This document shows, in pieces, positions 1 through 64,000 of a DNA stretch of 64,000 nucleotides; position 1 is the first letter of the stretch; each line of letters begins with the position of its first letter. The translations under genes and the position numbers were made by a program. Source of the stretch: Gammaproteobacteria bacterium. Lineage in GTDB: Bacteria; Pseudomonadota; Gammaproteobacteria; Tenderiales; Tenderiaceae. Under the pieces are notes generated by a model. That model saw nothing but the letters and a program-made list of their open reading frames with translations. It made no database searches and was not told where the DNA came from. The stretch lies in contig JAKFXL010000016.1 of NCBI GenBank assembly GCA_021731365.1, positions 62,001 through 126,000 of the forward strand, read 5' to 3'.

Positions 1-55
1 CGCCAATTTCGGCCAGGGCGACAATGCCTGTTGATATAAAAAATGCGTCCATCAT
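1..55 (-). CDS. Gdt1/TMEM165 (UPF0016) family Mn2+ exporter, N-terminal fragment
   Basis: Only the first 18 codons lie in the window; the gene runs off the left edge on the minus strand. The visible peptide starts Met-Met-Asp-Ala-Phe-Phe and includes the stretch STGIVALAEIG. That is the start of the first E-x-G-D-(K/R)-(S/T) signature of the UPF0016/Gdt1 cation transporters; the Asp would be the next codon, outside the window. Family members such as MneA of Vibrio and Mnx of cyanobacteria export Mn2+ across the inner membrane. An AGGAG ribosome site sits at 61-65, a few bases before the ATG at 53-55. The upstream leader is a manganese riboswitch, which strongly supports the assignment. A second in-frame ATG at 50-52 is also possible. 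Confidence 0.8.
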   Translation of the reverse strand, partial: MMDAFFISTGIVALAEIG

Positions 56-83
56 TAGAGCTCCTGGCCGGTTTAATTCCAAT

Positions 84-240
84 GACCATACCCCCTCCCG
101 GCCAATGCAAGGGTGGTATGGTCAAAGGTCTTGCCAGGAAATGTTCTGCTGACGCCATGGCCGTGAGGGCCAAGTGTGTTGACGTCAGCCCCTTCAATAT
201 AGAAAGGCGGCTACTCCCCAATGACGGGGTGTATGGTAGC
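84..240 (-). promoter_or_regulatory. yybP-ykoY manganese riboswitch in the leader of the UPF0016 gene
   Basis: On the minus strand the leader carries the conserved GGGGAGTAGCC block (219 to 209), a GCTGACGTCAACA segment near 186-174, and the GGCAAGACCTTTGACC block (137-122). These are the hallmarks of the yybP-ykoY Mn2+-sensing aptamer, as in the E. coli mntP leader. The segment GGGGGTATGG (95 to 86) can pair either with CCATACACCCC near 236-226, closing the aptamer, or with CCATACCACCC at 121-111. A further stem, TGGCCGG (104-98) with CCGGCCA (71-65), ends at the ribosome site. This suggests Mn2+ control of translation or transcription of the downstream exporter. The motif is seen directly; the switching scheme is inferred. 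Confidence 0.85.
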
Positions 241-350
241 GATTGCTGTTGCTGGTGTCTATATGCGCCTGAATTTTGCTGGTGGTGAGGGTTTTGGCCG
301 ATCTTGGCCAGTTTTGTCTGGGGGAGTGTTAAAAATTCCGGCTTCCCGCA

Positions 351-2057
<1,707 letters not shown>

Positions 2058-2058
<1 letters not shown>

Positions 2059-2891
2059 TGAAACTATGTGGGTTTGAAGCAGGACTTGATCACCCCTTTT
2101 TCCTCATCGCCGGTCCCTGTGTGATTGAGAGTGAGGGGCTGGCGCTGGAGACGGCGGCGGCGTTGAAAGAGATGACTTCACGTCTTGGCATCCCTTTTAT
2201 CTATAAGTCTTCGTTTGATAAGGCCAATCGCACGTCGAGCAAGAGCTTTCGTGGCCCCGGTATTGAAGAGGGGTTACGTATTTTGCAGAGGGTGAAAGAT
2301 GAGCTGGGTGTGGCGGTGCTGACCGACGTCCATGAAGATACCCCATTGGATGAGGTGGCCAGTGTGGTGGATGTATTGCAAACCCCGGCGTTCCTCTGTC
2401 GTCAGACTAACTTTATTCAGAATGTTGCCCGTCAGGGCAAACCGGTGAACATCAAAAAGGGGCAGTTCCTGGCCCCTTGGGATATGGCCAATGTAGTCGC
2501 CAAGGCCCGTGAAGTGGGTAACGATCAGATTATGGTCTGCGATCGTGGCACCTCCTTCGGTTACAATACGCTGATTACGGATATTCGCGGCCTGGCGATC
2601 ATGCGTGAGACCGGTTGTCCGGTGGTCTTTGATGCCACCCATTCGGTGCAGCAGCCCGGTGGTCAGGGGCAGAGCTCCGGTGGGCAGCGGGAGTTTGTGC
2701 CGGTATTGGCAAGGGCGGCGGTGGCGGCGGGGATTTCCGGCCTGTTCATGGAAACCCACCCTGATCCCGATAAAGCGCTGAGCGATGGCCCCAATGCCTG
2801 GCCGTTGGCTCAGATGGAGGCGCTGTTGCAGACATTGAAGCAGTTAGATATGACGGTGAAGTCGAGCGGCTTTATCGAACAGAATCAATAA
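2058..2891 (+). CDS. kdsA: 3-deoxy-8-phosphooctulonate synthase (KDO-8-P synthase)
   Basis: Condenses phosphoenolpyruvate with arabinose 5-phosphate to KDO 8-phosphate, the first committed step toward the inner core sugar of lipopolysaccharide. The 277-residue chain is a full-length DAHP/KDO8P synthase barrel with the near-N-terminal AGPCVIES motif, [12 protein letters not shown], the [11 protein letters not shown] block and the GGQGQ(S)SGGQREF segment. It starts within the pyrG stop codon. It shows that the host makes a KDO-containing LPS, consistent with a Gram-negative cell. The next gene, eno, supplies phosphoenolpyruvate, one of its two substrates. Confidence 0.97.
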
Positions 2892-4259
<1,368 letters not shown>

Positions 4260-4301
4260 GGTGAAACCGAGGCCGTCGGCGTATTGCCGGCGGCATACCT
4301 C

Positions 4302-4571
4302 ATGAAGTGGATCAACGTCATACTGATTATTCTATTGGCTGGTCTGCAATACCGGTTATGGGTAGGCGAGGGGAGTCTGGCCGAGGTTTCGCGGCTACAT
4401 CACTCCATCGAAAAACAGAAGGCGGAGAACGCCAAGATTCATGAACGTAATGCCGCCCTTGATGCTGAGGTGCAAGACCTTAAGCAGGGTGTAGAGGCGA
4501 TTGAAGAGCGTGCCCGCAGCGAGTTGGGCATGGTCAAAAAAGACGAAGTCTTCTTCCAGATCGTCGAATGA
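4302..4571 (+). CDS. ftsB: Cell division protein FtsB
   Basis: Small bitopic inner-membrane protein of the divisome that forms the FtsQLB complex and helps activate septal peptidoglycan synthesis. The chain of 89 residues has a short cytoplasmic start, one membrane segment (about residues 4-20, ending LLAGLQYRLW), a periplasmic coiled coil rich in Glu, Lys and Asn, and the conserved EAIEERARSELGM block near the C-terminus. The ATG at 4302 is preferred over an in-frame TTG at 4284 because it matches the family N-terminus; no strong ribosome site is visible for either. The stop overlaps the ispD start by four bases (ATGA). The eno-ftsB-ispD order is typical of gammaproteobacteria. Confidence 0.93.
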   Translation: MKWINVILIILLAGLQYRLWVGEGSLAEVSRLHHSIEKQKAENAKIHERNAALDAEVQDLKQGVEAIEERARSELGMVKKDEVFFQIVE

Positions 4572-5281
4572 ACAACTCACCTAACTATTGGGCCGTGGTG
4601 CCCGCCGCCGGTGTGGGCAAACGCATGGGCGTCGCCACTCCTAAGCAGTATCTTAACCTGCATGGTTGTACTGTTATCGAACATACCCTCAGCCGTTTGT
4701 GTCGCCATATGCAGATCAACGCAGTGGTGGTGGCATTGGGTGCTGACGATGGCCATTGGCCGGTGGTTGCCGCCAAACTCTCCAAACAAAACAAGCTGCT
4801 GACCACGGTGGGTGGGGCCGAACGCTGCCACTCCGTCTACAACGGCTTGCTCAAACTTGAAGCCCGCGCCGATGATGATGACTGGGTACTGGTGCATGAC
4901 GCCGCCCGTCCCTGCCTGCATCACAACGACATCGACCGATTGATTGCAACATTGGCCGGTCATGCTGTGGGTGGGCTGCTGGGGGTGCCGGTGGCCGATA
5001 CCATGAAACGTACCGATGAACAGGGCGCAGTGATCACCACTGTCAGCCGCGACAACCTCTGGCGCGCCATGACGCCGCAGATGTTTCGTTACGGACTGCT
5101 GAAACAGGCGCTGGCAGAGGCGTTGAACACCAATACCATGGTGACTGACGAGGCCGCGGCCATCGAGCGGGCAGGCTATACACCACGGATGGTCGAGTGT
5201 CGCGCTGATAATATTAAAATCACCCGCCCCGAAGATTTAACCCTGGCCGAGATGTACATGGCCCGACAGGAGCACGAGTAG
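4568..5281 (+). CDS. ispD: 2-C-methyl-D-erythritol 4-phosphate cytidylyltransferase
   Basis: Third enzyme of the MEP isoprenoid pathway: transfers CMP from CTP to methylerythritol 4-phosphate. The 237-residue protein begins with the nucleotide-binding signature VPAAGVGKRMG followed by PKQYL, and carries VLVHDAARPC and the C-terminal DNIKITRPEDL. It overlaps ftsB by four bases and abuts ispF, whose ATG follows immediately after its TAG. The upstream pyrG provides the CTP it uses, though that link is only metabolic. Confidence 0.97.
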   Translation: MNNSPNYWAVVPAAGVGKRMGVATPKQYLNLHGCTVIEHTLSRLCRHMQINAVVVALGADDGHWPVVAAKLSKQNKLLTTVGGAERCHSVYNGLLKLEARADDDDWVLVHDAARPCLHHNDIDRLIATLAGHAVGGLLGVPVADTMKRTDEQGAVITTVSRDNLWRAMTPQMFRYGLLKQALAEALNTNTMVTDEAAAIERAGYTPRMVECRADNIKITRPEDLTLAEMYMARQEHE

Positions 5282-5761
5282 ATGCGTATAGGACACGGTT
5301 ATGATGCCCACCGTTTTGGCGAGAATAGGAAGTTGATTCTCGGTGGTGTGCATATCCCTTATGAACTGGGTATGGTTGCCCATTCCGATGGCGACGTCGT
5401 GATCCATGCCCTGATCGACGCACTACTGGGTGCTGCCGGTATGGGGGATATTGGTGGACTCTTTCCCGATACCAGTGCCAGTTACAAAGATATCGATAGC
5501 CGTATCCTGCTGCGTGAGGTGATGGTTAAGCTTAAAGCGGGTGGTTTCAGTATCGGCAATGCCGACATCACCATTGTTGCCCAAACACCCAAGATGAAAC
5601 CCCATATCCCGCAGATGATAACCGTGCTTGCCACCGATCTGGAGATCAACGAAACACGCCTCAACATCAAGGCAACCACAACCGAAGGTATGGGATTTGC
5701 CGGACGCAAAGAGGGGATTGCCACCTATGCGGTTGTATTGCTTAAAGAAGTTGACGATTAG
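5282..5761 (+). CDS. ispF: 2-C-methyl-D-erythritol 2,4-cyclodiphosphate synthase
   Basis: Cyclises CDP-methylerythritol phosphate to MEcPP with loss of CMP, the MEP-pathway step after IspD and IspE. The 159 residues are the normal length for the trimeric family. Metal ligands are visible as Asp8 and His10 in GYDAHRFG and His42 after HSDGDVV; the [14 protein letters not shown] loop and the C-terminal [17 protein letters not shown] block are intact. It directly follows the ispD stop codon, so the two are surely co-transcribed. Confidence 0.97.
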
Positions 5762-5821
5762 CACGGTTGCTCCAATATTGAGTGCCAATTAGACTTCTGT
5801 ACCTACAACGGACCCCAACCA

Positions 5822-6844
5822 ATGCCAACGATCGACACGCTCAGTTATGCTTTTGGCCCTCCCGCTGTTGCTGGCAAAATTCGCACCACACCTGAAGATT
5901 TTTTGGTGGATGAGGTACTCGGTTTTGAACCGAGTGGCGAAGGTGAACACGCCTGCCTGTTGATCCGCAAACGCAACAGCAATACTGCCTTTGTCGCCGA
6001 ACAGCTGGCCAAACTCGCGAGCATCAAACTGATGGATGTCAGTTATGCCGGTTTGAAAGATCGTCATGCCGTTACTACCCAATGGTTCAGTCTCTACCTC
6101 TCCAGCAAACCCGAGCCGGACTGGAGCAAACTCAATAGCGATGAGATCGAGGTGCTCACAGTTACACGCCACAACCGCAAACTGCGGCGCGGTGCACTGC
6201 AAGGCAACCGCTTCACACTGGTGATACGGGAGTTGCAAGGCGATATCGCTACCCTCGAACCACGTCTGCAGCAGATCGCCACCCAAGGGGTGCCCAACTA
6301 CTTTGGTGAACAGCGTTTTGGTCACGACAACCTTGAGCGTGTCAGCGCCATGTTTGAGGGGCGTATTAAGGTGCGCGACCGCAACAAACGCAGCATGTAC
6401 CTCTCATCGGCCCGTTCTGCTGTTTTTAATCATCTGTTGTCGCAGCGTGTGGCTGCGGGTAACTGGAGCAGCGGTCTACCCGGTGAGATGATGGTGCTTG
6501 ATGGCAGCCACTCTATTTTTTTTACAGAGGCGATTGACGAGACGATTAAAGAGCGCCTGCAGCAGCAGGACATTCATCCCACTGGGCCTCTGTGGGGCAA
6601 GGGGGCGTTACCCAGCAGTGATGAGGTAATGGCGTTGGAACAGCCGCTGGCGGAGCTGTTTCCTCTTTTTTGCAAGGGGCTTGAGGCGGTTGATATGAAG
6701 CAGGAGCGCCGTGCCCTGCGTCTGCCCGTGCGAGAGCTGCAGTGGCATATGAGTGATGAATCATTAAACATGAGTTTTTTTCTGCCCGCGGGCAGTTATG
6801 CCACCGCCGTCTTGCGTGAGCTGCTTATATATAGTGAGCGGTAG
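5822..6844 (+). CDS. truD: tRNA pseudouridine(13) synthase TruD
   Basis: Isomerises uridine 13 in tRNA-Glu (and some mRNA sites) to pseudouridine. The 340-residue protein has the TruD-family catalytic motif GLKDRHA with Asp80, followed by TQWFSL, the RGALQGNRF block and the NYFGEQRFG motif. It follows ispF after 60 bases, as in the E. coli ispD-ispF-truD order, but the usual surE-pcm genes are absent downstream: the run ends here at a terminator facing a convergent porin gene. Confidence 0.95.
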   Translation: MPTIDTLSYAFGPPAVAGKIRTTPEDFLVDEVLGFEPSGEGEHACLLIRKRNSNTAFVAEQLAKLASIKLMDVSYAGLKDRHAVTTQWFSLYLSSKPEPDWSKLNSDEIEVLTVTRHNRKLRRGALQGNRFTLVIRELQGDIATLEPRLQQIATQGVPNYFGEQRFGHDNLERVSAMFEGRIKVRDRNKRSMYLSSARSAVFNHLLSQRVAAGNWSSGLPGEMMVLDGSHSIFFTEAIDETIKERLQQQDIHPTGPLWGKGALPSSDEVMALEQPLAELFPLFCKGLEAVDMKQERRALRLPVRELQWHMSDESLNMSFFLPAGSYATAVLRELLIYSER

Positions 6845-6873
6845 TGGGTGAAAGAGGGGGGAGGTATAAAACG

Positions 6874-6910
6874 ACAAGGCCGACCAGCATAGGGTGCCGG
6901 TCGGCCTTGT
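6874..6910. terminator. Bidirectional terminator between truD and the porin gene
   Basis: A perfect 12-bp stem, ACAAGGCCGACC (6874-6885) with GGTCGGCCTTGT (6899-6910), and a 13-base loop lie between two convergent genes. T-rich stretches flank it on both strands (GCTTTTAG to the right, CGTTTTA on the minus strand), so it can serve both directions. Confidence 0.75.
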
Positions 6911-6950
6911 GCCCGCTTTTAGTACAAAATGTTAATGGTTATTGTACGGC

Positions 6951-8204
6951 TTAGAACTTATGCACAATACCAATGGCAAGTGTTTGTGGATCGCCACCTT
7001 TTCCTAATGGACCAGCGGCACCATTGTTGTAACTGGCAAACTGCTTGTTATTGGTTTTGGCATAAGTGGCATATACCTCAGTCGATGCCCCCAGCTCTCT
7101 GGCCAGCGCTATAGCCACCATCTGTGCGCCATCCCTGATCTGAAAGGCGTCGGCTTCAGATAAGGCCAGTTTGAGCTTGTTTTTGCCCATGAAACGTTGC
7201 TGCAGGTTGATGTAGTAGCCGTCGCGACTTTTGCTGGGAATGGCAAGTGACGCTGTATTCATATCCAACTGTTCAAAGAATGCCCCCACCATCGTATTGT
7301 TATCGTTAAAGTGCATCATCCCGCCCACGATGAGTCCTGATGTTTTATCGATGGCGACAGTGGGTGTGGCACTGCTGTTATCGTGGTTAAAGGTGTCATA
7401 ATTTTTGTGCTGCTCGTAGGCGGCCACCAGTGCAAATGTCTTCTGCTGCCAACGGGCACCCACACCAAAGGCGGAAGGGTCTGCCTGATTGTCATCCACC
7501 AATGTTTCGTTCAGGGCAAAAACTGCCCCTTCAAACGAAAGGCCATTGGCCAGTTTTGGCGATTTGTACATGATGGTATCGGATGCGGAAACATTGAATG
7601 TTCCGCCGTGGTGGTCACCTGAACCACTCGTCACTCCGGGCAGCCGTCCTAACATGGCGCGCACATCCCCCGGTATGTGGTGGAACAGATCAAATTGAAT
7701 GGTGGCGTCAAAAAATGGCGTGTTATGTTTACCCGCCAGCAGTATGCCCCAGTCACCACTTAAACCGATGAAACTGTTGTGGCCACCGGCCAGCTTGCTG
7801 CTGTTGTAGCCGGCGGGTTGATCACCGTGGGCATGGCCTGCGGCCTCGCCAAACTCATCGAGATTAATGGTGGACTCGATCTGCCAGACGGCCTTCAGGC
7901 CATGATCCAGTGGTACTGACCCTTTAAATCCCAGGGTTGTCTCCCCGGTAGAGAGCCAAAGGTTGGTCTGGGAGCTGTGGCCACTGTGGTCGAGTGCATT
8001 GCCCGCATCGCTGCTTTGCAATGAGGCATACAGCATTCCGTAAAACTCCCAGGTTTTATCAGACAGCTGGTCGTGCATGGTGTGGTGATCTAATTCTGTT
8101 GAGGATCCGGCGTGTACATGCCCTTCCCCTATGTCACTGTCAGCATATGCGCCAACAGATAAAGTTGATCCGAATATCAACATCCCTATTGCAGACTTAT
8201 TCAT
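6951..8204 (-). CDS. Gram-negative porin with a histidine-rich N-terminus
   Basis: Outer-membrane beta-barrel of the general bacterial porin type (417 residues). A signal peptide ends at about Ala21 (GAYA/D). The mature protein begins with a His- and Asp-rich stretch (GEGHVHAG...DHHTMHDQ), then barrel strands such as EFYGMLYASLQ, TTLGFKG and NSFIGLSGDWG (typical of the porin_4 family). It ends in phenylalanine (HKF), the BAM recognition residue. More histidines occur in the loops (GHAHGDQ, DHHGG). The ribosome site AAGGGG precedes the ATG. It may pass metal ions or anions, but nothing in the sequence fixes the substrate. It lies downstream of the oxidoreductase gene on the same strand, separated by 209 A+T-rich bases. 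Confidence 0.85.
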   Translation of the reverse strand: MNKSAIGMLIFGSTLSVGAYADSDIGEGHVHAGSSTELDHHTMHDQLSDKTWEFYGMLYASLQSSDAGNALDHSGHSSQTNLWLSTGETTLGFKGSVPLDHGLKAVWQIESTINLDEFGEAAGHAHGDQPAGYNSSKLAGGHNSFIGLSGDWGILLAGKHNTPFFDATIQFDLFHHIPGDVRAMLGRLPGVTSGSGDHHGGTFNVSASDTIMYKSPKLANGLSFEGAVFALNETLVDDNQADPSAFGVGARWQQKTFALVAAYEQHKNYDTFNHDNSSATPTVAIDKTSGLIVGGMMHFNDNNTMVGAFFEQLDMNTASLAIPSKSRDGYYINLQQRFMGKNKLKLALSEADAFQIRDGAQMVAIALARELGASTEVYATYAKTNNKQFASYNNGAAGPLGKGGDPQTLAIGIVHKF

Positions 8205-8363
8205 CCGTTTGTTCCCCTTTTTTAGTGGTTATTACAGTGTTGTTATGGTGTTTCACAGCAATTGTTTTTCTGCTGGACTGTTTAGATACCATAGCTCGAT
8301 ATTTTATGTCTAGAAGACTCTGCCAAATATATGAAAACAGGATGTTTATTATCTGATTATTAA

Positions 8364-8384
8364 ATGTAATATATTGATTTACAT
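8364..8384. promoter_or_regulatory. Inverted repeat upstream of the porin gene, possible operator
   Basis: ATGTAA (8364-8369) and TTACAT (8379-8384) form a perfect 6-bp inverted repeat with a 9-base spacer in the A+T-rich 209-base gap before the porin. The size suits a regulator such as Fur or Zur, but it does not match the Zur-type site at 37427-37450 closely. Weak candidate. Confidence 0.3.
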
Positions 8385-8413
8385 GTGGTATTTAGTCTTT
8401 TTGAATAATTTTT

Positions 8414-9412
8414 TTAATCCATTATTAATACTACTTTACCGGTTGTTTCGCCCTTTTCAATCAGGCGATGGGCCTCCGCTGCGTTGGCCAGTGGCAGGGT
8501 ATGGCTAACATGAATTTTTAATTTTTTTGCGTCAAACAGCTCGGCACATTCAGTGAGTATTCTGCCGTGGTGTTTCTGCATCTCAAACAGGCCGTGCTGC
8601 ATTGGTGTCAGCATCAGCTCAAAGGCCAGGCGCTGGTTACGCAGGCGCGGGATATGCCAACGGATGCTGGTATCAGGTTGTAGCAGGGTGACGATGTCGC
8701 CATAAAAGCGGACGGCTTCGAAGGTGCGGTTGAGTGTCTCACCACCAACGCTATCCAGTGCAAGATCAACCCCTTCACCGCCGGTCCATGAGTGTATGGC
8801 CTTAACAAAATCCTCATCCCGATACTGAATGACCTTGTCGGCACCCAGATCAGAGACAAACGCCGCTTTGTCGGTATTGCTGACGGTGGTACAGACAAAA
8901 CCGCCGGCCGCTTTGGCCAATTGAATGGCAACATGGCCGACGCCGCCCGCCCCGGCGTGAATCAGCACACTATCTTCCTCTTCCAGTTCACAGGCGTTAA
9001 ACAGACTCTCCCAGGCGGTGATGAGCACCAACGGCGCGGCGGCCGCTTCGGCAAAGCTGATTGAGTCTGGTTTGGCGGCTGCAAAGTGTTCGTTAACGAC
9101 GGCATATTCCGCATAGTTGCCAGGGTGGCCACCGATACCACCATTACAGAAATAGACCTCGTCACCCACCTTGAAGCGGGACACATCCCGGCCAATGGCC
9201 TCAACAATGCCGGCACCGTCACAGCCAAGGATGGTGGGCAGGCTGTCGGGATGGTAGGTGCCACGGCTGCGTAACTTGGTATCGATAGGGTTGACCCCCG
9301 CAGCCTTAAGCTGGACCAGAATATCGTTGTGATGAGTGATCTCGGGTATTGCCACCTCCCTCAGTCTTAATACGTCAGGTGTTCCGGGGGCGGTCATTAA
9401 TATCGCTTTCAT
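8414..9412 (-). CDS. Zinc-type alcohol dehydrogenase-like / NADPH:quinone oxidoreductase family protein
   Basis: Medium-chain dehydrogenase/reductase of 332 residues. It has a GroES-like N-terminal half (GCDGAGIVEAIG, VGDEVYF) and a Rossmann half with the nucleotide motif HAGAGGVGHVAIQLAK. There is no zinc-binding cysteine cluster, so it belongs with zeta-crystallin-like quinone oxidoreductases that use NAD(P)H. The start MKAILMTAPG at 9412 is chosen over an upstream in-frame codon because AAGGAG lies at the right distance and the family begins here. The gene diverges from the CYTH gene at 9499, the 86 bases between them holding both start regions. Substrate unknown. Confidence 0.87.
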   Translation of the reverse strand: MKAILMTAPGTPDVLRLREVAIPEITHHNDILVQLKAAGVNPIDTKLRSRGTYHPDSLPTILGCDGAGIVEAIGRDVSRFKVGDEVYFCNGGIGGHPGNYAEYAVVNEHFAAAKPDSISFAEAAAAPLVLITAWESLFNACELEEEDSVLIHAGAGGVGHVAIQLAKAAGGFVCTTVSNTDKAAFVSDLGADKVIQYRDEDFVKAIHSWTGGEGVDLALDSVGGETLNRTFEAVRFYGDIVTLLQPDTSIRWHIPRLRNQRLAFELMLTPMQHGLFEMQKHHGRILTECAELFDAKKLKIHVSHTLPLANAAEAHRLIEKGETTGKVVLIMD

Positions 9413-9498
9413 TGCAACTCCTTGCAGTGATCGGTGTTTAAATCGGTTAATATTACACCCATTCAATTTGCCGGTTAAAAGATAAGCGACACATAACA

Positions 9499-9981
9499 AT
9501 GGCTGTAGAGATCGAACGTAAGTTTCTGGTGACCAACGATAGCTGGCGCGCCGCCGTGAAAAAGAGTGGTGACTACCGCCAGGGTTATCTTGCCGCCATG
9601 GACGGCAACGCCTCGGTGCGGGTGCGTATCGCTGATAATCACGCCAACCTCAACATCAAGAGCATGACTCTGGGCGTGACACGTCAGGAGTATGAATACG
9701 AGATCCCGCTGCAGGATGCACGTGAGATGCTGGCCAACCTCTGCGTCGGCCCGGTAATCGAGAAGACCCGTCATCTGGTCGACTACGGCAAGCACACCTG
9801 GGAGATTGATGTCTTTGAAGGGGATAACGCCGGTCTGATTGTGGCGGAGATTGAACTCTCCACCGAGGACGAGCCGTTTGAACTGCCGCTGTGGGCGGGC
9901 AAGGAGGTGTCGGATGATGAACGTTACTACAACGTCTGTCTGGCGCAGCACCCCTACAAAGAGTGGAAGGATTCGCTCTGA
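9499..9981 (+). CDS. CYTH-domain protein (triphosphate tunnel metalloenzyme family)
   Basis: Compact 160-residue protein made of one CYTH domain. The N-terminal signature ExExK is present as EIERKFLV (Glu4, Glu6, Lys8), followed by alternating charged residues typical of the eight-stranded triphosphate tunnel (RVRI, NLNIKS, EYEYEI, EIDVFEGDNAGLIVAEIELS). Related bacterial enzymes, such as E. coli YgiF and Nitrosomonas NeuTTM, hydrolyse inorganic triphosphate; others are adenylate cyclases or thiamine triphosphatases, and the substrate cannot be told from sequence. Its 3' end overlaps the next gene by 19 bases, so it appears to lead the peptide-transport/nagZ operon. Confidence 0.9.
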   Translation: MAVEIERKFLVTNDSWRAAVKKSGDYRQGYLAAMDGNASVRVRIADNHANLNIKSMTLGVTRQEYEYEIPLQDAREMLANLCVGPVIEKTRHLVDYGKHTWEIDVFEGDNAGLIVAEIELSTEDEPFELPLWAGKEVSDDERYYNVCLAQHPYKEWKDSL

Positions 9982-11459
9982 AACTTTCGCGCTTCACCAT
10001 TCTGGCACTGTTGCTGGCAGTGTTCGGCATCACCGCATGCAGCAAGGCGCCGGACGGTGCGTTGCGTTTTGGTCTCGCAAAAGCGCCCATCACCCTTGAT
10101 CCACGTTTTGCTACCGATGCGGTTTCAGCACGTATCAATCGGCTGATCTATCAGAGCCTGATCGATTTTGATGAGAGCTATCGAGTCATCCCGGCGCTGG
10201 CGCAGTGGCAGCAGGTTTCGCCGCGCCACTACCGTTTCAAGTTGCGTGATAGCGCCACGTTTCACGACGGCAGCCCGCTGACAGCGGCGGACATCAAGGC
10301 CACCTACGATTCTATTCTCGACCCCGCCATCAACTCTCCCCATCGTGCCGGATTCGACATGATCGAGACCATTCAGGTGGTGGATAACAACACCGTTGAT
10401 TTCATGCTGACTAAACCGGACCTGCTCTTTCCCGGTCGTCTGGTGATGGGCATCATGCCCGCTGCCGCGCTCAAGGCAAAACAGCTGTTCAATCGCCAGC
10501 CGCTGGGTAGCGGTCCGTTTGCCTTTGATGGCTGGCCGGAGGAGGGCACGTTGCACCTTAAACGTCTGGTCGATCGTCAGCGCTTCAGTTTTATCGCAGT
10601 GGAGAACCCCACCGTGCGGGTGCTTAAGCTAATGCGTGGCGAGATCGACATGTTGCAGAACGACATCCCGTCGGAGATGGTCACCTATCTGGAAAAACAG
10701 GAGGCCATCCAGGTGATCAAGGGGCGTGGTTCCAACTTCACCTATCTCGGTTTTAATCTTGAAGATGCAGAGACCGGTAATTTAAAGCTGCGTCAGGCCA
10801 TCGCCTATGCCCTCGACCGCGATACCATCATTCGCTACGTGATGGGTGGCGCCGCCACCCCTGCCAGTGCGCTGTTACCGCCCGACCACTGGGCGGGTAC
10901 TGATCTGCCGCTCTATGGCTATGATCCGGCACGTGCCCGCCTGTTGTTAAAAGAGGCGGGCTTTACACAAGCCAAACGTCCGCACTTGGTTTACAAAACC
11001 TCTAGCGATCCGTTTCGTATTCGGCTGGCCACCATCATTCAGCAGCAGCTCACCGATATCGGCATTGATGTGGAGATGCGCAGTTACGACTGGGGTACCT
11101 TCTATGGCGATATCAAGGCGGGGCGCTTCCAGATGTTCAGCCTCAGCTGGGTCGGCATCAAAACTCCCGACATCTTCCGTTACGCCTTTCACAGCAGCGC
11201 CGTGCCGCCGGAGGGCAGCAATCGTGGTCGCTACAGCGATAGCATCACCGACGCGCTGATTGAGGCGGCCGAAGCGGCACCAACGCTGGAGCAGCAGGCC
11301 GAGGAGTACAAAAAAGTTCAGGCGCGGCTGTTAGAACAGCTTCCTTACGTGCCGTTGTGGTATGAAGACCACATCTTTGCCGCGCGTAAAAATATCAGCG
11401 GCTATACGGTCGCCCGTGATGGCAACTACGATGGGTTGACCCATGTCACACGCCACTGA
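9963..11459 (+). CDS. Peptide ABC transporter substrate-binding lipoprotein (SBP family 5)
   Basis: Periplasmic binding protein of the DppA/OppA/MppA type (498 residues). The GTG at 9963 gives a hydrophobic signal ending in the lipobox ITAC, with Cys26 as lipidation site. The mature part has family-5 blocks: ALAQWQ, YRFKLRDSATFHDGSPLTAADIK (split here as it is long: YRFKLRDSATFHDG then SPLTAADI), GSGPFAF, LRQAIAYALDR and a C-terminal PLWYED. It is followed, with a 17-base overlap, by a YkuD enzyme, and then by two permeases and nagZ. This context suggests it binds murein peptides or muropeptides, as MppA and YepA do; that is inference. Confidence 0.88.
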   Translation: MEGFALKLSRFTILALLLAVFGITACSKAPDGALRFGLAKAPITLDPRFATDAVSARINRLIYQSLIDFDESYRVIPALAQWQQVSPRHYRFKLRDSATFHDGSPLTAADIKATYDSILDPAINSPHRAGFDMIETIQVVDNNTVDFMLTKPDLLFPGRLVMGIMPAAALKAKQLFNRQPLGSGPFAFDGWPEEGTLHLKRLVDRQRFSFIAVENPTVRVLKLMRGEIDMLQNDIPSEMVTYLEKQEAIQVIKGRGSNFTYLGFNLEDAETGNLKLRQAIAYALDRDTIIRYVMGGAATPASALLPPDHWAGTDLPLYGYDPARARLLLKEAGFTQAKRPHLVYKTSSDPFRIRLATIIQQQLTDIGIDVEMRSYDWGTFYGDIKAGRFQMFSLSWVGIKTPDIFRYAFHSSAVPPEGSNRGRYSDSITDALIEAAEAAPTLEQQAEEYKKVQARLLEQLPYVPLWYEDHIFAARKNISGYTVARDGNYDGLTHVTRH

Positions 11460-11940
11460 TCAATATCTGATCGACATCAACCTCACCACGCAGCGGTTGC
11501 AGCTGTTGCGCGGTGACGAAGTGGTGATGGATGTGTTGGTCTCGAGTGCCAAAAATGGTCCTGGCGAAATAGCCAACAGTCAGTGCACCCCACGCGGTTG
11601 GCACCAGGTCCGTGCCAAGATCGGTGGCGGCAGTGAGATCAATACCATCTTTGTTGGCCGTCGCCCCACCGGCGAGATCTACACCCCAGCGCTGCATCAA
11701 CAACATCCCAAACGTGATTGGATACTCACCCGCATCCTCTGGCTCAGTGGTTTGGAGCCGGGCTGTAATCGTCTCGGCAACGTTGATACCATGCGCCGTT
11801 ACATCTATATCCACGGCACACCCGATAGTGTGGAGATGGGCCGTCCCGGTTCGCACGGCTGTATTCGCATGCGTAATAGTGAACTGATCGAGCTGTTTGA
11901 TCGTGTGCCGGCCGGTACACGGGTACTGATTCATGAGTAA
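11443..11940 (+). CDS. YkuD-family enzyme without signal peptide, probable cytoplasmic L,D-carboxypeptidase
   Basis: A 165-residue YkuD (L,D-transpeptidase fold) protein. The catalytic signature is complete: His124 in YIHGTPD and the SHGCIRM block with His138 and Cys140. There is no signal peptide or membrane anchor, unlike periplasmic L,D-transpeptidases, so the enzyme should act in the cytoplasm. Family precedent is ElsL (LdtK) of Acinetobacter, a cytoplasmic YkuD enzyme that removes the terminal D-alanine of murein tetrapeptides during recycling and replaces LdcA. Its position between a peptide-binding protein, two permeases and nagZ fits that role. The reaction is inferred from context. 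Confidence 0.85.
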   Translation: MSHATDQYLIDINLTTQRLQLLRGDEVVMDVLVSSAKNGPGEIANSQCTPRGWHQVRAKIGGGSEINTIFVGRRPTGEIYTPALHQQHPKRDWILTRILWLSGLEPGCNRLGNVDTMRRYIYIHGTPDSVEMGRPGSHGCIRMRNSELIELFDRVPAGTRVLIHE

Positions 11941-11946
11941 GCTACT

Positions 11947-12873
11947 GTGAAATTTCTGCTCTCACGCCTCGCCAGCGCGCTCATCGTTGTGATGGGCGTT
12001 TCGGCATTGGTATTCCTGTTCTTATATATGGTGCCCGGCGATCCGGTGGAGGTGATGCTGGGTGAGTCGGCGCAGCCTGCCGACCGTGAGGCGCTGCGCC
12101 GTGCACTGGGATTGGATCAGCCACTGCTGACGCAGATGGGCCACTACTACTACAACCTGCTGCATCTGGATCTGGGCAACTCACTCTATTCACAACGCCC
12201 CATCAGCGAGATGTTGCTGGAGCGTATGCCAGCAACGGTTGAGCTGGCGTTGGCATCGCTGCTGGTAGCGGTGCTGATCGCCTTCCCGATGGGGGTGCTG
12301 GCGGCGGTGCGCAAGGACACACCTTGGGATCAGGGGGCGATGGGGCTGTCGCTGGTGGGCATATCGGTGCCCAATTTTCTGATGGGGCCGATTCTGATCC
12401 TGGTCTTTTCGTTGTGGCTGGGGTGGTTTCCGGTGAGTGGCCGCGACGGTTTGATCTCGCTAATCCTGCCCGCCATCACTCTCGGCACGGCCATGTCGTC
12501 GATCCTGTCACGCATGGTGCGCGCTACTGTGCTGGAGACGTTGAATGAGGATTACATCCGCACCGCCCGCGCCAAGGGGTTGAGTGAACGGCTGGTGATC
12601 TGGCGTCACGCGCTGCGTAATGCGCTGTTGCCGGTGATCACGCTGTTGGGTTTGCAGCTGGGGGTATTGCTGGGCGGCGCGGTGATCACCGAGGTGGTCT
12701 TCTCCTGGCCGGGGCTCGGTTCATTGACGATTGAATCGATCCAGCGTCGTGACTATCCGGTAGTGCAGGCGTGTGTCTTGTTGATCAGTCTGGCCTATGT
12801 GCTGGTCAATACGTTGACCGATCTGGTCTACGGCTGGCTCGATCCGCGCGTGCGGCTGGAGGGCGGGCGATGA
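11947..12873 (+). CDS. Peptide ABC transporter permease, DppB/OppB type
   Basis: Inner-membrane permease of 308 residues starting at GTG 11947, six bases after the YkuD stop. It has an N-terminal membrane helix (LASALIVVMGVSALVFLFL), the MVPGDPVEVMLG block typical of DppB, and the EAA loop that contacts the ATPase (RTARAKGLSERLVIWRHALR, about residues 199-218). The C-terminus carries VFSWPGLGSL. It overlaps the next permease by four bases. Together they form the channel of a binding-protein-dependent peptide importer, but no ATPase gene lies in this operon, so DppD/DppF-type partners would have to come from elsewhere in the genome. Confidence 0.93.
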   Translation: MKFLLSRLASALIVVMGVSALVFLFLYMVPGDPVEVMLGESAQPADREALRRALGLDQPLLTQMGHYYYNLLHLDLGNSLYSQRPISEMLLERMPATVELALASLLVAVLIAFPMGVLAAVRKDTPWDQGAMGLSLVGISVPNFLMGPILILVFSLWLGWFPVSGRDGLISLILPAITLGTAMSSILSRMVRATVLETLNEDYIRTARAKGLSERLVIWRHALRNALLPVITLLGLQLGVLLGGAVITEVVFSWPGLGSLTIESIQRRDYPVVQACVLLISLAYVLVNTLTDLVYGWLDPRVRLEGGR

Positions 12874-13685
12874 TCCGTAGTGTGATTCGTTATGGTTGGC
12901 CAGCGGCCATCATGCTGCTCTGGGCACTGTTTGCTGTTGGCGGCGGTTGGCTCGGACTTGACCCGAACCACATCGAACTGTCTAAGATTCTGCTGGCGCC
13001 GGGCAGTGACGCCTGGCTCGGGTACGACGATCTCGGTCGACCGCTGTGGGATCGGCTAGTAGCCGGGGCGCAGACCTCGTTTCTGGTGGCGGTGCTGGTG
13101 GTGCTGATCTCGACCATTGTCGGCACCGCCATCGGCAGCATCAGTGCCTATCTGGGCGGTTGGTGGGATCACGTTATCGTACGCATCATCGATATCTTCC
13201 TCGCCTTCCCCGGCATCCTGCTGGCGATTGCGCTGGCGGGACTGCTTGGGCCGGGCATCAACAACGTCATCATCGCCCTAGGCGTGGTGGGGTGGGTCGG
13301 CTTTGCACGGCTGGCGCGCGCCCAGGTGCTGACCATCAAACATCGGGAACATGTGCAGGCGGCGCAGGCACTCGGCACACCACCGCTGATGATCATCTGG
13401 CGTCACATCATCCCGCTGATCATGGCGCCGCTGATTGTGGAGGCGACCTTTGCCGTGGCCGGTGCGGTTATCTCCGAAGCGGGCCTTTCATTTTTAGGGC
13501 TGGGTGTGCAGCCGCCTGAATCCTCATGGGGCAGCATGATCCGCGACGGCGCTCGATATATGTTGGTGGCGCCGCACATGGTGCTGGTGCCGGGCGCCGC
13601 GTTGATGCTGGTGGTGCTGGCGGTGAACCTGTTGGGTGATCGGCTGCGTGATCGCCTGGATGTAAGAACGAGACCACGGGAGTAG
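12870..13685 (+). CDS. Peptide ABC transporter permease, DppC/OppC type
   Basis: Second channel subunit, 271 residues. The frame is open upstream, but the ATG at 12870 overlaps the stop of the DppB-type gene (ATGA) and gives the family N-terminus, so it is chosen. Visible features are an N-terminal membrane helix (WPAAIMLLWALFAVGGG), the LGYDDLGRPLWDRL segment characteristic of OppC/DppC, several hydrophobic helices, and the EAA-type loop EHVQAAQALGTPPLMIIWRH. The C-terminal part has SEAGLSFLGLGVQPP. It ends three bases before nagZ, which ties nutrient uptake to peptidoglycan-sugar processing in one transcript. Confidence 0.93.
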   Translation: MIRSVIRYGWPAAIMLLWALFAVGGGWLGLDPNHIELSKILLAPGSDAWLGYDDLGRPLWDRLVAGAQTSFLVAVLVVLISTIVGTAIGSISAYLGGWWDHVIVRIIDIFLAFPGILLAIALAGLLGPGINNVIIALGVVGWVGFARLARAQVLTIKHREHVQAAQALGTPPLMIIWRHIIPLIMAPLIVEATFAVAGAVISEAGLSFLGLGVQPPESSWGSMIRDGARYMLVAPHMVLVPGAALMLVVLAVNLLGDRLRDRLDVRTRPRE

Positions 13686-13687
13686 AC

Positions 13688-14767
13688 ATGTCATTAGGTC
13701 CAGTCATGGTGGGTCTGTCGGGTTTGACACTGACTGCGGAAGAGCGCGAGATGCTGCAACATCCGATGGTGGGGGCGGTGATCCTCTTTAGTCGTAATTT
13801 TGAAAATACCTTGCAGGTCAAAGCATTGATTGATGAAGTTCATGCACTGCGGCAACCTAAGTTACTTGTGGCGGTGGACCACGAAGGGGGCAGGGTGCAG
13901 CGTTTCCGCAGCGGTTTTACCCGTCTGCCTGCGGTGCGCAACTTCGGCCAGCTCTACGACCAGGACCCCAAACGCGCCAAACGTATCTGCGAAACAGCCG
14001 GTTGGTTGATGGCGGTGGAGCTGCGCGCCGTCGGTGTTGATTTCAGCTTTGCGCCGGTGATCGATCTCGATTATGGCGTCAGCACGGTGATTGGCGACCG
14101 CGCTTTTCATCGTGATCCGCAGGCGGTGGCGGAACTGACCCAGAGTTACATCAAGGGCATGCAACGTGCCGGTATGGCCGCCACTGCCAAACACTTTCCC
14201 GGCCACGGCGCGGTGGAGGTCGATACCCATCTCGGCATCGCCCGCGATGAACGCCGATTGGTGGATATCGAGAGTGAAGATCTGATTCCGTTCGAGCGGC
14301 TGATCCACAACGGCCTGGCCGGAGTGATGGCGGCCCATGTGATCTACCCGCAGGTGGATGACAAACCGGCGGGTTTTTCACACTTCTGGTTGCAGCGGAT
14401 ATTGCGCCAACAGTTGCAGTTTCAGGGGGTGATTTTTAGCGATGACCTGTTGATGGAGGGGGCCGCCGTTGCCGGTGATGTCTGCGAGCGTGCCGCCGCC
14501 GCGCTGACCGCCGGGTGCGACATGGCGCTGGTCTGTAGCGACTTTAACGCCATCTGCCGGACGTTGGATCATCTGAAAAAGTTCGACAATGCCCAATGCA
14601 CTCGCTCGGCTCGCGGGGCAGGCTCTCCCGCCTCACATCTGCGCCTGGCACGTATGCATGGCCGCCATCCCATCAGCCGTGATCAACTCCACAATGACCC
14701 ACAGTGGCATCAGGCGCTGCATGTATTGGGGCCGTGGCTGGAGGCGAAGCCGCTCGATCTGTTGTAG
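13688..14767 (+). CDS. nagZ: Beta-N-acetylhexosaminidase NagZ
   Basis: Cytoplasmic glycoside hydrolase family 3 enzyme that removes GlcNAc from GlcNAc-1,6-anhydroMurNAc (peptides) during peptidoglycan recycling; its product can induce AmpC beta-lactamase through AmpR in some species. The 359 residues show the NagZ blocks VDHEGGRVQRF, AKHFPGHG with the following DTHLGIARD catalytic-loop region, and the nucleophile segment FSDDLLMEGA (Asp252/Asp253). There is no signal peptide. It sits at the end of a packed operon with a peptide importer and a cytoplasmic YkuD enzyme; GGGAG precedes the ATG. The tail after residue 297 is unusually Arg/Ser/Ala rich but in frame. Confidence 0.95.
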   Translation: MSLGPVMVGLSGLTLTAEEREMLQHPMVGAVILFSRNFENTLQVKALIDEVHALRQPKLLVAVDHEGGRVQRFRSGFTRLPAVRNFGQLYDQDPKRAKRICETAGWLMAVELRAVGVDFSFAPVIDLDYGVSTVIGDRAFHRDPQAVAELTQSYIKGMQRAGMAATAKHFPGHGAVEVDTHLGIARDERRLVDIESEDLIPFERLIHNGLAGVMAAHVIYPQVDDKPAGFSHFWLQRILRQQLQFQGVIFSDDLLMEGAAVAGDVCERAAAALTAGCDMALVCSDFNAICRTLDHLKKFDNAQCTRSARGAGSPASHLRLARMHGRHPISRDQLHNDPQWHQALHVLGPWLEAKPLDLL

Positions 14768-14801
14768 AATCTTTCCTCTGAAAATAAGGAGATAGCGAGT
14801 T

Positions 14802-15899
14802 TTGTTAGAGCAAATAACCACTGGACTTGATCAATACCTCGGCTGGGGCGGTTGGACAATCCAGGTATTTGTGGTGGTGTTCCTGACGCTGTTGGCGGAC
14901 TTCATTCAGAAGCGGGTGTTGATGCGCATCAAGCGCCAGCTGGAGAAGACCTCTAACCTCTGGGACGACGCCCTGATCGAGTCGCTGCGTAAACCACTCA
15001 CGGTGCTGATCTGGGTGGTGGGCATCACCTTTGCCGCCAGTATTATTGAGCAGGAGACTGGCGCGGCGATCTTCAGCGCCATTACCCCGATGCGTGATAT
15101 GGGCGTCATCGTGGTGATTGCCTGGTTCCTGCTGCGTTTTGTTCACAACGCCCAACGCAACATCATCAATCATCGTTCAGCGTCTGGAGATGTTGATCAC
15201 ACTACCGCCGACGCCATTGGCAAACTGATGCGGCTCTCCATCATCATCACAGCCTCGTTGGTGGCGTTGCAGACTATGGGTTACAGCATCTCCGGGGTGC
15301 TCGCCTTTGGTGGTGTGGGGGGCATTGCCGTCGGTTTTGCTGCCAAGGATCTGCTGGCCAACTTTTTTGGTGGTTTGACGATCTACCTCGACAGACCCTT
15401 TGCAGTGGGTGATTGGGTGCGTTCACCTGATCGTGAGATCGAAGGCACGGTGGAGAAGATTGGCTGGCGCCTAACCTCTATCCGCACCTTCGACAAACGG
15501 CCGCTCTACGTGCCCAACTCGGTCTTTACCACCATTGCGCTGGAGAACCCCTCGCGCATGAGTAACCGCCGGATTTACGAGACCATCGGCATTCGTTATG
15601 ACGACGTCGACAAGATGGCGGCGATCACGGACGAGATCAAAACCATGCTGCTCAATGATGCCGATATCGATCAGCAGCAGACCCTGATGGTGAACTTCAA
15701 CAGCTTTGGGCCGTCGTCGCTCGACTTTTTTATCTATACCTTTACTCGTACGACAGTCTGGATAGAGTTTCACGAGATCAAACATCGCATTCTGTTGCAG
15801 GTCCACGAGATCATCGCTAGCCATGGTGCAGAGGTGGCGTTTCCAACGTCGACATTGCATGTGCCGGATGGTGTCAGGGTTGAGAGTATCGGTAGTTAA
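14802..15899 (+). CDS. MscS-family mechanosensitive ion channel
   Basis: Inner-membrane channel that opens on membrane tension to release solutes during hypo-osmotic shock. The 365-residue protein starts at TTG 14802 behind AAGGAGAT. It has about four predicted membrane segments; the last is the pore-lining TM3, glycine/alanine-rich as GVLAFGGVGGIAVGFAAKD (about 166-184), followed by the MscS beta-domain motif LANFFGGLTIYLDRPFAVGDWV (given as LANFFGG, then RPFAVGDWV). The cytoplasmic vestibule domain follows. The extra N-terminal helices resemble the YnaI-type group more than minimal MscS. It follows nagZ by 34 bases and may be in the same transcript. Confidence 0.92.
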   Translation: MLEQITTGLDQYLGWGGWTIQVFVVVFLTLLADFIQKRVLMRIKRQLEKTSNLWDDALIESLRKPLTVLIWVVGITFAASIIEQETGAAIFSAITPMRDMGVIVVIAWFLLRFVHNAQRNIINHRSASGDVDHTTADAIGKLMRLSIIITASLVALQTMGYSISGVLAFGGVGGIAVGFAAKDLLANFFGGLTIYLDRPFAVGDWVRSPDREIEGTVEKIGWRLTSIRTFDKRPLYVPNSVFTTIALENPSRMSNRRIYETIGIRYDDVDKMAAITDEIKTMLLNDADIDQQQTLMVNFNSFGPSSLDFFIYTFTRTTVWIEFHEIKHRILLQVHEIIASHGAEVAFPTSTLHVPDGVRVESIGS

Positions 15900-15929
15900 G
15901 ACCGGAAGGTTTATGTTTAAGGAGGAGAG

Positions 15930-17006
15930 ATGGGTTTGAAAGCTGTATTCAGTGGTGTCGCTTTGTTAATGGTCGGCATGGTGGGCAGTGTGGCAGTGCA
16001 GGCCGCCGATCTGCCGTGGACCTTTCAGCCACTGCCAGCGGTGGCTGAAGCGCCCAAGGATAATCCAAGCACCAAGGAGAAGTTGGCCCTGGGTAAACAG
16101 CTCTTTTTTGACGCACGGCTCTCCATCACCGGCACCCACTCCTGTAATAGTTGCCACAACCTCTCGGCAGGTGGCGAGGATGGTCGCGCCCAGCCCGTGG
16201 GTGTCTATGGCCGTACAGGTAAGCGCGGTACCCAGACTATTTGGAACGCCGCTTTTCATACCGTTTATAACTGGGATGGCAGCGCCAATACCCTGGAAGA
16301 GCAGGCTCAAAAACATATTCTCGATCCTAATATTATGGGCATGCCCGATGCCGAGGCGGTGGTGGGTCGTATCAACGCCATTCCCGGATATCGCCAGCAG
16401 TTTGAAAAAATTTTTGGCAAGGAGGCGGTTAACTTTAAGACGATTGCCATGGCACTCTCCAGCTACGAACGTACGTTGACCACACCCAACAGCCCCTTTG
16501 ACCGTTATTTGCGCGGTGATGACAAGGCCATTTCCGCCGCCGCCAAACGTGGCATACAGGAGTTCATCGATGTTCGCTGTGCCTCTTGTCACTTCTGGAT
16601 CAACCTGGCGGGACCAATTCCTGGGTTGGCGTTACAACAGGGTGAAGGCTTTTATGAACTTTTCCCCAACTATCCCGGCACCGATTACGAAACCCGCTAC
16701 AGCCTCGCGGATGACCTTGGGCGTGTTTACTTCTCGCAGGAACCGACCGATACCCGTATGTGGCGTATGCCGTCACTGCGTAATATCGCCATCACAGCGC
16801 CATATTTCCATAACGGTGTCGTTAAAACTTTGGATGAGGCGGTACGGGTGATGGCCAAGACCCAACTCAGACGAGAGGTAACGGAACAGCAGGTGAGTGA
16901 CATTGTGGCCTTTCTTAATACACTCACCGGTGAATTCCCTGAACAGACCCTGCCACGCCTACCTGAGACCCCTAATCGGACTGCGGTAGCGGGCCACGAC
17001 CACTAA
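15930..17006 (+). CDS. Di-haem cytochrome c peroxidase
   Basis: Periplasmic enzyme that reduces hydrogen peroxide with electrons from c-type cytochromes. A signal peptide (residues 1-25, ending VQA) is followed by two covalent haem sites, CNSCH at 72-76 and CASCH at 217-221, typical of the CcpA/MauG superfamily. The 358-residue length and the RNIAITAPYFHNG segment with its distal Met/His region fit bacterial cytochrome c peroxidase rather than MauG. The ATG has a strong ribosome site, AAGGAGG. The DsrE-like gene follows after 18 bases. Confidence 0.92.
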   Translation: MGLKAVFSGVALLMVGMVGSVAVQAADLPWTFQPLPAVAEAPKDNPSTKEKLALGKQLFFDARLSITGTHSCNSCHNLSAGGEDGRAQPVGVYGRTGKRGTQTIWNAAFHTVYNWDGSANTLEEQAQKHILDPNIMGMPDAEAVVGRINAIPGYRQQFEKIFGKEAVNFKTIAMALSSYERTLTTPNSPFDRYLRGDDKAISAAAKRGIQEFIDVRCASCHFWINLAGPIPGLALQQGEGFYELFPNYPGTDYETRYSLADDLGRVYFSQEPTDTRMWRMPSLRNIAITAPYFHNGVVKTLDEAVRVMAKTQLRREVTEQQVSDIVAFLNTLTGEFPEQTLPRLPETPNRTAVAGHDH

Positions 17007-17024
17007 AAAATTCGGAGCATACAG

Positions 17025-17393
17025 ATGGCCGACAAGCTGCTTATAGTCATGATGAATAGCAATCCCCTGGTGGTGATGGAGGTTGTACCTCCCATCTCCC
17101 AGGCGATTGTTGCCGCCGCCATGGAGTTTGACGTTGAGATGGTCTTTAGCGGACGCAGTGCGGGATTGCTGAAAAAAGGTGCCGCCGCAGAGCTGCCGCT
17201 GGCTGCCGGTCGCAGTACCACCGTACATGACTTGATTAAGGAAGCGGTACAGGCGGGCGTCCGTTTTAAGGTCTGTGCTGCGGGTGTTGAATACTGGGGC
17301 GAAGAGATCATTCCGGAAGTGGAGGAGACCGTTGGTGGTGCCTACATCATCAGCGAGGCAATGGATGATTCCACGGTTACATTTACCTATTAA
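17025..17393 (+). CDS. DsrE-family protein
   Basis: A 122-residue soluble protein of the DsrE/DsrF-like fold. The N-terminal strand KLLIVMMNSNP, the helix rich in small residues (QAIVAAAMEFDVEMVF) and the loop with one cysteine in VRFKVCAAGV fit the family, where that position often carries the sulphur-handling cysteine. Members range from sulphur-relay proteins (TusD, DsrE) to uncharacterised peroxiredoxin-like proteins. A single Cys at this site allows, but does not prove, sulphur transfer. It lies 18 bases behind the cytochrome c peroxidase gene. Confidence 0.75.
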   Translation: MADKLLIVMMNSNPLVVMEVVPPISQAIVAAAMEFDVEMVFSGRSAGLLKKGAAAELPLAAGRSTTVHDLIKEAVQAGVRFKVCAAGVEYWGEEIIPEVEETVGGAYIISEAMDDSTVTFTY

Positions 17394-17413
17394 TAATTAA
17401 AGAAATCATAACG

Positions 17414-17965
17414 ATGGCTGATTATCTTAAAGAATCACAAAAAGTAATGGAAGAGGCCGATCTGCTCTGTTCACAACAGCAGATTGAAACGGCGCTCGAC
17501 GCTATGGCGATTAAGATCAAACAGCAGCTGGGTGAGCAGAACCCGCTGGTGCTGTGTGTCATGACGGGCGGTCTTGTGCCGGCGGGCATGTTGCTACCGC
17601 GTCTCGATTTTCCGCTTAATCTCGACTACATCCACGCCACCCGTTACGGCCACAAGACCGAGGGCGGTGAGCTCGAGTGGATTGTCAAACCATCAAAACC
17701 GCTTAAGGATCGTGTTGTGCTGTTGGTTGACGACATCCTTGATGAGGGGTTGACCCTGGAGGCAATTGTTCACGACTGCAAAAGTGCCGGTGCCAAGGCG
17801 GTCTACAGTGCCGTACTGGTCGAGAAGATCAGGGATAGGGCCATCGACATCAAGGCTGACTTTGTCGGTGTTGAGGTTGAGGATCGTTACCTGTTTGGTT
17901 TTGGCATGGACTACAAGGGGTACTTGCGTAACGCGGCGGGCATTTATGCGGTTAAGGGGGCATGA
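17414..17965 (+). CDS. hpt: Hypoxanthine-guanine phosphoribosyltransferase
   Basis: Purine salvage enzyme that joins hypoxanthine or guanine to PRPP to give IMP or GMP. The 183-residue protein has the PRTase signature VVLLVDDILDEGLTL (PRPP-binding DD pair at about residues 102-110) and the upstream LDYIHATRYG segment. A role beside the methylthioinosine phosphorylase gene at 19415 is clear: that enzyme releases hypoxanthine. In gammaproteobacteria hpt, mtiP and nagZ are often neighbours. The chrA gene interrupts that order here. Confidence 0.9.
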   Translation: MADYLKESQKVMEEADLLCSQQQIETALDAMAIKIKQQLGEQNPLVLCVMTGGLVPAGMLLPRLDFPLNLDYIHATRYGHKTEGGELEWIVKPSKPLKDRVVLLVDDILDEGLTLEAIVHDCKSAGAKAVYSAVLVEKIRDRAIDIKADFVGVEVEDRYLFGFGMDYKGYLRNAAGIYAVKGA

Positions 17966-18051
17966 GTCCACAGCGTTGATGTTGAATACCCGGTTAGATT
18001 GCCTGATTACAGGATGATCCAGGCGCAGTAGCGCAGATAAGGAATTGAATC

Positions 18052-19401
18052 ATGACGCAGAGTCCGCAAGAGGCTCCTGTCGCTCCGCCAGTGGTTGGCT
18101 TTTGGGAGGCCTTCCGTTTTTGGCTCAAACTTGGCTTTATCAGTTTTGGCGGTCCGGCAGGGCAGATCGCCATTATGCATGCTGAGCTGGTGGAGCGGCG
18201 GCACTGGATCAGCGAGAAGCGGTTTCTCCATGCACTCAATTTCTGCATGGTGTTGCCAGGCCCAGAGGCACAACAGCTTGCCATTTACATAGGCTGGTTG
18301 ATGCACCGTACACGGGGTGGCATTGTGGCCGGTACGCTGTTTGTGCTCCCTTCACTCTTTATATTGATTGCGCTGTCGTGGATCTATATTGCCTTTGGGG
18401 ATTCGCCGCTGGTGGCGGGGCTGTTTTATGGCATCAAACCCGCCGTAACGGCCATTGTTGTGCAGGCGGCACATCGTATTGGTTCGCGAGCCTTAAAAAG
18501 TGGTCTGTTATGGGCGGTGGCGGTGGCCGCTTTTGTGGCGCTATTTGCGTTGCACATACCGTTCCCGCTGATTATTGCGGTGGCTGCGTTAGTGGGGTAT
18601 CTCGGTGGCCGTTTTGCGCCGGAAAAATTTAAGACGGGGGGTGGCCACGGCAAAGCGGCCAGCTCCGTTGGTCCGGCGCTGATTGATGATGAGACACCCA
18701 CGCCGGAACATGCCCGTTTCTCCCGCTCGCGGCTGATATCTGTGGTGGCGGTGGGTATGCTGTTGTGGTCAATGCCCATGGGGCTGCTGTTTATGCTCAA
18801 TGGTTGGCAAGATACCCTGACCCAGATGGGGTGGTTCTTCACCAAAGCAGCACTGCTTACCTTTGGTGGCGCCTACGCGGTATTGCCTTATGTCTACCAG
18901 GGGGCCGTTGATCACTATGGCTGGTTGACGGCACCACAGATGATCGATGGGCTGGCGTTGGGCGAGACAACACCGGGACCACTGATCATGGTGGTTGCGT
19001 TTGTGGGGTTTATTGGTGGTTATACCAATGGGCTGTTGGGTCCGGACGCGCTGTTTATGGCCGGGGCGATAGCGGCGGCTGTGGTGACCTGGTTTACCTT
19101 TTTGCCCTCGTTTATTTTTATCCTTGTGGGCGGGCCGCTGGTTGAATCAACCCATGGCAACCTTAAATTTACTGCACCACTCACCGCTATTACCGCCGCT
19201 GTGGTGGGGGCTATTTTTAATCTGGCACTCTTTTTTGGTTACCATGTGATGTGGCCACAGGGCTTTGGGGCCGGGTTTGATTGGGGGGCTGCGGCCATAG
19301 CCGTGGCGGCGGCAGTGGCCCTGTTTCGTTTCAAACGCAATGTCATTGAGGTGATTGCAGTCGCTGCCGTCACCGGATTGTTGCTAACAACAGTTGTTTA
19401 A
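18052..19401 (+). CDS. chrA: Chromate transporter ChrA (CHR family, long form)
   Basis: Inner-membrane protein of 449 residues with two homologous CHR halves, as in the long-chain ChrA proteins that expel chromate. The N-half carries FISFGGPAGQIAIMH and the conserved MVLPGPEAQQLAIYIGW; the C-half has LLTFGGAYAVLPYVYQG and the matching LGETTPGPLIMVVAFVG motif. A charged linker near residues 195-225 joins the halves. AAGGAA precedes the ATG. It sits between hpt and the MTI phosphorylase gene without functional relation to either; insertion into an older salvage pair is likely. Chromate export is the family activity; sulphate or other oxyanion transport has not been excluded. Confidence 0.92.
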   Translation: MTQSPQEAPVAPPVVGFWEAFRFWLKLGFISFGGPAGQIAIMHAELVERRHWISEKRFLHALNFCMVLPGPEAQQLAIYIGWLMHRTRGGIVAGTLFVLPSLFILIALSWIYIAFGDSPLVAGLFYGIKPAVTAIVVQAAHRIGSRALKSGLLWAVAVAAFVALFALHIPFPLIIAVAALVGYLGGRFAPEKFKTGGGHGKAASSVGPALIDDETPTPEHARFSRSRLISVVAVGMLLWSMPMGLLFMLNGWQDTLTQMGWFFTKAALLTFGGAYAVLPYVYQGAVDHYGWLTAPQMIDGLALGETTPGPLIMVVAFVGFIGGYTNGLLGPDALFMAGAIAAAVVTWFTFLPSFIFILVGGPLVESTHGNLKFTAPLTAITAAVVGAIFNLALFFGYHVMWPQGFGAGFDWGAAAIAVAAAVALFRFKRNVIEVIAVAAVTGLLLTTVV

Positions 19402-19414
19402 AAAGGAAATAGTG

Positions 19415-20155
19415 ATGGGCAATGTAGCAATCATTGGTGGCACAGGTTTAACCAGCCTCGCCGATCTGGAGATCATCAGACGTGAAGTGGTGCAAACCCC
19501 CTATGGTGAACCCTCAGGGGCGCTGACCCACGGTGTGCTGTGTGGCAAAGAGATTGTATTTATTGCCCGCCACGGCTACGGTCACACCATCCCACCCCAC
19601 AAAATCAACTACCGCGCCAATCTCTGGGCACTTAAACATGTGGGGGTGGAGCGCATTATTGCCATTGCCGCGGTGGGCGGGATTGCCAGTGATTTCCCAC
19701 CCAAAAAACTGGCGATTCCCGATCAGATCATCGACTACACCTGGTCACGCAAAAACACCTTCTTTGAAGAGGGGTTGGAAGAGGTGGTACATGTCGACTT
19801 CACCTTCCCTTATGATGAGTCGTTGCGCCAGATTTTGATCCAGGCGTGTCAGCAGGCAGGGGTTGAGTATTGTGATAGTGGTACCTATGGTGCCACCCAG
19901 GGGCCGCGTCTGGAGAGTGCTGCCGAAATCAACCGCTACGAGCGGGATGGTTGCACAATGGTAGGCATGACCGGCATGCCGGAAGCGGTGCTGGCACGCG
20001 AACTGGGCATGGCCTATGCCACCTGTGCGGTGAGTGTTAACTGGGCGGCGGGGCGCAGTGAAAACCTGATCACCATGGCGGATATTGAACGGTGCCTTAA
20101 AGAGGGAATGGACGGGATTCGTGCAATGTTTGCCAAGCTGGTACCGTTGCTTTAA
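19415..20155 (+). CDS. S-methyl-5'-thioinosine phosphorylase (MTAP/PNP family)
   Basis: Nucleoside phosphorylase of 246 residues. The frame is open from 19394, but the ATG at 19415 with AAAGGAAAT in front gives the family start MGNVAIIGGTG. Family blocks are RHGYGHTIPPHKINYRAN, GTYGATQGPRLES and GMTGMPEAVLARELG. Near the C-terminus the purine-contacting position reads VNWAAG: Asn where adenosine-specific MTAPs have Asp, which points to a 6-oxopurine such as methylthioinosine, as in Pseudomonas PA3004. The hypoxanthine product would be reused by the nearby hpt. The close link to nagZ is also seen in Pseudomonas. Confidence 0.88.
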   Translation: MGNVAIIGGTGLTSLADLEIIRREVVQTPYGEPSGALTHGVLCGKEIVFIARHGYGHTIPPHKINYRANLWALKHVGVERIIAIAAVGGIASDFPPKKLAIPDQIIDYTWSRKNTFFEEGLEEVVHVDFTFPYDESLRQILIQACQQAGVEYCDSGTYGATQGPRLESAAEINRYERDGCTMVGMTGMPEAVLARELGMAYATCAVSVNWAAGRSENLITMADIERCLKEGMDGIRAMFAKLVPLL

Positions 20156-20286
20156 CTGAGGCTGACTGCTGCGGGTTGAACAGAGCCCTGGCCATCAGTA
20201 TGCTCGGAATCTATATTTAGGCCTAGGTTTGTGGGCCTCGTGTTAGAGTGGAACTGCATTTTGTTTGATGTTTAAAGGGGATATGG

Positions 20287-20967
20287 ATGAAAAAGGCCGA
20301 GCTTCAACAGCGACAAGGGCTTAACCGCTCCACGGTACAACAGGCCATTACAGGTGGTGAGATGCAACACCAGCTGGCTGCCAGAATAAACAGTAGTCCA
20401 GCGATGATTGCCCAACGCAAACAGATAGAAACGCTAGAGAACAGCCCTTATGCGGCGGCACAGCTCAAAAAAATGGGCACTCTGTTCGGCACCGTGCAGC
20501 GGATGGAAGAGGACGAGTTGTTGCAAGGGAAGTTTGAAACAGTCCAGCGCATTGAAGAGGAGGAGCTGTTGCAGGGTAAGTTTGCAACAGGGCAGAGCGT
20601 CCAGCTCGAAGAGAATACTGTGACAAAAGCCAATAACACTGGTCTGCCCAATCAACTTAAGTCCGGCATTGAATCACTCTCTGGCATGTCGATGGACCAC
20701 GTTCAGGTTCACTACAATTCAGCCAAACCGGCGCAGCTTAACGCGCTGGCCTATGCCCAGGGCAGTGATATTCACGTCGCCTCTGGACAAGAGAAACATC
20801 TGCCTCATGAGGCCTGGCACGTGGTGCAACAGGCACAAGGGCGGGTTAAACCAACCACTCAGATGAAAGAGAGTGTGCCCGTCAATGATGATAAAGGGCT
20901 CGAGCAGGAGGCAGATGTGATGGGGGCAAAGGCGTTAGCAACAGGTGCAGCCAAGCTCGGTGGATAA
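20287..20967 (+). CDS. eCIS core domain (DUF4157) protein with 16-residue repeats
   Basis: A 226-residue soluble protein without signal peptide. The C-terminal half (about 118-195) is a DUF4157 domain: GIESLSGMSMDHVQVHYNS, then ALAYAQGSDIH and the metalloprotease-like motif LPHEAWHVVQQ. This domain is found in proteins linked to extracellular contractile injection systems and polymorphic toxins. The N-half contains two tandem 16-residue repeats of the form TVQR-I/M-EE-D/E-ELLQGKF (20491-20538 and 20539-20586), plus a decayed third copy. AAAGGGG precedes the ATG. No eCIS structural gene is nearby, so it is an orphan here; its role is unknown. Confidence 0.85.
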   Translation: MKKAELQQRQGLNRSTVQQAITGGEMQHQLAARINSSPAMIAQRKQIETLENSPYAAAQLKKMGTLFGTVQRMEEDELLQGKFETVQRIEEEELLQGKFATGQSVQLEENTVTKANNTGLPNQLKSGIESLSGMSMDHVQVHYNSAKPAQLNALAYAQGSDIHVASGQEKHLPHEAWHVVQQAQGRVKPTTQMKESVPVNDDKGLEQEADVMGAKALATGAAKLGG

Positions 20968-21022
20968 TAGGCACGAATGGTCGGCAAGGGTCAGTTTGGT
21001 CGAGTCATCTCTTTATCACAGG

Positions 21023-21051
21023 TTCCTTGAATTCTCGGGCTGTAGTAAAAT
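21023..21051 (+). promoter_or_regulatory. Candidate promoter of prfB
   Basis: TTCCTT (21023-21028) and TAAAAT (21046-21051) are spaced by 17 bases about 30 bases before the prfB start. The -35 box is poor, so this is only a suggestion. Confidence 0.3.
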
Positions 21052-21079
21052 GCGCGGTTTTTAGGCAAGAAGGCCCAAC

Positions 21080-22178
21080 ATGTTAGAAATCAATCTCATC
21101 GTCCGCAGAATCAAAGAGATGGCAGAGCGCACCGCCGCTCTTAGGGGGTATCTTTGACTTTGAGATCAAACAGGAGCGTCTGACCGAAGTTGAGCGTGAG
21201 CTGGAGCAACCCAAGATCTGGGACAATCCGGAACGCGCCCAGGCACTGGGCAAGGAGCGAGTGCAGCTGGAGCTGGTGGTCAAGACCATCACCGATCTGG
21301 AAGCCACACTCACCGACGCCACCGAGTTGTTGGAGATGGCGGGCGAGGAGGGGGACGAGGAGACCGTCGCTTCCGTGGTCAATGATCTGGACGAGCTGGA
21401 GAGACGTCTCGCCACTCTCGAATTCCGTCGTATGTTCTCCGGCGAGATGGACCCCAATAACGCCTTTCTCGACGTGCAGGCCGGTTCCGGTGGCACCGAG
21501 GCGCAGGATTGGGCCAGTATGTTGATGCGTATGTACTTGCGCTGGGGTGAGCGCAGCGGTTTTAAAACCGAGTTGATTGAAGTCTCCGACGGTGAAGTGG
21601 CGGGCATCAAAAGTGCCACCATCCGTTTTGAAGGTGAGTACGCCTACGGTTGGTTGCGTACCGAGACCGGTGTGCACCGCCTGGTGCGCAAGTCACCGTT
21701 TGATTCCGGCAATCGCCGCCACACCTCCTTCGCCTCAGTGTTTGTCTCGCCTGAAGTGGATGACGACATCAACATCGAGATTAACCCCGCCGATCTGCGT
21801 ATCGACGTCTACCGCGCCAGCGGTGCCGGTGGTCAGCACGTCAACCGTACTGAGTCGGCGGTGCGCATCACCCACATACCTACCAATGCCGTGGTGCAGT
21901 GTCAGAGCGACCGTTCACAGCATAAAAATAAAGACACTGCCATGAAACAGCTCAAGGCCAAACTCTATGAACTGGAGATGCAAAAGCGCCGCAGTGACCA
22001 ACAGGCGCTGGAGGCGACCAAGTCCGACATCGGTTGGGGCAGTCAGATTCGTTCTTACGTACTTGATCAGTCGCGCATCAAAGATCTGCGTACCGGCGTC
22101 GAGACTGGCAATACCCAGGCGGTGCTGGATGGTGACCTGGATCAATTTATCGAAGCCAGCTTGAAGAGCGGGCTTTAA
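21080..22178 (+). CDS. prfB: Peptide chain release factor 2, with programmed +1 frameshift
   Basis: Terminates translation at UGA and UAA. The gene is read as 21080-21154 joined to 21156-22178, giving 365 residues, the E. coli length. Translation begins at ATG 21080 and meets an in-frame TGA (21155-21157) after 25 codons, at the classic site AGGGGGTATCTTTGAC: an internal Shine-Dalgarno (AGGGGG), the slippery CTT and the poor stop context TGA-C. Low RF2 lets the ribosome slip +1 and complete the protein, an autoregulatory loop. Downstream, SPF (stop-codon recognition) and GGQ (250-252, peptidyl-tRNA hydrolysis) are both present. lysS follows after 25 bases, a conserved pairing. Confidence 0.97.
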
Positions 22179-22203
22179 TCAAACACAACGAAGATTAAAA
22201 CAA

Positions 22204-23721
22204 ATGACAGAACAGCAGAACAACGAACAGCAGATCGAAGCGATAGATGAAAACAGACTGATCGCCGAACGTCGTGCCAAACTGGCCGCGATCCGCGAAA
22301 AGGGCATCGCCTTCCCCAGCGACTTTCGCCGTGATGCGATGGCGGGCGAGGTGCTGGCCAAATATGAGGGTAAAACCAATGAAGAGCTTGAGGCCCTGCC
22401 CGTTCGAGTAAAGGTGGCGGGGCGCATGATGGCCAAACGCATCATGGGCAAGGCCAGCTTTGTAAAGATTCTCGACCAGTCCGGTTCTATCCAGCTGTTC
22501 CTGCAACGCGACGCCATCGGTGAAGAGCTTTACGCTGACTTCAAGGATTGGGATGTCGGCGATATCCTCGGCGCTGAAGGTGTGCTGTTCATAACCAAAA
22601 CCGGCGAACTTTCGATTAAGGTTGATCAACTGCGACTGCTGACCAAATCCCTGCGGCCACTGCCGGGCAAGTTTCATGGTCTGTCGGATCAAGAGACGCG
22701 CTACCGTCAACGCTATCTCGATCTGATCATGAATGAAGTCTCACGCGACACGTTTCTTACCCGCGTGCGCATCATCAACTACATCCGCGAGTTTCTGAAT
22801 AAACGTGGCTTCCTTGAAGTTGAAACGCCGATGATGCACTCCATCCCCGGAGGCGCCTCGGCCCGCCCCTTTGAGACCCATCACAACGCCCTCGATCTGG
22901 ATATGTTTCTGCGTATCGCGCCAGAACTCTATCTCAAACGTCTGGTGGTCGGTGGTTTTGAAAAGGTCTACGAGATCAATCGCAACTTCCGTAACGAAGG
23001 GGTTTCAACCCGTCACAACCCCGAGTTCACCATGCTCGAATTTTACGAGGCCTATGCCGACTACAACGACCTGATGGACACCACCGAAGCGCTGCTGCGC
23101 GGTATGGCGGAGACAATCTTGGGCAATACCATGGTCAGCTATCAGGGCGACGAGTATGACTTCGGCAAACCCTTCACCCGCATGACCGTGTGTGAGTCGA
23201 TTCTGCATTACAACAGTGATCTAACCGCTGCGGATATCGATACACTGGAGAGCGCCCGCGCTACCGCCAAAAAACTCGGCATCCACATCAAAGAGAGTTG
23301 GGGCTTGGGCAAGGTGCAGATCGAGATCTTTGATGAGACAGTCGAACATCAGCTTAAAAACCCAACCTTCATCACCGCCTATCCAACAGAGGTCTCACCG
23401 TTGGCGCGTCGTAACGACGACAACCCGCTGGTCACCGATCGTTTTGAATTTTTCATCGGCGGCCGCGAACTTGCCAACGGCTTTACCGAGTTGAACGACG
23501 CCGAAGATCAGGCCGAACGTTTCCGCAAACAGGTAGAAGAGAAAGATGCCGGTGACGATGAAGCGATGCACTACGACGCCGATTATGTGCGTGCCCTGGA
23601 ACATGGCTTGCCACCAACAGCAGGTGAGGGCATTGGCATCGATCGACTGGTGATGCTCTTTACCGATGCAGCTTCGATCCGTGATGTGTTGCTGTTTCCG
23701 CATATGCGTCCTGAGAGCTGA
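22204..23721 (+). CDS. lysS: Lysyl-tRNA synthetase, class II
   Basis: Charges tRNA-Lys with lysine. The 505-residue protein has an N-terminal OB-fold anticodon-binding domain (about 60-170, with [17 protein letters not shown]) and a class II catalytic domain with motif 1 ([15 protein letters not shown]), motif 2 ([15 protein letters not shown], then [15 protein letters not shown]) and motif 3 ([12 protein letters not shown]). It is probably co-transcribed with prfB and is followed by a strong terminator. Confidence 0.98.
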
Positions 23722-23742
23722 TTAGTTACAGCTGTGATGCAA

Positions 23743-23777
23743 ACATAAAACCGCCTGTATGGCGGTTTTATGTTTTT
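23743..23777 (+). terminator. Rho-independent terminator after lysS
   Basis: A 13-bp stem, ACATAAAACCGCC (23743-23755) with GGCGGTTTTATGT (23761-23773), a TGTAT loop and a following run of T. It ends the prfB-lysS transcript. Confidence 0.88.
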
Positions 23778-23956
23778 GTATGGGAATTTTTTGAGGTGAA
23801 GATTGTTTCGTTGACCCATCCATTTTTAACATAGCCCATGGCCGCGTTTTTATGCCACAGCCAGCGCCATTGACCGCCACACGATAATTCGCCATAGTGG
23901 CAACTCACTGCATGCGTGGGGTCATGTCATGGAAATCAAAACAACAATTCAGGTGT

Positions 23957-24022
23957 GTAGCCCGGATGAAACGTAGTGCAATCCGGGAGCAGCCCCCGGA
24001 ATTCGCTACGCTGCTTCCGGGC
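23957..24022. repeat. Dispersed repeat, family A, double (inverted) copy
   Basis: One arm runs from GTAGCCCGGATGAAACG through to ATCCGGG (23957-23987). The second arm, ending CTGCTTCCGGGC (about 23993-24022), is its imperfect reverse complement. The two arms could form a long hairpin. Related single arms lie at 25152-25183 and 28185-28220. The copy ends 36 bases before the HEPN-like gene. Confidence 0.75.
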
Positions 24023-24057
24023 AGCTTGCTGAGTGCGTTGGATAGGCAGGAAAACAG

Positions 24058-24978
24058 ATGATTGAAGTTCGATTTGGTTATCTTCAGGAACCGGCAGTTA
24101 TCGACTGGAGTGTCGCAACGATCAGGCCTCTCGACAACATCACCAATATCGTCAAGCAGGTGCAGACCCATGAATGTGCTTATGGTGACTGGTTTTATCC
24201 ACCACTTGAGACAGTCAAATTTGACTCCAAAGAGACAAAGAATGCGCCACTGGTTCCGACGGAAATATTCAGCCTGCCGGCCACGCACCTGCTTTCGTTC
24301 AAGAGTCAAGACTGGACGGATGAATGTGCCAATTTTATGATCGCCCTGTTCGGCATGCTCAAGGGGCGACGGCTGCAACGCGAAGGATGGCAGCATTTCT
24401 ACAAGGCGCCAATTGGCAAAATGCTGTGCGATTTCAACGCCGGCCAGAGGGAAATCACACAGGCTCTGGATAGGGCGAGTGACTTCTGGCTGAAACATGC
24501 TGATGCGGACACCCGAAAACTGGCATTCGGTGCGTTGCACTGGCACCTTTTCGCCCAGCTTTATCAACACAACTTCGAGCGATTCAATGCGCAATATACG
24601 GCGCTGGATGCGTGTTACAAGCTTGCCACGAAAACTTGGAAGGGCTTCCCCAAAAAACGCCCACCACATGCTGCACGAGCATCTGTTCTATGTGCGCAGA
24701 CGGGAGTGCCGATGCCTGAATGGGCGAGAATTACCCTCGTTGACCAGGAAAAAACCTGTGCCCTATCGGAGCGGCGGAATGCTCTGGTTCATGAGGCCAT
24801 GTACGGAGGCCTGCCAGTGGGATTTGCTTATCCTACGGAGCATAAGCAAATGGAATATGAACTGACCTTACTTGTTGCCCGTCTTCTGTTGCGTTTACTG
24901 GGTATAGAGAATGAATACACCCGGTCGGCTTGCACGATTGGTCAGACAATTGGATTTGGCTTCGATGCGAGACGTTAA
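24058..24978 (+). CDS. Uncharacterised protein with C-terminal HEPN-like domain
   Basis: A 306-residue soluble protein of unknown role. The C-terminal quarter (about 225-295) looks helical and contains RNALVH at 240-245, the RX4H motif that forms the active site of HEPN ribonucleases; the surrounding LSERRNALVHEAMYGG and a final Leu-rich helix (LLVARLLLRLLG) fit an ApeA-type HEPN layout. The first 200 residues match no motif I recognise. It stands alone, between dispersed palindromic repeats on both sides, in the gap between lysS and the ybjQ operon, so it may be a recent arrival. An RNase or abortive-infection role is possible but not shown. Confidence 0.6.
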   Translation: MIEVRFGYLQEPAVIDWSVATIRPLDNITNIVKQVQTHECAYGDWFYPPLETVKFDSKETKNAPLVPTEIFSLPATHLLSFKSQDWTDECANFMIALFGMLKGRRLQREGWQHFYKAPIGKMLCDFNAGQREITQALDRASDFWLKHADADTRKLAFGALHWHLFAQLYQHNFERFNAQYTALDACYKLATKTWKGFPKKRPPHAARASVLCAQTGVPMPEWARITLVDQEKTCALSERRNALVHEAMYGGLPVGFAYPTEHKQMEYELTLLVARLLLRLLGIENEYTRSACTIGQTIGFGFDARR

Positions 24979-25004
24979 CCTCGCCGTCCCCGTAGCCGGG
25001 TAGG

Positions 25005-25019
25005 GTGCGCTGTGCGCAC
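25005..25019. repeat. Short palindrome GTGCGC-tgt-GCGCAC
   Basis: A perfect 6-bp inverted repeat with a 3-base loop, preceded by TAGG, in the repeat-rich gap behind the HEPN-like gene. It resembles short mobile palindromes common in gammaproteobacterial gaps; only this copy is seen here. Confidence 0.45.
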
Positions 25020-25106
25020 GCTGACTGGAGATGAATCATGTGTGTATGGCGAGCCCCACGAACTGAAGGCGGAGTTGGCGATTTTGACTTTTATCAGACA
25101 AGCCGT

Positions 25107-25151
25107 GTAGGGCACGGCTTTATCGTGCCCACGCGAGTTAATACAGCAAGG
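25107..25151. repeat. Dispersed repeat, family B, copy 1
   Basis: GTAGGGCACGGCTTTATCG is followed by TGCCCACGC and GTTAATACAGCA. It has a 7-bp stem GGGCACG/CGTGCCC (25110-25116 with 25124-25130). A partial second copy is at 30572-30605. It abuts a family A arm. Confidence 0.6.
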
Positions 25152-25183
25152 TAGCCCAGATGAAGCGTAGCGCAATCCGCGAG
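25152..25183. repeat. Dispersed repeat, family A, single arm
   Basis: GTAGCCCAGATGAAGCGTAG and the following CGCAATCCG match the left arm of the copy at 23957 with a few changes. It marks the right side of the segment carrying the HEPN-like gene, in the same orientation as the left arm. Confidence 0.65.
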
Positions 25184-25260
25184 TTGCCTCTCTTTAATCT
25201 CCAGCGTTGCTTTTAAGCTACTTTTTAAACAATGGTTTTGAAAATATCAAAGGAAACAAC

Positions 25261-25575
25261 ATGCTATTAACCAACCTTGAAATCGTGCCGGGCCGGATGG
25301 TGAAAGAACACCTGGGGCTGGTGCAAGGCAACTCTGTGCGGGCCAAACATGTGGGGCGCGACATTATGGCGAGCCTTAAAAATATTTTTGGTGGTGAGCT
25401 GAAGGGGTACACCGAATTGTTGCAGGAGTCACGTGAGGAGGCGGTCTCGCGTATGGTGCAGCAGGCGGAGGCAGCGGGGGCAAATGCGGTGCTGAATATT
25501 CGCTTTTCTACGTCGTCGGTCACCCAAGGTGCAGCAGAGCTGTATGCCTACGGCACTGCTGTGATTCTGGATTAG
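25261..25575 (+). CDS. ybjQ: YbjQ/UPF0145 family protein
   Basis: A 104-residue protein of the YbjQ (putative heavy-metal-binding) family. The ATG at 25261 behind AAAGGAAAC is chosen over an in-frame codon at 25207. Typical blocks are the N-terminal LEIVPGR, the GRDIMASLKNIFGGELKGYTELL segment (as GRDIMA, then GGELKGYTELL), EAVSRMVQQAEAAGANAVLNIRF and the C-terminal YAYGTAV. Family members form small oligomeric discs; despite the name, metal binding is unproved. It is first of three closely spaced genes with a second YbjQ paralogue and an M48 peptidase. Confidence 0.9.
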   Translation: MLLTNLEIVPGRMVKEHLGLVQGNSVRAKHVGRDIMASLKNIFGGELKGYTELLQESREEAVSRMVQQAEAAGANAVLNIRFSTSSVTQGAAELYAYGTAVILD

Positions 25576-25581
25576 ACCCGT

Positions 25582-26064
25582 ATGTTTGATCTGATTGTTT
25601 TTCTTGTGCTGTTGGGGCTGGGGTATGGTTTTGGTCGGGTGGCCGAGCAGCGCCACTACAAATCCATTATTGCACGTGAGAGTGATCTGAATCGTATCCC
25701 TGCGATTGCGCTACGTCTGCCACCGCCATCGCTTGTTCCTCAACGCACTCAGCTGGTGACGGGCAGCGTGGTGATCTCAATTGATTACTTTAAACGTATT
25801 GCTGCTGGCTTGCGTGGTTTGGTGGGTGGGCGGATGAGGAGTTATGAGACGCTGCTTGACCGTGCCCGCCGCGAGGCGGTGTTGCGTATGAAGGAGCAGG
25901 CCGATGGCTTGGGCGCCAAGATGGTCTTTAATATTAAGTTGGAGACCGCCAGTATCCATAAAGGGCGCAAGAACAAGATCGGTTCGGTTGAAGTATTGGC
26001 TTATGGCACAGCGATTATTCCCGTTGTTGCACCCGTTGTAATCCCCACTGTAATAGGAGAGTGA
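25582..26064 (+). CDS. Membrane-anchored YbjQ-like protein
   Basis: A 160-residue paralogue of the preceding gene. Residues 3-18 (LIVFLVLLGLGYGFG) form a membrane anchor, then a linker to about residue 55, then a YbjQ-like domain with GLRGLVGGRMRSYETLL, ARREAVLRMKEQADGLGAKMVFNI and VLAYGTAI. Starting six bases after the first ybjQ stop and overlapping the next gene by four (GTGA), it must be co-translated with both. The repeat of the same fold in soluble and anchored form suggests the two associate at the membrane with the peptidase; that is inference. Confidence 0.8.
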   Translation: MFDLIVFLVLLGLGYGFGRVAEQRHYKSIIARESDLNRIPAIALRLPPPSLVPQRTQLVTGSVVISIDYFKRIAAGLRGLVGGRMRSYETLLDRARREAVLRMKEQADGLGAKMVFNIKLETASIHKGRKNKIGSVEVLAYGTAIIPVVAPVVIPTVIGE

Positions 26065-26918
26065 GCCTGGAATACAAACAGGTCCAGCCGCCGGAAGGCA
26101 TCAATACCAGTAATGAGCATCCACTCAAAGAGTTTGGCTTGCTGCTGGCGGCTGTTGTGTTGTTTATTGTGGTGATTGTTGTCTCACTTGGTTTGGCTGC
26201 CCATCTGCTGGCACCTTTTATTCCGTTTAGTGCGGAACAGAAGATGGCAAATATGTTTGTCAGTCAGCTCAAAGATAAGCATGTGACGCCAGATGAGACC
26301 GCGATGACAGGCTACCTGCAGTCGTTAGCGGAGCGTGTGGCGGTGGCGGAGGGGTTGCCGGAAGGGATGACTATTACGGTTCATTACATCAATGATGAGA
26401 CGGTGAATGCCTTTGCCACACTGGGTGGCCATCTGTTTTTCTTTCGTGGTTTGTTGCAGAACGTTCCTAATGAAAATGCCCTGGCGATGGTGATGGCCCA
26501 TGAAATTGCCCATGTTAAGTATCGCCACCCAATCAAGTCGCTGGGACGTGGTGTGATTACGGGAACGGCTATTGCCGTGGTTAGTAGTGCGGCCGGTGCT
26601 TCTATAATGAGTGATGTGCTGGGTGGAGCGGGGCTATTGACGGCGCTTAAATTCAGCCGTGAACAAGAACAGCAGTCTGATGAAACTGCGTTGCAGGCCC
26701 TGGCACGGCTCTATGGCCATGTGGCGGGGGCTGATGTGTTGTTTAATGTATTGGAACAGCTGCATGAACATGGTGGCCAGCCGCCAGAGTTTTTTAGTAG
26801 TCATCCACAAACGGCCAACCGGATTGAAAGCATTGCCGCTATGGCAAGTCAGCATAACTGGCCAACTACGGGTGTGATTACGCCTTTGCCGCCTGAATTT
26901 GGTGATTGGTTAAAGTAG
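26061..26918 (+). CDS. M48-family membrane metallopeptidase
   Basis: Zinc metallopeptidase of 285 residues starting at GTG 26061. One N-terminal membrane helix (about 29-54) is followed by a periplasmic-type M48 domain with the zinc motif HEIAH at 147-151 and the downstream third ligand in the REQEQQSDETALQAL segment (Glu and Asp). This matches the BepA/Oma1-like branch rather than multi-pass HtpX. The SHPQTANRIE motif near the end is the family hallmark. It closes the YbjQ-YbjQ-M48 operon. Substrates are unknown. Confidence 0.9.
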   Translation: MSLEYKQVQPPEGINTSNEHPLKEFGLLLAAVVLFIVVIVVSLGLAAHLLAPFIPFSAEQKMANMFVSQLKDKHVTPDETAMTGYLQSLAERVAVAEGLPEGMTITVHYINDETVNAFATLGGHLFFFRGLLQNVPNENALAMVMAHEIAHVKYRHPIKSLGRGVITGTAIAVVSSAAGASIMSDVLGGAGLLTALKFSREQEQQSDETALQALARLYGHVAGADVLFNVLEQLHEHGGQPPEFFSSHPQTANRIESIAAMASQHNWPTTGVITPLPPEFGDWLK

Positions 26919-27219
26919 TCTGTACAGTAGGTTTGATGGATGTTTGGTCTGGTTATATTGTTACGTACTTACCTCTGAAACCGATTCTTGAATAGGCAAT
27001 TTTTCTCCGCACTTGTCATTGTTCTCTAATTGTTGCGGCAACGCGCTGCCGCACCAGGTTGGTTATACCCTGGATCTATCCTGTTATTTTGATTGGCCCG
27101 CACCTTGCTATATAGGCTTTAGTAGTTTGGGTTATAAAAACAGTGGCTGGTGCAGGGTGTTGAGTCGAATAACTCCACTTCTGATGGCTGTTTGCAATCA
27201 ATCTGATCGAGGAGTGTGT
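26919..27219. other. 301-base gap before the methyltransferase gene
   Basis: No convincing gene. It holds a short hairpin, TGCGGCA (27034-27040) with TGCCGCA (27047-27053), without a T tract, and a possible -10 TATATA near 27110. The reading frame of the methyltransferase is open through part of it, but lacks family similarity and a ribosome site. Confidence 0.5.
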
Positions 27220-28119
27220 ATGAAGAATAGATATGACCACCTGGAGTTGGGCCAGTTTATCCCGTTGCAGTACCACTACAACATGCTTAACGATACTGCA
27301 CGTATGCAGGGCTTTAAGCGTGCGTTGCAAGCGGTGGTGCGGCCGGGTGCACGGGTGCTAGAGCTGGGTGGTGGTACTGGGGTGTTGTCTTTTTTTGCGG
27401 CACAACAGGCGGGGCATGTTTGGTGTGTGGAGCGCAACCCCGAGTTGGTGGCGGCTGCGTGTCGTATTATGCGGCAGAATAAAAATGGCGATAGGGTGGA
27501 GATTGTTCAGGCGGATGCGAGCCGTTATCTTCCGCCCGAGCCTGTTGATGTGGTGATTTGTGAAATGTTGCATGTGGGGTTGCTGCGTGAAAAACAGGTT
27601 GCGATGATTGATCAGTTTAAACAGCGTTATCTGGAAAGGTTTGGCGGCCCGTTGCCAATCTTTGTGCCGGAGGCGTGTATTCAGGCGGTGCAGCCGATTG
27701 AGCAGGATTTTAATTTTGAGGGTTATTACGCCCAGACGATTCTGTTTCAGGAACCTACTGCGATTCATGAAAAAAGCCGTGAGTTGAGTGACCCGACGCT
27801 ATTCCAGAGTTTTACTTATGATGCCGAGTTACCACAGCGATGCAGCTTTGATGGGACGATCAAAATTGCCAAGGACGGCCACTTAAATGCTATTCGTATG
27901 GTGACAAAAAACATCCTGGCAATATTGATGGCTGAGCAACGTACGGTTGATTGGTATAACCAGTACCTGATTGTTCCGCTTGCCGAACCGATGGCGGTGA
28001 GTGCAGGTGATTACGTGACCATTCAGTTTGATTACGAACCGGGGGCTGCGCTGGATGCGCTGAGCGACTCTTTACGGGTGAATAATATTCGGCGGTTAGA
28101 AGAGGTCGTTGCGCTGTAG
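27220..28119 (+). CDS. SAM-dependent methyltransferase, PRMT-like
   Basis: Class I methyltransferase of 299 residues. The frame is open from 27013, but GAGGAG followed by ATG at 27220 marks the likely start (MKNRYDHLELGQF). Motif I is VLELGGGTGVLSFFAA, motif II-like WCVERNPELVAA, and the post-I loop reads VVICEMLHVGLL, similar to the double-E loop of protein arginine methyltransferases. The C-half (about 165-299) looks like a beta-sandwich substrate domain, again as in PRMTs. The target is unknown; protein methylation is the best guess. Confidence 0.7.
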   Translation: MKNRYDHLELGQFIPLQYHYNMLNDTARMQGFKRALQAVVRPGARVLELGGGTGVLSFFAAQQAGHVWCVERNPELVAAACRIMRQNKNGDRVEIVQADASRYLPPEPVDVVICEMLHVGLLREKQVAMIDQFKQRYLERFGGPLPIFVPEACIQAVQPIEQDFNFEGYYAQTILFQEPTAIHEKSRELSDPTLFQSFTYDAELPQRCSFDGTIKIAKDGHLNAIRMVTKNILAILMAEQRTVDWYNQYLIVPLAEPMAVSAGDYVTIQFDYEPGAALDALSDSLRVNNIRRLEEVVAL

Positions 28120-28184
28120 TGTAACGATTGGGCGGTGTGGGTGGTTTGTAATTGTGTGGTGTTAATGCAGTGTGATTCCGGGGC

Positions 28185-28220
28185 TGTTTCCCGGGATCCG
28201 CTGCGTTGTTTCCGGGCTGC
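28185..28220. repeat. Dispersed repeat, family A, inverted arm
   Basis: CCCGGGATCCGCTGCGTTG followed by TTTCCGGGCTGC is a diverged copy of the right arm at 23993-24022. It fills most of the gap between the methyltransferase and mtfA-like genes, which converge here. Confidence 0.55.
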
Positions 28221-28223
28221 TTG

Positions 28224-28982
28224 TTACCGTCTTACTGGCGCCTGGCGATAGAAGAGACTCAGTTGATGATAGACGTCGGGGTAGTGGTGCAGTAGTTGCC
28301 AGGGCGCATCAAAAAAATATTCACTACAGACTGCAAAAAACTCGGCCGGATTGGTGGCTGCGTAACTGTTGATCTCACTGTGTTCATCATTGGCAATACG
28401 ACGGCTGAAATCGCCATAGGCCGCGGCAAAGGCATCACTCCATGCCTGCTGTTTCATCTCGACATGCAGCGGCGGAAAACCATTGGCGACACCATTGAGC
28501 ATATCCAACTTATGGGCCATCTCATGGATTACCACATTGTGGCCATCTCCCTGTCCGGCCGCCAATACGCTGGCCCAGGAGAAGATCACCGGCCCATGAC
28601 TCCACGCCTCACCACTTAACACATTGTGATGATGATGGACCAGTCCGGCTTCATCGACCTCATCACGGCCGTTGATAAATTCGTCGGCATAGACCACCAC
28701 CTCGACCCAGCCGTCATACCACTCGAAACCAAGATTCAAGATCGGCAGACAGGCCAACACCGCAATACGCAAACGCGCCGCCTCATCCAGTACTAGCCCT
28801 TGCACGGGTTCGATCACCTTGTCGTGCAGAAACAGCAGTGCCAGAGCGCGCAGCCGCTCACCCTCTGCTGCTGTCAGCCCATGTAGCAACGGTAACTGGC
28901 TCCAGAGTGTATTCCAGAGTGCGTCGTCGATGGCACTGCGTTTCAAAATGCGCTGCTGACGCCAGTGCTCAAATGACCACAT
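28224..28982 (-). CDS. mtfA: Zinc-dependent peptidase MtfA (M90 family)
   Basis: Cytosolic metallopeptidase of 252 residues. The ATG at 28982 (MWSFEHWRQQ) with GGAG upstream is chosen over an upstream in-frame codon. The zinc motif is HEMAHKLD at 153-160; the region LSGEAWSHGPVIFSW and the C-terminal NPAEFFAVCSEYFFD block, which supplies the third ligand Glu, are family signatures. E. coli MtfA binds the glucose repressor Mlc and has aminopeptidase activity. It converges on the methyltransferase gene, with no mlc homologue in view. Confidence 0.92.
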   Translation of the reverse strand: MWSFEHWRQQRILKRSAIDDALWNTLWSQLPLLHGLTAAEGERLRALALLFLHDKVIEPVQGLVLDEAARLRIAVLACLPILNLGFEWYDGWVEVVVYADEFINGRDEVDEAGLVHHHHNVLSGEAWSHGPVIFSWASVLAAGQGDGHNVVIHEMAHKLDMLNGVANGFPPLHVEMKQQAWSDAFAAAYGDFSRRIANDEHSEINSYAATNPAEFFAVCSEYFFDAPWQLLHHYPDVYHQLSLFYRQAPVRR

Positions 28983-29292
28983 CGAGATAACTCCAGTTGA
29001 TGAGATTGACCTGATGTCAGGAGAGACAATAATGTACACACATTACGGTTGGAACTACGCTATAAAGCACTTATCCCATAGAGCGATTCACCCTAACGAC
29101 ACGGTCGTCGGACCTTGTTGACGGTGGCAGGCAGGTAATAAAACAACAAGTCACTTACCTGCAACCTGAATTTCAGAACCAGGACCCCCCTAATGAGATA
29201 CTATCCAGCATAGCTACATGATAGGCTTGGTGAAGGCTTAACTCCAGCATCAGCGTGTTTACATTTCACTACCCTGCCAGAGGCAATGCGCC
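28983..29292. other. 310-base divergent gap between mtfA and the AI-2E-type gene
   Basis: No gene seen. An inverted repeat GCAGGTAA (29131-29138) with TTACCTGC (29155-29162) is the only marked structure, and could be an operator or leader hairpin for the plus-strand gene. No -35/-10 pair with good spacing stands out. Confidence 0.4.
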
Positions 29293-30486
29293 ATGAAAAC
29301 CACCCCCACCTCATCACCGATCCCCACGAATTCTAAACACCTATTGCAGCAGCGAACGACTGTGACTGGCACTGCTCAACCGTCTATGCCCCGCATTCCG
29401 GTGGAGGCACATAGCGTTACACTTATCCTGCTCACAGTGATTGCCGTCATCTTTGCGCTGCATTGGGCGCGTGCATTTTTCATCCCGTTGATGTTTGGTT
29501 TGATGATCAGTTATGCACTGTCACCGCCTGTCAACTTGATGCAAAAATGGAAAATTCCCCGCGCCATCGGTGCTGCAGTATTGTTAATTGGCATAGTGGG
29601 TGGTACAGGCTCACTGGCTTATTCACTCAGTGATGATGCCGCCGCGACAATAGAGAGCCTGCCCCAGGCTGCACAGAAGTTTCGTTACATGTTAGATGAG
29701 GAGCGCGGCACATCTGAAAGCGCGATAGAAAAAGTGCAAAAAGCGACCGCCGAGCTGGAAAAAGCAGCAAGTGATATGCCTACCGCGACGTCCATCACCC
29801 CGCAGGGGGTAACACGGGTACAGATCGAAAAACCCAAATTCATTATCCAAGACTATCTTTTATCTGGAACGATGGGGGCAATCGGGTTCGCTGGTCAGGT
29901 CACTATCGTACTATTTCTCGCCTATTTTCTAATTGTTTCCGGCGATAGCTTTCGGCGCAAACTTGTTAAAATCAGTGGCCCTACCTTTAGCAAGAAAAAA
30001 ATCACCCTTCATGTTTTGGATGAGATAACAGGTCAGATTCAACGTTATCTACTGGTACAGCTTTTCACCAGCGCCCTTGTAGGCGTGGCCACATGGTTGG
30101 CATTTCTCTGGATCGGCTTAGAACATGCCGCCATCTGGGGTATCGCCGCCGCGATATTAAATACCATTCCTTATCTCGGCGCGGTAATTTTTACCGTTAC
30201 CGTTGCATTGGTCGCTTTTTTCCAGTTTGGAACCATAGGCATGGGGCTGTTTGTCTCTGGCACGGCACTGGTTATTACCAGTCTCGAAGGCTTTTTGCTG
30301 ACCCCCTGGCTGACGAGCCGAGCAAGCCAGATGAACGCGGTGATAATTTTTGCAGGTGTGTTGTTTTGGGGCTGGTTGTGGGGCGTTTGGGGTCTACTGT
30401 TAGGTATTCCCATCCTTATGGCCATCAAGGCTGTATGTGACCATGTGGATGATTTAAAACCTGTCGGTTCACTGCTGGGGAAGTAA
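29293..30486 (+). CDS. AI-2E family transporter (PF01594)
   Basis: Polytopic inner-membrane protein of 397 residues. It opens with a cytosolic stretch rich in Thr, Ser and Pro, then helices near 44-75, 88-107 and 190-215, and a C-terminal cluster. The family blocks PLMFGLMISYALSPPVN, the GTMGAIGFAGQVTIVLFLAYFLIVSG segment (as GAIGFAGQVT, FLAYFLIVSG) and NTIPYLGAV near 290 are clear. Members include the E. coli exporter TqsA and many ion antiporters, so the name does not fix the substrate. It stands alone. Confidence 0.88.
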   Translation: MKTTPTSSPIPTNSKHLLQQRTTVTGTAQPSMPRIPVEAHSVTLILLTVIAVIFALHWARAFFIPLMFGLMISYALSPPVNLMQKWKIPRAIGAAVLLIGIVGGTGSLAYSLSDDAAATIESLPQAAQKFRYMLDEERGTSESAIEKVQKATAELEKAASDMPTATSITPQGVTRVQIEKPKFIIQDYLLSGTMGAIGFAGQVTIVLFLAYFLIVSGDSFRRKLVKISGPTFSKKKITLHVLDEITGQIQRYLLVQLFTSALVGVATWLAFLWIGLEHAAIWGIAAAILNTIPYLGAVIFTVTVALVAFFQFGTIGMGLFVSGTALVITSLEGFLLTPWLTSRASQMNAVIIFAGVLFWGWLWGVWGLLLGIPILMAIKAVCDHVDDLKPVGSLLGK

Positions 30487-30571
30487 TATACCATTTACTG
30501 CCGATAGCTAAAGTCTCAGGGGTTGTTGCCATGCCACTACAGGTAGTTTGCAGTTGTGTCGGGGGAATACT

Positions 30572-30605
30572 GCTTTATCGTGCCCACGCCTGTTAACGCA
30601 GTAGC
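30572..30605. repeat. Dispersed repeat, family B, copy 2 (partial)
   Basis: GCTTTATCGTGCCCACGC followed by TGTTAACGCAGTAGC matches the right part of the repeat at 25107-25151. The left stem arm is decayed here. Confidence 0.5.
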
Positions 30606-30620
30606 GGCGACCAGATGTTT

Positions 30621-31310
30621 TTAAAACGTAGCCATAACCCGTTGTTGAAACCAGAGTATTGACGGGTAGGCGGCAATCCATATCCAGAAAAAACGGTTTA
30701 GGCCAAATAGGCAGGCATTTGCAAAGTGGAAGGCTGCGGCTATGAACAGGGCAATAATAAGTGTTGTGGATGAGAGCAATGACAATGGAAATAATAGCTC
30801 AAAAAGGATAACTGCCCATGACATTGTAAAAAGCAGTCGTGGTGAATGGGCGAGCTGCCGCAAAGCGTCACTGACAGGGTAGGCGGAAAATTGAAAGACA
30901 TCCGATAGGGCGCGGCCACTGCGCCACTCTGGATTGACAATTTTTACCCATCCCGAAATAAAGTATGAGAGCAGTAGTTGCAGGGCCAGGTAGCCAAATG
31001 CGACTTCTCTCCAGTAGTGTGTTGGGGCAAAGTGCGCCAGAGATAAACAGCTGACGATGAGCAGACTCATGCGGTCGGCACCGCCGTGGTAGGGGCCTTG
31101 AAAGCGGATTAACATGGCCAGACTGATGGCCAGTAACAGCAGTGTGATCCACGGCGTTTGAAAACCGGCGACTAACAATAGGGATAGTATCAGCCGGGGG
31201 ATGAACAGTGTTTTTTCATGGGTGGTTGATTTAAGGTGTTCGATACTTTGTTGGGTAAAGGCAAGACCCAGGGCTATCTCCGTGAGGCGAATGGCGTTGT
31301 CTAACTCCAT
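30621..31310 (-). CDS. HTTM-domain (VKGC-like) membrane protein
   Basis: A 229-residue multi-pass membrane protein with about six hydrophobic segments. It resembles the HTTM domain shared with the membrane part of vitamin-K-dependent gamma-carboxylase: an early Arg-containing helix, the SYFISGWVKIVNPEWRSGRAL block (SGWVK, then WRSG) and the C-terminal FHFANACLFGLNRFFWIWIAAYP segment (as FHFANACLFGLN, then FWIWIAAYP). It overlaps the upstream 151-residue gene by ten bases, so the two make a unit. Function unknown; the carboxylase domain itself is absent. Confidence 0.72.
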   Translation of the reverse strand: MELDNAIRLTEIALGLAFTQQSIEHLKSTTHEKTLFIPRLILSLLLVAGFQTPWITLLLLAISLAMLIRFQGPYHGGADRMSLLIVSCLSLAHFAPTHYWREVAFGYLALQLLLSYFISGWVKIVNPEWRSGRALSDVFQFSAYPVSDALRQLAHSPRLLFTMSWAVILFELLFPLSLLSSTTLIIALFIAAAFHFANACLFGLNRFFWIWIAAYPSILWFQQRVMATF

Positions 31311-31756
31311 CTTTTTTCATCTTTATGTATGGGCTGAATACGGGAGTAGAAGACGATCTCTTGCTCAATGGTCTGCCCATTGCGCTGGATAAGTTGTAGA
31401 CGAAACTGTAGCTGTGTTGCTGTATTCAAGTGGTTATGGGCGGTGGTTTTTCGTAGATCGGCCATTATTCGGTTTAATATCTCATCCTCACTATGGGTGG
31501 TCGGCTTTTCCAGCAGTCGTTCAGCGCAGCTGGTTAAAAACAGGGATTCGTTCCAGTCAGGATTCCACACCATGCGTTGCAGCATCTGCTTGAAGGGGAG
31601 GTGGGCTGGACGGGGGCGAAACTCCTGCCACTCTTCGGTAATCTCACCCGCAGCGTTTAAAAGTGCGTATTGAATGCGGGGTGAGGGGGCAATAACGTCG
31701 AAAAAGCGCCAGGATGGGAAGAGTGTGGGTAAAAGCAGTTTGAATATATTGGTCAT
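31301..31756 (-). CDS. Uncharacterised protein paired with the HTTM protein
   Basis: A 151-residue protein that I do not recognise. It lacks a clear signal peptide; the start has one hydrophobic stretch (IFKLLLPTLFPSWRFFD), and the rest is soluble with WQEFRPRPAHLPFKQML and a C-terminal beta-rich part (TQLQFRLQLI, QEIVFYSR). HTTM proteins in other bacteria are often paired with a small partner of this kind. The ten-base overlap with the next gene indicates coupling. Confidence 0.65.
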   Translation of the reverse strand: MTNIFKLLLPTLFPSWRFFDVIAPSPRIQYALLNAAGEITEEWQEFRPRPAHLPFKQMLQRMVWNPDWNESLFLTSCAERLLEKPTTHSEDEILNRIMADLRKTTAHNHLNTATQLQFRLQLIQRNGQTIEQEIVFYSRIQPIHKDEKRWS

Positions 31757-31765
31757 TAATGGTGC

Positions 31766-32218
31766 TTAAACATCGATATGCCGGTTTAATAGTGTGTCCA
31801 TTATCTCGGTGAGGGAATCGATCTGTTTGATGGTCAGGGGATTTGCAATCACCTCTTGAATCGCCTGTTCATAGATGGGCCACATCGCTTTTCGCATCTG
31901 CACCCCTTTTTCCGTTATTTTAATAACGTTGCCTCGTCCATCCGTATCACATGCTACCCGCTGGACAAGCGCCTGTTTCTCTAACCGGTCTATGAGGCGC
32001 GAGAGGTTGTGTTTGTTTAGCAGAACACGCTCACCAATCTCATATTGTCTGAGGCCACGGCCCGGTTCTCTATCCAACTCAAGCAGTAGGTCGTACCAGG
32101 AGAGTGGCGGGAATCCGGCATTTTTTAGTTTTGTTTCAACAATATCGATCAATACCTGTTGAGAACGTAGTAACAATACCCACGCTATTTCGGCTTTTTT
32201 TGGTCTGTTTTTTTCCAT
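31766..32218 (-). CDS. MarR-family transcriptional regulator
   Basis: Winged-helix regulator of 150 residues starting at ATG 32218 (MEKNRPKKAE). The helix-turn-helix is at about 50-80 (YEIGERVLLNKHNLSRLIDRLEKQ), followed by the wing with DTDGRGNVIKITEKG. MarR proteins bind palindromes as dimers and release on ligand binding or thiol oxidation; two palindromes lie immediately upstream, between this gene and the divergent rhodanese gene. It could therefore control itself and the rhodanese. It is followed on the same strand by the two-gene HTTM unit, ten bases downstream, and may control that too. Confidence 0.9.
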   Translation of the reverse strand: MEKNRPKKAEIAWVLLLRSQQVLIDIVETKLKNAGFPPLSWYDLLLELDREPGRGLRQYEIGERVLLNKHNLSRLIDRLEKQALVQRVACDTDGRGNVIKITEKGVQMRKAMWPIYEQAIQEVIANPLTIKQIDSLTEIMDTLLNRHIDV

Positions 32219-32242
32219 TGATGGCAGTGTAAGTGCAATTGG

Positions 32243-32254
32243 TTGCAAATGCAA
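32243..32254. promoter_or_regulatory. MarR-type operator palindrome 1
   Basis: TTGCA-AA-TGCAA is a perfect inverted repeat. Adjacent TGCAA/TTGCA half-sites at 32234-32247 overlap it. Its centre is 36 bases from that of the second palindrome. Position in the marR-rhodanese divergent gap suggests autoregulation. Confidence 0.6.
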
Positions 32255-32277
32255 TTACATGCTGCTACATTCATATC

Positions 32278-32291
32278 GTTGCATATGCAAC
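32278..32291. promoter_or_regulatory. MarR-type operator palindrome 2
   Basis: GTTGCA-TA-TGCAAC is a perfect 14-base palindrome with the same TTGCA/TGCAA half-sites, 24 bases before the rhodanese start codon. Confidence 0.6.
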
Positions 32292-32315
32292 TAAAAAACA
32301 GTGTGAGAGGGAAAT

Positions 32316-32642
32316 ATGAGTGAAGCGATATCGAGTAGTGATTTATTTAGCATGATCAATTCTGAGGATGTTCCTGTGGTGATAGAGGCGTTACCGGCGC
32401 ACTATTACAATACTGAGCATATACCGGGGGCCATCAATATTCCGCTGGATGAGATTGCTGATCAAGCGGCTTTATTGGTTCCGGATAAACGTATGAGGGT
32501 TGTTGTGTATTGTGCAAATGCGCTGTGTAAAAACTCACAACAGGCTGCGGCTGTGTTGAGGCAGATGGGATATGTTAGTGTCTACGAATATACCGATGGA
32601 AAGCAGGGGTGGAGGGAGGCGGGTTTTCCACTAGAACAGTGA
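32316..32642 (+). CDS. Rhodanese-domain protein
   Basis: A single rhodanese domain of 108 residues without signal peptide. The active-site loop is VVYCANALCKNSQ, with the catalytic Cys66 and an additional Cys71; the N-terminal PAHYYNTEHIPGAINIPLDE block is the usual rhodanese signature. Such stand-alone proteins carry persulphides or act as thiol sensors. The divergent MarR gene shares its control region. A nearby sulphur- or redox-responsive control is possible but unproved. Confidence 0.88.
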   Translation: MSEAISSSDLFSMINSEDVPVVIEALPAHYYNTEHIPGAINIPLDEIADQAALLVPDKRMRVVVYCANALCKNSQQAAAVLRQMGYVSVYEYTDGKQGWREAGFPLEQ

Positions 32643-32687
32643 GTAAATAGACGTTGTTATAATGTAAAATATTTTTTTACTATTACG

Positions 32688-32717
32688 CCGCTCCTGACAC
32701 TACGCTGTCAGGAGCGG
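32688..32717. repeat. Perfect 12-bp hairpin between rhodanese and VOC genes
   Basis: CCGCTCCTGACA (32688-32699) pairs perfectly with TGTCAGGAGCGG (32706-32717) over a 6-base loop. No T tract follows on either strand, so it is not a standard terminator; it might block read-through, act in RNA processing or be a mobile palindrome. Confidence 0.55.
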
Positions 32718-32762
32718 CTGCCTATACTGTCGGCTCCTTACCACCAACTCTCCAAGGAGGAG

Positions 32763-33176
32763 ATGATGAAAACAGAAGCGATGAAGACGCAGGGTGCATT
32801 TAGTTGGAATGAGCTATTAACCTCTGATGTGCAGGGGGCAAAGGCTTTTTATGGTGAACTGCTGGGTTGGGTATTGGAGGATGCAGCATCAGACTGTATG
32901 CCCGAGGGCATGAGTTATACGATGGCCAAGGCCGGTGGCATTGATAGGGCAGGTATTATGGAGATTCCCGCCGAGGCGAAGGCCAATGGTATGCCACCGG
33001 CATGGGGCAGTTACATCACTGTGGATGATGTTGATGCCATGGTTTTGAGGGTGGTGAAGTTGGGTGGTAAGATTTGTGTGCCGCCGCAGGATATCCCCAA
33101 TGTTGGGCGCTTCTCTGTGATTACTGATCCACAAGGGGCGGCGGTCTCTTTGATCACCTATTTTGATATGGAGTAA
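32763..33176 (+). CDS. Glyoxalase/VOC-fold protein
   Basis: A 137-residue protein of the vicinal oxygen chelate fold. The opening GAFSWNELLTSDVQGAKAFYGELLGW and the closing GRFSVITDPQGAAVSLI are typical of the VOC subfamily in which each protein has two beta-alpha-beta-beta-beta units. The WNEL motif replaces the usual first metal His, so a metal enzyme is uncertain. The ATG lies close behind CCAAGGAGG, one of the strongest ribosome sites in this window. It precedes a DUF2461 gene by five bases. Confidence 0.82.
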   Translation: MMKTEAMKTQGAFSWNELLTSDVQGAKAFYGELLGWVLEDAASDCMPEGMSYTMAKAGGIDRAGIMEIPAEAKANGMPPAWGSYITVDDVDAMVLRVVKLGGKICVPPQDIPNVGRFSVITDPQGAAVSLITYFDME

Positions 33177-33181
33177 CGGGT

Positions 33182-33868
33182 ATGGCGAGACACTACTTCT
33201 CAGCGGCGACATTTGATTTTTTGCGTGAACTGGCGGCGAATAACAGTCGCGACTGGTTTATGGAGAATAAGTTGCGTTATGAAGCGGTGATCCGCACACC
33301 GGCATTGATGTTGATTGAAGATATGGCGGATGAGTTGCCCGCCATATCCCCCCATTTTCTGGCGGTGTCAAAGAAGGTGGGGGGTTCTTTGATGCGCGTG
33401 CATCGTGATGTGCGCTTTGGTAAAGACAAACGGCCCTATAAAACCAATATTGGCATTCAGTTCCGGCACCAATTGGGCAAGGATGTTCATGCCCCGGGGT
33501 TTTATCTACATATTGAGACAGGCGGCTGTTTTGTTGGTGCAGGTATCTGGCACCCCGATGCATCGGCGTTGGGCAAGATTCGTGATGGGATTATTGATGA
33601 TGAGAAGGGCTGGGTACGGGTTAAAGAGGATCCGGCGTTTAAAAAAAGATTCAAGCTCGAAGGTGATGCGCTTGTGAACGCACCACGAGGTTATGCAAAG
33701 GATCATCTTCTTATCGAAGATCTGAAACGTAAAGATTTTATCGCCATTGCGCCATTAAAAGAGAGTGATGTCACCGGTAAAAAACTGCTGGCAACAGTGG
33801 CGGATAGTTTTGTTACGGCGGACCCCTTAATGCGTTTTTTATGTAAGTCTCTGGCGTTTAACTATTAA
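33182..33868 (+). CDS. DUF2461 (TIGR02453) family protein
   Basis: A 228-residue cytoplasmic protein of a widespread uncharacterised family. Signature stretches are FLRELAANNSRDWF near the start, LMRVHRDVRFGKDKRPYKTNIG in the middle (as MRVHRDVRFGKDK, then PYKTNIG) and GFYLHIETGGCFVGAGIW. The many conserved charged residues suggest an enzyme, but no activity is known to me. It is followed after four bases by a WYL-domain regulator and preceded closely by the VOC gene, so the three probably form an operon. Confidence 0.85.
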   Translation: MARHYFSAATFDFLRELAANNSRDWFMENKLRYEAVIRTPALMLIEDMADELPAISPHFLAVSKKVGGSLMRVHRDVRFGKDKRPYKTNIGIQFRHQLGKDVHAPGFYLHIETGGCFVGAGIWHPDASALGKIRDGIIDDEKGWVRVKEDPAFKKRFKLEGDALVNAPRGYAKDHLLIEDLKRKDFIAIAPLKESDVTGKKLLATVADSFVTADPLMRFLCKSLAFNY

Positions 33869-33872
33869 TTAA

Positions 33873-34556
33873 ATGCGCCGTGCTGACCGCCTTTTTCAAC
33901 TTGTTCAGCAGTTGCACCATGAGCGTGTAACTACTGCCCGTACACTTGCAGAGCTGCTGCAAGTCTCTGAGCGCACCATCTATCGTGATATCCAGGACCT
34001 CTGCCTGAACGGTGTGCCTATTGTGGGTGAGGCGGGTATTGGCTACAAATTGATGAAAGGGTTTCAGCTGCCACCGCTGATGTTTACGGCGCAGGAGCTG
34101 GAGGCGCTGTTGCTGGGTGTGCGTATGGTACAGGCGTGGACAGATCAACAGATGGCGGCAGCGGCCACCCAGGTATTGAAAAAGATCGAAGCGGTTGTGC
34201 CTGAACGTTTGAAGCCAGAGCTGGGTCGTCAGCAGATTATGGTCCCCGACTTTTCAATGAATACACAGGCAGGGATGCATATGCCGCTGCTGCGTGATGC
34301 GGCACGGTTGCAGCAAAAGGCCAGCTTTGATTATGTACGTGCCGATGGGCAGCGCTCCAATCGCATCGTGCATCCATTGGGGTTGTTCTATTGGGGGAGA
34401 GTGTGGACCTTGGTTGCCTGGTGTGAACTGAGGGATGAGTTTCGCCACTTCAGGCTGGATCGTATGGAGGCGGTGGTGCTGTTAACGGAGTGTTATGAGT
34501 CAACCGTGGGGCGTACGTTGCAGGACTTTTTGGCAACGGTGTGTGATGACTATTGA
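33873..34556 (+). CDS. YafY-type HTH/WYL-domain transcriptional regulator
   Basis: A 227-residue regulator. An N-terminal winged helix-turn-helix (about 1-55, RADRLFQLVQQLHHERVTT... LLQVSERTIYRDIQDL) is joined to a WYL domain (about 130-200; here PLGLFYWGRVWTLVAWCELR) that binds nucleotide-type or oligonucleotide ligands in related PafC/DriD proteins. The gene begins four bases after the DUF2461 stop, which makes joint expression likely. The regulated genes are unknown. Confidence 0.88.
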   Translation: MRRADRLFQLVQQLHHERVTTARTLAELLQVSERTIYRDIQDLCLNGVPIVGEAGIGYKLMKGFQLPPLMFTAQELEALLLGVRMVQAWTDQQMAAAATQVLKKIEAVVPERLKPELGRQQIMVPDFSMNTQAGMHMPLLRDAARLQQKASFDYVRADGQRSNRIVHPLGLFYWGRVWTLVAWCELRDEFRHFRLDRMEAVVLLTECYESTVGRTLQDFLATVCDDY

Positions 34557-34624
34557 GGTTGTTGTCTGCCGAGGTGGGTAGTGTAAAAAAAGCAGGGTCT
34601 TTTAATCGTAATAGCCACAAGCGG

Positions 34625-35296
34625 TTAACGTTTGCTGCCAAGCCAGATCATATGGCGTGCACCACGGTTACCTCGTGCCCGTGCCCGAACCTCTTCCACA
34701 TTCAATCCTGCACGTTGCAATTTTTTGGTAAAGGCCGAGTCGGGTGTGATGGACCAGACGGCAAAAATGCCGCCGGGCCGGAGTGCAGTGGCGGCGGCGC
34801 TGAGCCCTGCGGGGCTGTAGAGGCTATTGTTCTCTTTGCGGGTTAGCCCTTCGGGGCCGTTGTCGACATCGAGCAGGATGGCATCATAACTGTTCTGTTG
34901 GCTGCGGATGAGCTTGCCAACATCACCTTCAAACAGCGTCACCCGTTTATCGGTTAATGGCGTGCCCGCCAATGGTCCCAACAGTGTCTGGTTCCACTTT
35001 ATGACCGCAGGTACCAGCTCTGCGATGACCACTTCGGCGGTTGCGCCCAGATTGTTAAGTGCGGCGGCGAGTGTATACCCCATGCCGAGTCCGCCGATCA
35101 GGATGCGCGGCTGTGGACGGGTGTTGATCCGTTTGCAAGCCAGTTCGGCCAACGCCTCTTCGGAGCCGTGGACGCGGCTGTTCATCAACTCCTGATTTCC
35201 GGTGCGAATGGAGTACTCCTGATCGCGACGGTAGAGGCGCAGCTCGCCTCCCTCCCCGGATACGCTGCAGCTGTCGAGCAGTTCCCAGGGATTCAT
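34625..35296 (-). CDS. Spermidine synthase-like methyltransferase-fold protein
   Basis: A 223-residue protein with the Rossmann-like fold of polyamine synthases (PRK04457-type). The start MNPWELLDSC at 35296 is chosen over an in-frame upstream codon. The nucleotide loop is RILIGGLGMGYTLAAAL, with AEVVIAELVPAVIKWN after it and DAILLDVDNGPEGL as the acidic loop. A true spermidine synthase normally has an additional N-terminal strand domain and the GGG(D/E) motif; this short form may instead be a related methyltransferase. It lies downstream of znuB on the same strand without known connection to zinc. Confidence 0.75.
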   Translation of the reverse strand: MNPWELLDSCSVSGEGGELRLYRRDQEYSIRTGNQELMNSRVHGSEEALAELACKRINTRPQPRILIGGLGMGYTLAAALNNLGATAEVVIAELVPAVIKWNQTLLGPLAGTPLTDKRVTLFEGDVGKLIRSQQNSYDAILLDVDNGPEGLTRKENNSLYSPAGLSAAATALRPGGIFAVWSITPDSAFTKKLQRAGLNVEEVRARARGNRGARHMIWLGSKR

Positions 35297-35333
35297 GGTT
35301 GCCTTACGGTATGGGATTGAGTGGGCATCAATT

Positions 35334-36140
35334 TTATATGGCGCCGCCGGCCTGAGCACGGCGACTCCACCAGAGATGGCTAATAAAAAAGAGGATGGCG
35401 GCACTGACAACGATGGCAGGCCCTGCCGGTAGATCCCACTTAAGTGAGGCACCAAGGCCGCCACTTACCGAGATGCTGCCGATGAGTGCGGCAAACAGCG
35501 CCATCTGTTCCGGATTACGGGCGAAGGTGCGGGCGGTGGCGGCGGGGATGATCAGCAGTGAGGTGATTAACAATATGCCCACCACCTTCATGGCCACGGC
35601 AATCACCAGTGCCATCAGCAGCATCAACATCAACCTGATTCGGGTGACGGGCACCCCTTCAACCTGCGCCAGCTCTTCATGTACGGTGATGGCCAGCAGT
35701 GGTCGCCAGATTTTAATGAGTACTGCCAGTGCAACGATGGCACAGCCCCATATCCAGTAGAGATCAGTGGTATTGACGGTCAGGATATCGCCAAACAGAT
35801 AGCTCATCAGGTCGATACGCAGGGTCTCCATGGAGGCAATAGCGATCAGTCCGAGGGAGAGGGTGGTATGGGAGAGAATACCCAGTAGGGTATCGCTGGC
35901 AAGGCGGCGCTGCTGCTGTAGCGCCACCAGCAACAGCGCGAGAATTACGCAGACCACAATGACACCAATGTTGGCGTTGAACTCCAGCAGAAAACCGAGC
36001 GCCACCCCCAGCAGTGCAGCGTGGGCCAGGGTATCGCCAAAGTAGGCCATGCGCCGCCAGACCACAAAGCTGCCGAGTGGTCCGGCGATCAGCGCGACGC
36101 CAAGTCCCGCAAGCAGGGCGCGCAGCAGAAAATCATCCAT
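35334..36140 (-). CDS. znuB: Zinc ABC transporter permease ZnuB
   Basis: Inner-membrane channel subunit of the high-affinity zinc importer, 268 residues in the ABC-3 family. The start MDDFLLRAL at 36140 overlaps the end of znuC by eight bases and is preferred to an in-frame upstream codon. Family features are FVVWRRMAYFGDTLAHAALLGVALG near residues 26-50 (as MAYFGDTLAHAALLG), several hydrophobic helices, and VKVVGILLITSLLIIPAATA-type helix (here MKVVGILLITSLLIIPAATA, 20 residues). With ZnuC it forms the membrane core served by ZnuA, whose gene is divergent across the Zur-type operator. Confidence 0.94.
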   Translation of the reverse strand: MDDFLLRALLAGLGVALIAGPLGSFVVWRRMAYFGDTLAHAALLGVALGFLLEFNANIGVIVVCVILALLLVALQQQRRLASDTLLGILSHTTLSLGLIAIASMETLRIDLMSYLFGDILTVNTTDLYWIWGCAIVALAVLIKIWRPLLAITVHEELAQVEGVPVTRIRLMLMLLMALVIAVAMKVVGILLITSLLIIPAATARTFARNPEQMALFAALIGSISVSGGLGASLKWDLPAGPAIVVSAAILFFISHLWWSRRAQAGGAI

Positions 36141-36918
36141 GGTTACACCCTTTGTGTTGATCTTTGCCCGCCACAACATCACCGTGTACGTCGTGGCTGT
36201 GGTCATGGTGGTGGTTGTACGGCATTAATACGGGTGTTTTAGCCCCGGATTGACCAAACAGCGCCACGTAGCTGGGGTCGTTGCGAACGCTGTCGGGGTG
36301 GCCGGAGCAGCAGACGTGGCGGTTGAGGCAGAGCACTTGATCCGTGGCGCTCATCACCAGATGCAGATCGTGAGAGATCATTAAAATGCCGCAGTGGTGG
36401 CGTTGGCGAATGTTTCCAATCAGGCGGTACAGCTCCTCCTGACCGGTGATATCCACCCCTTGTACCGGTTCATCCAATATTAATAGTGTGGGGTTTCGCA
36501 GCATGGCCCGGGCCAGCAGCACCCGTTGTGTTTCGCCACCGGAGAGTGTCTGCATCGGCGAGTCGAGTAGATGTGCGGCACCGGTCTCGTTCAGGGTCTC
36601 AAGCAGTCTGCTTTTGGGGTGATGGCTGGCCAGGGTTAAAAAGCGCTGCACTGTGAGTGGCAGCACCGGGTCGATGGTGAGCCGCTGTGGCATATAACCG
36701 ATACAGGTGCCGGCGGCGATGTTGACGCTGCCACGGTCCGGTTTCATCAACCCCAGTGCCACCCGTACCAGGGTGGATTTACCCGCGCCGTTGGGGCCGA
36801 TCAAGGTGGTGATTTCGCCGCGACGGATGGTGAGGTCCACATTGTCCAGGATTACCCGGCCTTGTAGCGAGAGGCTGACACCGGAACACTCCAGCAGCGG
36901 TTCGTGGTTATTGGTCAT
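36133..36918 (-). CDS. znuC: Zinc ABC transporter ATPase ZnuC with histidine-rich tail
   Basis: ATP-binding subunit of the zinc importer, 261 residues. Walker A is GPNGAGKST (41-49), the signature motif LSGGETQR, Walker B LLILDEP followed by VQGVD, and the switch histidine in MISHDLH. The C-terminus is rich in His (HHHDHSHDVHGD and further His), a possible zinc-sensing or storage tail also seen in some ZnuC proteins. The start MTNNHEPLLE at 36918 overlaps zur by eleven bases. It is the only ATPase in the zinc region, although two permeases and two binding proteins are present. Confidence 0.95.
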   Translation of the reverse strand: MTNNHEPLLECSGVSLSLQGRVILDNVDLTIRRGEITTLIGPNGAGKSTLVRVALGLMKPDRGSVNIAAGTCIGYMPQRLTIDPVLPLTVQRFLTLASHHPKSRLLETLNETGAAHLLDSPMQTLSGGETQRVLLARAMLRNPTLLILDEPVQGVDITGQEELYRLIGNIRQRHHCGILMISHDLHLVMSATDQVLCLNRHVCCSGHPDSVRNDPSYVALFGQSGAKTPVLMPYNHHHDHSHDVHGDVVAGKDQHKGCNHG

Positions 36919-37402
36919 GGGGTAGTGCCTGACAGTGGGAGCAGAGGCCACGAATCTCAATCACCTGGTGGGTCGCGGCAAAACCGATGCTGGCGCTACT
37001 GTGGGTGATGGCACGACTAACGGCGGGATCATCCAGTTCAGTCACCTCATGACAGCGGGAGCAGATTAGAAACTGCCCCGTATGTTCATCACCGGGGTGG
37101 GAGCAACCGGTGTAGGCGTTAAGGCTTTCGATGCGATGGATTAAACCATGGTCGAGCAGAAACTCCAGGGCGCGATAGACCGTGGGGGGGGCACCATTAA
37201 ACCCTTCGCTACGCAGCTGTTCGAGAATGGTATATGCGCCGATGGGCTGATGGCTGCCCCATACCAACTCCAATACCCGTTTGCGCTGCTCGGTCAGACG
37301 GCCATTTCGCTCGTTACAGATGCGTGTCGCTTCTGCAACGGCGGCCTTAATGCAGCGGCGATGATCGTGTGGGGTAAAGCGTTGATCAGTGATGTCAGGC
37401 AT
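36908..37402 (-). CDS. zur: Zinc uptake regulator Zur (Fur family)
   Basis: Zinc-responsive repressor of 164 residues. The winged helix is at about 35-90 (RLTEQRKRVLELVWGSHQP, APPTVYRALEFLLDHGL). The C-terminal dimerisation domain has structural zinc pairs CSRC and CSHC, and His/Glu ligands such as HPGDEH. Clustering with znuC-znuB and a palindrome of Fur type just upstream supports Zur rather than Fur or PerR. It is first of the minus-strand zur-znuC-znuB operon, and probably represses both this operon and the divergent znuA operon when zinc is ample. Confidence 0.94.
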   Translation of the reverse strand: MPDITDQRFTPHDHRRCIKAAVAEATRICNERNGRLTEQRKRVLELVWGSHQPIGAYTILEQLRSEGFNGAPPTVYRALEFLLDHGLIHRIESLNAYTGCSHPGDEHTGQFLICSRCHEVTELDDPAVSRAITHSSASIGFAATHQVIEIRGLCSHCQALPHDQ

Positions 37403-37426
37403 GACGTGGCTATGTGAGGAGTGAAA

Positions 37427-37450
37427 GTTGTTATACTATAACATAACAAC
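37427..37450. promoter_or_regulatory. Zur-type operator between zur and znuA
   Basis: TGTTATA-C-TATAACA (37429-37443) is a perfect 15-base palindrome within a wider inverted repeat, GTTGTTAT and ATAACAAC (37427-37434 and 37443-37450). The core matches the T/A-rich Zur boxes of gammaproteobacteria. It is 24 bases upstream of zur and 22 upstream of znuA, so one site can serve both directions. Confidence 0.85.
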
Positions 37451-37472
37451 CACTCAAGGCTTTTGATAACCG

Positions 37473-38390
37473 ATGATGTTTTTTCGTCTCTCTATTATAG
37501 GGGTGTTAACGCTGATAACAGCGTTGCCACTGCAGGCTGCCGAAGGTCCGCGAGTGGTGGTGAGCATCGCCCCGATACATTCACTGGTCGCCGCTGTGAT
37601 GGCGGGGGTCGCAACGCCGGAGCTGCTGATCAATGGCGCAGCATCGCCCCACAGTTACATGCTCAAACCATCCCAGATCAAGGCGTTGCAACGTGCTGAC
37701 CTGATTGTCTGGAATGGTGAGAGTGTGGAGAGCTTTATGCCTCGTACCTTGCGCTCTATCAATAGCGATCAACGGGTGATCAAGCTGGTGGCACTGCCGG
37801 GTATGGCGCTGCTACCCAGTCGCAGTGGTGGGTTCTGGCAGGCCCATGAGCACTCACTGCATGATCACGGGGCAGGGGAGATGGATGGCCATCTCTGGCT
37901 GGATACCACGAATGCCAAGGTTATTGTGATAGCGGTGGCAGCAAGGCTGAGTGAGATTGATCCCGGCCACACGGTGCAGTATCGCCGTAACAGCACAGTA
38001 CTATTACAGCAGCTCGATGAACTCACCCGAGATATTGATGCCACCTTAACGCCGGTACGTACTGTTCCCTATCTGGTATTTCATGACGGGTATCACTACT
38101 TTGAAGATCGTTTCAAACTGCGTGCCGCCGGTGCGATTAGTGTTGATGCGGAGCATAAACCGGGTGCTAAACGGTTGAGCGAAATCAGTGCCATGGTAAA
38201 ACAGCAGCAGGTGCGCTGTATCTTTAGTGAACCGCAATACTCTGCCGCCGCTGTACAGCTGGTGACGGCTGGCACAGGGGTAAAAAGCGGTGTACTGGAT
38301 GGTATTGGCAGCGGCCTACAACCGGGGCCGGATCTCTATTTCAAGCTGATGCGTGGTTTGGCGCAAAATCTGGCGGGATGTTTACGGTGA
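37473..38390 (+). CDS. znuA: Zinc ABC transporter substrate-binding protein ZnuA
   Basis: Periplasmic zinc receptor, 305 residues, with signal peptide ending QAA (about residue 23). Zinc ligands of cluster A-I proteins are visible: His in SPHSYMLKPSQ, His in MDGHLWLD, and His in FHDGYHYFEDRF, with the last acidic ligand near LDGIGSG. The mobile loop is short but still His- and acid-rich (AHEHSLHDHG). It starts a plus-strand operon with a small CxxC protein, an outer-membrane barrel, a second binding protein and a second permease. Confidence 0.94.
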   Translation: MMFFRLSIIGVLTLITALPLQAAEGPRVVVSIAPIHSLVAAVMAGVATPELLINGAASPHSYMLKPSQIKALQRADLIVWNGESVESFMPRTLRSINSDQRVIKLVALPGMALLPSRSGGFWQAHEHSLHDHGAGEMDGHLWLDTTNAKVIVIAVAARLSEIDPGHTVQYRRNSTVLLQQLDELTRDIDATLTPVRTVPYLVFHDGYHYFEDRFKLRAAGAISVDAEHKPGAKRLSEISAMVKQQQVRCIFSEPQYSAAAVQLVTAGTGVKSGVLDGIGSGLQPGPDLYFKLMRGLAQNLAGCLR

Positions 38391-38411
38391 TCTGTTCTGT
38401 TTACGGTGTGA

Positions 38412-38693
38412 ATGATGCAACGCCTCTCTAGTCTGGTCTTGGCGCTGGCGCTGCTCTTGGCGCAGACGACCTTGCTTGCCCATGAGTATGATTTTTCTGC
38501 CCATAAAGAGGGGGCCAGCTGCTCTGTCTGCCTCCATGGGACACCACTGACCAGTGTGGCCGTCGGAACCTTCTCACTTGCACTGCTGCGTGCTGATGAG
38601 GTCACTCTATTCCAGCCTGTTACGTGGTTACAGGCCTCCATTGCCAGCGTTTTTTATAGTGCCCGCGCGCCTCCCGTTAACGTCTCGTTTTAA
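38412..38693 (+). CDS. Small exported CxxC protein (DUF2946-like)
   Basis: A 93-residue protein with an N-terminal signal or anchor (LSSLVLALALLLAQTTLLAH) and the motif CSVC at about 37-40, followed by LHGTPLTSV, and ending SARAPPVNVSF. The ARAPP ending and the CxxC resemble DUF2946-type proteins often found next to metal-responsive outer-membrane genes. It lies 21 bases behind znuA, in the same direction, and 94 bases before the barrel gene. A role in metal handling near the membrane is possible but unproved. Confidence 0.7.
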   Translation: MMQRLSSLVLALALLLAQTTLLAHEYDFSAHKEGASCSVCLHGTPLTSVAVGTFSLALLRADEVTLFQPVTWLQASIASVFYSARAPPVNVSF

Positions 38694-38787
38694 CTCCGAT
38701 TTCATCTTTATACAGGTCGCCGTGGCCATTGCCATGGTGATGGGCCGACATGGCTCGGTTAAATCTATTCTTGCGTAGGGAGTATTT

Positions 38788-40074
38788 ATGTTTCATTACA
38801 AGTTGAGTGTAGCGGCTTTGGCGCTGTTTTCTGGTGCGGTGGTGGCAGCGGAGGTCGCTGTGGGGAGTGACGACCAACGGTTGCAGATGTTTGAACAGCG
38901 GCTAGAACGTTTTGAGAATGAGTTGTCAGTGAAGGTGCCCGCATCATCGGCAAACGCCTTCAATCCCGCCATCGCGCTAATCCTTTCCGGGTTATATACC
39001 AACCTCTCCCAATCACCGGAGGGTTATCGCATCGGCGGTTTTGCCTTGCCGGAAGATAGCGAGACCGGACCGGGCAGCCGTGGTTTCAGTCTGGGGGAAA
39101 GCGAGCTGGTTATTTCATCCAATATCGACCCTTATCTCTTTGGTAATCTCGCGCTGGTATTAACGCCGGAGGGCGAGATGGAGCTGGAGGAGGGGTACAT
39201 TCAGACTATCGCGCTTTCGCATGGCCTCAGCGTCAAGGCGGGAAGGCTCTTCTCCGGCATCGGTTATCTTAACGTGCAACATCCACATGCCTGGGATTTT
39301 GTCGATGCGCCGCTGGCCTATCAGACACTGTTGGGCGGGCAGTATGGTGATGATGGTGTGCAGCTGAAGTGGCTGGCCCCTACTGAAACTTTTGTTGAGA
39401 TTGGTGTGGAGGCAATGCGCGGCTCGGGGTTTCCTGCCAGCGAGCGTGACAAAAATGGCAGCGGTGCTGCGGCCTTTTTCGCCCATTTTGGCGGTGACGT
39501 GGGGATTAGTAATAGCTGGCGTGCCGGCCTCTCCATGTTGAGCAGTGTGGCGCAGGGGCGTGAGGTATCTGATGTTGATCTGGTCGATGCCGAGGTGACC
39601 AACAGCTTCAGCGGTGACAGCCGTCTCTGGGTTGCTGATTTTGTCTGGAAGTACGCCCCCAGCGGTAACGCCGCCTACAGCAACTTCAAATTGCAGGGGG
39701 AGTATCTGCATCGCAATGAGAGTGGTGAGCTGACCTACGATGTGGGTGGCAGCGACAATACCGCAGCCTATGACGCCAAACAGTCCGGCTGGTACCTCCA
39801 GGGCATCTATCAGTTTATGCCCAGCTGGCGTGTGGGGCTGCGCGGTGAACGTCTTAATGTTGGCACGTTGGAATATGGTGCCAACAGCGCCAATATGGCA
39901 GCGCCAGGTTTCAACCCGTCGAAGCAGAGTGTGATGGTGGATTACCGTCCGAGTGAGTTTAGCCGCATCCGCCTGCAGTTTACGCAGGACAAGTCGCGCC
40001 AGGATCTCACCGACAACCAGGCCTTTCTCCAATACCACGTGAGCCTGGGCGCTCATGGCGGCCATCAATTCTGA
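38788..40074 (+). CDS. Outer-membrane beta-barrel protein of the zinc locus
   Basis: A 428-residue outer-membrane protein: signal peptide ending VVAA (about 21), a short coiled coil (QRLQMFEQRLERFENEL, about 30-46), then strand-rich sequence to a C-terminal phenylalanine (HGGHQF). Blocks such as SGLYTNLSQSP, LGESELVISSNIDPYLFGNLAL (as LGESELVISSN, YLFGNL) and RLFSGIGYLN recall a family of TonB-independent barrels often linked to ABC-type zinc genes. No TonB box or plug domain is evident. Its place between znuA and a second binding protein suggests a zinc-related entry pore. Confidence 0.8.
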   Translation: MFHYKLSVAALALFSGAVVAAEVAVGSDDQRLQMFEQRLERFENELSVKVPASSANAFNPAIALILSGLYTNLSQSPEGYRIGGFALPEDSETGPGSRGFSLGESELVISSNIDPYLFGNLALVLTPEGEMELEEGYIQTIALSHGLSVKAGRLFSGIGYLNVQHPHAWDFVDAPLAYQTLLGGQYGDDGVQLKWLAPTETFVEIGVEAMRGSGFPASERDKNGSGAAAFFAHFGGDVGISNSWRAGLSMLSSVAQGREVSDVDLVDAEVTNSFSGDSRLWVADFVWKYAPSGNAAYSNFKLQGEYLHRNESGELTYDVGGSDNTAAYDAKQSGWYLQGIYQFMPSWRVGLRGERLNVGTLEYGANSANMAAPGFNPSKQSVMVDYRPSEFSRIRLQFTQDKSRQDLTDNQAFLQYHVSLGAHGGHQF

Positions 40075-40092
40075 TTATCAGGAGCAGCCATC

Positions 40093-40995
40093 ATGAAAAT
40101 ATTTCTAGTTGTTCTCGCTATGTTTGTGACAGCGCTAATCTCTGCCAATGCAGCGGCGCTCAATCTCTTCGCCTGCGAACCGGAGTGGGGTGCGCTGGCG
40201 CAGGAGCTGGGCGGTGATCGGCTCTCGATCTACGTCGCCACCAATGCGATGCAGGACCCACATCAGGTCCAGGCCAGACCCAGCCTGCTGGCGCAGGCGC
40301 GGCGTGCCAATCTGATGGTCTGTAGCGGGGCGGAGCTTGAAGCGGCATGGTTGCCGGTGGTGTTGCGGCAAGCGGGTAACGCTGCCATCCAGCCCGGCAG
40401 GTCCGGTTATTTCGAGGCCGCCAGTTATGTGCAGCGGTTAGGTGTTGCGACGCTGCTCAATCGTGCCGCCGGTGATATTCACGCGTCGGGCAATCCACAC
40501 ATCCAGACTGACCCACGCAACATTGCCCGTATTGCAGCGGCGCTGGCACAACGTCTGGCCGAGGTTGATCCGGCCAATGCCGAGTTTTATCAGACACGCT
40601 ACCGCGATTTTGCAACACGTTGGGAGGTGGCGATTGCACGCTGGGAGAAGCAGGCGACACCACTGCGTGGTGTCGTGGTTGTCGCGCACCACAGCTACTT
40701 TGTCTATCTCGATAACTGGCTGGGACTGAAGACGGTGGCGCAACTCGAACCGAAACCGGGCGTGCAACCCACCAGCGCCCATCTTGCCGGAGTGCAGGAG
40801 CTGTTGCAGCGCCAACCTGCCAGGATGATTCTGCGTGCGCCTTATAACAGTGAACGTCCCTCCGAGTGGCTGAGCGAACGGGCCAAGATTCCGGCCGTGA
40901 TGTTGCCAGGCACGGTCGGTGGTTCAGATCAGGCCAAGGATCTGTTTGGTCTGTTTGATGACACGGTGCAACGTCTGTTGGCAGCGCTGAAATGA
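40093..40995 (+). CDS. Second metal ABC transporter substrate-binding protein
   Basis: A cluster A-I receptor of 300 residues, clearly distinct from ZnuA. A signal peptide ends near Ala21. Probable metal ligands are His in QDPHQVQARPS, His in GNPHIQTDPRN and His in VVVVAHHSYF, with an acidic residue later. There is no His-rich loop at all, in contrast with ZnuA. CAGGAG precedes the ATG. It overlaps a second permease by four bases, but no ATPase gene follows. It could bind zinc or manganese; the operon context favours zinc. Confidence 0.88.
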   Translation: MKIFLVVLAMFVTALISANAAALNLFACEPEWGALAQELGGDRLSIYVATNAMQDPHQVQARPSLLAQARRANLMVCSGAELEAAWLPVVLRQAGNAAIQPGRSGYFEAASYVQRLGVATLLNRAAGDIHASGNPHIQTDPRNIARIAAALAQRLAEVDPANAEFYQTRYRDFATRWEVAIARWEKQATPLRGVVVVAHHSYFVYLDNWLGLKTVAQLEPKPGVQPTSAHLAGVQELLQRQPARMILRAPYNSERPSEWLSERAKIPAVMLPGTVGGSDQAKDLFGLFDDTVQRLLAALK

Positions 40996-41777
40996 ACCTT
41001 GATGGGTTAGATGTTTCCATCCTCGGCCCCGCGTTCTGCGCGGGTCTGTTGGTGTTGGCCAGCCATGTACCGCTGGGACAGCAGGTGCTGGCGCGTGGCA
41101 TTGTTTTTATTGATCTTGCCATCGCCCAGATTGCCGGGCTGGGTGTGATCGTGGCAGATGCCATGGGGTTAGAGTCTCATGGTTACGCGGTGCAGATTGC
41201 CGCCGTGACAGCGGCACTGTTGGGGGCGTTGCTGCTGACCTTCACCGAAAAACGGTGGCCCGAGATTCAGGAGGCGCTGATCGGTGTGCTGTTTGTATTG
41301 GCCGCCTGTGCCGGCATGTTGCTGCTGGCCAATAATCCACACGGTGGCGAACAACTCAAAGAGCTGTTGGTCGGGCAGATATTGTGGGTCAGCTACAGTC
41401 AGTTGCTGCCCGTTGCGCTGCTGACAGCAGTGGTGCTGGCGCTCTGGTTTGGTCTGCGCGACAGGCTTGGGGTGATCGGTTTCTACGCACTGTTTGCGCT
41501 GGTGGTGACAGCGTCGGTGCAGCTGGTCGGCATCTATCTGGTCTTTGCCAGTCTGATCATCCCGGCGCTGGCCAGCCGTTTTCATACCAGGCGTCGCCAA
41601 TTGATTATTGGCTACAGTGTGGGTCTGCTGGGTTATGCCGTTGGGTTGGCACTCTCAGCGGTATTTGATCTCCCTTCTGGTGCGGTGGTGGTGTGGATGC
41701 TGGCGATCTTTGGCGTTCTGTTTGCGTGGCGTAATAACGCGGCGGTACTGAGGCAGCAGCCGAATATTGATCGTTGA
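40992..41777 (+). CDS. Second metal ABC transporter permease (ABC-3 family)
   Basis: A 261-residue polytopic membrane protein with the ABC-3 features: SHVPLGQQVLARGIVFIDLAIAQIAGLGVIVADAM near the N-terminus (VLARGIVFIDLAIAQIAGLG), the helix VGIYLVFASLIIPALAS (about 177-193), and a membrane-embedded C-terminus. It is only distantly similar to ZnuB. It starts inside the stop of the second binding protein. As no ATPase gene follows, it probably borrows ZnuC or an ATPase encoded elsewhere. It is the last gene of the znuA operon. Confidence 0.88.
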   Translation: MNLDGLDVSILGPAFCAGLLVLASHVPLGQQVLARGIVFIDLAIAQIAGLGVIVADAMGLESHGYAVQIAAVTAALLGALLLTFTEKRWPEIQEALIGVLFVLAACAGMLLLANNPHGGEQLKELLVGQILWVSYSQLLPVALLTAVVLALWFGLRDRLGVIGFYALFALVVTASVQLVGIYLVFASLIIPALASRFHTRRRQLIIGYSVGLLGYAVGLALSAVFDLPSGAVVVWMLAIFGVLFAWRNNAAVLRQQPNIDR

Positions 41778-41916
41778 GCATGTGAAGGCGACAGCCGCTG
41801 GAGAAAAGATTTAGTCTGGTGCAGCCGCAGTTGTTAATAATTGCGACCCTGCATCCAGACTATTGTGACTCTATGTGATTGAACTCCAATGACAACCTTG
41901 GAGGAGGGCAATAAAA

Positions 41917-41939
41917 TCTCACAGAAAAAATCAGTGAGA
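41917..41939 (-). terminator. Weak terminator candidate after the minus-strand lipoprotein gene
   Basis: On the minus strand, TCTCAC (41939-41934) pairs with GTGAGA (41922-41917) over 11 bases and is followed by TTTTAT. The 6-bp stem makes it weak. It is in the gap between the convergent permease and lipoprotein genes. Confidence 0.35.
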
Positions 41940-41953
41940 CGCCAAAGAGAAAC

Positions 41954-42628
41954 TCAATGATTCGTTCGCCCACGCCCGATAATACCGTGACCGACAAGCT
42001 CTTTGGATATCAACACTGCCAACTCGTGTGCGACCGATTGCGCCGATTCGGGATTCACGCGCTCACTTATCCCCGACCAGACCAGCTTGTTATCAGGCAG
42101 GGTATAAAGGATCGTTTCCATCTTGGCGATGGTGCTCTCGCTTACAAAGCCCGGCGTTGTGTAAACCTGGCCATACGCATAACCATAATAGTTATCGAAA
42201 CTGTTGTAGTACGGCACTCCGCCATAGGAGGGATTGCCAGGGGTAATGAAGGTCTGTGGTGGCACGTAGGTCTCCTGCTTGCTGACATCGATCAGACGCA
42301 TCACCAACGCACCATCAAAACCTTCGTCGACGAGCCGGGCTCTAATCTGTTTCCGAGTCCTTTTTTCCAGTGTTTCGAATAACGTGTAACTTGCCACCGC
42401 CTCGGTGCCAGCAGGGATCTGCGCCACCACCTGATCCTCCGCCAGGCGTCGTACCGTGGTGTTTTCATGTACTGCAAAGATTGCCACTTTTTTGAGCGGA
42501 CCGCGATCATAAGCAGGGTCTGTCCACGATGCGGTCATTTGAGTTGTTGCACACGCCGTCAGCAACAACACTGATACCAAAGTGATCCCGCTAAAAACAG
42601 CTCGTTTCACAATCCGGCTATTCGTCAT
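41954..42628 (-). CDS. Outer-membrane lipoprotein of unknown function
   Basis: A 224-residue lipoprotein. The start MTNSRIVKRA at 42628 behind GGAGGAG is preferred to an in-frame codon upstream. A signal peptide ends at the lipobox LTAC with Cys at about residue 26. The mature part begins ATTQMTASWTDPAYDRGPLKKVAIFA, split by an ENTTVRRLAEDQ segment, and has a Gly/Tyr/Pro-rich loop (GNPSYGGVPYYNSF). It looks like DUF4136-type lipoproteins. No neighbour explains its role. Confidence 0.75.
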   Translation of the reverse strand: MTNSRIVKRAVFSGITLVSVLLLTACATTQMTASWTDPAYDRGPLKKVAIFAVHENTTVRRLAEDQVVAQIPAGTEAVASYTLFETLEKRTRKQIRARLVDEGFDGALVMRLIDVSKQETYVPPQTFITPGNPSYGGVPYYNSFDNYYGYAYGQVYTTPGFVSESTIAKMETILYTLPDNKLVWSGISERVNPESAQSVAHELAVLISKELVGHGIIGRGRTNH

Positions 42629-43014
42629 AACTCCTCCATACGATGGCACAGGCATAACAAAGTGTGGTCACTTGTAAAGATCCATTTGTTACCCCATTTG
42701 GGTTTCCTGTTTTAAGCACAACCATGCACCTATTTAAACACTGATATTGATCGACAGAACCGCAGCAGATTGCCGACAAAGAGTGCAAGACCCAGTAGCG
42801 ATCGAAATCCTTCGACACCTCGCCGCTGATCGGGCCAAGATATTCCGTCCTGACCGCAAGATTGTTGGCGGTAATGTCATGCGTAATGGTACAACTCATG
42901 GGGATAAACAGGCTGCACCATGGGCGAACTAGCGCCCGCTCGCTCGATCTGAGCGGACGGCACTGTTTTGGCAGTGTCGAGTTGCATCCTGGTCAGCATC
43001 ATGTGAGACGTTGT
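42629..43014. other. 386-base gap without a convincing gene
   Basis: Open frames here are short, lack ribosome sites and show no protein-like pattern. The stretch contains the upstream region of the minus-strand lipoprotein gene; no clear promoter, repeat or RNA structure could be assigned. Confidence 0.5.
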
Positions 43015-43785
43015 TTAGCCGACCAACTTTGCGTCAAGCCAAGCCCAAGCCTCGTCTTCCTGATCAGCCGTAAAGGTCCGCATATCCAGACCCGAGAAAA
43101 TCGGATTCAGCGTCTTGATGATCTTGCCCATCCAGACGGGCGCACCGACTATAGCGTAGCGTTCAACTTTCTTGATCGCAGCAAGCTTCATCGAGACCAG
43201 TCCGCTTTGCAGCAGCACTGAAGGATCGAAGCCACCGAAGTGCGTCATGCGATTAAGTAGTCTAATTTTCTCGTGTGTATCAAGAAAGGTTTCGAATTCC
43301 TGCATAACGCTGGGCATCTCCTCGGCCGTGATGACGCCGTTGATCTCGAAAGCCAGGACATCGGCCTTTGATGTTTTGAGGAAGCGAAACGCGGGCATCT
43401 CCGTTACGTGCGTTGCCGGAGGCTGCGCGACCCAAGTCAGAGCCTCTTCACGTTGCGCGGGCTTGAACAGTTTCATCTCAACGCGGGCGACAAGCGGGCT
43501 GATCGTGCCCAACACGACACTCGGCCATTCCTTGTCAGACACAAAGGCGAGGCGGTGAAACTGGCCGATGTGGCGGAGAAAGTCGATATCGGTCTTTACA
43601 CCCGAAGCAAAGGCATCAGCGGTCATGTCGCTGAGTCCCGTGAAATCAACCAGCGCACCCAGGGACTTGTGTTTTGCAAGTTTTTTATCGAGCCACTGCT
43701 TTGACTGTAATACATCTTCAGCGGATATCTTGTCGCTGTATTGCACGGCAAAAATATGGTCGGGCGCATCTATTTTCTTGAACAT
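43015..43785 (-). CDS. SpoIIAA-like protein with two STAS-type domains
   Basis: A 256-residue soluble protein built from two copies of the SpoIIAA-like (PF11964) unit, about 1-122 and 128-256. Each opens with a strand of the form IFAVQYSDKISAEDV or VLAFEINGVITAEEM, and contains an HFGGFD- or DFTGLSD-type loop; the halves differ in detail but share order and spacing. The family is usually a single domain of 120 residues, in unknown roles. Its codon use (many GCG, CTT and TTC) looks slightly unlike the neighbours, which might mean transfer. It stands alone between the lipoprotein and mlaA. Confidence 0.8.
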   Translation of the reverse strand: MFKKIDAPDHIFAVQYSDKISAEDVLQSKQWLDKKLAKHKSLGALVDFTGLSDMTADAFASGVKTDIDFLRHIGQFHRLAFVSDKEWPSVVLGTISPLVARVEMKLFKPAQREEALTWVAQPPATHVTEMPAFRFLKTSKADVLAFEINGVITAEEMPSVMQEFETFLDTHEKIRLLNRMTHFGGFDPSVLLQSGLVSMKLAAIKKVERYAIVGAPVWMGKIIKTLNPIFSGLDMRTFTADQEDEAWAWLDAKLVG

Positions 43786-43967
43786 GATGATATTTCCTTT
43801 GCGTTAATTACTGTTTAAGCAGGAGCAAAATACCCCGGCCCACAGCAGGTTGAAAGTGTTTGTAGTCGATGTAATCAGAAATTAAAGCCGGCTCCCAAAG
43901 ATTTATTGCTTCGTTTCAAGCTGTAGCACGTTTGGCATAGAGACTAATCGCGCCTTGTATAGATACA

Positions 43968-44798
43968 TTAGTCGTTTGTAGTGGGATCAGTTTCATACTC
44001 TTCAAACTCCTCAAGTGGTGGGTTGCCGTCATAGACCAGATGTCGACGCCGTTGCAGGTAGGCCTCGCGGGTGAAGGTATAGGGGTCCAGTGCTGCGGTC
44101 TCCAGGATGCGGCTTGCCGGGAGCAGACTGGCACGGCTGTCGATGGTATCGGTGATCAACAGAGCATTGCGGCTAGCGTTTTCGTCCACCCGGGTGGTGG
44201 TCAGATTGAACTGGCTGTAGTCCACATAGAGACCCATGCCGTCACGCGGAGAACTGGAGCCGAAAAACGGCAGCACCAGATAAGGCCCGCTACCGACACC
44301 CCAGCGCCCAAGAGTTTGGCCAAAGTCCTCATTATGTTTTTGCAAACCCATGGGCGTGGCAACATCGATGAACCCCAACACTCCGATGGTTGTATTCACA
44401 AAGAGACGCAAGGTATCAGAGGCGGTCTCGGCCAGCTTGAGTTGCAAGGCATTGTTAATCAGTACAAGCACATCATCCAGATTGCTGAAAAAATTGCTAA
44501 TGCCCTTGTTCACGGGTTGCGGCACCACCGCGACATAGCCCTTCGCAACTGGTTTTAATATCGCTTTGTCGATAGTGTCGTTGAATCGGTACATGGCCCG
44601 GTTGTAGCGTTCGAGCGGGTCATGCGGATCAGTTGGGCCATTGATGGAGGCGCAGCCACTCAACACACACATGGTTATGAGGAGCGTTAACAAGGCGCCA
44701 CAACTACGGACATGAATGATCATCTGCCGTGCGCCAGTGCCTGACGAGCTAACTGTATCAGTGGTGCATAACCGGTCTTTAATGGTTACGTCAGTCAT
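43968..44798 (-). CDS. mlaA: Phospholipid-binding lipoprotein MlaA (VacJ)
   Basis: Outer-membrane lipoprotein that removes misplaced phospholipid from the outer leaflet and passes it to MlaC and the MlaFEDB complex. The mature part has DPLERYNRAMYRFND, NKGISNFFSNLDD, the RLFVNTTIGVLGFIDVA segment and GPYLVLPFFGSSSPRDG, all MlaA signatures. The lipobox is LSGC. The start is uncertain: ATG 44798 has a GGAGG site but puts 25 residues before the signal; ATG 44723 gives a normal signal peptide but no ribosome site. Here 44798 is given. It is followed (upstream on the same strand) by pldA, which also removes surface phospholipid. Confidence 0.9.
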   Translation of the reverse strand: MTDVTIKDRLCTTDTVSSSGTGARQMIIHVRSCGALLTLLITMCVLSGCASINGPTDPHDPLERYNRAMYRFNDTIDKAILKPVAKGYVAVVPQPVNKGISNFFSNLDDVLVLINNALQLKLAETASDTLRLFVNTTIGVLGFIDVATPMGLQKHNEDFGQTLGRWGVGSGPYLVLPFFGSSSPRDGMGLYVDYSQFNLTTTRVDENASRNALLITDTIDSRASLLPASRILETAALDPYTFTREAYLQRRRHLVYDGNPPLEEFEEYETDPTTND

Positions 44799-44945
44799 TA
44801 CATTACGCCTCCACCGAATACGGCCGTGCCGTGATTGGTGCAATAATAACTTCACCTGTTTTTTTAGTAGCCCCGGACATGTAAATTCTCTTTGGTTATA
44901 AATTCGCTATGAAAGCAGTGTGTGCGATTGATACGACGCTACTTC

Positions 44946-45992
44946 TCACTGCCAGGGAACAAGCAATACGCCGACCCCCAGTACAGTTTGTGAATGGTTA
45001 TAATCGATCAGGCTCTCGCCATAGCCGTTAAAAATCTGGAGATAGCCTTTGAGCGCGCCTGAGATGGGGAAGGCCCAGTCGAGTTGTAGCGCACCGCGTT
45101 GGCCACTGAAACTGTACCGCCCCAGCATTGAATAAACACTGCCGCCGTGGATGTAGGTCAGGCGTGTATCAGATGAACCCATGTAGCGACGCATGTCAGG
45201 GTTATCATCCTTCTCACTCTTCTCGGGTAGCCTGAGCCATGGCCGCACACTCAGCACAAACCCGTTTCGTTCAAACCCGAACTCTCCGTATATCCGGTTC
45301 CAACTGCGCGACAGCGGCAGTTCCCGACCGTTGGACTGATGCACAAATCCAAGATTGAGCATGCGCCAGTGCCACCCCAACAGGTTGTGGTCAGTTCTCA
45401 GCGTGAGGATCACCTCCGGTTCATAATTTGTTTCACGAAATGCAGCCGAGACATAATCATTGCCGTTGTAGAGTTGCCAATTAGATTGCTGGGTGTAGCC
45501 AAACCACAGATCCCCGTTATTCTTGAACAGCGTCTCCCAGACCTTGAACCTGGCACTGAACTGGATCTTGGCCTCGGTGGCACTGAGTGGCAGCGGTGTA
45601 GAGACAGAGTGATTCTCGGTGGGGCTGCCAGGGGTCACATTGCGACTGTTGCTATAACGCAGTGGCAGAAAGTAGGTAGCGCGGTATGGCAGCAGCCGGA
45701 AGGTACCACGTTTGTGTTCAGCATCGAGTTCCCAGATGCTGGTGAGGGAGGGTGTCGTCGGGGCGGCCTGCTGCACAGCGGATAATATTTTCTCTTGCTC
45801 ACTGCTTGCATCGACGTGATCGTAACAAGCGAGTCGAGCGCTATCATTGGTAATTAAAACACAGGCTGGCGTCTTGTCAGCGGCCATGGCATCAGGCCCG
45901 TAACCGATCAGCAACCATGCACCTGCACAGATCAGCACAACCACACGCACGTAGCGCCAACGGTAGCTGTTACGCCTGAATGAGTTTTGCAT
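44946..45992 (-). CDS. pldA: Outer-membrane phospholipase A (PldA/OMPLA)
   Basis: Outer-membrane enzyme that cleaves phospholipids that reach the outer leaflet. The 348-residue protein (ATG 45992 behind GGAGATAAAAC) has a signal peptide ending AMAA (about 38), a long N-terminal extension of about 80 residues, and the barrel with FGYTQQSNWQLYN, FRETNYEPEV and the catalytic region FVHQSNGRELPLSRSWNRIY. His218, Ser220 and Asn232 match the E. coli triad His142-Ser144-Asn156, with identical spacing. It is upstream of mlaA, a pairing that makes sense functionally. Confidence 0.93.
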   Translation of the reverse strand: MQNSFRRNSYRWRYVRVVVLICAGAWLLIGYGPDAMAADKTPACVLITNDSARLACYDHVDASSEQEKILSAVQQAAPTTPSLTSIWELDAEHKRGTFRLLPYRATYFLPLRYSNSRNVTPGSPTENHSVSTPLPLSATEAKIQFSARFKVWETLFKNNGDLWFGYTQQSNWQLYNGNDYVSAAFRETNYEPEVILTLRTDHNLLGWHWRMLNLGFVHQSNGRELPLSRSWNRIYGEFGFERNGFVLSVRPWLRLPEKSEKDDNPDMRRYMGSSDTRLTYIHGGSVYSMLGRYSFSGQRGALQLDWAFPISGALKGYLQIFNGYGESLIDYNHSQTVLGVGVLLVPWQ

Positions 45993-46074
45993 TGTTTTAT
46001 CTCCAGGCACCCATTAGCGCTTTCAAATTGCATTTGTGGTTAACGTATGAAATGGCATACAGAATTTTTTTAAC

Positions 46075-47415
46075 TCAGTGGAGCCAGCGGTTGATCTCTG
46101 CCAATACAGTCTGGTCCAGCTGGCCGGTTGTGGCGTGCAGCTGCAATAAATTCAGAATAGTGGCGTAGCGCGCCTTGGCAAGGTCACGGTGTGCGCCATA
46201 AAGCTGCTGCTGTGCATTTAATACATCGATTGAGGTGCGCACACCCACCTCCCACCCCAGACGGCTCGATGCCAGGGAACCTTCACTGGAGATCACTGCC
46301 TGCTCTAACGCAAGCACCTGGGTGAGCCCATCGGTCACGCCCAGAAACGCCTGGTTAGCATCAAGCGCGGTGGTGCGACGGGCATTTTCAAGTTGCTCTT
46401 TTGCGGTATCGATGTTGTACCGCGCTTCACGCACCCGAGAGCTGGTGCCACCACCGGCATAGAGTGGCAACCGTAACTGCACCCCGATCATGGCCGTGGT
46501 GCTATCACTGCCTGTGCCGACACTGGCGCTGCCACTGGCTGCATCCTCCTGATAGTTTGCGACCAGATCGATGGTTGGATGGTGGCCCGCCCGTTGGCGT
46601 TTGATCTCTTGGGATGCGATTTCCAGGGCGGCTGTTTGAATCAATACGGCTGGGTTGGACTCGCTGGCACGTGCCTCCCACCGCTCAATGTCATCTGGCT
46701 GTGGTGGTGTCATCTGCCAGCCATCTGCCAGGGGCACCAATGGTGTTGACTCGGTGCCGAGAATTTTTCGCAGCGCCCGTTTTTTTATCCGTAGGCCACT
46801 ATGGGCCGCGATCTCCTGGGCGTTGGCCAGATCAAAGCGGGCCTGGGCCTCATTGGCATCGGTAACCGTTAAGGTGCCCACCTCGAATTGCCCCTTGGCC
46901 TGGGCCAGCTGTTCGGCGATGGCGGTTTTTTGCGCCTGCACAAAGGTGAGATCGTCCTGCGCTGCCAGGACGTCAAAGTAGGCCTGTGTTACTCGCAGGA
47001 TCAATCTCTGTTCATCATCGGCCAGCTGAGCATCGGCTTGCACCCGTTGCAGCTCTGCCTGATCCAGTTGCAGCCACTCCTGCTTGCGGTAGAGCGGCTG
47101 TCGCAGGCTGATACCGTAACTGTTTGAGTTGAACTGGCTGGATCCACCCGGAAATGGACTAGTACCGCGATATTGGGTGTCAGAATGGTTGCGTGCCACA
47201 TTGGCGGAAAATTCCACCGAGGGGCGTAACAGGGCCTGTGCCTGTGGCAACTTCTCCTGAGCTGCGGCCCGACGCGATAGTGCGGTGGCGTAGAGCATGT
47301 CGTTGCCACGTGCCAGCTCATAGGATTGCAGCAGGTCTGTTGCCCCGGCGGTGGTGCTTGCCACACCCAGCGCCACACTTATCACCAGATTTCGAACTCT
47401 ATTCATCGGCTTCAT
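46075..47415 (-). CDS. TolC-family outer-membrane efflux protein
   Basis: Outer-membrane channel and periplasmic tunnel of a tripartite efflux pump, 446 residues. The signal peptide ends near AGA (about 25). The two TolC-like repeats are visible as long helices with strand breaks: YELARGNDMLYATALSRRAAAQEKLPQA at the start, NSYGISLRQPLYRKQEW for one strand, and TAMIGVQLRLPLYAGGGTSSRVREARYN for the second (as LRLPLYAGGG). AGGAG precedes the ATG, which shares one base with the stop of the RND gene. It completes the MFP-MipA-RND-TolC operon. Confidence 0.95.
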   Translation of the reverse strand: MKPMNRVRNLVISVALGVASTTAGATDLLQSYELARGNDMLYATALSRRAAAQEKLPQAQALLRPSVEFSANVARNHSDTQYRGTSPFPGGSSQFNSNSYGISLRQPLYRKQEWLQLDQAELQRVQADAQLADDEQRLILRVTQAYFDVLAAQDDLTFVQAQKTAIAEQLAQAKGQFEVGTLTVTDANEAQARFDLANAQEIAAHSGLRIKKRALRKILGTESTPLVPLADGWQMTPPQPDDIERWEARASESNPAVLIQTAALEIASQEIKRQRAGHHPTIDLVANYQEDAASGSASVGTGSDSTTAMIGVQLRLPLYAGGGTSSRVREARYNIDTAKEQLENARRTTALDANQAFLGVTDGLTQVLALEQAVISSEGSLASSRLGWEVGVRTSIDVLNAQQQLYGAHRDLAKARYATILNLLQLHATTGQLDQTVLAEINRWLH

Positions 47416-50400
47416 TACACTTCTCCTCTGTTCGAATGGGGGGCCATGGATGAGCTGTTGTCAGCGCTCCCGCCGTGCCACTTACGCTTGCCCCACTGGG
47501 AGAGATCATCCAGATAGGAGTAGATCACCGGCACCACCAGCAGGGTCAGCAACGTCGAGGTGATCAGACCGCCAATCACGGCGTGGGCCATCGGTGAGCG
47601 CTGTTCGCCCCCTTCGCCCAACCCCAGGGCCAGCGGCAACATGCCAAAGATCATCGCCACCGTAGTCATCAGTATCGGGCGCAGACGGACGCTGCCGGAT
47701 TCGAGGATTGCCTCATACCGGCTCTTGCCCGCCTTGAGACTCTGATTAATAAAATCGACCAGCAGGATGGCGTTTTTGGTCACCAACCCCATCAGCATGA
47801 TGAAGCCAATGATCGAAAAGATATTGAGTGTGCTACCCGCGATCAGCAACGCGAGAAACACACCAATCAGTGACAACGGCAGTGAGGCCATGATGGCGAT
47901 CGGTTGCAAAAAGCTGCCGAACTGCGAGGCCAGTATCAAATAGATAAAGATCACCGCCAGGGCCAGCGCGGAAACGGCATAACCCAGGGTCTCCTGCATA
48001 TCTTTGGTTGAACCGCCCATCACAAAACGATAACCCGGTGGCAGTTCGATCGCCTTCAATGCCACATTGAGCTCTGTGCCAAGATCACCCGCTGGACGGC
48101 CGGAGGCATTGGCGCCAATTAGCACTTCGCGGCTCAGATTCTTGCGGTTGATCTGGGAGGCGCCCAGTGTCGGCACGAACTCAGCAATCTGACGTAACGG
48201 CACCATGCGCGGGTTACCATTACTGTCGACAAGGGTGCTGGTCAGGTAGAGCTTGTCGAGGTCAGAGAGACGGGCGCGGTCACTGATTGGCAGTCGCACC
48301 ATGATGTCGTAACTCTCGCCATCCGGCGCCTTCCAGACTCCGGCCGTCTCCCCGGCAATCAGTGGACGCAGGGCGTTGCCGAGCTGTTCGATCCCCACCC
48401 CCATCTCACTGGCGAGATCGCGGTTGATATCGATCGCCAGTGTCGGCTTTGCCGCTTCCAGACTGGAATCGATATCAACCAGGCCGGGGATTTTACGCAT
48501 CGCCTGCATCACTGTCTGGGAGAGTTTGCCCAGCTCTTCGATGTCAGCCCCCTGGATACTCACCTGTATCGGTTTGCCGCCACTCATGCCGCCGGGAGCG
48601 CCAACACTCACCTCGATGCCCGCGATACGGTTCAGCCGTTCACGGATCGGCTGCTGCAACTGTTGCTGGCTGCGGCTACGCGCCTTGTGGTTTATCAGAC
48701 GAATATAAATAGCGACCGAATTCTTACCTGTCGCACCGCCACTATTGACCGTGGCATAGCTGTAGTCGACCTCCGAAAACTCTGCCAGCGCCGCCTGGAC
48801 CTGTTGCGCCTTGGCGCGGGTATATTCCAGTGACGACCCGACCGGCGTCTTGATGCTGACCTGTGCCTCGCCGAGATCCGCCTCCGGTACAAACTCGGTG
48901 CCGATCAACGGCACCAGTGCAAAGCTACCGAGAAAAATCGAGGCGGCCAGCGCCATCACCGACTTGCGATGCGCCATCGCCCAGCGCAGCACGGCGGCAT
49001 AACCATCATGGATCCTATCCATCACCTTGTCATGCAGGGCAAGGAAGCGGCCAAACAGCCCCTTGCGCTTGGTGCCGTGCATCTCCGGATCGGGCCAGAC
49101 ACTGGAGAGCATCGGGTCAAGTGTGAAGCTGACAAACAGTGAGATCAGCACAGCCGCCGAGACGGTCATGCCAAACTGGAAGAAGAAGCGCCCGATAATG
49201 CCGCCCATAAACGCCACCGGCAGAAATACTGCAACGATGGTAAAGGTGGTGGCCAGTACCGCCAGTCCGATCTCCTTGGTCCCATCCAGCGCGGCCTGGC
49301 GATGACTTTTTCCCATCGCCAGATGGCGCACAATGTTCTCTCGCACCACAATAGCGTCGTCAATCAGCAGCCCGACACAGAGTGAGAGCGCCATCAGTGT
49401 CATGGTGTTGAGTGTATAGCCCAACGCATACATGGCCAAAAACGTACCGATCAGCGCAATCGGTAACGTCAGGCCGGTGATCACCGTGCTGCGCCAGGAG
49501 TTGAGAAAAATAAAAACGATGGCAATGGTGAGCACTGCCCCTTCGATCAGCGTAGTCTTTACATCGGTGACGGAGTTGCTGATGCCGGTGGAGCTGTCAC
49601 GCACCACGCTGAGTGTGACATCCGGCGGCAGTATGTCACCCAGCTCGGCGACCACCTCGCGCACACCACGGGCAACCTCGATGGTATTGGCCCCCTGGAC
49701 CTTGACGATGTCGATACTTAAAGCGGGTTTACCATCCACCAGCGCAGCGGTTGTCACCTCCTGCTGACCGTCCTCGATGGTCGCAAGCTGGTCAAGGCGT
49801 ACGGGCGCACCGCCGCGCTGAGCCACAATCAAACTGCCAAACTGGCGCGGCTCTACAATGCGCCCACGCACTATCACCAGGGTCTCGTCCCTGCCGGTGG
49901 AGATGCTGCCGGCGGGCAGCTCCTGATTCTCCTTGTTCAGGGTCTCGATAATTTTATCCACCCCAATACTGAACGCCTGCATCTGTTCAGGCTTGAGGTA
50001 GATATTCACCTCACGCATCACACTGCCCACCAGCGTTGCCTGACCAACACCACGAACGGTCTCAAGACGCTTGCGGATCACCTGATCCGCAAGCGTTGTC
50101 AGTTCCCGCAGGTCACGCGCATCGGAGTTGAGCGCCAGCGAAATGATCGGCGCATCGTCGGGATTAAAACGGATGATCGTTGGCTCCTTGATCTCACGGC
50201 GAAAACCGGGCCGTACCAGCGCCACCTTGTCGCGCACATCCTGCACCGCCACCGCCGGGTCAGTGGTTAGATCAAATTCGGCAAGCACCTGTGAGCTGCC
50301 TTCATTGGAGCGCGAACTGACGGTTTTAATGCCACTAACGGTATTCAAGGCCTCCTCGATTTTACGGGTGATATCCGACTCCACCGTCTCGGGCGATGCC

Positions 50401-50558
50401 CCCGGATAGCTGGTCTGTACCACCACGATAGGAAAACTGACATCGGGAAATTGATCGACATTGAGCCGCTGATAAGAAAAGAGTCCAACCACCAGTATCG
50501 CCGCCATCATCATGGTGGCGAAGACTGGATTGTTAATACTGACACGGGTGATCCACAT
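47415..50558 (-). CDS. RND efflux pump permease (HAE-1/AcrB family)
   Basis: Inner-membrane proton-driven exporter of 1047 residues. It has the twelve-helix RND layout with two large periplasmic loops; the proton-relay aspartates are in GLLIDDAIVVRENIV (TM4) and the family block FMGGIIGRFFFQFGMTVSAAV is present. The start MWITRVSINNPVFATMM is typical. The sequence QFPDVSFPIVVVQTSYPGASPETVE (as QFPDVSFP, TSYPGASPE) is the usual N-terminal signature. The substrates are unknown; multidrug or metabolite export are both possible. It sits between mipA and tolC in an operon under a TetR-type regulator. Confidence 0.95.
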   Translation of the reverse strand: MWITRVSINNPVFATMMMAAILVVGLFSYQRLNVDQFPDVSFPIVVVQTSYPGASPETVESDITRKIEEALNTVSGIKTVSSRSNEGSSQVLAEFDLTTDPAVAVQDVRDKVALVRPGFRREIKEPTIIRFNPDDAPIISLALNSDARDLRELTTLADQVIRKRLETVRGVGQATLVGSVMREVNIYLKPEQMQAFSIGVDKIIETLNKENQELPAGSISTGRDETLVIVRGRIVEPRQFGSLIVAQRGGAPVRLDQLATIEDGQQEVTTAALVDGKPALSIDIVKVQGANTIEVARGVREVVAELGDILPPDVTLSVVRDSSTGISNSVTDVKTTLIEGAVLTIAIVFIFLNSWRSTVITGLTLPIALIGTFLAMYALGYTLNTMTLMALSLCVGLLIDDAIVVRENIVRHLAMGKSHRQAALDGTKEIGLAVLATTFTIVAVFLPVAFMGGIIGRFFFQFGMTVSAAVLISLFVSFTLDPMLSSVWPDPEMHGTKRKGLFGRFLALHDKVMDRIHDGYAAVLRWAMAHRKSVMALAASIFLGSFALVPLIGTEFVPEADLGEAQVSIKTPVGSSLEYTRAKAQQVQAALAEFSEVDYSYATVNSGGATGKNSVAIYIRLINHKARSRSQQQLQQPIRERLNRIAGIEVSVGAPGGMSGGKPIQVSIQGADIEELGKLSQTVMQAMRKIPGLVDIDSSLEAAKPTLAIDINRDLASEMGVGIEQLGNALRPLIAGETAGVWKAPDGESYDIMVRLPISDRARLSDLDKLYLTSTLVDSNGNPRMVPLRQIAEFVPTLGASQINRKNLSREVLIGANASGRPAGDLGTELNVALKAIELPPGYRFVMGGSTKDMQETLGYAVSALALAVIFIYLILASQFGSFLQPIAIMASLPLSLIGVFLALLIAGSTLNIFSIIGFIMLMGLVTKNAILLVDFINQSLKAGKSRYEAILESGSVRLRPILMTTVAMIFGMLPLALGLGEGGEQRSPMAHAVIGGLITSTLLTLLVVPVIYSYLDDLSQWGKRKWHGGSADNSSSMAPHSNRGEV

Positions 50559-50588
50559 GGGCGACTCTCCGGAAAATTCTCTATCTGT

Positions 50589-51398
50589 TTAGAAACGGTA
50601 GCCGAGAGCCGCCGTGCTTATAAGCTGGGTTTTGGCTTCAACAATGGGACTGTCGGCGACACCACCCGCCAGTCGGCTCACTCGCATACCGATGTTGGAG
50701 AACCAGCCCCCCGTGAAACTATGTGTCCAATGGATGCCAACGCCGTAACGCTTAATGCCAGCACCGGCGTCGTAGCTGTTTAAGCCAGAGGCGAGCGCCT
50801 GCTGCGTTGTCACCCCAAAATAGGTGGCGTTGTAGTTGCCGTCGGCCCAGTGGATAGAGGTGTCAACAACAAGGTGGTTGGCTGCCCCGACACGCATCTG
50901 GTAACCCCCCCCCAGCTGTGCGGTGACACCCTTGGCGGCATTGCCGAGGGGGGTATTGATGTTGCCGTGGATAAACGCTGCGCCTATCTTGCGGCGTAAG
51001 AACAGACCCGCTTCCGCACCGCTGCTGATAGTGCCAAGACCTTGCAGATGGGCTGAGTCGCCCGCGTCCCGCCCTGTGCGATAGGAGAGGCGCGGTCCGA
51101 ATTGAAGGTTTTCAACCGTAGAGAGATCAACACCAAGACCACCAATGCCGAGAAAAAATCGCCCATACCTGATATCGATAAGGGGGAGGGCGCGCCAGCG
51201 CTGCTGGTCGGACCCTTCGTATCGAGGGAGAGAGGCGGCACCGATGCCAAGCGAAGTTCTCCACTCTCCGTCGAAGAACCCCTGGCTGACCGGAGTATCA
51301 TCACCCGCAGTTGCGATGCCGTGAAGAGAGGCGGTGGTGATGAGTGTCGCTGAGAACAACATCTTCATGGCTGCCCGTTCACTGAACAGGTTGCTCAT
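50589..51398 (-). CDS. MipA/OmpV-family outer-membrane protein
   Basis: A 269-residue outer-membrane barrel of the MipA/OmpV type. The ATG at 51398 overlaps the stop of the MFP gene by four bases; a shorter signal-peptide start exists at Met11-Met13. A signal ends near ATA (about 31), and the barrel begins EWRTSLGIGAASLPRYEGSD, the family signature; it ends in phenylalanine (GYRF). E. coli MipA links the MltA lytic transglycosylase to PBP1B; others are simple porins. Its place inside an RND efflux operon, between adaptor and pump, is unusual. Confidence 0.9.
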   Translation of the reverse strand: MSNLFSERAAMKMLFSATLITTASLHGIATAGDDTPVSQGFFDGEWRTSLGIGAASLPRYEGSDQQRWRALPLIDIRYGRFFLGIGGLGVDLSTVENLQFGPRLSYRTGRDAGDSAHLQGLGTISSGAEAGLFLRRKIGAAFIHGNINTPLGNAAKGVTAQLGGGYQMRVGAANHLVVDTSIHWADGNYNATYFGVTTQQALASGLNSYDAGAGIKRYGVGIHWTHSFTGGWFSNIGMRVSRLAGGVADSPIVEAKTQLISTAALGYRF

Positions 51399-52606
51399 AA
51401 CGTCCGCTCCGTGTCTGATACTGCAATATGGACGGATTGCCCGGAGTAGAGATTGGCCATCTCACCGATCACCACCCGGCTACCCGCCGCGAGGCCCGAT
51501 GTGATCTCAATATCACCACTGCTTTCGTTGCGTATACCCGGCACCACGGGCCGCTCAACCAGTCTGCCATCCTCAATGGCCATCACTGAGGCCTGCTCAC
51601 CTTGCCAGCGCAGCGCCGTTTCCGGTACCACAATGGCTGAGAGTGCCGCCGATATAGCCAGGTTACCTTGGGCAAACATGCCACCCCTGAGTCGTCTGTC
51701 GGGGCTGGCAATCCGCAGATGCACCACAATCGAACGCGACCCCTTGGCCGCCGAAGGGTTGATTCTGTCCACCTTGCCGATGAAGAGCTTTTGGCTAAAC
51801 CCCTCCACCTGCAATTCAGCTTGCTGCCCCACCTTTACCTGTGGAATATCAGCGGTAGGCACCAGCGCCTCCATGTTCATCAGTGAGAGATCCTGCACAG
51901 TAAACAGCGGGGTATTGATGGCCACCACCAACCCCGGCTGGGCCAGCCGCTCTGATACCACACCCTCCAGCGGCGCACGGATGACGGCATCGGTAAGCGC
52001 CTTGCGCGCCTGCTCGACCTGGGCCTGCAGCGAAACCAGTGTTGCCCGGCTGACCTGGTAACTGCTCTGCACGTTGTCAAAGGCCGATTGCGAAATGAAC
52101 TTGCGTTCTAAAAGGGAGACGTTGTTTTCAACGTTTTTTTCAGCAAGGGTCAGTTGCGCCTTGCCAGCGGCGAGCGCGCCCAGCTTATCGTTCAATTTGG
52201 CGTTAAGGTCCGCGCCATCGAGTTTTGCCAATATCTGCCCACGGCTCACCTGATCACCCTCGCGCACCAATACCTCAACCACCTGGCCAACCAGTTGCGA
52301 CTTGATCTCGGTCTGGTTCAACGGGTAGATCGTGCCGGTCAGCGCAATGGTGCGTTGCAGTGACTGTACTGTTGCCTCAGCAAAATCGCGTGGCAACAGC
52401 TCAAGTGCAGCCGTCTGTTTGACCTCCCCCTGAGGGGCAGTGGCCGCAACGCCGTTATCACCAAAATCAAAGAGGTATAACGCCGCACCAACCCCCAGCA
52501 CAGCGAGCGAACCGGCCAGAGCAAAGCGAAAGCCGCGACGGCGCACCACCGGGCTGCGGGTGGAGGAGGGGGCGTCTGTTATCTGATCAATAGGCATATT
52601 AGTCAT
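51395..52606 (-). CDS. RND efflux periplasmic adaptor (membrane fusion protein)
   Basis: Adaptor of 403 residues linking the RND pump to the TolC-type channel. One N-terminal membrane helix (about 27-47, FRFALAGSLAVLGVGAALYLF), then the biotinyl-lipoyl halves (GQVVEVLVREGDQVSRGQILAKLDG and the matching IRAPLEGVVSERLAQPG), an alpha-hairpin, and the beta-barrel domain. The first strand of the lipoyl halves is the typical V-x-x-G-D-x-V-x-x-G-Q motif. It follows tetR by 77 bases, which contain an operator-like repeat, and starts the MFP-mipA-RND-tolC run. Confidence 0.95.
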   Translation of the reverse strand: MTNMPIDQITDAPSSTRSPVVRRRGFRFALAGSLAVLGVGAALYLFDFGDNGVAATAPQGEVKQTAALELLPRDFAEATVQSLQRTIALTGTIYPLNQTEIKSQLVGQVVEVLVREGDQVSRGQILAKLDGADLNAKLNDKLGALAAGKAQLTLAEKNVENNVSLLERKFISQSAFDNVQSSYQVSRATLVSLQAQVEQARKALTDAVIRAPLEGVVSERLAQPGLVVAINTPLFTVQDLSLMNMEALVPTADIPQVKVGQQAELQVEGFSQKLFIGKVDRINPSAAKGSRSIVVHLRIASPDRRLRGGMFAQGNLAISAALSAIVVPETALRWQGEQASVMAIEDGRLVERPVVPGIRNESSGDIEITSGLAAGSRVVIGEMANLYSGQSVHIAVSDTERTL

Positions 52607-52628
52607 CCTCTATAACCGTAGGTTTTTT

Positions 52629-52645
52629 TGTGACTTCTGGTCACA
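52629..52645. promoter_or_regulatory. TetR-type operator candidate between tetR and the adaptor gene
   Basis: TGTGAC-TTCTG-GTCACA is a perfect 6-bp inverted repeat with a 5-base spacer. The same arrangement occurs at 53335-53351 upstream of tetR, so it is a likely binding site of the encoded repressor for the pump genes. Confidence 0.65.
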
Positions 52646-52683
52646 TATGGACAAAAAAAGGGGGTAGGCTGGAGCAGCAGCGC

Positions 52684-53313
52684 TCACAATCTACGATCCT
52701 GATAGACCAGACCCGCCAAGATGAAATTGGTGATCTCATCGCAATAGTGCGTCTTGTCAGGTTCACCCAGATAGCCGCTCCACATCAGCTGGATTGCGCC
52801 CCAGAAGGCTGATTGCGCGCCAAACATCAACATCTCCAATGGCTTACGGGGAAACAGTCCTTCCTCAACACCTTGTAAAAGTGCAGCGGTGACCGCACTG
52901 TTGGTCGCCACCTCAATGGCTGTGAACTCTTCAGCAATCGTCGACGGAAAATTCTGGCGAAACTCTGCCCGGCCACAGTAGAGCACCACGCGGTGGAGCT
53001 CTTTACTCGCAAGATGGGCCTCCCATGATAGGCGGGTCATCTCCCGGAAACGCGCTATCACGGGCAGTGATGCATCTACATGCTGGATCTCCAACAGCAG
53101 TTTGCGATTAAAATCCAACGCAAGGCGGGCATAGATCTCATCTTTGCTGGCAAAGTGCTTATAGATCGTGCCTTTGCCGACTTCAGCCTTTCTGGCAATC
53201 TCATCAACGGTCACCAATTCCCAGTCGTCACGACTGAACAGACTCAGCGCCGCCGCGAGAATTTCGGCTTCACGACGGCTGAAGTCTCGCGCTTTTCGTT
53301 CCTGGACACCCAT
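52684..53313 (-). CDS. TetR-family transcriptional regulator
   Basis: Repressor of 209 residues. The helix-turn-helix lies at about 28-55 (VDEIARKAEVGKGTIYKHFASKDEIYARL with the diagnostic GTIYKHF). The C-terminal part is a ligand-binding helical domain with no recognised pocket. It precedes the efflux operon on the same strand, and matching palindromes lie on both sides of it. A role in controlling the pump is therefore well supported by layout. Confidence 0.92.
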   Translation of the reverse strand: MGVQERKARDFSRREAEILAAALSLFSRDDWELVTVDEIARKAEVGKGTIYKHFASKDEIYARLALDFNRKLLLEIQHVDASLPVIARFREMTRLSWEAHLASKELHRVVLYCGRAEFRQNFPSTIAEEFTAIEVATNSAVTAALLQGVEEGLFPRKPLEMLMFGAQSAFWGAIQLMWSGYLGEPDKTHYCDEITNFILAGLVYQDRRL

Positions 53314-53334
53314 GATGTACGCCTCATTAACTTG

Positions 53335-53351
53335 TGTGACTAACGGTCATA
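53335..53351. promoter_or_regulatory. TetR-type operator candidate upstream of tetR
   Basis: TGTGAC-TAACG-GTCATA repeats the TGTGAC-N5-GTCACA site at 52629-52645 with one mismatch. It is 22 bases before the tetR start, in position for autoregulation. Confidence 0.6.
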
Positions 53352-53513
53352 ATAGGACTTGTAGTTACTTATTGCAAGGGTGGCGGCGAATTTAGACGTT
53401 TGTAAAAGATGAAAGAGTGAAGTTGAAGGCAAGTACAAGGTATATCCGTACTTGGGTTAGTGCGATCTGGTGAGGGTTTGTGGACGGGTGATCTGCCCTA
53501 GGCACCGCGCTTA

Positions 53514-54401
53514 TCAATGGCTGGGACTCTGCATCCCTAACGCGGCAGCGCAGCTGATTACCAACAGGAACAGTAGGGTATCGATGTAGAGCAGCCGCAA
53601 TAGCCGCTGGGATGCGCCACCCTGCATCCGGACTATTGCGGGTACGACGTAAAAACGGTTGAGTGCGCCGATAGCCATCATTGTGGCGACGAAGCTGAGT
53701 TTGATGATCAAGGTAATGCCGTAGTCGCTGGTCCAGAGTTCTGAGAGCATCTCAAACCGGTTCCAGCCGTTGATGATGCCGGTGATGATGACTGTCATTA
53801 GTGCCACCGTGGCAAGGGTGGAGAGGCGCACCGCGCTTTCGGCAATGGCGGGTGTGGCGTAGCGGCGCATGGTAATACGCATCCAGACAAAGGCGATAAT
53901 GGCACCACCCCAGAGGCAGCCGGCAATGATGTGAAGGGTGTTGATGACATTGTCGAGCGTGAAGGGGCCTTCGTCACCGGCATGGCTGGCGGCACTGATG
54001 CAGAAGGCGGTGATCGCTCCGCCCATAATAAATAGAATATCAGCGCGTGATCCAGACCGCCGCGATATTAACCACACTAGGATCATCACTATTAATACAG
54101 ATGCACGCACAAGCCAAAGGGTGCCAAAGGCGCTGCCGCTGATCACCTTTGTAAGATATGGCGTCACCTCGCTGATGCCAACATCGGCCAGCGCCGCGCT
54201 ACGCAGCAGCAGGATTGTAGGGGTGGTGATAAACAGCAACAGCAGTGCAATGCCAGAGAGTCGCAACAGGGTGGGGGTAACCATCCGACGTTGATGGTCG
54301 TCTGCCACTAACCATGCGCCTGTTGCACCACAGCCTATCAAAATTGCCAGTGACAACCGGTCCAAGGTGTAAAGAGCCGCCTCTGTGAGAGAGATCTCCA
54401 C
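53514..54401 (-). CDS. copD: CopD-family copper resistance membrane protein
   Basis: A 295-residue inner-membrane protein with about eight hydrophobic helices. The PcoD/CopD core is clear in TAFCISAASHAGD (His), NTLHIIAGCLWGGAI (His) and the later helix ALNRFYVVPAI. CopD works with the periplasmic CopC to move copper across the inner membrane. copC is eight bases upstream on the same strand, so the two are an operon. The region between this gene and tetR shows no promoter for a third gene. Confidence 0.9.
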   Translation of the reverse strand: MEISLTEAALYTLDRLSLAILIGCGATGAWLVADDHQRRMVTPTLLRLSGIALLLLFITTPTILLLRSAALADVGISEVTPYLTKVISGSAFGTLWLVRASVLIVMILVWLISRRSGSRADILFIMGGAITAFCISAASHAGDEGPFTLDNVINTLHIIAGCLWGGAIIAFVWMRITMRRYATPAIAESAVRLSTLATVALMTVIITGIINGWNRFEMLSELWTSDYGITLIIKLSFVATMMAIGALNRFYVVPAIVRMQGGASQRLLRLLYIDTLLFLLVISCAAALGMQSPSH

Positions 54402-54409
54402 GCTATAAT

Positions 54410-54778
54410 CTATTTGACGCTGAAAGGGCTGCTGCCTTTGATGCGGTGACCATCGTTAGCGACCGTGCTCCACTTTATTTCGTAACTGCCGGGGCCGATT
54501 GGCTTCAGATTGATCTGGAGTGACTTTGGGTCGTCATCAATGTTGCTGACGGTGCCGTGATCAACACGCTCACCTTTGGTATCGGTGACTTCAATCTTGC
54601 TCCACTCCGCAGAGACTGCGCCTGAAAACCAGAGCTGCACTATTGAGGGGGCAGATGCTAAAACCTCGTTCTTGGCGGGTTGCATTTTGTTCATGTGCAC
54701 ATGGGCATGAGATATCATCGGGAAGAGTAGCAGCAGGAGGAAGCTAGTCCAGAGAGATTGTTTGGTCGCTTTGCTCAT
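54410..54778 (-). CDS. copC: Periplasmic copper-binding protein CopC
   Basis: A 122-residue CopC-fold protein. The start MSKATKQSLW at 54778 is preferred to an in-frame codon further upstream. A signal peptide ends SHA (about 25), so the mature protein begins with His (HVHMNKMQP), the N-terminal copper ligand of CopC. The conserved DGHRIKG segment near the C-terminus provides the matching Asp and His. The seven-stranded Ig-like pattern (VQLWFSGAV, EIKWSTVANDG) is clear. It pairs with copD downstream. Confidence 0.9.
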   Translation of the reverse strand: MSKATKQSLWTSFLLLLLFPMISHAHVHMNKMQPAKNEVLASAPSIVQLWFSGAVSAEWSKIEVTDTKGERVDHGTVSNIDDDPKSLQINLKPIGPGSYEIKWSTVANDGHRIKGSSPFSVK

Positions 54779-55013
54779 CAATGTAGCCCTTGTTTTTGTT
54801 GCATCTGTTAATTGTTGAAAGTCCTCAGCCATGATATTGGGTAATAGTGGCTCGTGCTACCACTGTTGCTGCTCCATGTCTCATTTATATGGTGATGGGA
54901 GTGAGTGCGCCGTCTGTTTTTGGGCAATGGCATGATCGTAATGGCTATCAAACAGTTTGTGATGATTGCACTTGTTACAACGTTGAGTTGATATGCCAAG
55001 GATGCGCTAACAT

Positions 55014-55448
55014 TCAGATCATCATCAGAGCCACCGCCACTACCCGTCCCTCGTAGGACAGAATGTTGTAGGTACGGCAGGCAGCAGCTGTATCCATGAT
55101 CTCGTAACCGATGCCGGCCTCCATCAGCGGTACCAGCAGGGCGCGCTCCGGCCATTGCAGACGTTTACCAGTGCCGATGAGGACAAGCTCAGGTTTAAGG
55201 GCGGCTAGTTGCTGGATATCACCCCTGGTCAGTGTTGCTACGGTTTGTGGCGGCCAATCCTTTACCAGCAGGCGGGGCATGATAATGGCGCTGCTGCTCA
55301 GCTTTTCCGTCTGCACACTTTTGGGCAGTGTCTCTCCGCTATCCTCTTCCAGCGTGCCCACTTCAAAGGGGAGGGTGATGACGATCTCCCCCTCATCAAC
55401 ACTTTTGATGCGGTGAAGGTGGATGTCGAATTCATGGTTAACTTGCAT
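55014..55448 (-). CDS. Mth938-domain (DUF498) protein
   Basis: A 144-residue protein of the Mth938-like fold (Xcc1710 type). The start MQVNHEFDIHLH at 55448 is chosen over an upstream in-frame codon. The signature stretches are PRLLVKDWPP, the PELVLIGTGKRLQWP block and GYEIMDTAAACRTYNILSYEGRVVAVAL. The family is found in bacteria, archaea and the mitochondrial complex I assembly factor NDUFAF3; the bacterial role is unknown. It is divergent from alaC and ends near the copC upstream region. Confidence 0.85.
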   Translation of the reverse strand: MQVNHEFDIHLHRIKSVDEGEIVITLPFEVGTLEEDSGETLPKSVQTEKLSSSAIIMPRLLVKDWPPQTVATLTRGDIQQLAALKPELVLIGTGKRLQWPERALLVPLMEAGIGYEIMDTAAACRTYNILSYEGRVVAVALMMI

Positions 55449-55603
55449 CTGATTTATCTTTATTGATGGCCATGGCGACATTGTTGCCGAGAGAGGGGCT
55501 GTGTTCAAGGGCTAATCTGTAGGATAATTGACAGCCTCAGGGGGCACCGGTAAGGTTACGCCCTCTGAATTACCCCCTTTTGTGACTATCTGGAACGCAT
55601 ATC

Positions 55604-56830
55604 TTGATTGACGACTTTCCTAGAATTAAGCGCTTACCGCCTTATGTATTCAATATCGTCAATGATCTGAAGGCCAAGGCCCGTGCCCGTGGTGAGGATA
55701 TCATCGACTTTGGCATGGGCAATCCTGATCAACCGACCCCAAAACATATTGTTGAAAAGCTGGTGGAGGCGGCGCAGCGAGAGGATACACATCGTTACTC
55801 GGTCTCCAAGGGGATTCCGCGTCTGCGGCGCGCCATCACCACCTGGTACAAACGCCGGTTTGCGGTGGAGCTGGATCCTGAGACCGAGGCGATTGTTACC
55901 ATCGGCTCCAAAGAGGGGCTGGCCCATCTGGCCCTGGCGACGGTAGGGCCGGGGGATGCGGTGCTGGTTCCCAACCCCTCTTACCCAATCCATCCGTACG
56001 GATTTGTAATTGCCGGTGCCGATATCCGCCACGTGCCGATGGTGCCGGGTGGCTGTTTTTTTGATGAGTTGGAGAAGGCGATCAAGGACTCCTGGCCCAA
56101 ACCCAAGATGTTGATCCTGAACTTCCCCGGCAACCCAACCACCCAGTGTGTTGATCTGGCGTTTTTTGAAAAGGTCGTTGCCATCGCCAAAGAGCATCAG
56201 ATCTGGGTTGTGCATGACCTGGCCTATGCGGATATCGTCTTTGATGGTTATGTTGCCCCCTCTATTCTGCAGGTGCCGGGGGCCAAAGAGGTGGCGGTGG
56301 AGTTTTTCACACTCTCCAAAAGTTACAATATGCCCGGTTGGCGGGTAGGTTTTATGTGTGGCAACCCGACGCTGGTGGCGGCGCTGGCGCGACTCAAGTC
56401 GTACTTTGATTATGGTACTTTTGCCCCCATCCAGATTGCGGCGATTACCGCGCTGGAGGGGCCACAAGAGTGTGTTAAAGAGATCTGTGACATGTATCAG
56501 GCCCGTCGTGATGTGTTGTGCAGCGGCTTGAACGCCATTGGTTGGCATGTTGAGCCGCCCAAGGCTACGATGTTTGTCTGGATTCAGATTCCGGAACAGT
56601 ATCGCCATATGGGGTCGCTGGATTTTTGCAAAAAGCTGCTCAAAGAGGCCAAGGTGGCGGTTGCACCGGGCATTGGGTTTGGTCAGTATGGTGATGACCA
56701 TGTCCGTTTTGGGTTGATTGAAAACGAACATCGCACCCGTCAGGCAGTGCGTGGCATCCGCGATATGTTCCGAAAAGATGCCAAACAGAATAGTTCAGAA
56801 GAGCAAGCAAGGTTAGGAGATAACGTTTGA
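55604..56830 (+). CDS. alaC: Alanine-type aminotransferase AlaC
   Basis: PLP-dependent class I aminotransferase of 408 residues, close to E. coli AlaC (YfdZ), which forms alanine from pyruvate and glutamate. It starts at TTG 55604. The PLP-binding lysine is Lys239 in [28 protein letters not shown] and the DLAYADI stretch are typical. It overlaps the next gene, hom, by four bases (TTGA), so the three genes alaC-hom-thrC form an operon for amino-acid synthesis. Confidence 0.9.
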
Positions 56831-58143
56831 AACCGGTAAAAGTGGGATTGTTAGGGCTTGGCACTGTTGGTGGTGGCACGGTCACTGTTTTACAGCGCAA
56901 TGCAGATGAGATACAGCGCCGTGCAGGGCGTGGCATTGAGGTGGTGATTGCCACCGCCAGAGATATTAAAAAGCCCCGCGCCTTTGATACCAGCAATATT
57001 ACCCTGACCAGTGACACCCAGGCCGTGGTGGATCACCCCGATGTTGAGGTGGTGATTGAGCTGATCGGTGGTACCAGTGACGCCCATACACTGGTGATGC
57101 GAGCCATTGATAATGGCAAACATGTGATCACGGCTAATAAGGCGCTGATTGCCAAATACGGTAATGAAATTTTTGCGGCCGCCCATGCCAAAGGGGTGAT
57201 GGTGGCGTTTGAGGCGGCGGTTGCCGGTGGTATCCCTATCATCAAGGCGATTCGTGAAGGGTTGGCGGGTAACAAGATTGAGTGGCTGGCGGGCATCATT
57301 AACGGTACCGGCAACTTCATCCTGACTGAGATGCGCGACAAGGGGCGTGATTTTGCCGATGTGCTGGCCGAGGCACAGGCGCTGGGGTACGCCGAGGCGG
57401 ACCCAACCTTTGATGTCGAAGGGATCGATGCCGGCCATAAGTTAACCATTCTCTCCTCCATTGCGTTTGGCATTCCGCTGCAATTTGAGAAGTGTTATAC
57501 CGAAGGCATCAGCCATATCACCGCTGCTGATGTCAGTTACGCCGAAGAGCTGGGTTACCGTATCAAAAGCCTGGGGATTTCACGCCGTACGGACAAAGGG
57601 GTGGAGCTGCGGGTACATCCGACGCTGATCCCCGAACGTCGTCTGATTGCCAATGTGGATGGTGTGATGAACGCTGTTCTTGTCAAAGGTGATGCCGTTG
57701 GGGCAACACTCTACTACGGTGCTGGCGCGGGTGCCGAGGCAACCGCCTCAGCGGTTGTTGCTGATCTGGTAGATGTGGTACGTACCTTGACGGCAGACCC
57801 TGAAAACCGTGTGCCCCATCTTGCCTTCCAGCCTGATGCGCTCTCTGATCTGCCAATACTGTCGATGGATGACGTTGAAACCGCCTACTATCTGCGTCTG
57901 GAGGCACAGGATAAACCCGGCGTACTTGCCGATGTGACGCGCATTCTCTCCGAGGCCGGTATCAGTATCGAAGCGATCCTGCAGAAGGAGCAGGCGGAGG
58001 GTGTTGCCACCGTGCCAGTGATCATCCTGACCCACCGTATTTGTGAGAAGCAGATGAATGATGCCATCGGTTGTATTGAGGCGTTGACAAGCATCACCGG
58101 CAAAGTGGTGCGTATTCGTCTTGAGACATTAGACGGAAAGTAA
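56827..58143 (+). CDS. hom: Homoserine dehydrogenase
   Basis: Reduces aspartate semialdehyde to homoserine, the branch point to threonine and methionine. The 438-residue single-function form begins at TTG 56827 behind TTAGGAGATAACG. It has the Rossmann loop [13 protein letters not shown], the ANKALIA block, the [11 protein letters not shown] catalytic segment and the [18 protein letters not shown] motif, then a C-terminal ACT domain (about 350-438: [21 protein letters not shown]) for feedback control. thrC follows after 84 bases. Confidence 0.97.
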
Positions 58144-58227
58144 AAACTATCCATCACCCTGCCCATGGGTGGGCGGGGTGTAAAACCGAATTATCCGAAT
58201 ATATATAGTGTACTTAAGGAGTCCAAC

Positions 58228-59310
58228 ATGCCCTTCCGTCCCCGTTACACCGGACTGATCGAAAAATACCGTGACCGTCTGCCGATTAGCGATGATACCC
58301 GCATCATCAGCCTCGGTGAGGGTAATACCCCGTTAATCCGCCTGAACAACATCCCTAAGATGATGAGTAAAAAGGTTGAGATCTACGTCAAATACGAAGG
58401 TCTGAACCCTACCGGTTCATTTAAAGACCGTGGCATGTGTATGGCCGTGACCAAGGCGGTAGAAGAGGGCAGCAAGGCGATTATTTGCGCCTCTACTGGC
58501 AATACCTCTGCCGCGGCCGCGGCCTATGCTGCACGTGCAGGTATTACCGCTTTTGTATTGATCCCTGAAGGGAAGATCGCCCTGGGCAAACTGTCGCAGG
58601 CGATGATGCACGGCGCGGTGGTTATCCAGATCAAGGGCAACTTTGATGTTGGTATGCAGCTGGTGAAAGATGTGGCCAAAGAGGCCCCGGTGACCATCGT
58701 TAACTCTATCAACCCATACCGCCTACAAGGCCAGAAGACTGCGGCGTTTGAGATTGTTGAGGAGTTAGGCTCAGCGCCGGACTTCCACTGCCTGCCGGTT
58801 GGCAATGCGGGCAACATCTCCGCCCACTGGATGGGTTACAAGGAGTATCATGACCACGGCATCGTCAACAACCTGCCACGTATGGTGGGGTATCAGGCAG
58901 CGGGTTCCGCACCGTTCATCCGTGGCCACATGGTGGATGATCCTGAAACTGTTGCCACCGCCATCCGTATCGGCCATCCCCAGAGCTGGGACCTGGCCTG
59001 GAAACTCCAGAAGGAGTCCAACGGCTGGTTTGATGAGTGCAGCGATGAAGATATCCTCGCTGCCCAGAAACTGTTGGCTGAAAAAGAGGGGATTTTCTGC
59101 GAACCCGCTTCCGCTGCCGCACTGGCCGGTGCAATGCGTGACGTCAATAACGGTAAAATTCCAGAAGGGAGCAAGATCGTCTGCACCCTGACAGGGCATG
59201 GACTGAAAGATCCCGACACTGCTATCAAGCAGAGCACCTCTCCGCTTATGACGGTGGATGCGACTATGCTGGCAGTGAAAAAAGCGATACTGGATAACAT
59301 GGTTGGTTAA
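58228..59310 (+). CDS. thrC: Threonine synthase
   Basis: PLP enzyme converting phosphohomoserine to threonine, 360 residues. The start MPFRPRYTGL at 58228 behind AAGGAG is preferred to an in-frame codon at 58165. The PLP lysine is Lys66 in NPTGSFKDRGM, and STGNTSAAAAAYAA follows it. The short length places it in the class typical of Pseudomonas and Gram-positive bacteria, not the longer E. coli form. No thrB (homoserine kinase) gene lies in the window. Confidence 0.96.
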   Translation: MPFRPRYTGLIEKYRDRLPISDDTRIISLGEGNTPLIRLNNIPKMMSKKVEIYVKYEGLNPTGSFKDRGMCMAVTKAVEEGSKAIICASTGNTSAAAAAYAARAGITAFVLIPEGKIALGKLSQAMMHGAVVIQIKGNFDVGMQLVKDVAKEAPVTIVNSINPYRLQGQKTAAFEIVEELGSAPDFHCLPVGNAGNISAHWMGYKEYHDHGIVNNLPRMVGYQAAGSAPFIRGHMVDDPETVATAIRIGHPQSWDLAWKLQKESNGWFDECSDEDILAAQKLLAEKEGIFCEPASAAALAGAMRDVNNGKIPEGSKIVCTLTGHGLKDPDTAIKQSTSPLMTVDATMLAVKKAILDNMVG

Positions 59311-59331
59311 TCACGCCACTAGTTAAGTTGT

Positions 59332-59359
59332 AAAAAGCGGCCTTTATGGCCGCTTTTTG
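59332..59359 (+). terminator. Rho-independent terminator after thrC
   Basis: AAAAAGCGGCC (59332-59342) pairs with GGCCGCTTTTT (59348-59358) over a TTTAT loop. It ends the alaC-hom-thrC transcript. Confidence 0.9.
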
Positions 59360-59371
59360 TTGGTAGAGTAT

Positions 59372-59401
59372 TTGACACCCGTAATTTTTATAACGTATAA
59401 A
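59372..59401 (+). promoter_or_regulatory. Sigma-70 promoter candidate of the SpvB/RHS gene
   Basis: A consensus TTGACA (59372-59377) is followed after 18 bases by TATAAA (59396-59401), about 100 bases before the ATG at 59499. It is the best promoter match in the window and shows the large gene is transcribed separately from thrC. Confidence 0.7.
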
Positions 59402-59498
59402 AACGGCCAGATAAAAAAACAGTCGATGTTGTTATAAACAACGAAGCAACGCACTGATGTTTTTGTGGGTTAGTTGCATGATGGTGTGGGGAGTAAAA

Positions 59499-62400
59499 AT
59501 GACAGGTTTTTTTCACACTATTGCGCGTTGCTTTGTATGTGTCTGTGTGATGTTGTCAAGCGGCCAATGGGCACAGGCTGTAGTGTTGCCACCAGGTGTG
59601 TCAATTAGCACATTAACCCTAATTAGCTTTGATGATCTGCTTGTCCCTGTCCCCACTCCTTTTAATCCTGCTGGAACCCCTGTGTTTGCTGATTTTAATG
59701 GTGATGGCAAACAGGATCTTCTGGTTCAGGCGCTGAACTCTGGCGGAGCTACCTATCTCTTTCTTGCAGATGTCAATGGAAAATACACCTCTATTGCACA
59801 ACAGTGGAAAAATGGTCATCTGAACCTCAATTGGAGCTCTGATGTCAGTAATTTGTGGGTAGGTGATTATGATGGTGATGGTCGAGCTGACATCATAGTA
59901 GAGTCGAAGATCACGAATGGTCGCAATGCATTGATCTACACCAGCAGTGGTGCAACTCTCATCGATAGGGCCTATCAAACCTGGGACAACCCTAGTACTA
60001 CTTCTAACATCTCTCCGGCCGCCTCTAATCCTATTTATTCGACTATTGCGGGCAGTACAGCAGGCAGCTTTGATGTGAGTCAAAGTGGCGCAGCAACTTA
60101 TCAAATTCCAGTTGTTGTTCCGCCAGGTATCAATGGACTTGTTCCTAATGTTTCCCTGAATTACAACAGTCAGGGAGGCAATGGAAACGTGGGGATGGGG
60201 TGGAGTCTCGGTGGACTCTCAGCTATTTACCGTTGCCCTCGCACTATTGCACAAGATGGTTCCACAGGCAGTATAGATTTCACTGTTAATGATCGTTTTT
60301 GTCTTGATGGTCAGCGATTGGTGAAGATCGGCTCAGCCAATGGTGGCATTGAATACCGTACAGAAATAGAGAGCTATTTGCGTGTGATTGCCTATGGCGG
60401 TAGAGCAGATGATCCAGCTTATTTTACGGTGTGGGGCAAGGATGGCAAGGTCATGCAATATGGTGCCACTGTAAACTCCCATATCGAAGCTCAAGGCCGT
60501 AGTGACGCGATGTTGTGGGCTATCAACCGCATTTCTGATGTTAAGGGGAATAACATCGACTTTTCCTATTACGAGAACAGCGCAATAGGAGAGTTTCACA
60601 TCGATCGTATTAATTATGCTGGAAACCGCTCAGTAAGATTCGTTTTTGAAGCACGAACAGATACCAGCTCTAGTTATACATCGGGGTCTTTAACCAGTAA
60701 TACCAAGCGTCTCACCAACATCAAGACATATATCGCTGAAGCAGGTATCGATACCCTGGTTCGCAACTATAGGTTGTATTACGAAATCGCCCCTGCTACC
60801 AGTCGTTCCAGAGTGAAATATTTACAAGAGTGTTCAGCCGTTAGTTGCCTGCCAGCGACGACATTTGATTGGCAAAATAGCCCTCTTAGTTTTACCGGCA
60901 GTAACTGGTCTGGTCACGGAGGTGGGGCTTCGAATAACGCTTTAGGTGATTTTAATGGAGATGGCAAAACCGATATGGCAGGTTACACCGGCTCCAATGG
61001 CAACTGGCACGTCTGCCTTTCCACAGGAGGCGGGTTTAGTTGCAGTTATATGCAGGCCCATCTAGGCGGGGCGGCTAATAATGCCCTGGGAGATTTTAAT
61101 GGTGATGGCAAGACCGATATGGCGAGCTACACCGGCTCTAATGGTATGTGGAATGTCTGTCTTTCCAGTGGCGCGGGTTTTAGTTGCAGTACGATGCAAG
61201 CTCATGTCGGCGGGGCAGCTAATAATGCCTTGGGAGACTTTAATGGTGATGGCAAGACCGATATGGCGGGTTACACCAGTTCTAATGGTGTGTGGAACGT
61301 CTGTCTTTCCACAGGCGTGGGTTTTAGTTGTAATACGACGTCGGCCCATGGAGGAGGGGCGACTAATAATGCCTTGGGAGATTTTAATGGGGATGGCAAG
61401 ACCGATATGGCGGGTTACACCGGCTCCAACGGAAACTGGCACGTCTGCCTCTCCACAGGCAAGGGTTTTAGTTGCAGTTATATGCAAGCCCATGGAGGAG
61501 GGGTGGCCAATAATGTTCTGGGAGATTTTAATGGTGATGGCAAGACCGATATGGCGAGTTACACCGGCTCTAACGGTGTATGGAATGTCTGTCTTTTCAT
61601 CGGCGCGGGTTTTAGTTGCAGTGCGATGCAAGCCCATGGAGGAGGGGCGGCTAATAATGTCTTGGGAGATTTTAATGGTGACGGTAAGATTGATATGGCA
61701 CGTTATACCGGCAGCAGTGGCGCTTGGGAGGTGTCGTTACAGAATGGCCCATTTCCAGACCTCCTCACCACCATAACCACAGGCCAAAATATTGTCACCG
61801 CAATTCAATATAAGCCACTGACCGATAGCTCTGTTTATACCAAACGAAACGATAGTGTTCCAGGAGACACAGTAGACGTTCAGGGTGCTATCCATGTCGT
61901 TGCTAACCACTCCGTAAGCAATGGTGTGGGTGGTCTTAATACAGTGACCCACCGTTACGAAGGTCTGAAGACACAGCTCAATGGTCGTGGTTCTCTTGGT
62001 TTTTCCAATGTTGTGCATACTGATGTAGTCACCAACAGTTCAACCTCGATCTCATACAGTCAAACATTCCCCTATGCCGGATTGCCTGTGTATGTTGAAA
62101 CCAAGGTAAATAATGTCACTATTGCCCAGAAAACATTGATGTACACAGCGCCGAGTAATACTGGAAATAACGGTGTTACTACGAGCGTGGGAGCCGATGG
62201 TGTGCTTCGTTATAATGCCCCGTATGCCTATTTTGTAGGTGAGTCCAAGTGGGACTTAGACGGGGCCTCGACAACAACTAATAGCACTAATATCATCCAA
62301 AATCGTTATGGCAGCGTTACTGAATTGAGTGTAACTACCAGGGGTGATGGATATGGCAGCTATACTAAAACAATCACCAATGTATATGCGCATGAATTAG

Positions 62401-64000
62401 ATACAGACCCTTCACTAACAGCTTGGCGTACAGTCTCTCAAATAAAAACGGCCACCTCTACCAGTGTGATTCCCCGTGCATGGAATGATGGATACACTCG
62501 AGGCAGCAACATTCGTAAGAGCAGTTTTGAGTATTATGCTGATGGTCTATTAAAAAGGGAAACTATTGAGCCGGACAACACATCATTGTCTCAGGTTACC
62601 ACCTATGGTTATGATCGCTACGGAAACCGTATCAGCGACTCTGTCAGTGGTTATGGTTTATCTTCGCCTCGAACTATTATCACAACGTATAGTCCTGACG
62701 GTTTATTTCCTGTGCGAGTCACTAATGTACTCGGGCATATAGAGAGTCGAGTCTATGATGCCCGTTTTGGAGCGATAAGCAGTTTTACAGACTCAAACAA
62801 CCTCACTACCACTTACTATTATGATGAGTATGGCCGCCTCACAGGTGAACTATATCCTGATGGTACCTCTACTACGACTGGTTATGCTTCATGTAACTCA
62901 GCCACTTGTATGAGTAATGAAGCCTACTATGTCACGACTCGATCCACTGCCACCCCCACGACAGTTGGTTATTTCGATATGTTTGGTCGTGAACTGCGTC
63001 GAACAACGGAAGGGTTCGATGGTCGTTTAGCCACCAATGAGACCAGATACAACGCTCGTGGGCACATTGATAAAATTTCACAGCCATACTACCCGGGCGA
63101 CGTTGTTTATTGGATAAACCATACTTATGATGGTCTCGGGCGTATGCTGACTGAAACCATACCAGCTACAGCTGATGTGGCGCAAAATACAACCACCTAT
63201 AGCTATACTGCTTTCAAAACCACAGCGACTAATGGTCGTCTATTCACCAAAGAGCGAGAGATCAATGCGCTTGGGCAGCTGATTAGAATGAAGGAGGTTG
63301 CCCCTGATGCAGTAGCACCAGCATCACCTTCCACCACTACCCCAGTTGAAACCCGTTATGACTATGATTACTTTGGTAACTTGCGTTACATCAGCGACCC
63401 CAAAGGTAATGTCATTCGCACCTATTACGATGTGCGTGGTCGCAAGGTCGCCATGGATGATCCTGACATGGGGCACTGGGAGTATGAGTACAACGCTGTT
63501 GGTCAGGTTATAAGTCAGTGGGATGCAAAGAGCGGTCGTAACACCATGACAAATCCAGTGGTGAATGCCTCCGCCGTTGCCACGACCCGGATGGAGTACG
63601 ATGGTCTTGGCCGACTGATTAAACGCACTGAAGCTGAAGGTGTGAGTGAATGGGTCTACGACACCGCCTATATGGGGAAAGGAGAGATAGCCCATGTTAG
63701 TGGACCAGGGGGGTACTCACGTCGTCATGGCTATGACCATTTGGGGCGTTCCATCAATATTGCCACGACTGTTGCCGGCGCGACGTTTGTACAAGAGACC
63801 GGTTATGATGCCTATGGCCGTATTGAAACCACCCGTTATCCTGAAACCAGGCCTGGTGTCCGTCTTCAGGTTAATAACGTTTACACCTCTACTGGCTATT
63901 TAAGCCAGTCAAAAAATGCCAGTACTAATCAAATTTACTGGCAGGCAACACAAAAAGATGCGGCAGGTCGCCTTATAGAATCGCGATTGGGCAACGGCCT
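59499..64000 (+). CDS. Secreted SpvB/FG-GAP/RHS-repeat protein, incomplete at the right edge
   Basis: Open for 1500 codons with no stop to the edge. ATG 59499 follows GGGGAG; a signal peptide ends at about Ala27. Residues 65-130 hold two FG-GAP calcium loops (DFNGDGKQD, DYDGDGRAD). About residues 190-465 form the SpvB N-terminal domain (VVVPPGINGLVPNVSLNYNS, MGWSLGGLS). Residues 484-750 are six near-identical 48-residue FG-GAP repeats, each with DFNGDGKTDMA and two cysteines. From about residue 880, YD/RHS repeats follow (YDEYGRLTGELYPDGT, YDVRGRKVAMDD, YDGLGRLIKRTEAEG). This is the shell part of a Tc/RHS-type polymorphic toxin or surface protein; the variable C-terminal end lies beyond the window. 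Confidence 0.85.
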   Translation, partial: MTGFFHTIARCFVCVCVMLSSGQWAQAVVLPPGVSISTLTLISFDDLLVPVPTPFNPAGTPVFADFNGDGKQDLLVQALNSGGATYLFLADVNGKYTSIAQQWKNGHLNLNWSSDVSNLWVGDYDGDGRADIIVESKITNGRNALIYTSSGATLIDRAYQTWDNPSTTSNISPAASNPIYSTIAGSTAGSFDVSQSGAATYQIPVVVPPGINGLVPNVSLNYNSQGGNGNVGMGWSLGGLSAIYRCPRTIAQDGSTGSIDFTVNDRFCLDGQRLVKIGSANGGIEYRTEIESYLRVIAYGGRADDPAYFTVWGKDGKVMQYGATVNSHIEAQGRSDAMLWAINRISDVKGNNIDFSYYENSAIGEFHIDRINYAGNRSVRFVFEARTDTSSSYTSGSLTSNTKRLTNIKTYIAEAGIDTLVRNYRLYYEIAPATSRSRVKYLQECSAVSCLPATTFDWQNSPLSFTGSNWSGHGGGASNNALGDFNGDGKTDMAGYTGSNGNWHVCLSTGGGFSCSYMQAHLGGAANNALGDFNGDGKTDMASYTGSNGMWNVCLSSGAGFSCSTMQAHVGGAANNALGDFNGDGKTDMAGYTSSNGVWNVCLSTGVGFSCNTTSAHGGGATNNALGDFNGDGKTDMAGYTGSNGNWHVCLSTGKGFSCSYMQAHGGGVANNVLGDFNGDGKTDMASYTGSNGVWNVCLFIGAGFSCSAMQAHGGGAANNVLGDFNGDGKIDMARYTGSSGAWEVSLQNGPFPDLLTTITTGQNIVTAIQYKPLTDSSVYTKRNDSVPGDTVDVQGAIHVVANHSVSNGVGGLNTVTHRYEGLKTQLNGRGSLGFSNVVHTDVVTNSSTSISYSQTFPYAGLPVYVETKVNNVTIAQKTLMYTAPSNTGNNGVTTSVGADGVLRYNAPYAYFVGESKWDLDGASTTTNSTNIIQNRYGSVTELSVTTRGDGYGSYTKTITNVYAHELDTDPSLTAWRTVSQIKTATSTSVIPRAWNDGYTRGSNIRKSSFEYYADGLLKRETIEPDNTSLSQVTTYGYDRYGNRISDSVSGYGLSSPRTIITTYSPDGLFPVRVTNVLGHIESRVYDARFGAISSFTDSNNLTTTYYYDEYGRLTGELYPDGTSTTTGYASCNSATCMSNEAYYVTTRSTATPTTVGYFDMFGRELRRTTEGFDGRLATNETRYNARGHIDKISQPYYPGDVVYWINHTYDGLGRMLTETIPATADVAQNTTTYSYTAFKTTATNGRLFTKEREINALGQLIRMKEVAPDAVAPASPSTTTPVETRYDYDYFGNLRYISDPKGNVIRTYYDVRGRKVAMDDPDMGHWEYEYNAVGQVISQWDAKSGRNTMTNPVVNASAVATTRMEYDGLGRLIKRTEAEGVSEWVYDTAYMGKGEIAHVSGPGGYSRRHGYDHLGRSINIATTVAGATFVQETGYDAYGRIETTRYPETRPGVRLQVNNVYTSTGYLSQSKNASTNQIYWQATQKDAAGRLIESRLGNG
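60945..61740 (+). repeat. Tandem 144-nt repeat inside the SpvB/RHS gene
   Basis: The motif GATTTTAATGGTGATGG (one GAC variant) begins at 60948, 61092, 61236, 61380, 61524 and 61668, exactly 144 bases apart each time. Each unit encodes 48 residues with one calcium-loop DFNGDGKTD and a WxVCL...FSCS cysteine pair (the last unit has diverged). The copies differ by few bases, which indicates recent duplication or gene conversion. Confidence 0.95.

What the first reader, a model, noticed from the sequence alone, without database searches (positions are those of the whole stretch)
9499..14767. Probable muropeptide import and recycling operon: CYTH - SBP - cytoplasmic YkuD - two permeases - NagZ
Seen: six co-directional genes with overlaps or gaps of a few bases; an MppA/DppA-type lipoprotein, a YkuD enzyme with intact His/Cys triad but no signal peptide, DppB and DppC permeases, and NagZ. 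Known: NagZ acts on imported anhydro-muropeptides; the cytoplasmic YkuD enzyme ElsL of Acinetobacter is an L,D-carboxypeptidase of recycling; MppA and YepA-YejBEF take up murein peptides. Inferred: this operon imports murein fragments, trims the tetrapeptide and removes GlcNAc, as an alternative to AmpG/LdcA. A CYTH triphosphatase in the same unit has no known place in this pathway.
Basis: partly seen in the sequence, partly recalled or inferred. Interest (0 to 1): 0.78.

Follow-up and report, generated by a model that had tools for sequence, protein, structure and literature searches.

The report
ABC importer replacing AmpG muropeptide permease
This six-gene cluster codes for two predicted cell-wall-fragment trimming enzymes beside most of an ABC importer, and because its binding-protein gene occurs in 30 of 42 surveyed relatives with no detectable AmpG (the usual fragment importer) but in only 27 of 143 with an AmpG-type gene, it is likely a stand-in for AmpG that would let these bacteria recycle their own wall.

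Summary
The operon is real and is not a one-genome oddity. In 185 genomes of the window's class, mostly one per family, the substrate-binding lipoprotein (SBP) occurs in 57 and the operon's own DppB in 56, together in 55. The SBP lies directly beside ElsL in 39 of 57 and DppB beside NagZ in 39 of 56. The SBP is found in 30 of 42 genomes with no AmpG hit but 27 of 143 with one (p 5e-10). Those 30 AmpG-less genomes keep AmpD (29), AnmK (26), Mpl (27) and NagZ (29); the 12 AmpG-less genomes without the SBP have mostly lost them. So this likely imports (anhydro)muropeptides in place of AmpG, with ElsL in place of LdcA. Residues argue against an MppA-like free-peptide binder: the Asp shared by OppA, MppA and DppA is Ile or Val in 120 of 120 homologues. 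Weak points: no ATPase in the operon, a weak AmpG-family protein in this genome, 22 carriers with a clear AmpG, no biochemistry. The described ABC muropeptide importer, YepA-YejBEF, is alphaproteobacterial (PMC9790009).

The parts
9499..9981 (+). CYTH (triphosphate tunnel) protein, 160 aa; role in the pathway unknown
   Evidence: Pfam CYTH 66.7 bits. Upstream of ElsL in 16 of 52 genome-contig loci with enough flank.
9963..11459 (+). Substrate-binding lipoprotein (SBP_bac_5), 498 aa from GTG; a CTG at 9978 is an alternative start
11157..11159 (+). SBP Ile399, at the position of the Asp shared by OppA, MppA and DppA
   Evidence: Aligned to E. coli DppA D436, MppA D439, OppA D445; Ile in 111 and Val in 9 of 120 homologues.
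11443..11940 (+). ElsL-class leaderless YkuD protein, predicted cytoplasmic L,D-carboxypeptidase, 165 aa
   Evidence: NCBIfam ElsL E 3.5e-57; catalytic motif.
11812..11862 (+). Catalytic His124 codon (11812-11814) to S-H-G-C codons (11851-11862) of the YkuD protein
   Evidence: Sequence; His124, Ser137, Gly139 and Cys140 invariant in the 22 aligned rows; His138 is Arg in three of them.
11947..12873 (+). DppB-type ABC permease, 308 aa
   Evidence: Opp2B 370 bits, cut-off 350; ortholog in 56 of 185 genomes, 55 of them with the SBP.
12870..13685 (+). DppC-type ABC permease, 271 aa
   Evidence: Opp2C best, 271 bits, below its cut-off of 300.
13688..14767 (+). NagZ beta-N-acetylhexosaminidase, 359 aa
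   Evidence: PRK05337 466 bits, cut-off 207.
14802..15899 (+). MscS-type mechanosensitive channel; conserved neighbour, possibly in the same transcript
   Evidence: Pfam; follows NagZ in many related loci.

Best explanation
The operon likely encodes the specific half of an ABC importer for cell-wall muropeptides that would stand in for AmpG, next to the genes for the two predicted cytoplasmic enzymes that would then trim the cargo. Shown by sequence and survey: the gene order, the families, the co-inheritance of SBP with DppB, the linkage to ElsL and NagZ, and the AmpG/recycling-enzyme pattern. Inferred: (1) the lipoprotein SBP captures (GlcNAc-)anhMurNAc-peptides in the periplasm; (2) DppB-DppC carry them in, powered by a shared ATPase from another Opp/Yej-type system (in this genome a Yej-like operon on another contig carries two tandem ATPases); (3) NagZ removes GlcNAc and ElsL removes the terminal D-Ala; (4) AmpD, AnmK and Mpl, encoded elsewhere in this genome, complete recycling. 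The role of CYTH is unknown.
For: Same 185 genomes in every class search. SBP 57, operon DppB 56, both 55; the two SBP-only genomes are 75% and 78% complete. SBP within 400 bp of ElsL in 39 of 57; DppB within 2.5 kb of NagZ in 39 of 56; SBP-ElsL-DppB-NagZ all linked in 19 of 57. SBP in 30 of 42 genomes without an AmpG hit and 27 of 143 with one, Fisher p 5e-10; in the 162 genomes that are at least 90% complete and at most 5% contaminated, 23 of 33 vs 24 of 129, p 5e-8. Among AmpG-less genomes, SBP+ (30) keep AmpD 29, AnmK 26, Mpl 27, NagZ 29; SBP- (12) keep 4, 3, 4, 4. Of 127 genomes with AnmK, AmpD and Mpl, 3 have neither AmpG nor SBP, and one of these has DppB 2.7 kb from NagZ. Control: Opp/Dpp-type ATPases show no link with AmpG (p 0.36). 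Correlated-evolution likelihood test on an Mpl tree of 120 genomes: LR 31.4 and 39.4, p 3e-6 and 6e-8. SBP lacks the OppA/MppA/DppA Asp in 120 of 120. ElsL is a proven L,D-carboxypeptidase of recycling in Acinetobacter (PMC8649774, abstract and two sections read).
Against: 22 of 57 SBP+ genomes also have an AmpG over the cut-off and 5 more a weak one, this genome among them (182.6 bits, cut-off 350, next to an LdtE-like YkuD gene). No ATPase in the operon; sharing is a guess, and 4 of 57 carriers showed no oligo_HPY ATPase even at a loose threshold (two of these assemblies are under 80% complete and one is 87%). DppB scores over the cut-off of a model named 'nickel ABC transporter permease'. 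The independent-pairs tests on supported branches are not significant in any of four forms (SBP pairs: AmpG over the cut-off opposite in 4.6, same in 0.1 of 9, median p 0.06; any AmpG hit 4.7 and 1.0, p 0.22; AmpG pairs, SBP opposite in 4.3 of 7, p 0.125, and 4.4 of 8, p 0.375). Some rates in the likelihood test ran to their upper bound. In 18 of 57 carriers SBP and ElsL are not seen adjacent.
Confidence: 0.66

Rival explanations
1. It imports free murein tri- or tetrapeptides, as MppA-OppBCDF does in E. coli, for direct reuse by Mpl after ElsL trimming; NagZ is only a neighbour.
For: ElsL and Mpl would suffice for that; the SBP belongs to the peptide/nickel superfamily; Mpl is retained in 27 of 30 AmpG-less carriers.
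Against: The Asp conserved in OppA, MppA and DppA is Ile or Val in 120 of 120 homologues. AnmK, AmpD and NagZ, which act on sugar-bearing fragments, are also retained in AmpG-less carriers. DppB lies beside NagZ in 39 of 56.
Confidence: 0.15
2. It is an ordinary peptide, glutathione or nickel importer that sits by chance in a conserved housekeeping neighbourhood (in relatives rlmD-CYTH-ElsL-NagZ-HPRT).
For: DppB passes the 'nickel' Opp2B cut-off; nearest solved SBP folds are GsiB, NikZ and DppA; the neighbourhood exists without the importer.
Against: Chance linkage does not explain why the SBP is enriched in AmpG-less genomes that keep recycling enzymes, nor why DppB stays with NagZ in genomes where SBP-ElsL lies elsewhere (for example G061, G111, G052). 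SBP scores 160 bits against GsiB (cut-off 594) and 126 against NikA (cut-off 393).
Confidence: 0.11
3. It scavenges wall fragments of other bacteria as food and is not part of self-recycling.
For: The SBP is a lipoprotein; most homologues have Ser, Gly, Ala or Thr after the Cys, which by the recalled enterobacterial sorting rule points to the outer membrane.
Against: The link with AmpG absence plus retention of Mpl and AnmK fits closing the cell's own loop.
Confidence: 0.05

Closest known systems
YepA-YejBEF muropeptide importer (Agrobacterium; PMC9790009, abstract and three sections read)
   Same: An ABC importer whose SBP is of the same broad superfamily (recalled) stands in for AmpG in genomes that keep other recycling enzymes; SBP and ATPase are not in one operon.
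   Different: YepA is reported as exclusive to Alphaproteobacteria and uses the YejB/E permeases; here the permeases are DppBC/Opp2-type (YejB model 134 bits, cut-off 445) and sit with ElsL and NagZ. A. tumefaciens lacks Mpl and L,D-carboxypeptidase orthologs (PMC9790009); here Mpl and an ElsL-class gene are present.
AmpG
   Same: Inferred cargo (anhydromuropeptides) and pathway position.
   Different: AmpG is an MFS permease; this is an ABC system.
ElsL of Acinetobacter baumannii (PMC8649774)
   Same: Leaderless YkuD domain, His/Cys motif, best family model.
   Different: Below the curated cut-off of that narrow model; here encoded with an importer.
MppA-OppBCDF of E. coli
   Same: SBP_bac_5 protein for murein material, sharing transport parts with another SBP (E. 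coli annotation).
   Different: MppA keeps the Asp (D439) that this SBP family lacks.
GsiABCD / NikZ / DppABCDF
   Same: Fold or family of SBP and permeases.
   Different: gsiABCD and dppABCDF encode their own ATPases; here none.

Membership tests
ElsL-class L,D-carboxypeptidase | YkuD domain without signal peptide | tested here: met
   YkuD PF03734 84 bits; no hydrophobic N-terminus, by eye.
ElsL-class L,D-carboxypeptidase | Catalytic His ... S-H-G-C motif | tested here: met
   H124, S137-H138-G139-C140.
ElsL-class L,D-carboxypeptidase | Score over the NCBIfam ElsL model | tested here: inconclusive
   Best model by far (E 3.5e-57) but 192.7 bits against a cut-off of 270 of an 'exception' model.
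ElsL-class L,D-carboxypeptidase | Removes terminal D-Ala from tetrapeptides | not testable with these tools
   Needs an assay.
NagZ | Score over the curated NagZ model | tested here: met
   466 vs 207 bits.
YepA-YejBEF | YejB/YejE-type permeases | tested here: not met
   Microcin C (Yej) permease models score 134 bits (cut-off 445) for DppB and 79 bits (cut-off 439) for DppC; Opp2 models fit far better.
YepA-YejBEF | YejA/YepA-type SBP | tested here: inconclusive
   No Yej model among the NCBIfam hits; E. coli YejA could only be aligned distantly; YepA itself was not compared.
MppA-type murein peptide SBP | Conserved Asp shared with OppA/DppA (its binding of the peptide amine is recalled) | tested here: not met
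   Ile399; Ile/Val in 120 of 120 homologues.
DppABCDF-type complete importer | ATPase gene(s) in the operon | tested here: not met
   None among the genes annotated between 8414 and 19401.
AmpG functional replacement | Enriched in AmpG-less genomes that keep downstream enzymes | tested here: met
   30 of 42 vs 27 of 143; enzymes retained.
AmpG functional replacement | Window genome itself lacks AmpG | tested here: inconclusive
   Only a weak AmpG-family hit, 182.6 bits (cut-off 350); G128, of the same family, has none at E<=1e-15.

The most novel reading that the evidence does not exclude
A muropeptide importer distinct from both AmpG and YepA-YejBEF: a gammaproteobacterial ABC system built of a lipoprotein SBP and a DppBC pair without an ATPase of its own, which borrows the ATPase of a Yej/Opp-type transporter, has taken over from AmpG in many lineages, and is genetically coupled to ElsL and NagZ so that import and trimming are made together.
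Probability: 0.45. Interest if true: 0.85.

Novelty: new variant of a known kind. Interest (0 to 1): 0.74.

Why it matters
For AmpG-less Gammaproteobacteria that keep the rest of wall recycling, no importer was named in the papers listed or read here; this gives a specific, testable candidate. It would show that replacing AmpG by an ABC importer happened outside the Alphaproteobacteria with different parts, would correct automatic labels such as 'nickel permease' and 'L,D-transpeptidase YbiS' on these genes, and raises the question of importers that share an ATPase.

Tried and rejected
First Mpl tree: seven rows were shadow frames, seen as a very long branch; rebuilt by homology. First ElsL count (137) included 38 lower-scoring YkuD genomes; I read 14 lower-scoring proteins and about half have hydrophobic N-termini by eye, the rest do not clearly. 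ElsL-S66 exclusion was therefore re-counted with 99 close ElsL: 3 both, p 1.2e-4; the tree-pair tests for it were too weak and were run only on the first, faulty tree. MppA-like reading of the SBP: rejected. Idea that a dedicated ATPase is always nearby: not found. SBP model (mean pLDDT 77.7) and fold searches place the superfamily but not the ligand. CYTH: a search for papers joining it to NagZ showed none in the ten listed of 16. Paper searches showed no report of a gammaproteobacterial ABC replacement for AmpG in the listings seen (20 of 32, 2 of 2, 1 of 1, 15 of 48, 7 of 7 and 12 of 92 papers); subscription journals are mostly not held. PMC13046382 was searched for terms only and added nothing.
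Full report
What is there. Six overlapping or nearly touching genes run CYTH, SBP, YkuD, DppB, DppC, NagZ at 9499-14767, followed 34 bases later by an MscS-type channel. The genome (3.41 Mb, 83 contigs) belongs to the same family as G128, whose 3,656,958-base contig has the length of the one that one search lists for a protein of Candidatus Tenderia electrophaga; NCBI places that species in Tenderiales, Gammaproteobacteria.

The enzymes. The YkuD protein is leaderless and fits the ElsL model best (E 3.5e-57, below that narrow model's cut-off). ElsL of Acinetobacter is a cytoplasmic L,D-carboxypeptidase of recycling, with orthologs mainly in Gamma- and Betaproteobacteria (PMC8649774, abstract, section on orthologs and discussion read). 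NagZ is a clear member of its family. Activity of both is predicted, not shown.

The importer. The SBP is a lipoprotein by its lipobox (Cys26; Cys in 119 of 120 homologues) of the DppA/GsiB/NikZ kind. Aligned with E. coli OppA, MppA and DppA, fetched by annotation, it lacks their shared Asp: Ile in 111 and Val in 9 of 120 homologues. That this Asp holds the free peptide amine is recalled knowledge; the title of a DppA structure with D436R fits. A cargo whose peptide is capped by muramic acid has no free amine there, so the loss fits muropeptides, though GsiB (Ser) and YejA (Met) lack the Asp too. DppB scores above the cut-off of a model named for nickel, which shows how such genes get misnamed. 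No ATPase gene was found in the operon or its annotated neighbours. In this genome a Yej-like operon on contig C13 carries two tandem ATPases, 576 and 668 residues; G128 and G071 show the same. Either could power DppBC; this is not shown. An oligo_HPY-type ATPase was found in 48 of 57 SBP carriers and 71 of 128 others at E<=1e-6; a looser search of 20 chosen genomes, including the nine carriers without one, raised the carriers to 53 of 57. ATPases without that domain were not searched for.

Linkage across genomes. In 80 named-collection loci around ElsL relatives (the best 80 of at least 595 candidates), 52 had enough flank on both sides: NagZ followed within 4.2 kb in 24, CYTH preceded in 16, the SBP in 10, and SBP-DppBC-NagZ all together in 5; 23 showed none of these neighbours. 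ElsL-NagZ, often with CYTH and followed by MscS or HPRT, is thus a broader arrangement, to which SBP and DppBC are optionally added. SBP and ElsL adjoin in 39 of 57, DppB and NagZ in 39 of 56, all four linked in 19. The window's series CYTH-SBP-YkuD-DppB-DppC-NagZ-MscS recurs in G077, there preceded by rlmD and with about 500 bases between YkuD and DppB. In five DppB carriers none of these adjacencies was seen: in three of them (G116, G032, G177) SBP and DppBC sit on different contigs, in G075 the SBP is 2.9 kb from ElsL, and in G064 DppB is 2.7 kb from NagZ.

The AmpG test. AmpG-family hits (TIGR00901, E<=1e-15) occur in 143 of 185, over the cut-off in 126. SBP is in 30 of 42 genomes with no hit and 27 of 143 with one (odds ratio 0.09, p 5e-10); with the stricter AmpG definition 35 of 59 vs 22 of 126 (p 2e-8). 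In the 162 genomes that are at least 90% complete and at most 5% contaminated the effect stays: 23 of 33 vs 24 of 129 (p 5e-8), strict 28 of 49 vs 19 of 113 (p 5e-7). Opp/Dpp-type ATPases, a control for carrying such transporters, show no link with AmpG (p 0.36). The 30 AmpG-less carriers keep AmpD in 29, AnmK in 26, Mpl in 27 and NagZ in 29; the 12 AmpG-less non-carriers keep 4, 3, 4 and 4. Retention of enzymes that act on the sugar-bearing fragments argues for import of anhydromuropeptides, not only peptides. Of 127 genomes with AnmK, AmpD and Mpl, 101 have AmpG, 45 the SBP, 22 both and 3 neither; one of the three, G064, has DppB 2.7 kb from NagZ.

Relatedness. A tree was made of 120 Mpl proteins: 26 carriers without AmpG, 4 with weak and 20 with clear AmpG, and 70 non-carriers. 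They were taken from the rows printed out of 159 genomes with Mpl; about 30 printed rows, all non-carriers with AmpG over the cut-off, were left out by me, which weakens the association if anything. A test of correlated evolution rejects independence (LR 31.4 and 39.4, 4 df), with some fitted rates at their upper bound. Restricted to supported branches the pairs tests have too few pairs and none is significant: for pairs differing in SBP, AmpG over the cut-off goes opposite in 4.6 and the same way in 0.1 of 9 (median p 0.06), any AmpG hit 4.7 and 1.0 (p 0.22); for pairs differing in AmpG, SBP goes opposite in 4.3 of 7 (p 0.125) and 4.4 of 8 (p 0.375). One gene tree is a poor species tree, so this supports but does not settle the point.

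ElsL and LdcA. S66 (LdcA-type) proteins are in 21 of 185; 3 of these also have an ElsL-like hit. With ElsL limited to the 99 close members, 3 of 99 vs 18 of 86 have S66 (p 1.2e-4). The window genome has no S66 hit at E<=1e-5, but has AnmK, AmpD and Mpl elsewhere.

Limits. The window genome holds a weak AmpG-family protein (182.6 bits; cut-off 350) beside an LdtE-like YkuD protein with a SPOR domain, so it may not be fully AmpG-less; G128, of its own family, has no hit. Twenty-two carriers have a clear AmpG. Nothing here is biochemical.

Known systems. YepA-YejBEF imports muropeptides in Agrobacterium, and its authors report YepA as exclusive to Alphaproteobacteria (PMC9790009, abstract and three sections read). 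A 2024 review cites it for the ABC route (PMC11555704, passages), and a 2026 review names OppBCDF-MppA for peptides and DppBCDF-YkfD for Gram-positives (PMC13204101, passages). I found no report of the present system in the listings seen of the held library. I file it as a new variant of a known kind, an ABC muropeptide importer, and not as YepA-YejBEF.

Noticed in passing
Own genome G000 contig C13:1166-9277 (L114): A Yej-like operon (617-aa SBP, two long permeases) ends in two tandem double-domain ATPases of 576 and 668 residues; G128 and G071 have the same, the other genomes read show one or none there. The second may serve the window's ATPase-less DppBC.
   Followed up: partly
Own genome G000 contig C44:25729-27911 (L115:5682-7963): A weak AmpG-family MFS protein lies beside an LdtE-like YkuD protein with a C-terminal SPOR domain.
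   Followed up: partly
window 9499-9981: The CYTH protein sits just upstream of ElsL or the SBP in many genomes (16 of 52 loci), with and without the importer; no role in recycling is known to me.
   Followed up: partly
P0121-P0240, SBP residue after the lipobox Cys: Ser 53, Gly 22, Ala 22, Thr 13, Asn 4, Asp 4, Glu 1 of 119; by the recalled enterobacterial +2 rule most would go to the outer membrane, odd for an ABC importer's binding protein.
   Followed up: no
38 of the 185 surveyed genomes (for example L310, L314, L315): Lower-scoring ElsL-like YkuD proteins; about half of the 14 read have signal-like N-termini by eye, so some look like exported paralogs easily miscounted as ElsL.
   Followed up: partly
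window 15930-17006 and 18052-19401: A MauG-type di-haem peroxidase and a chromate transporter family protein follow the operon; the peroxidase recurs near NagZ in a few relatives.
   Followed up: no
L006 (record title 'Halobacteria archaeon'): A contig titled as an archaeon carries the SBP-ElsL pair at 59 and 67% identity, probably a mis-binned or mislabelled bacterial contig.
   Followed up: no
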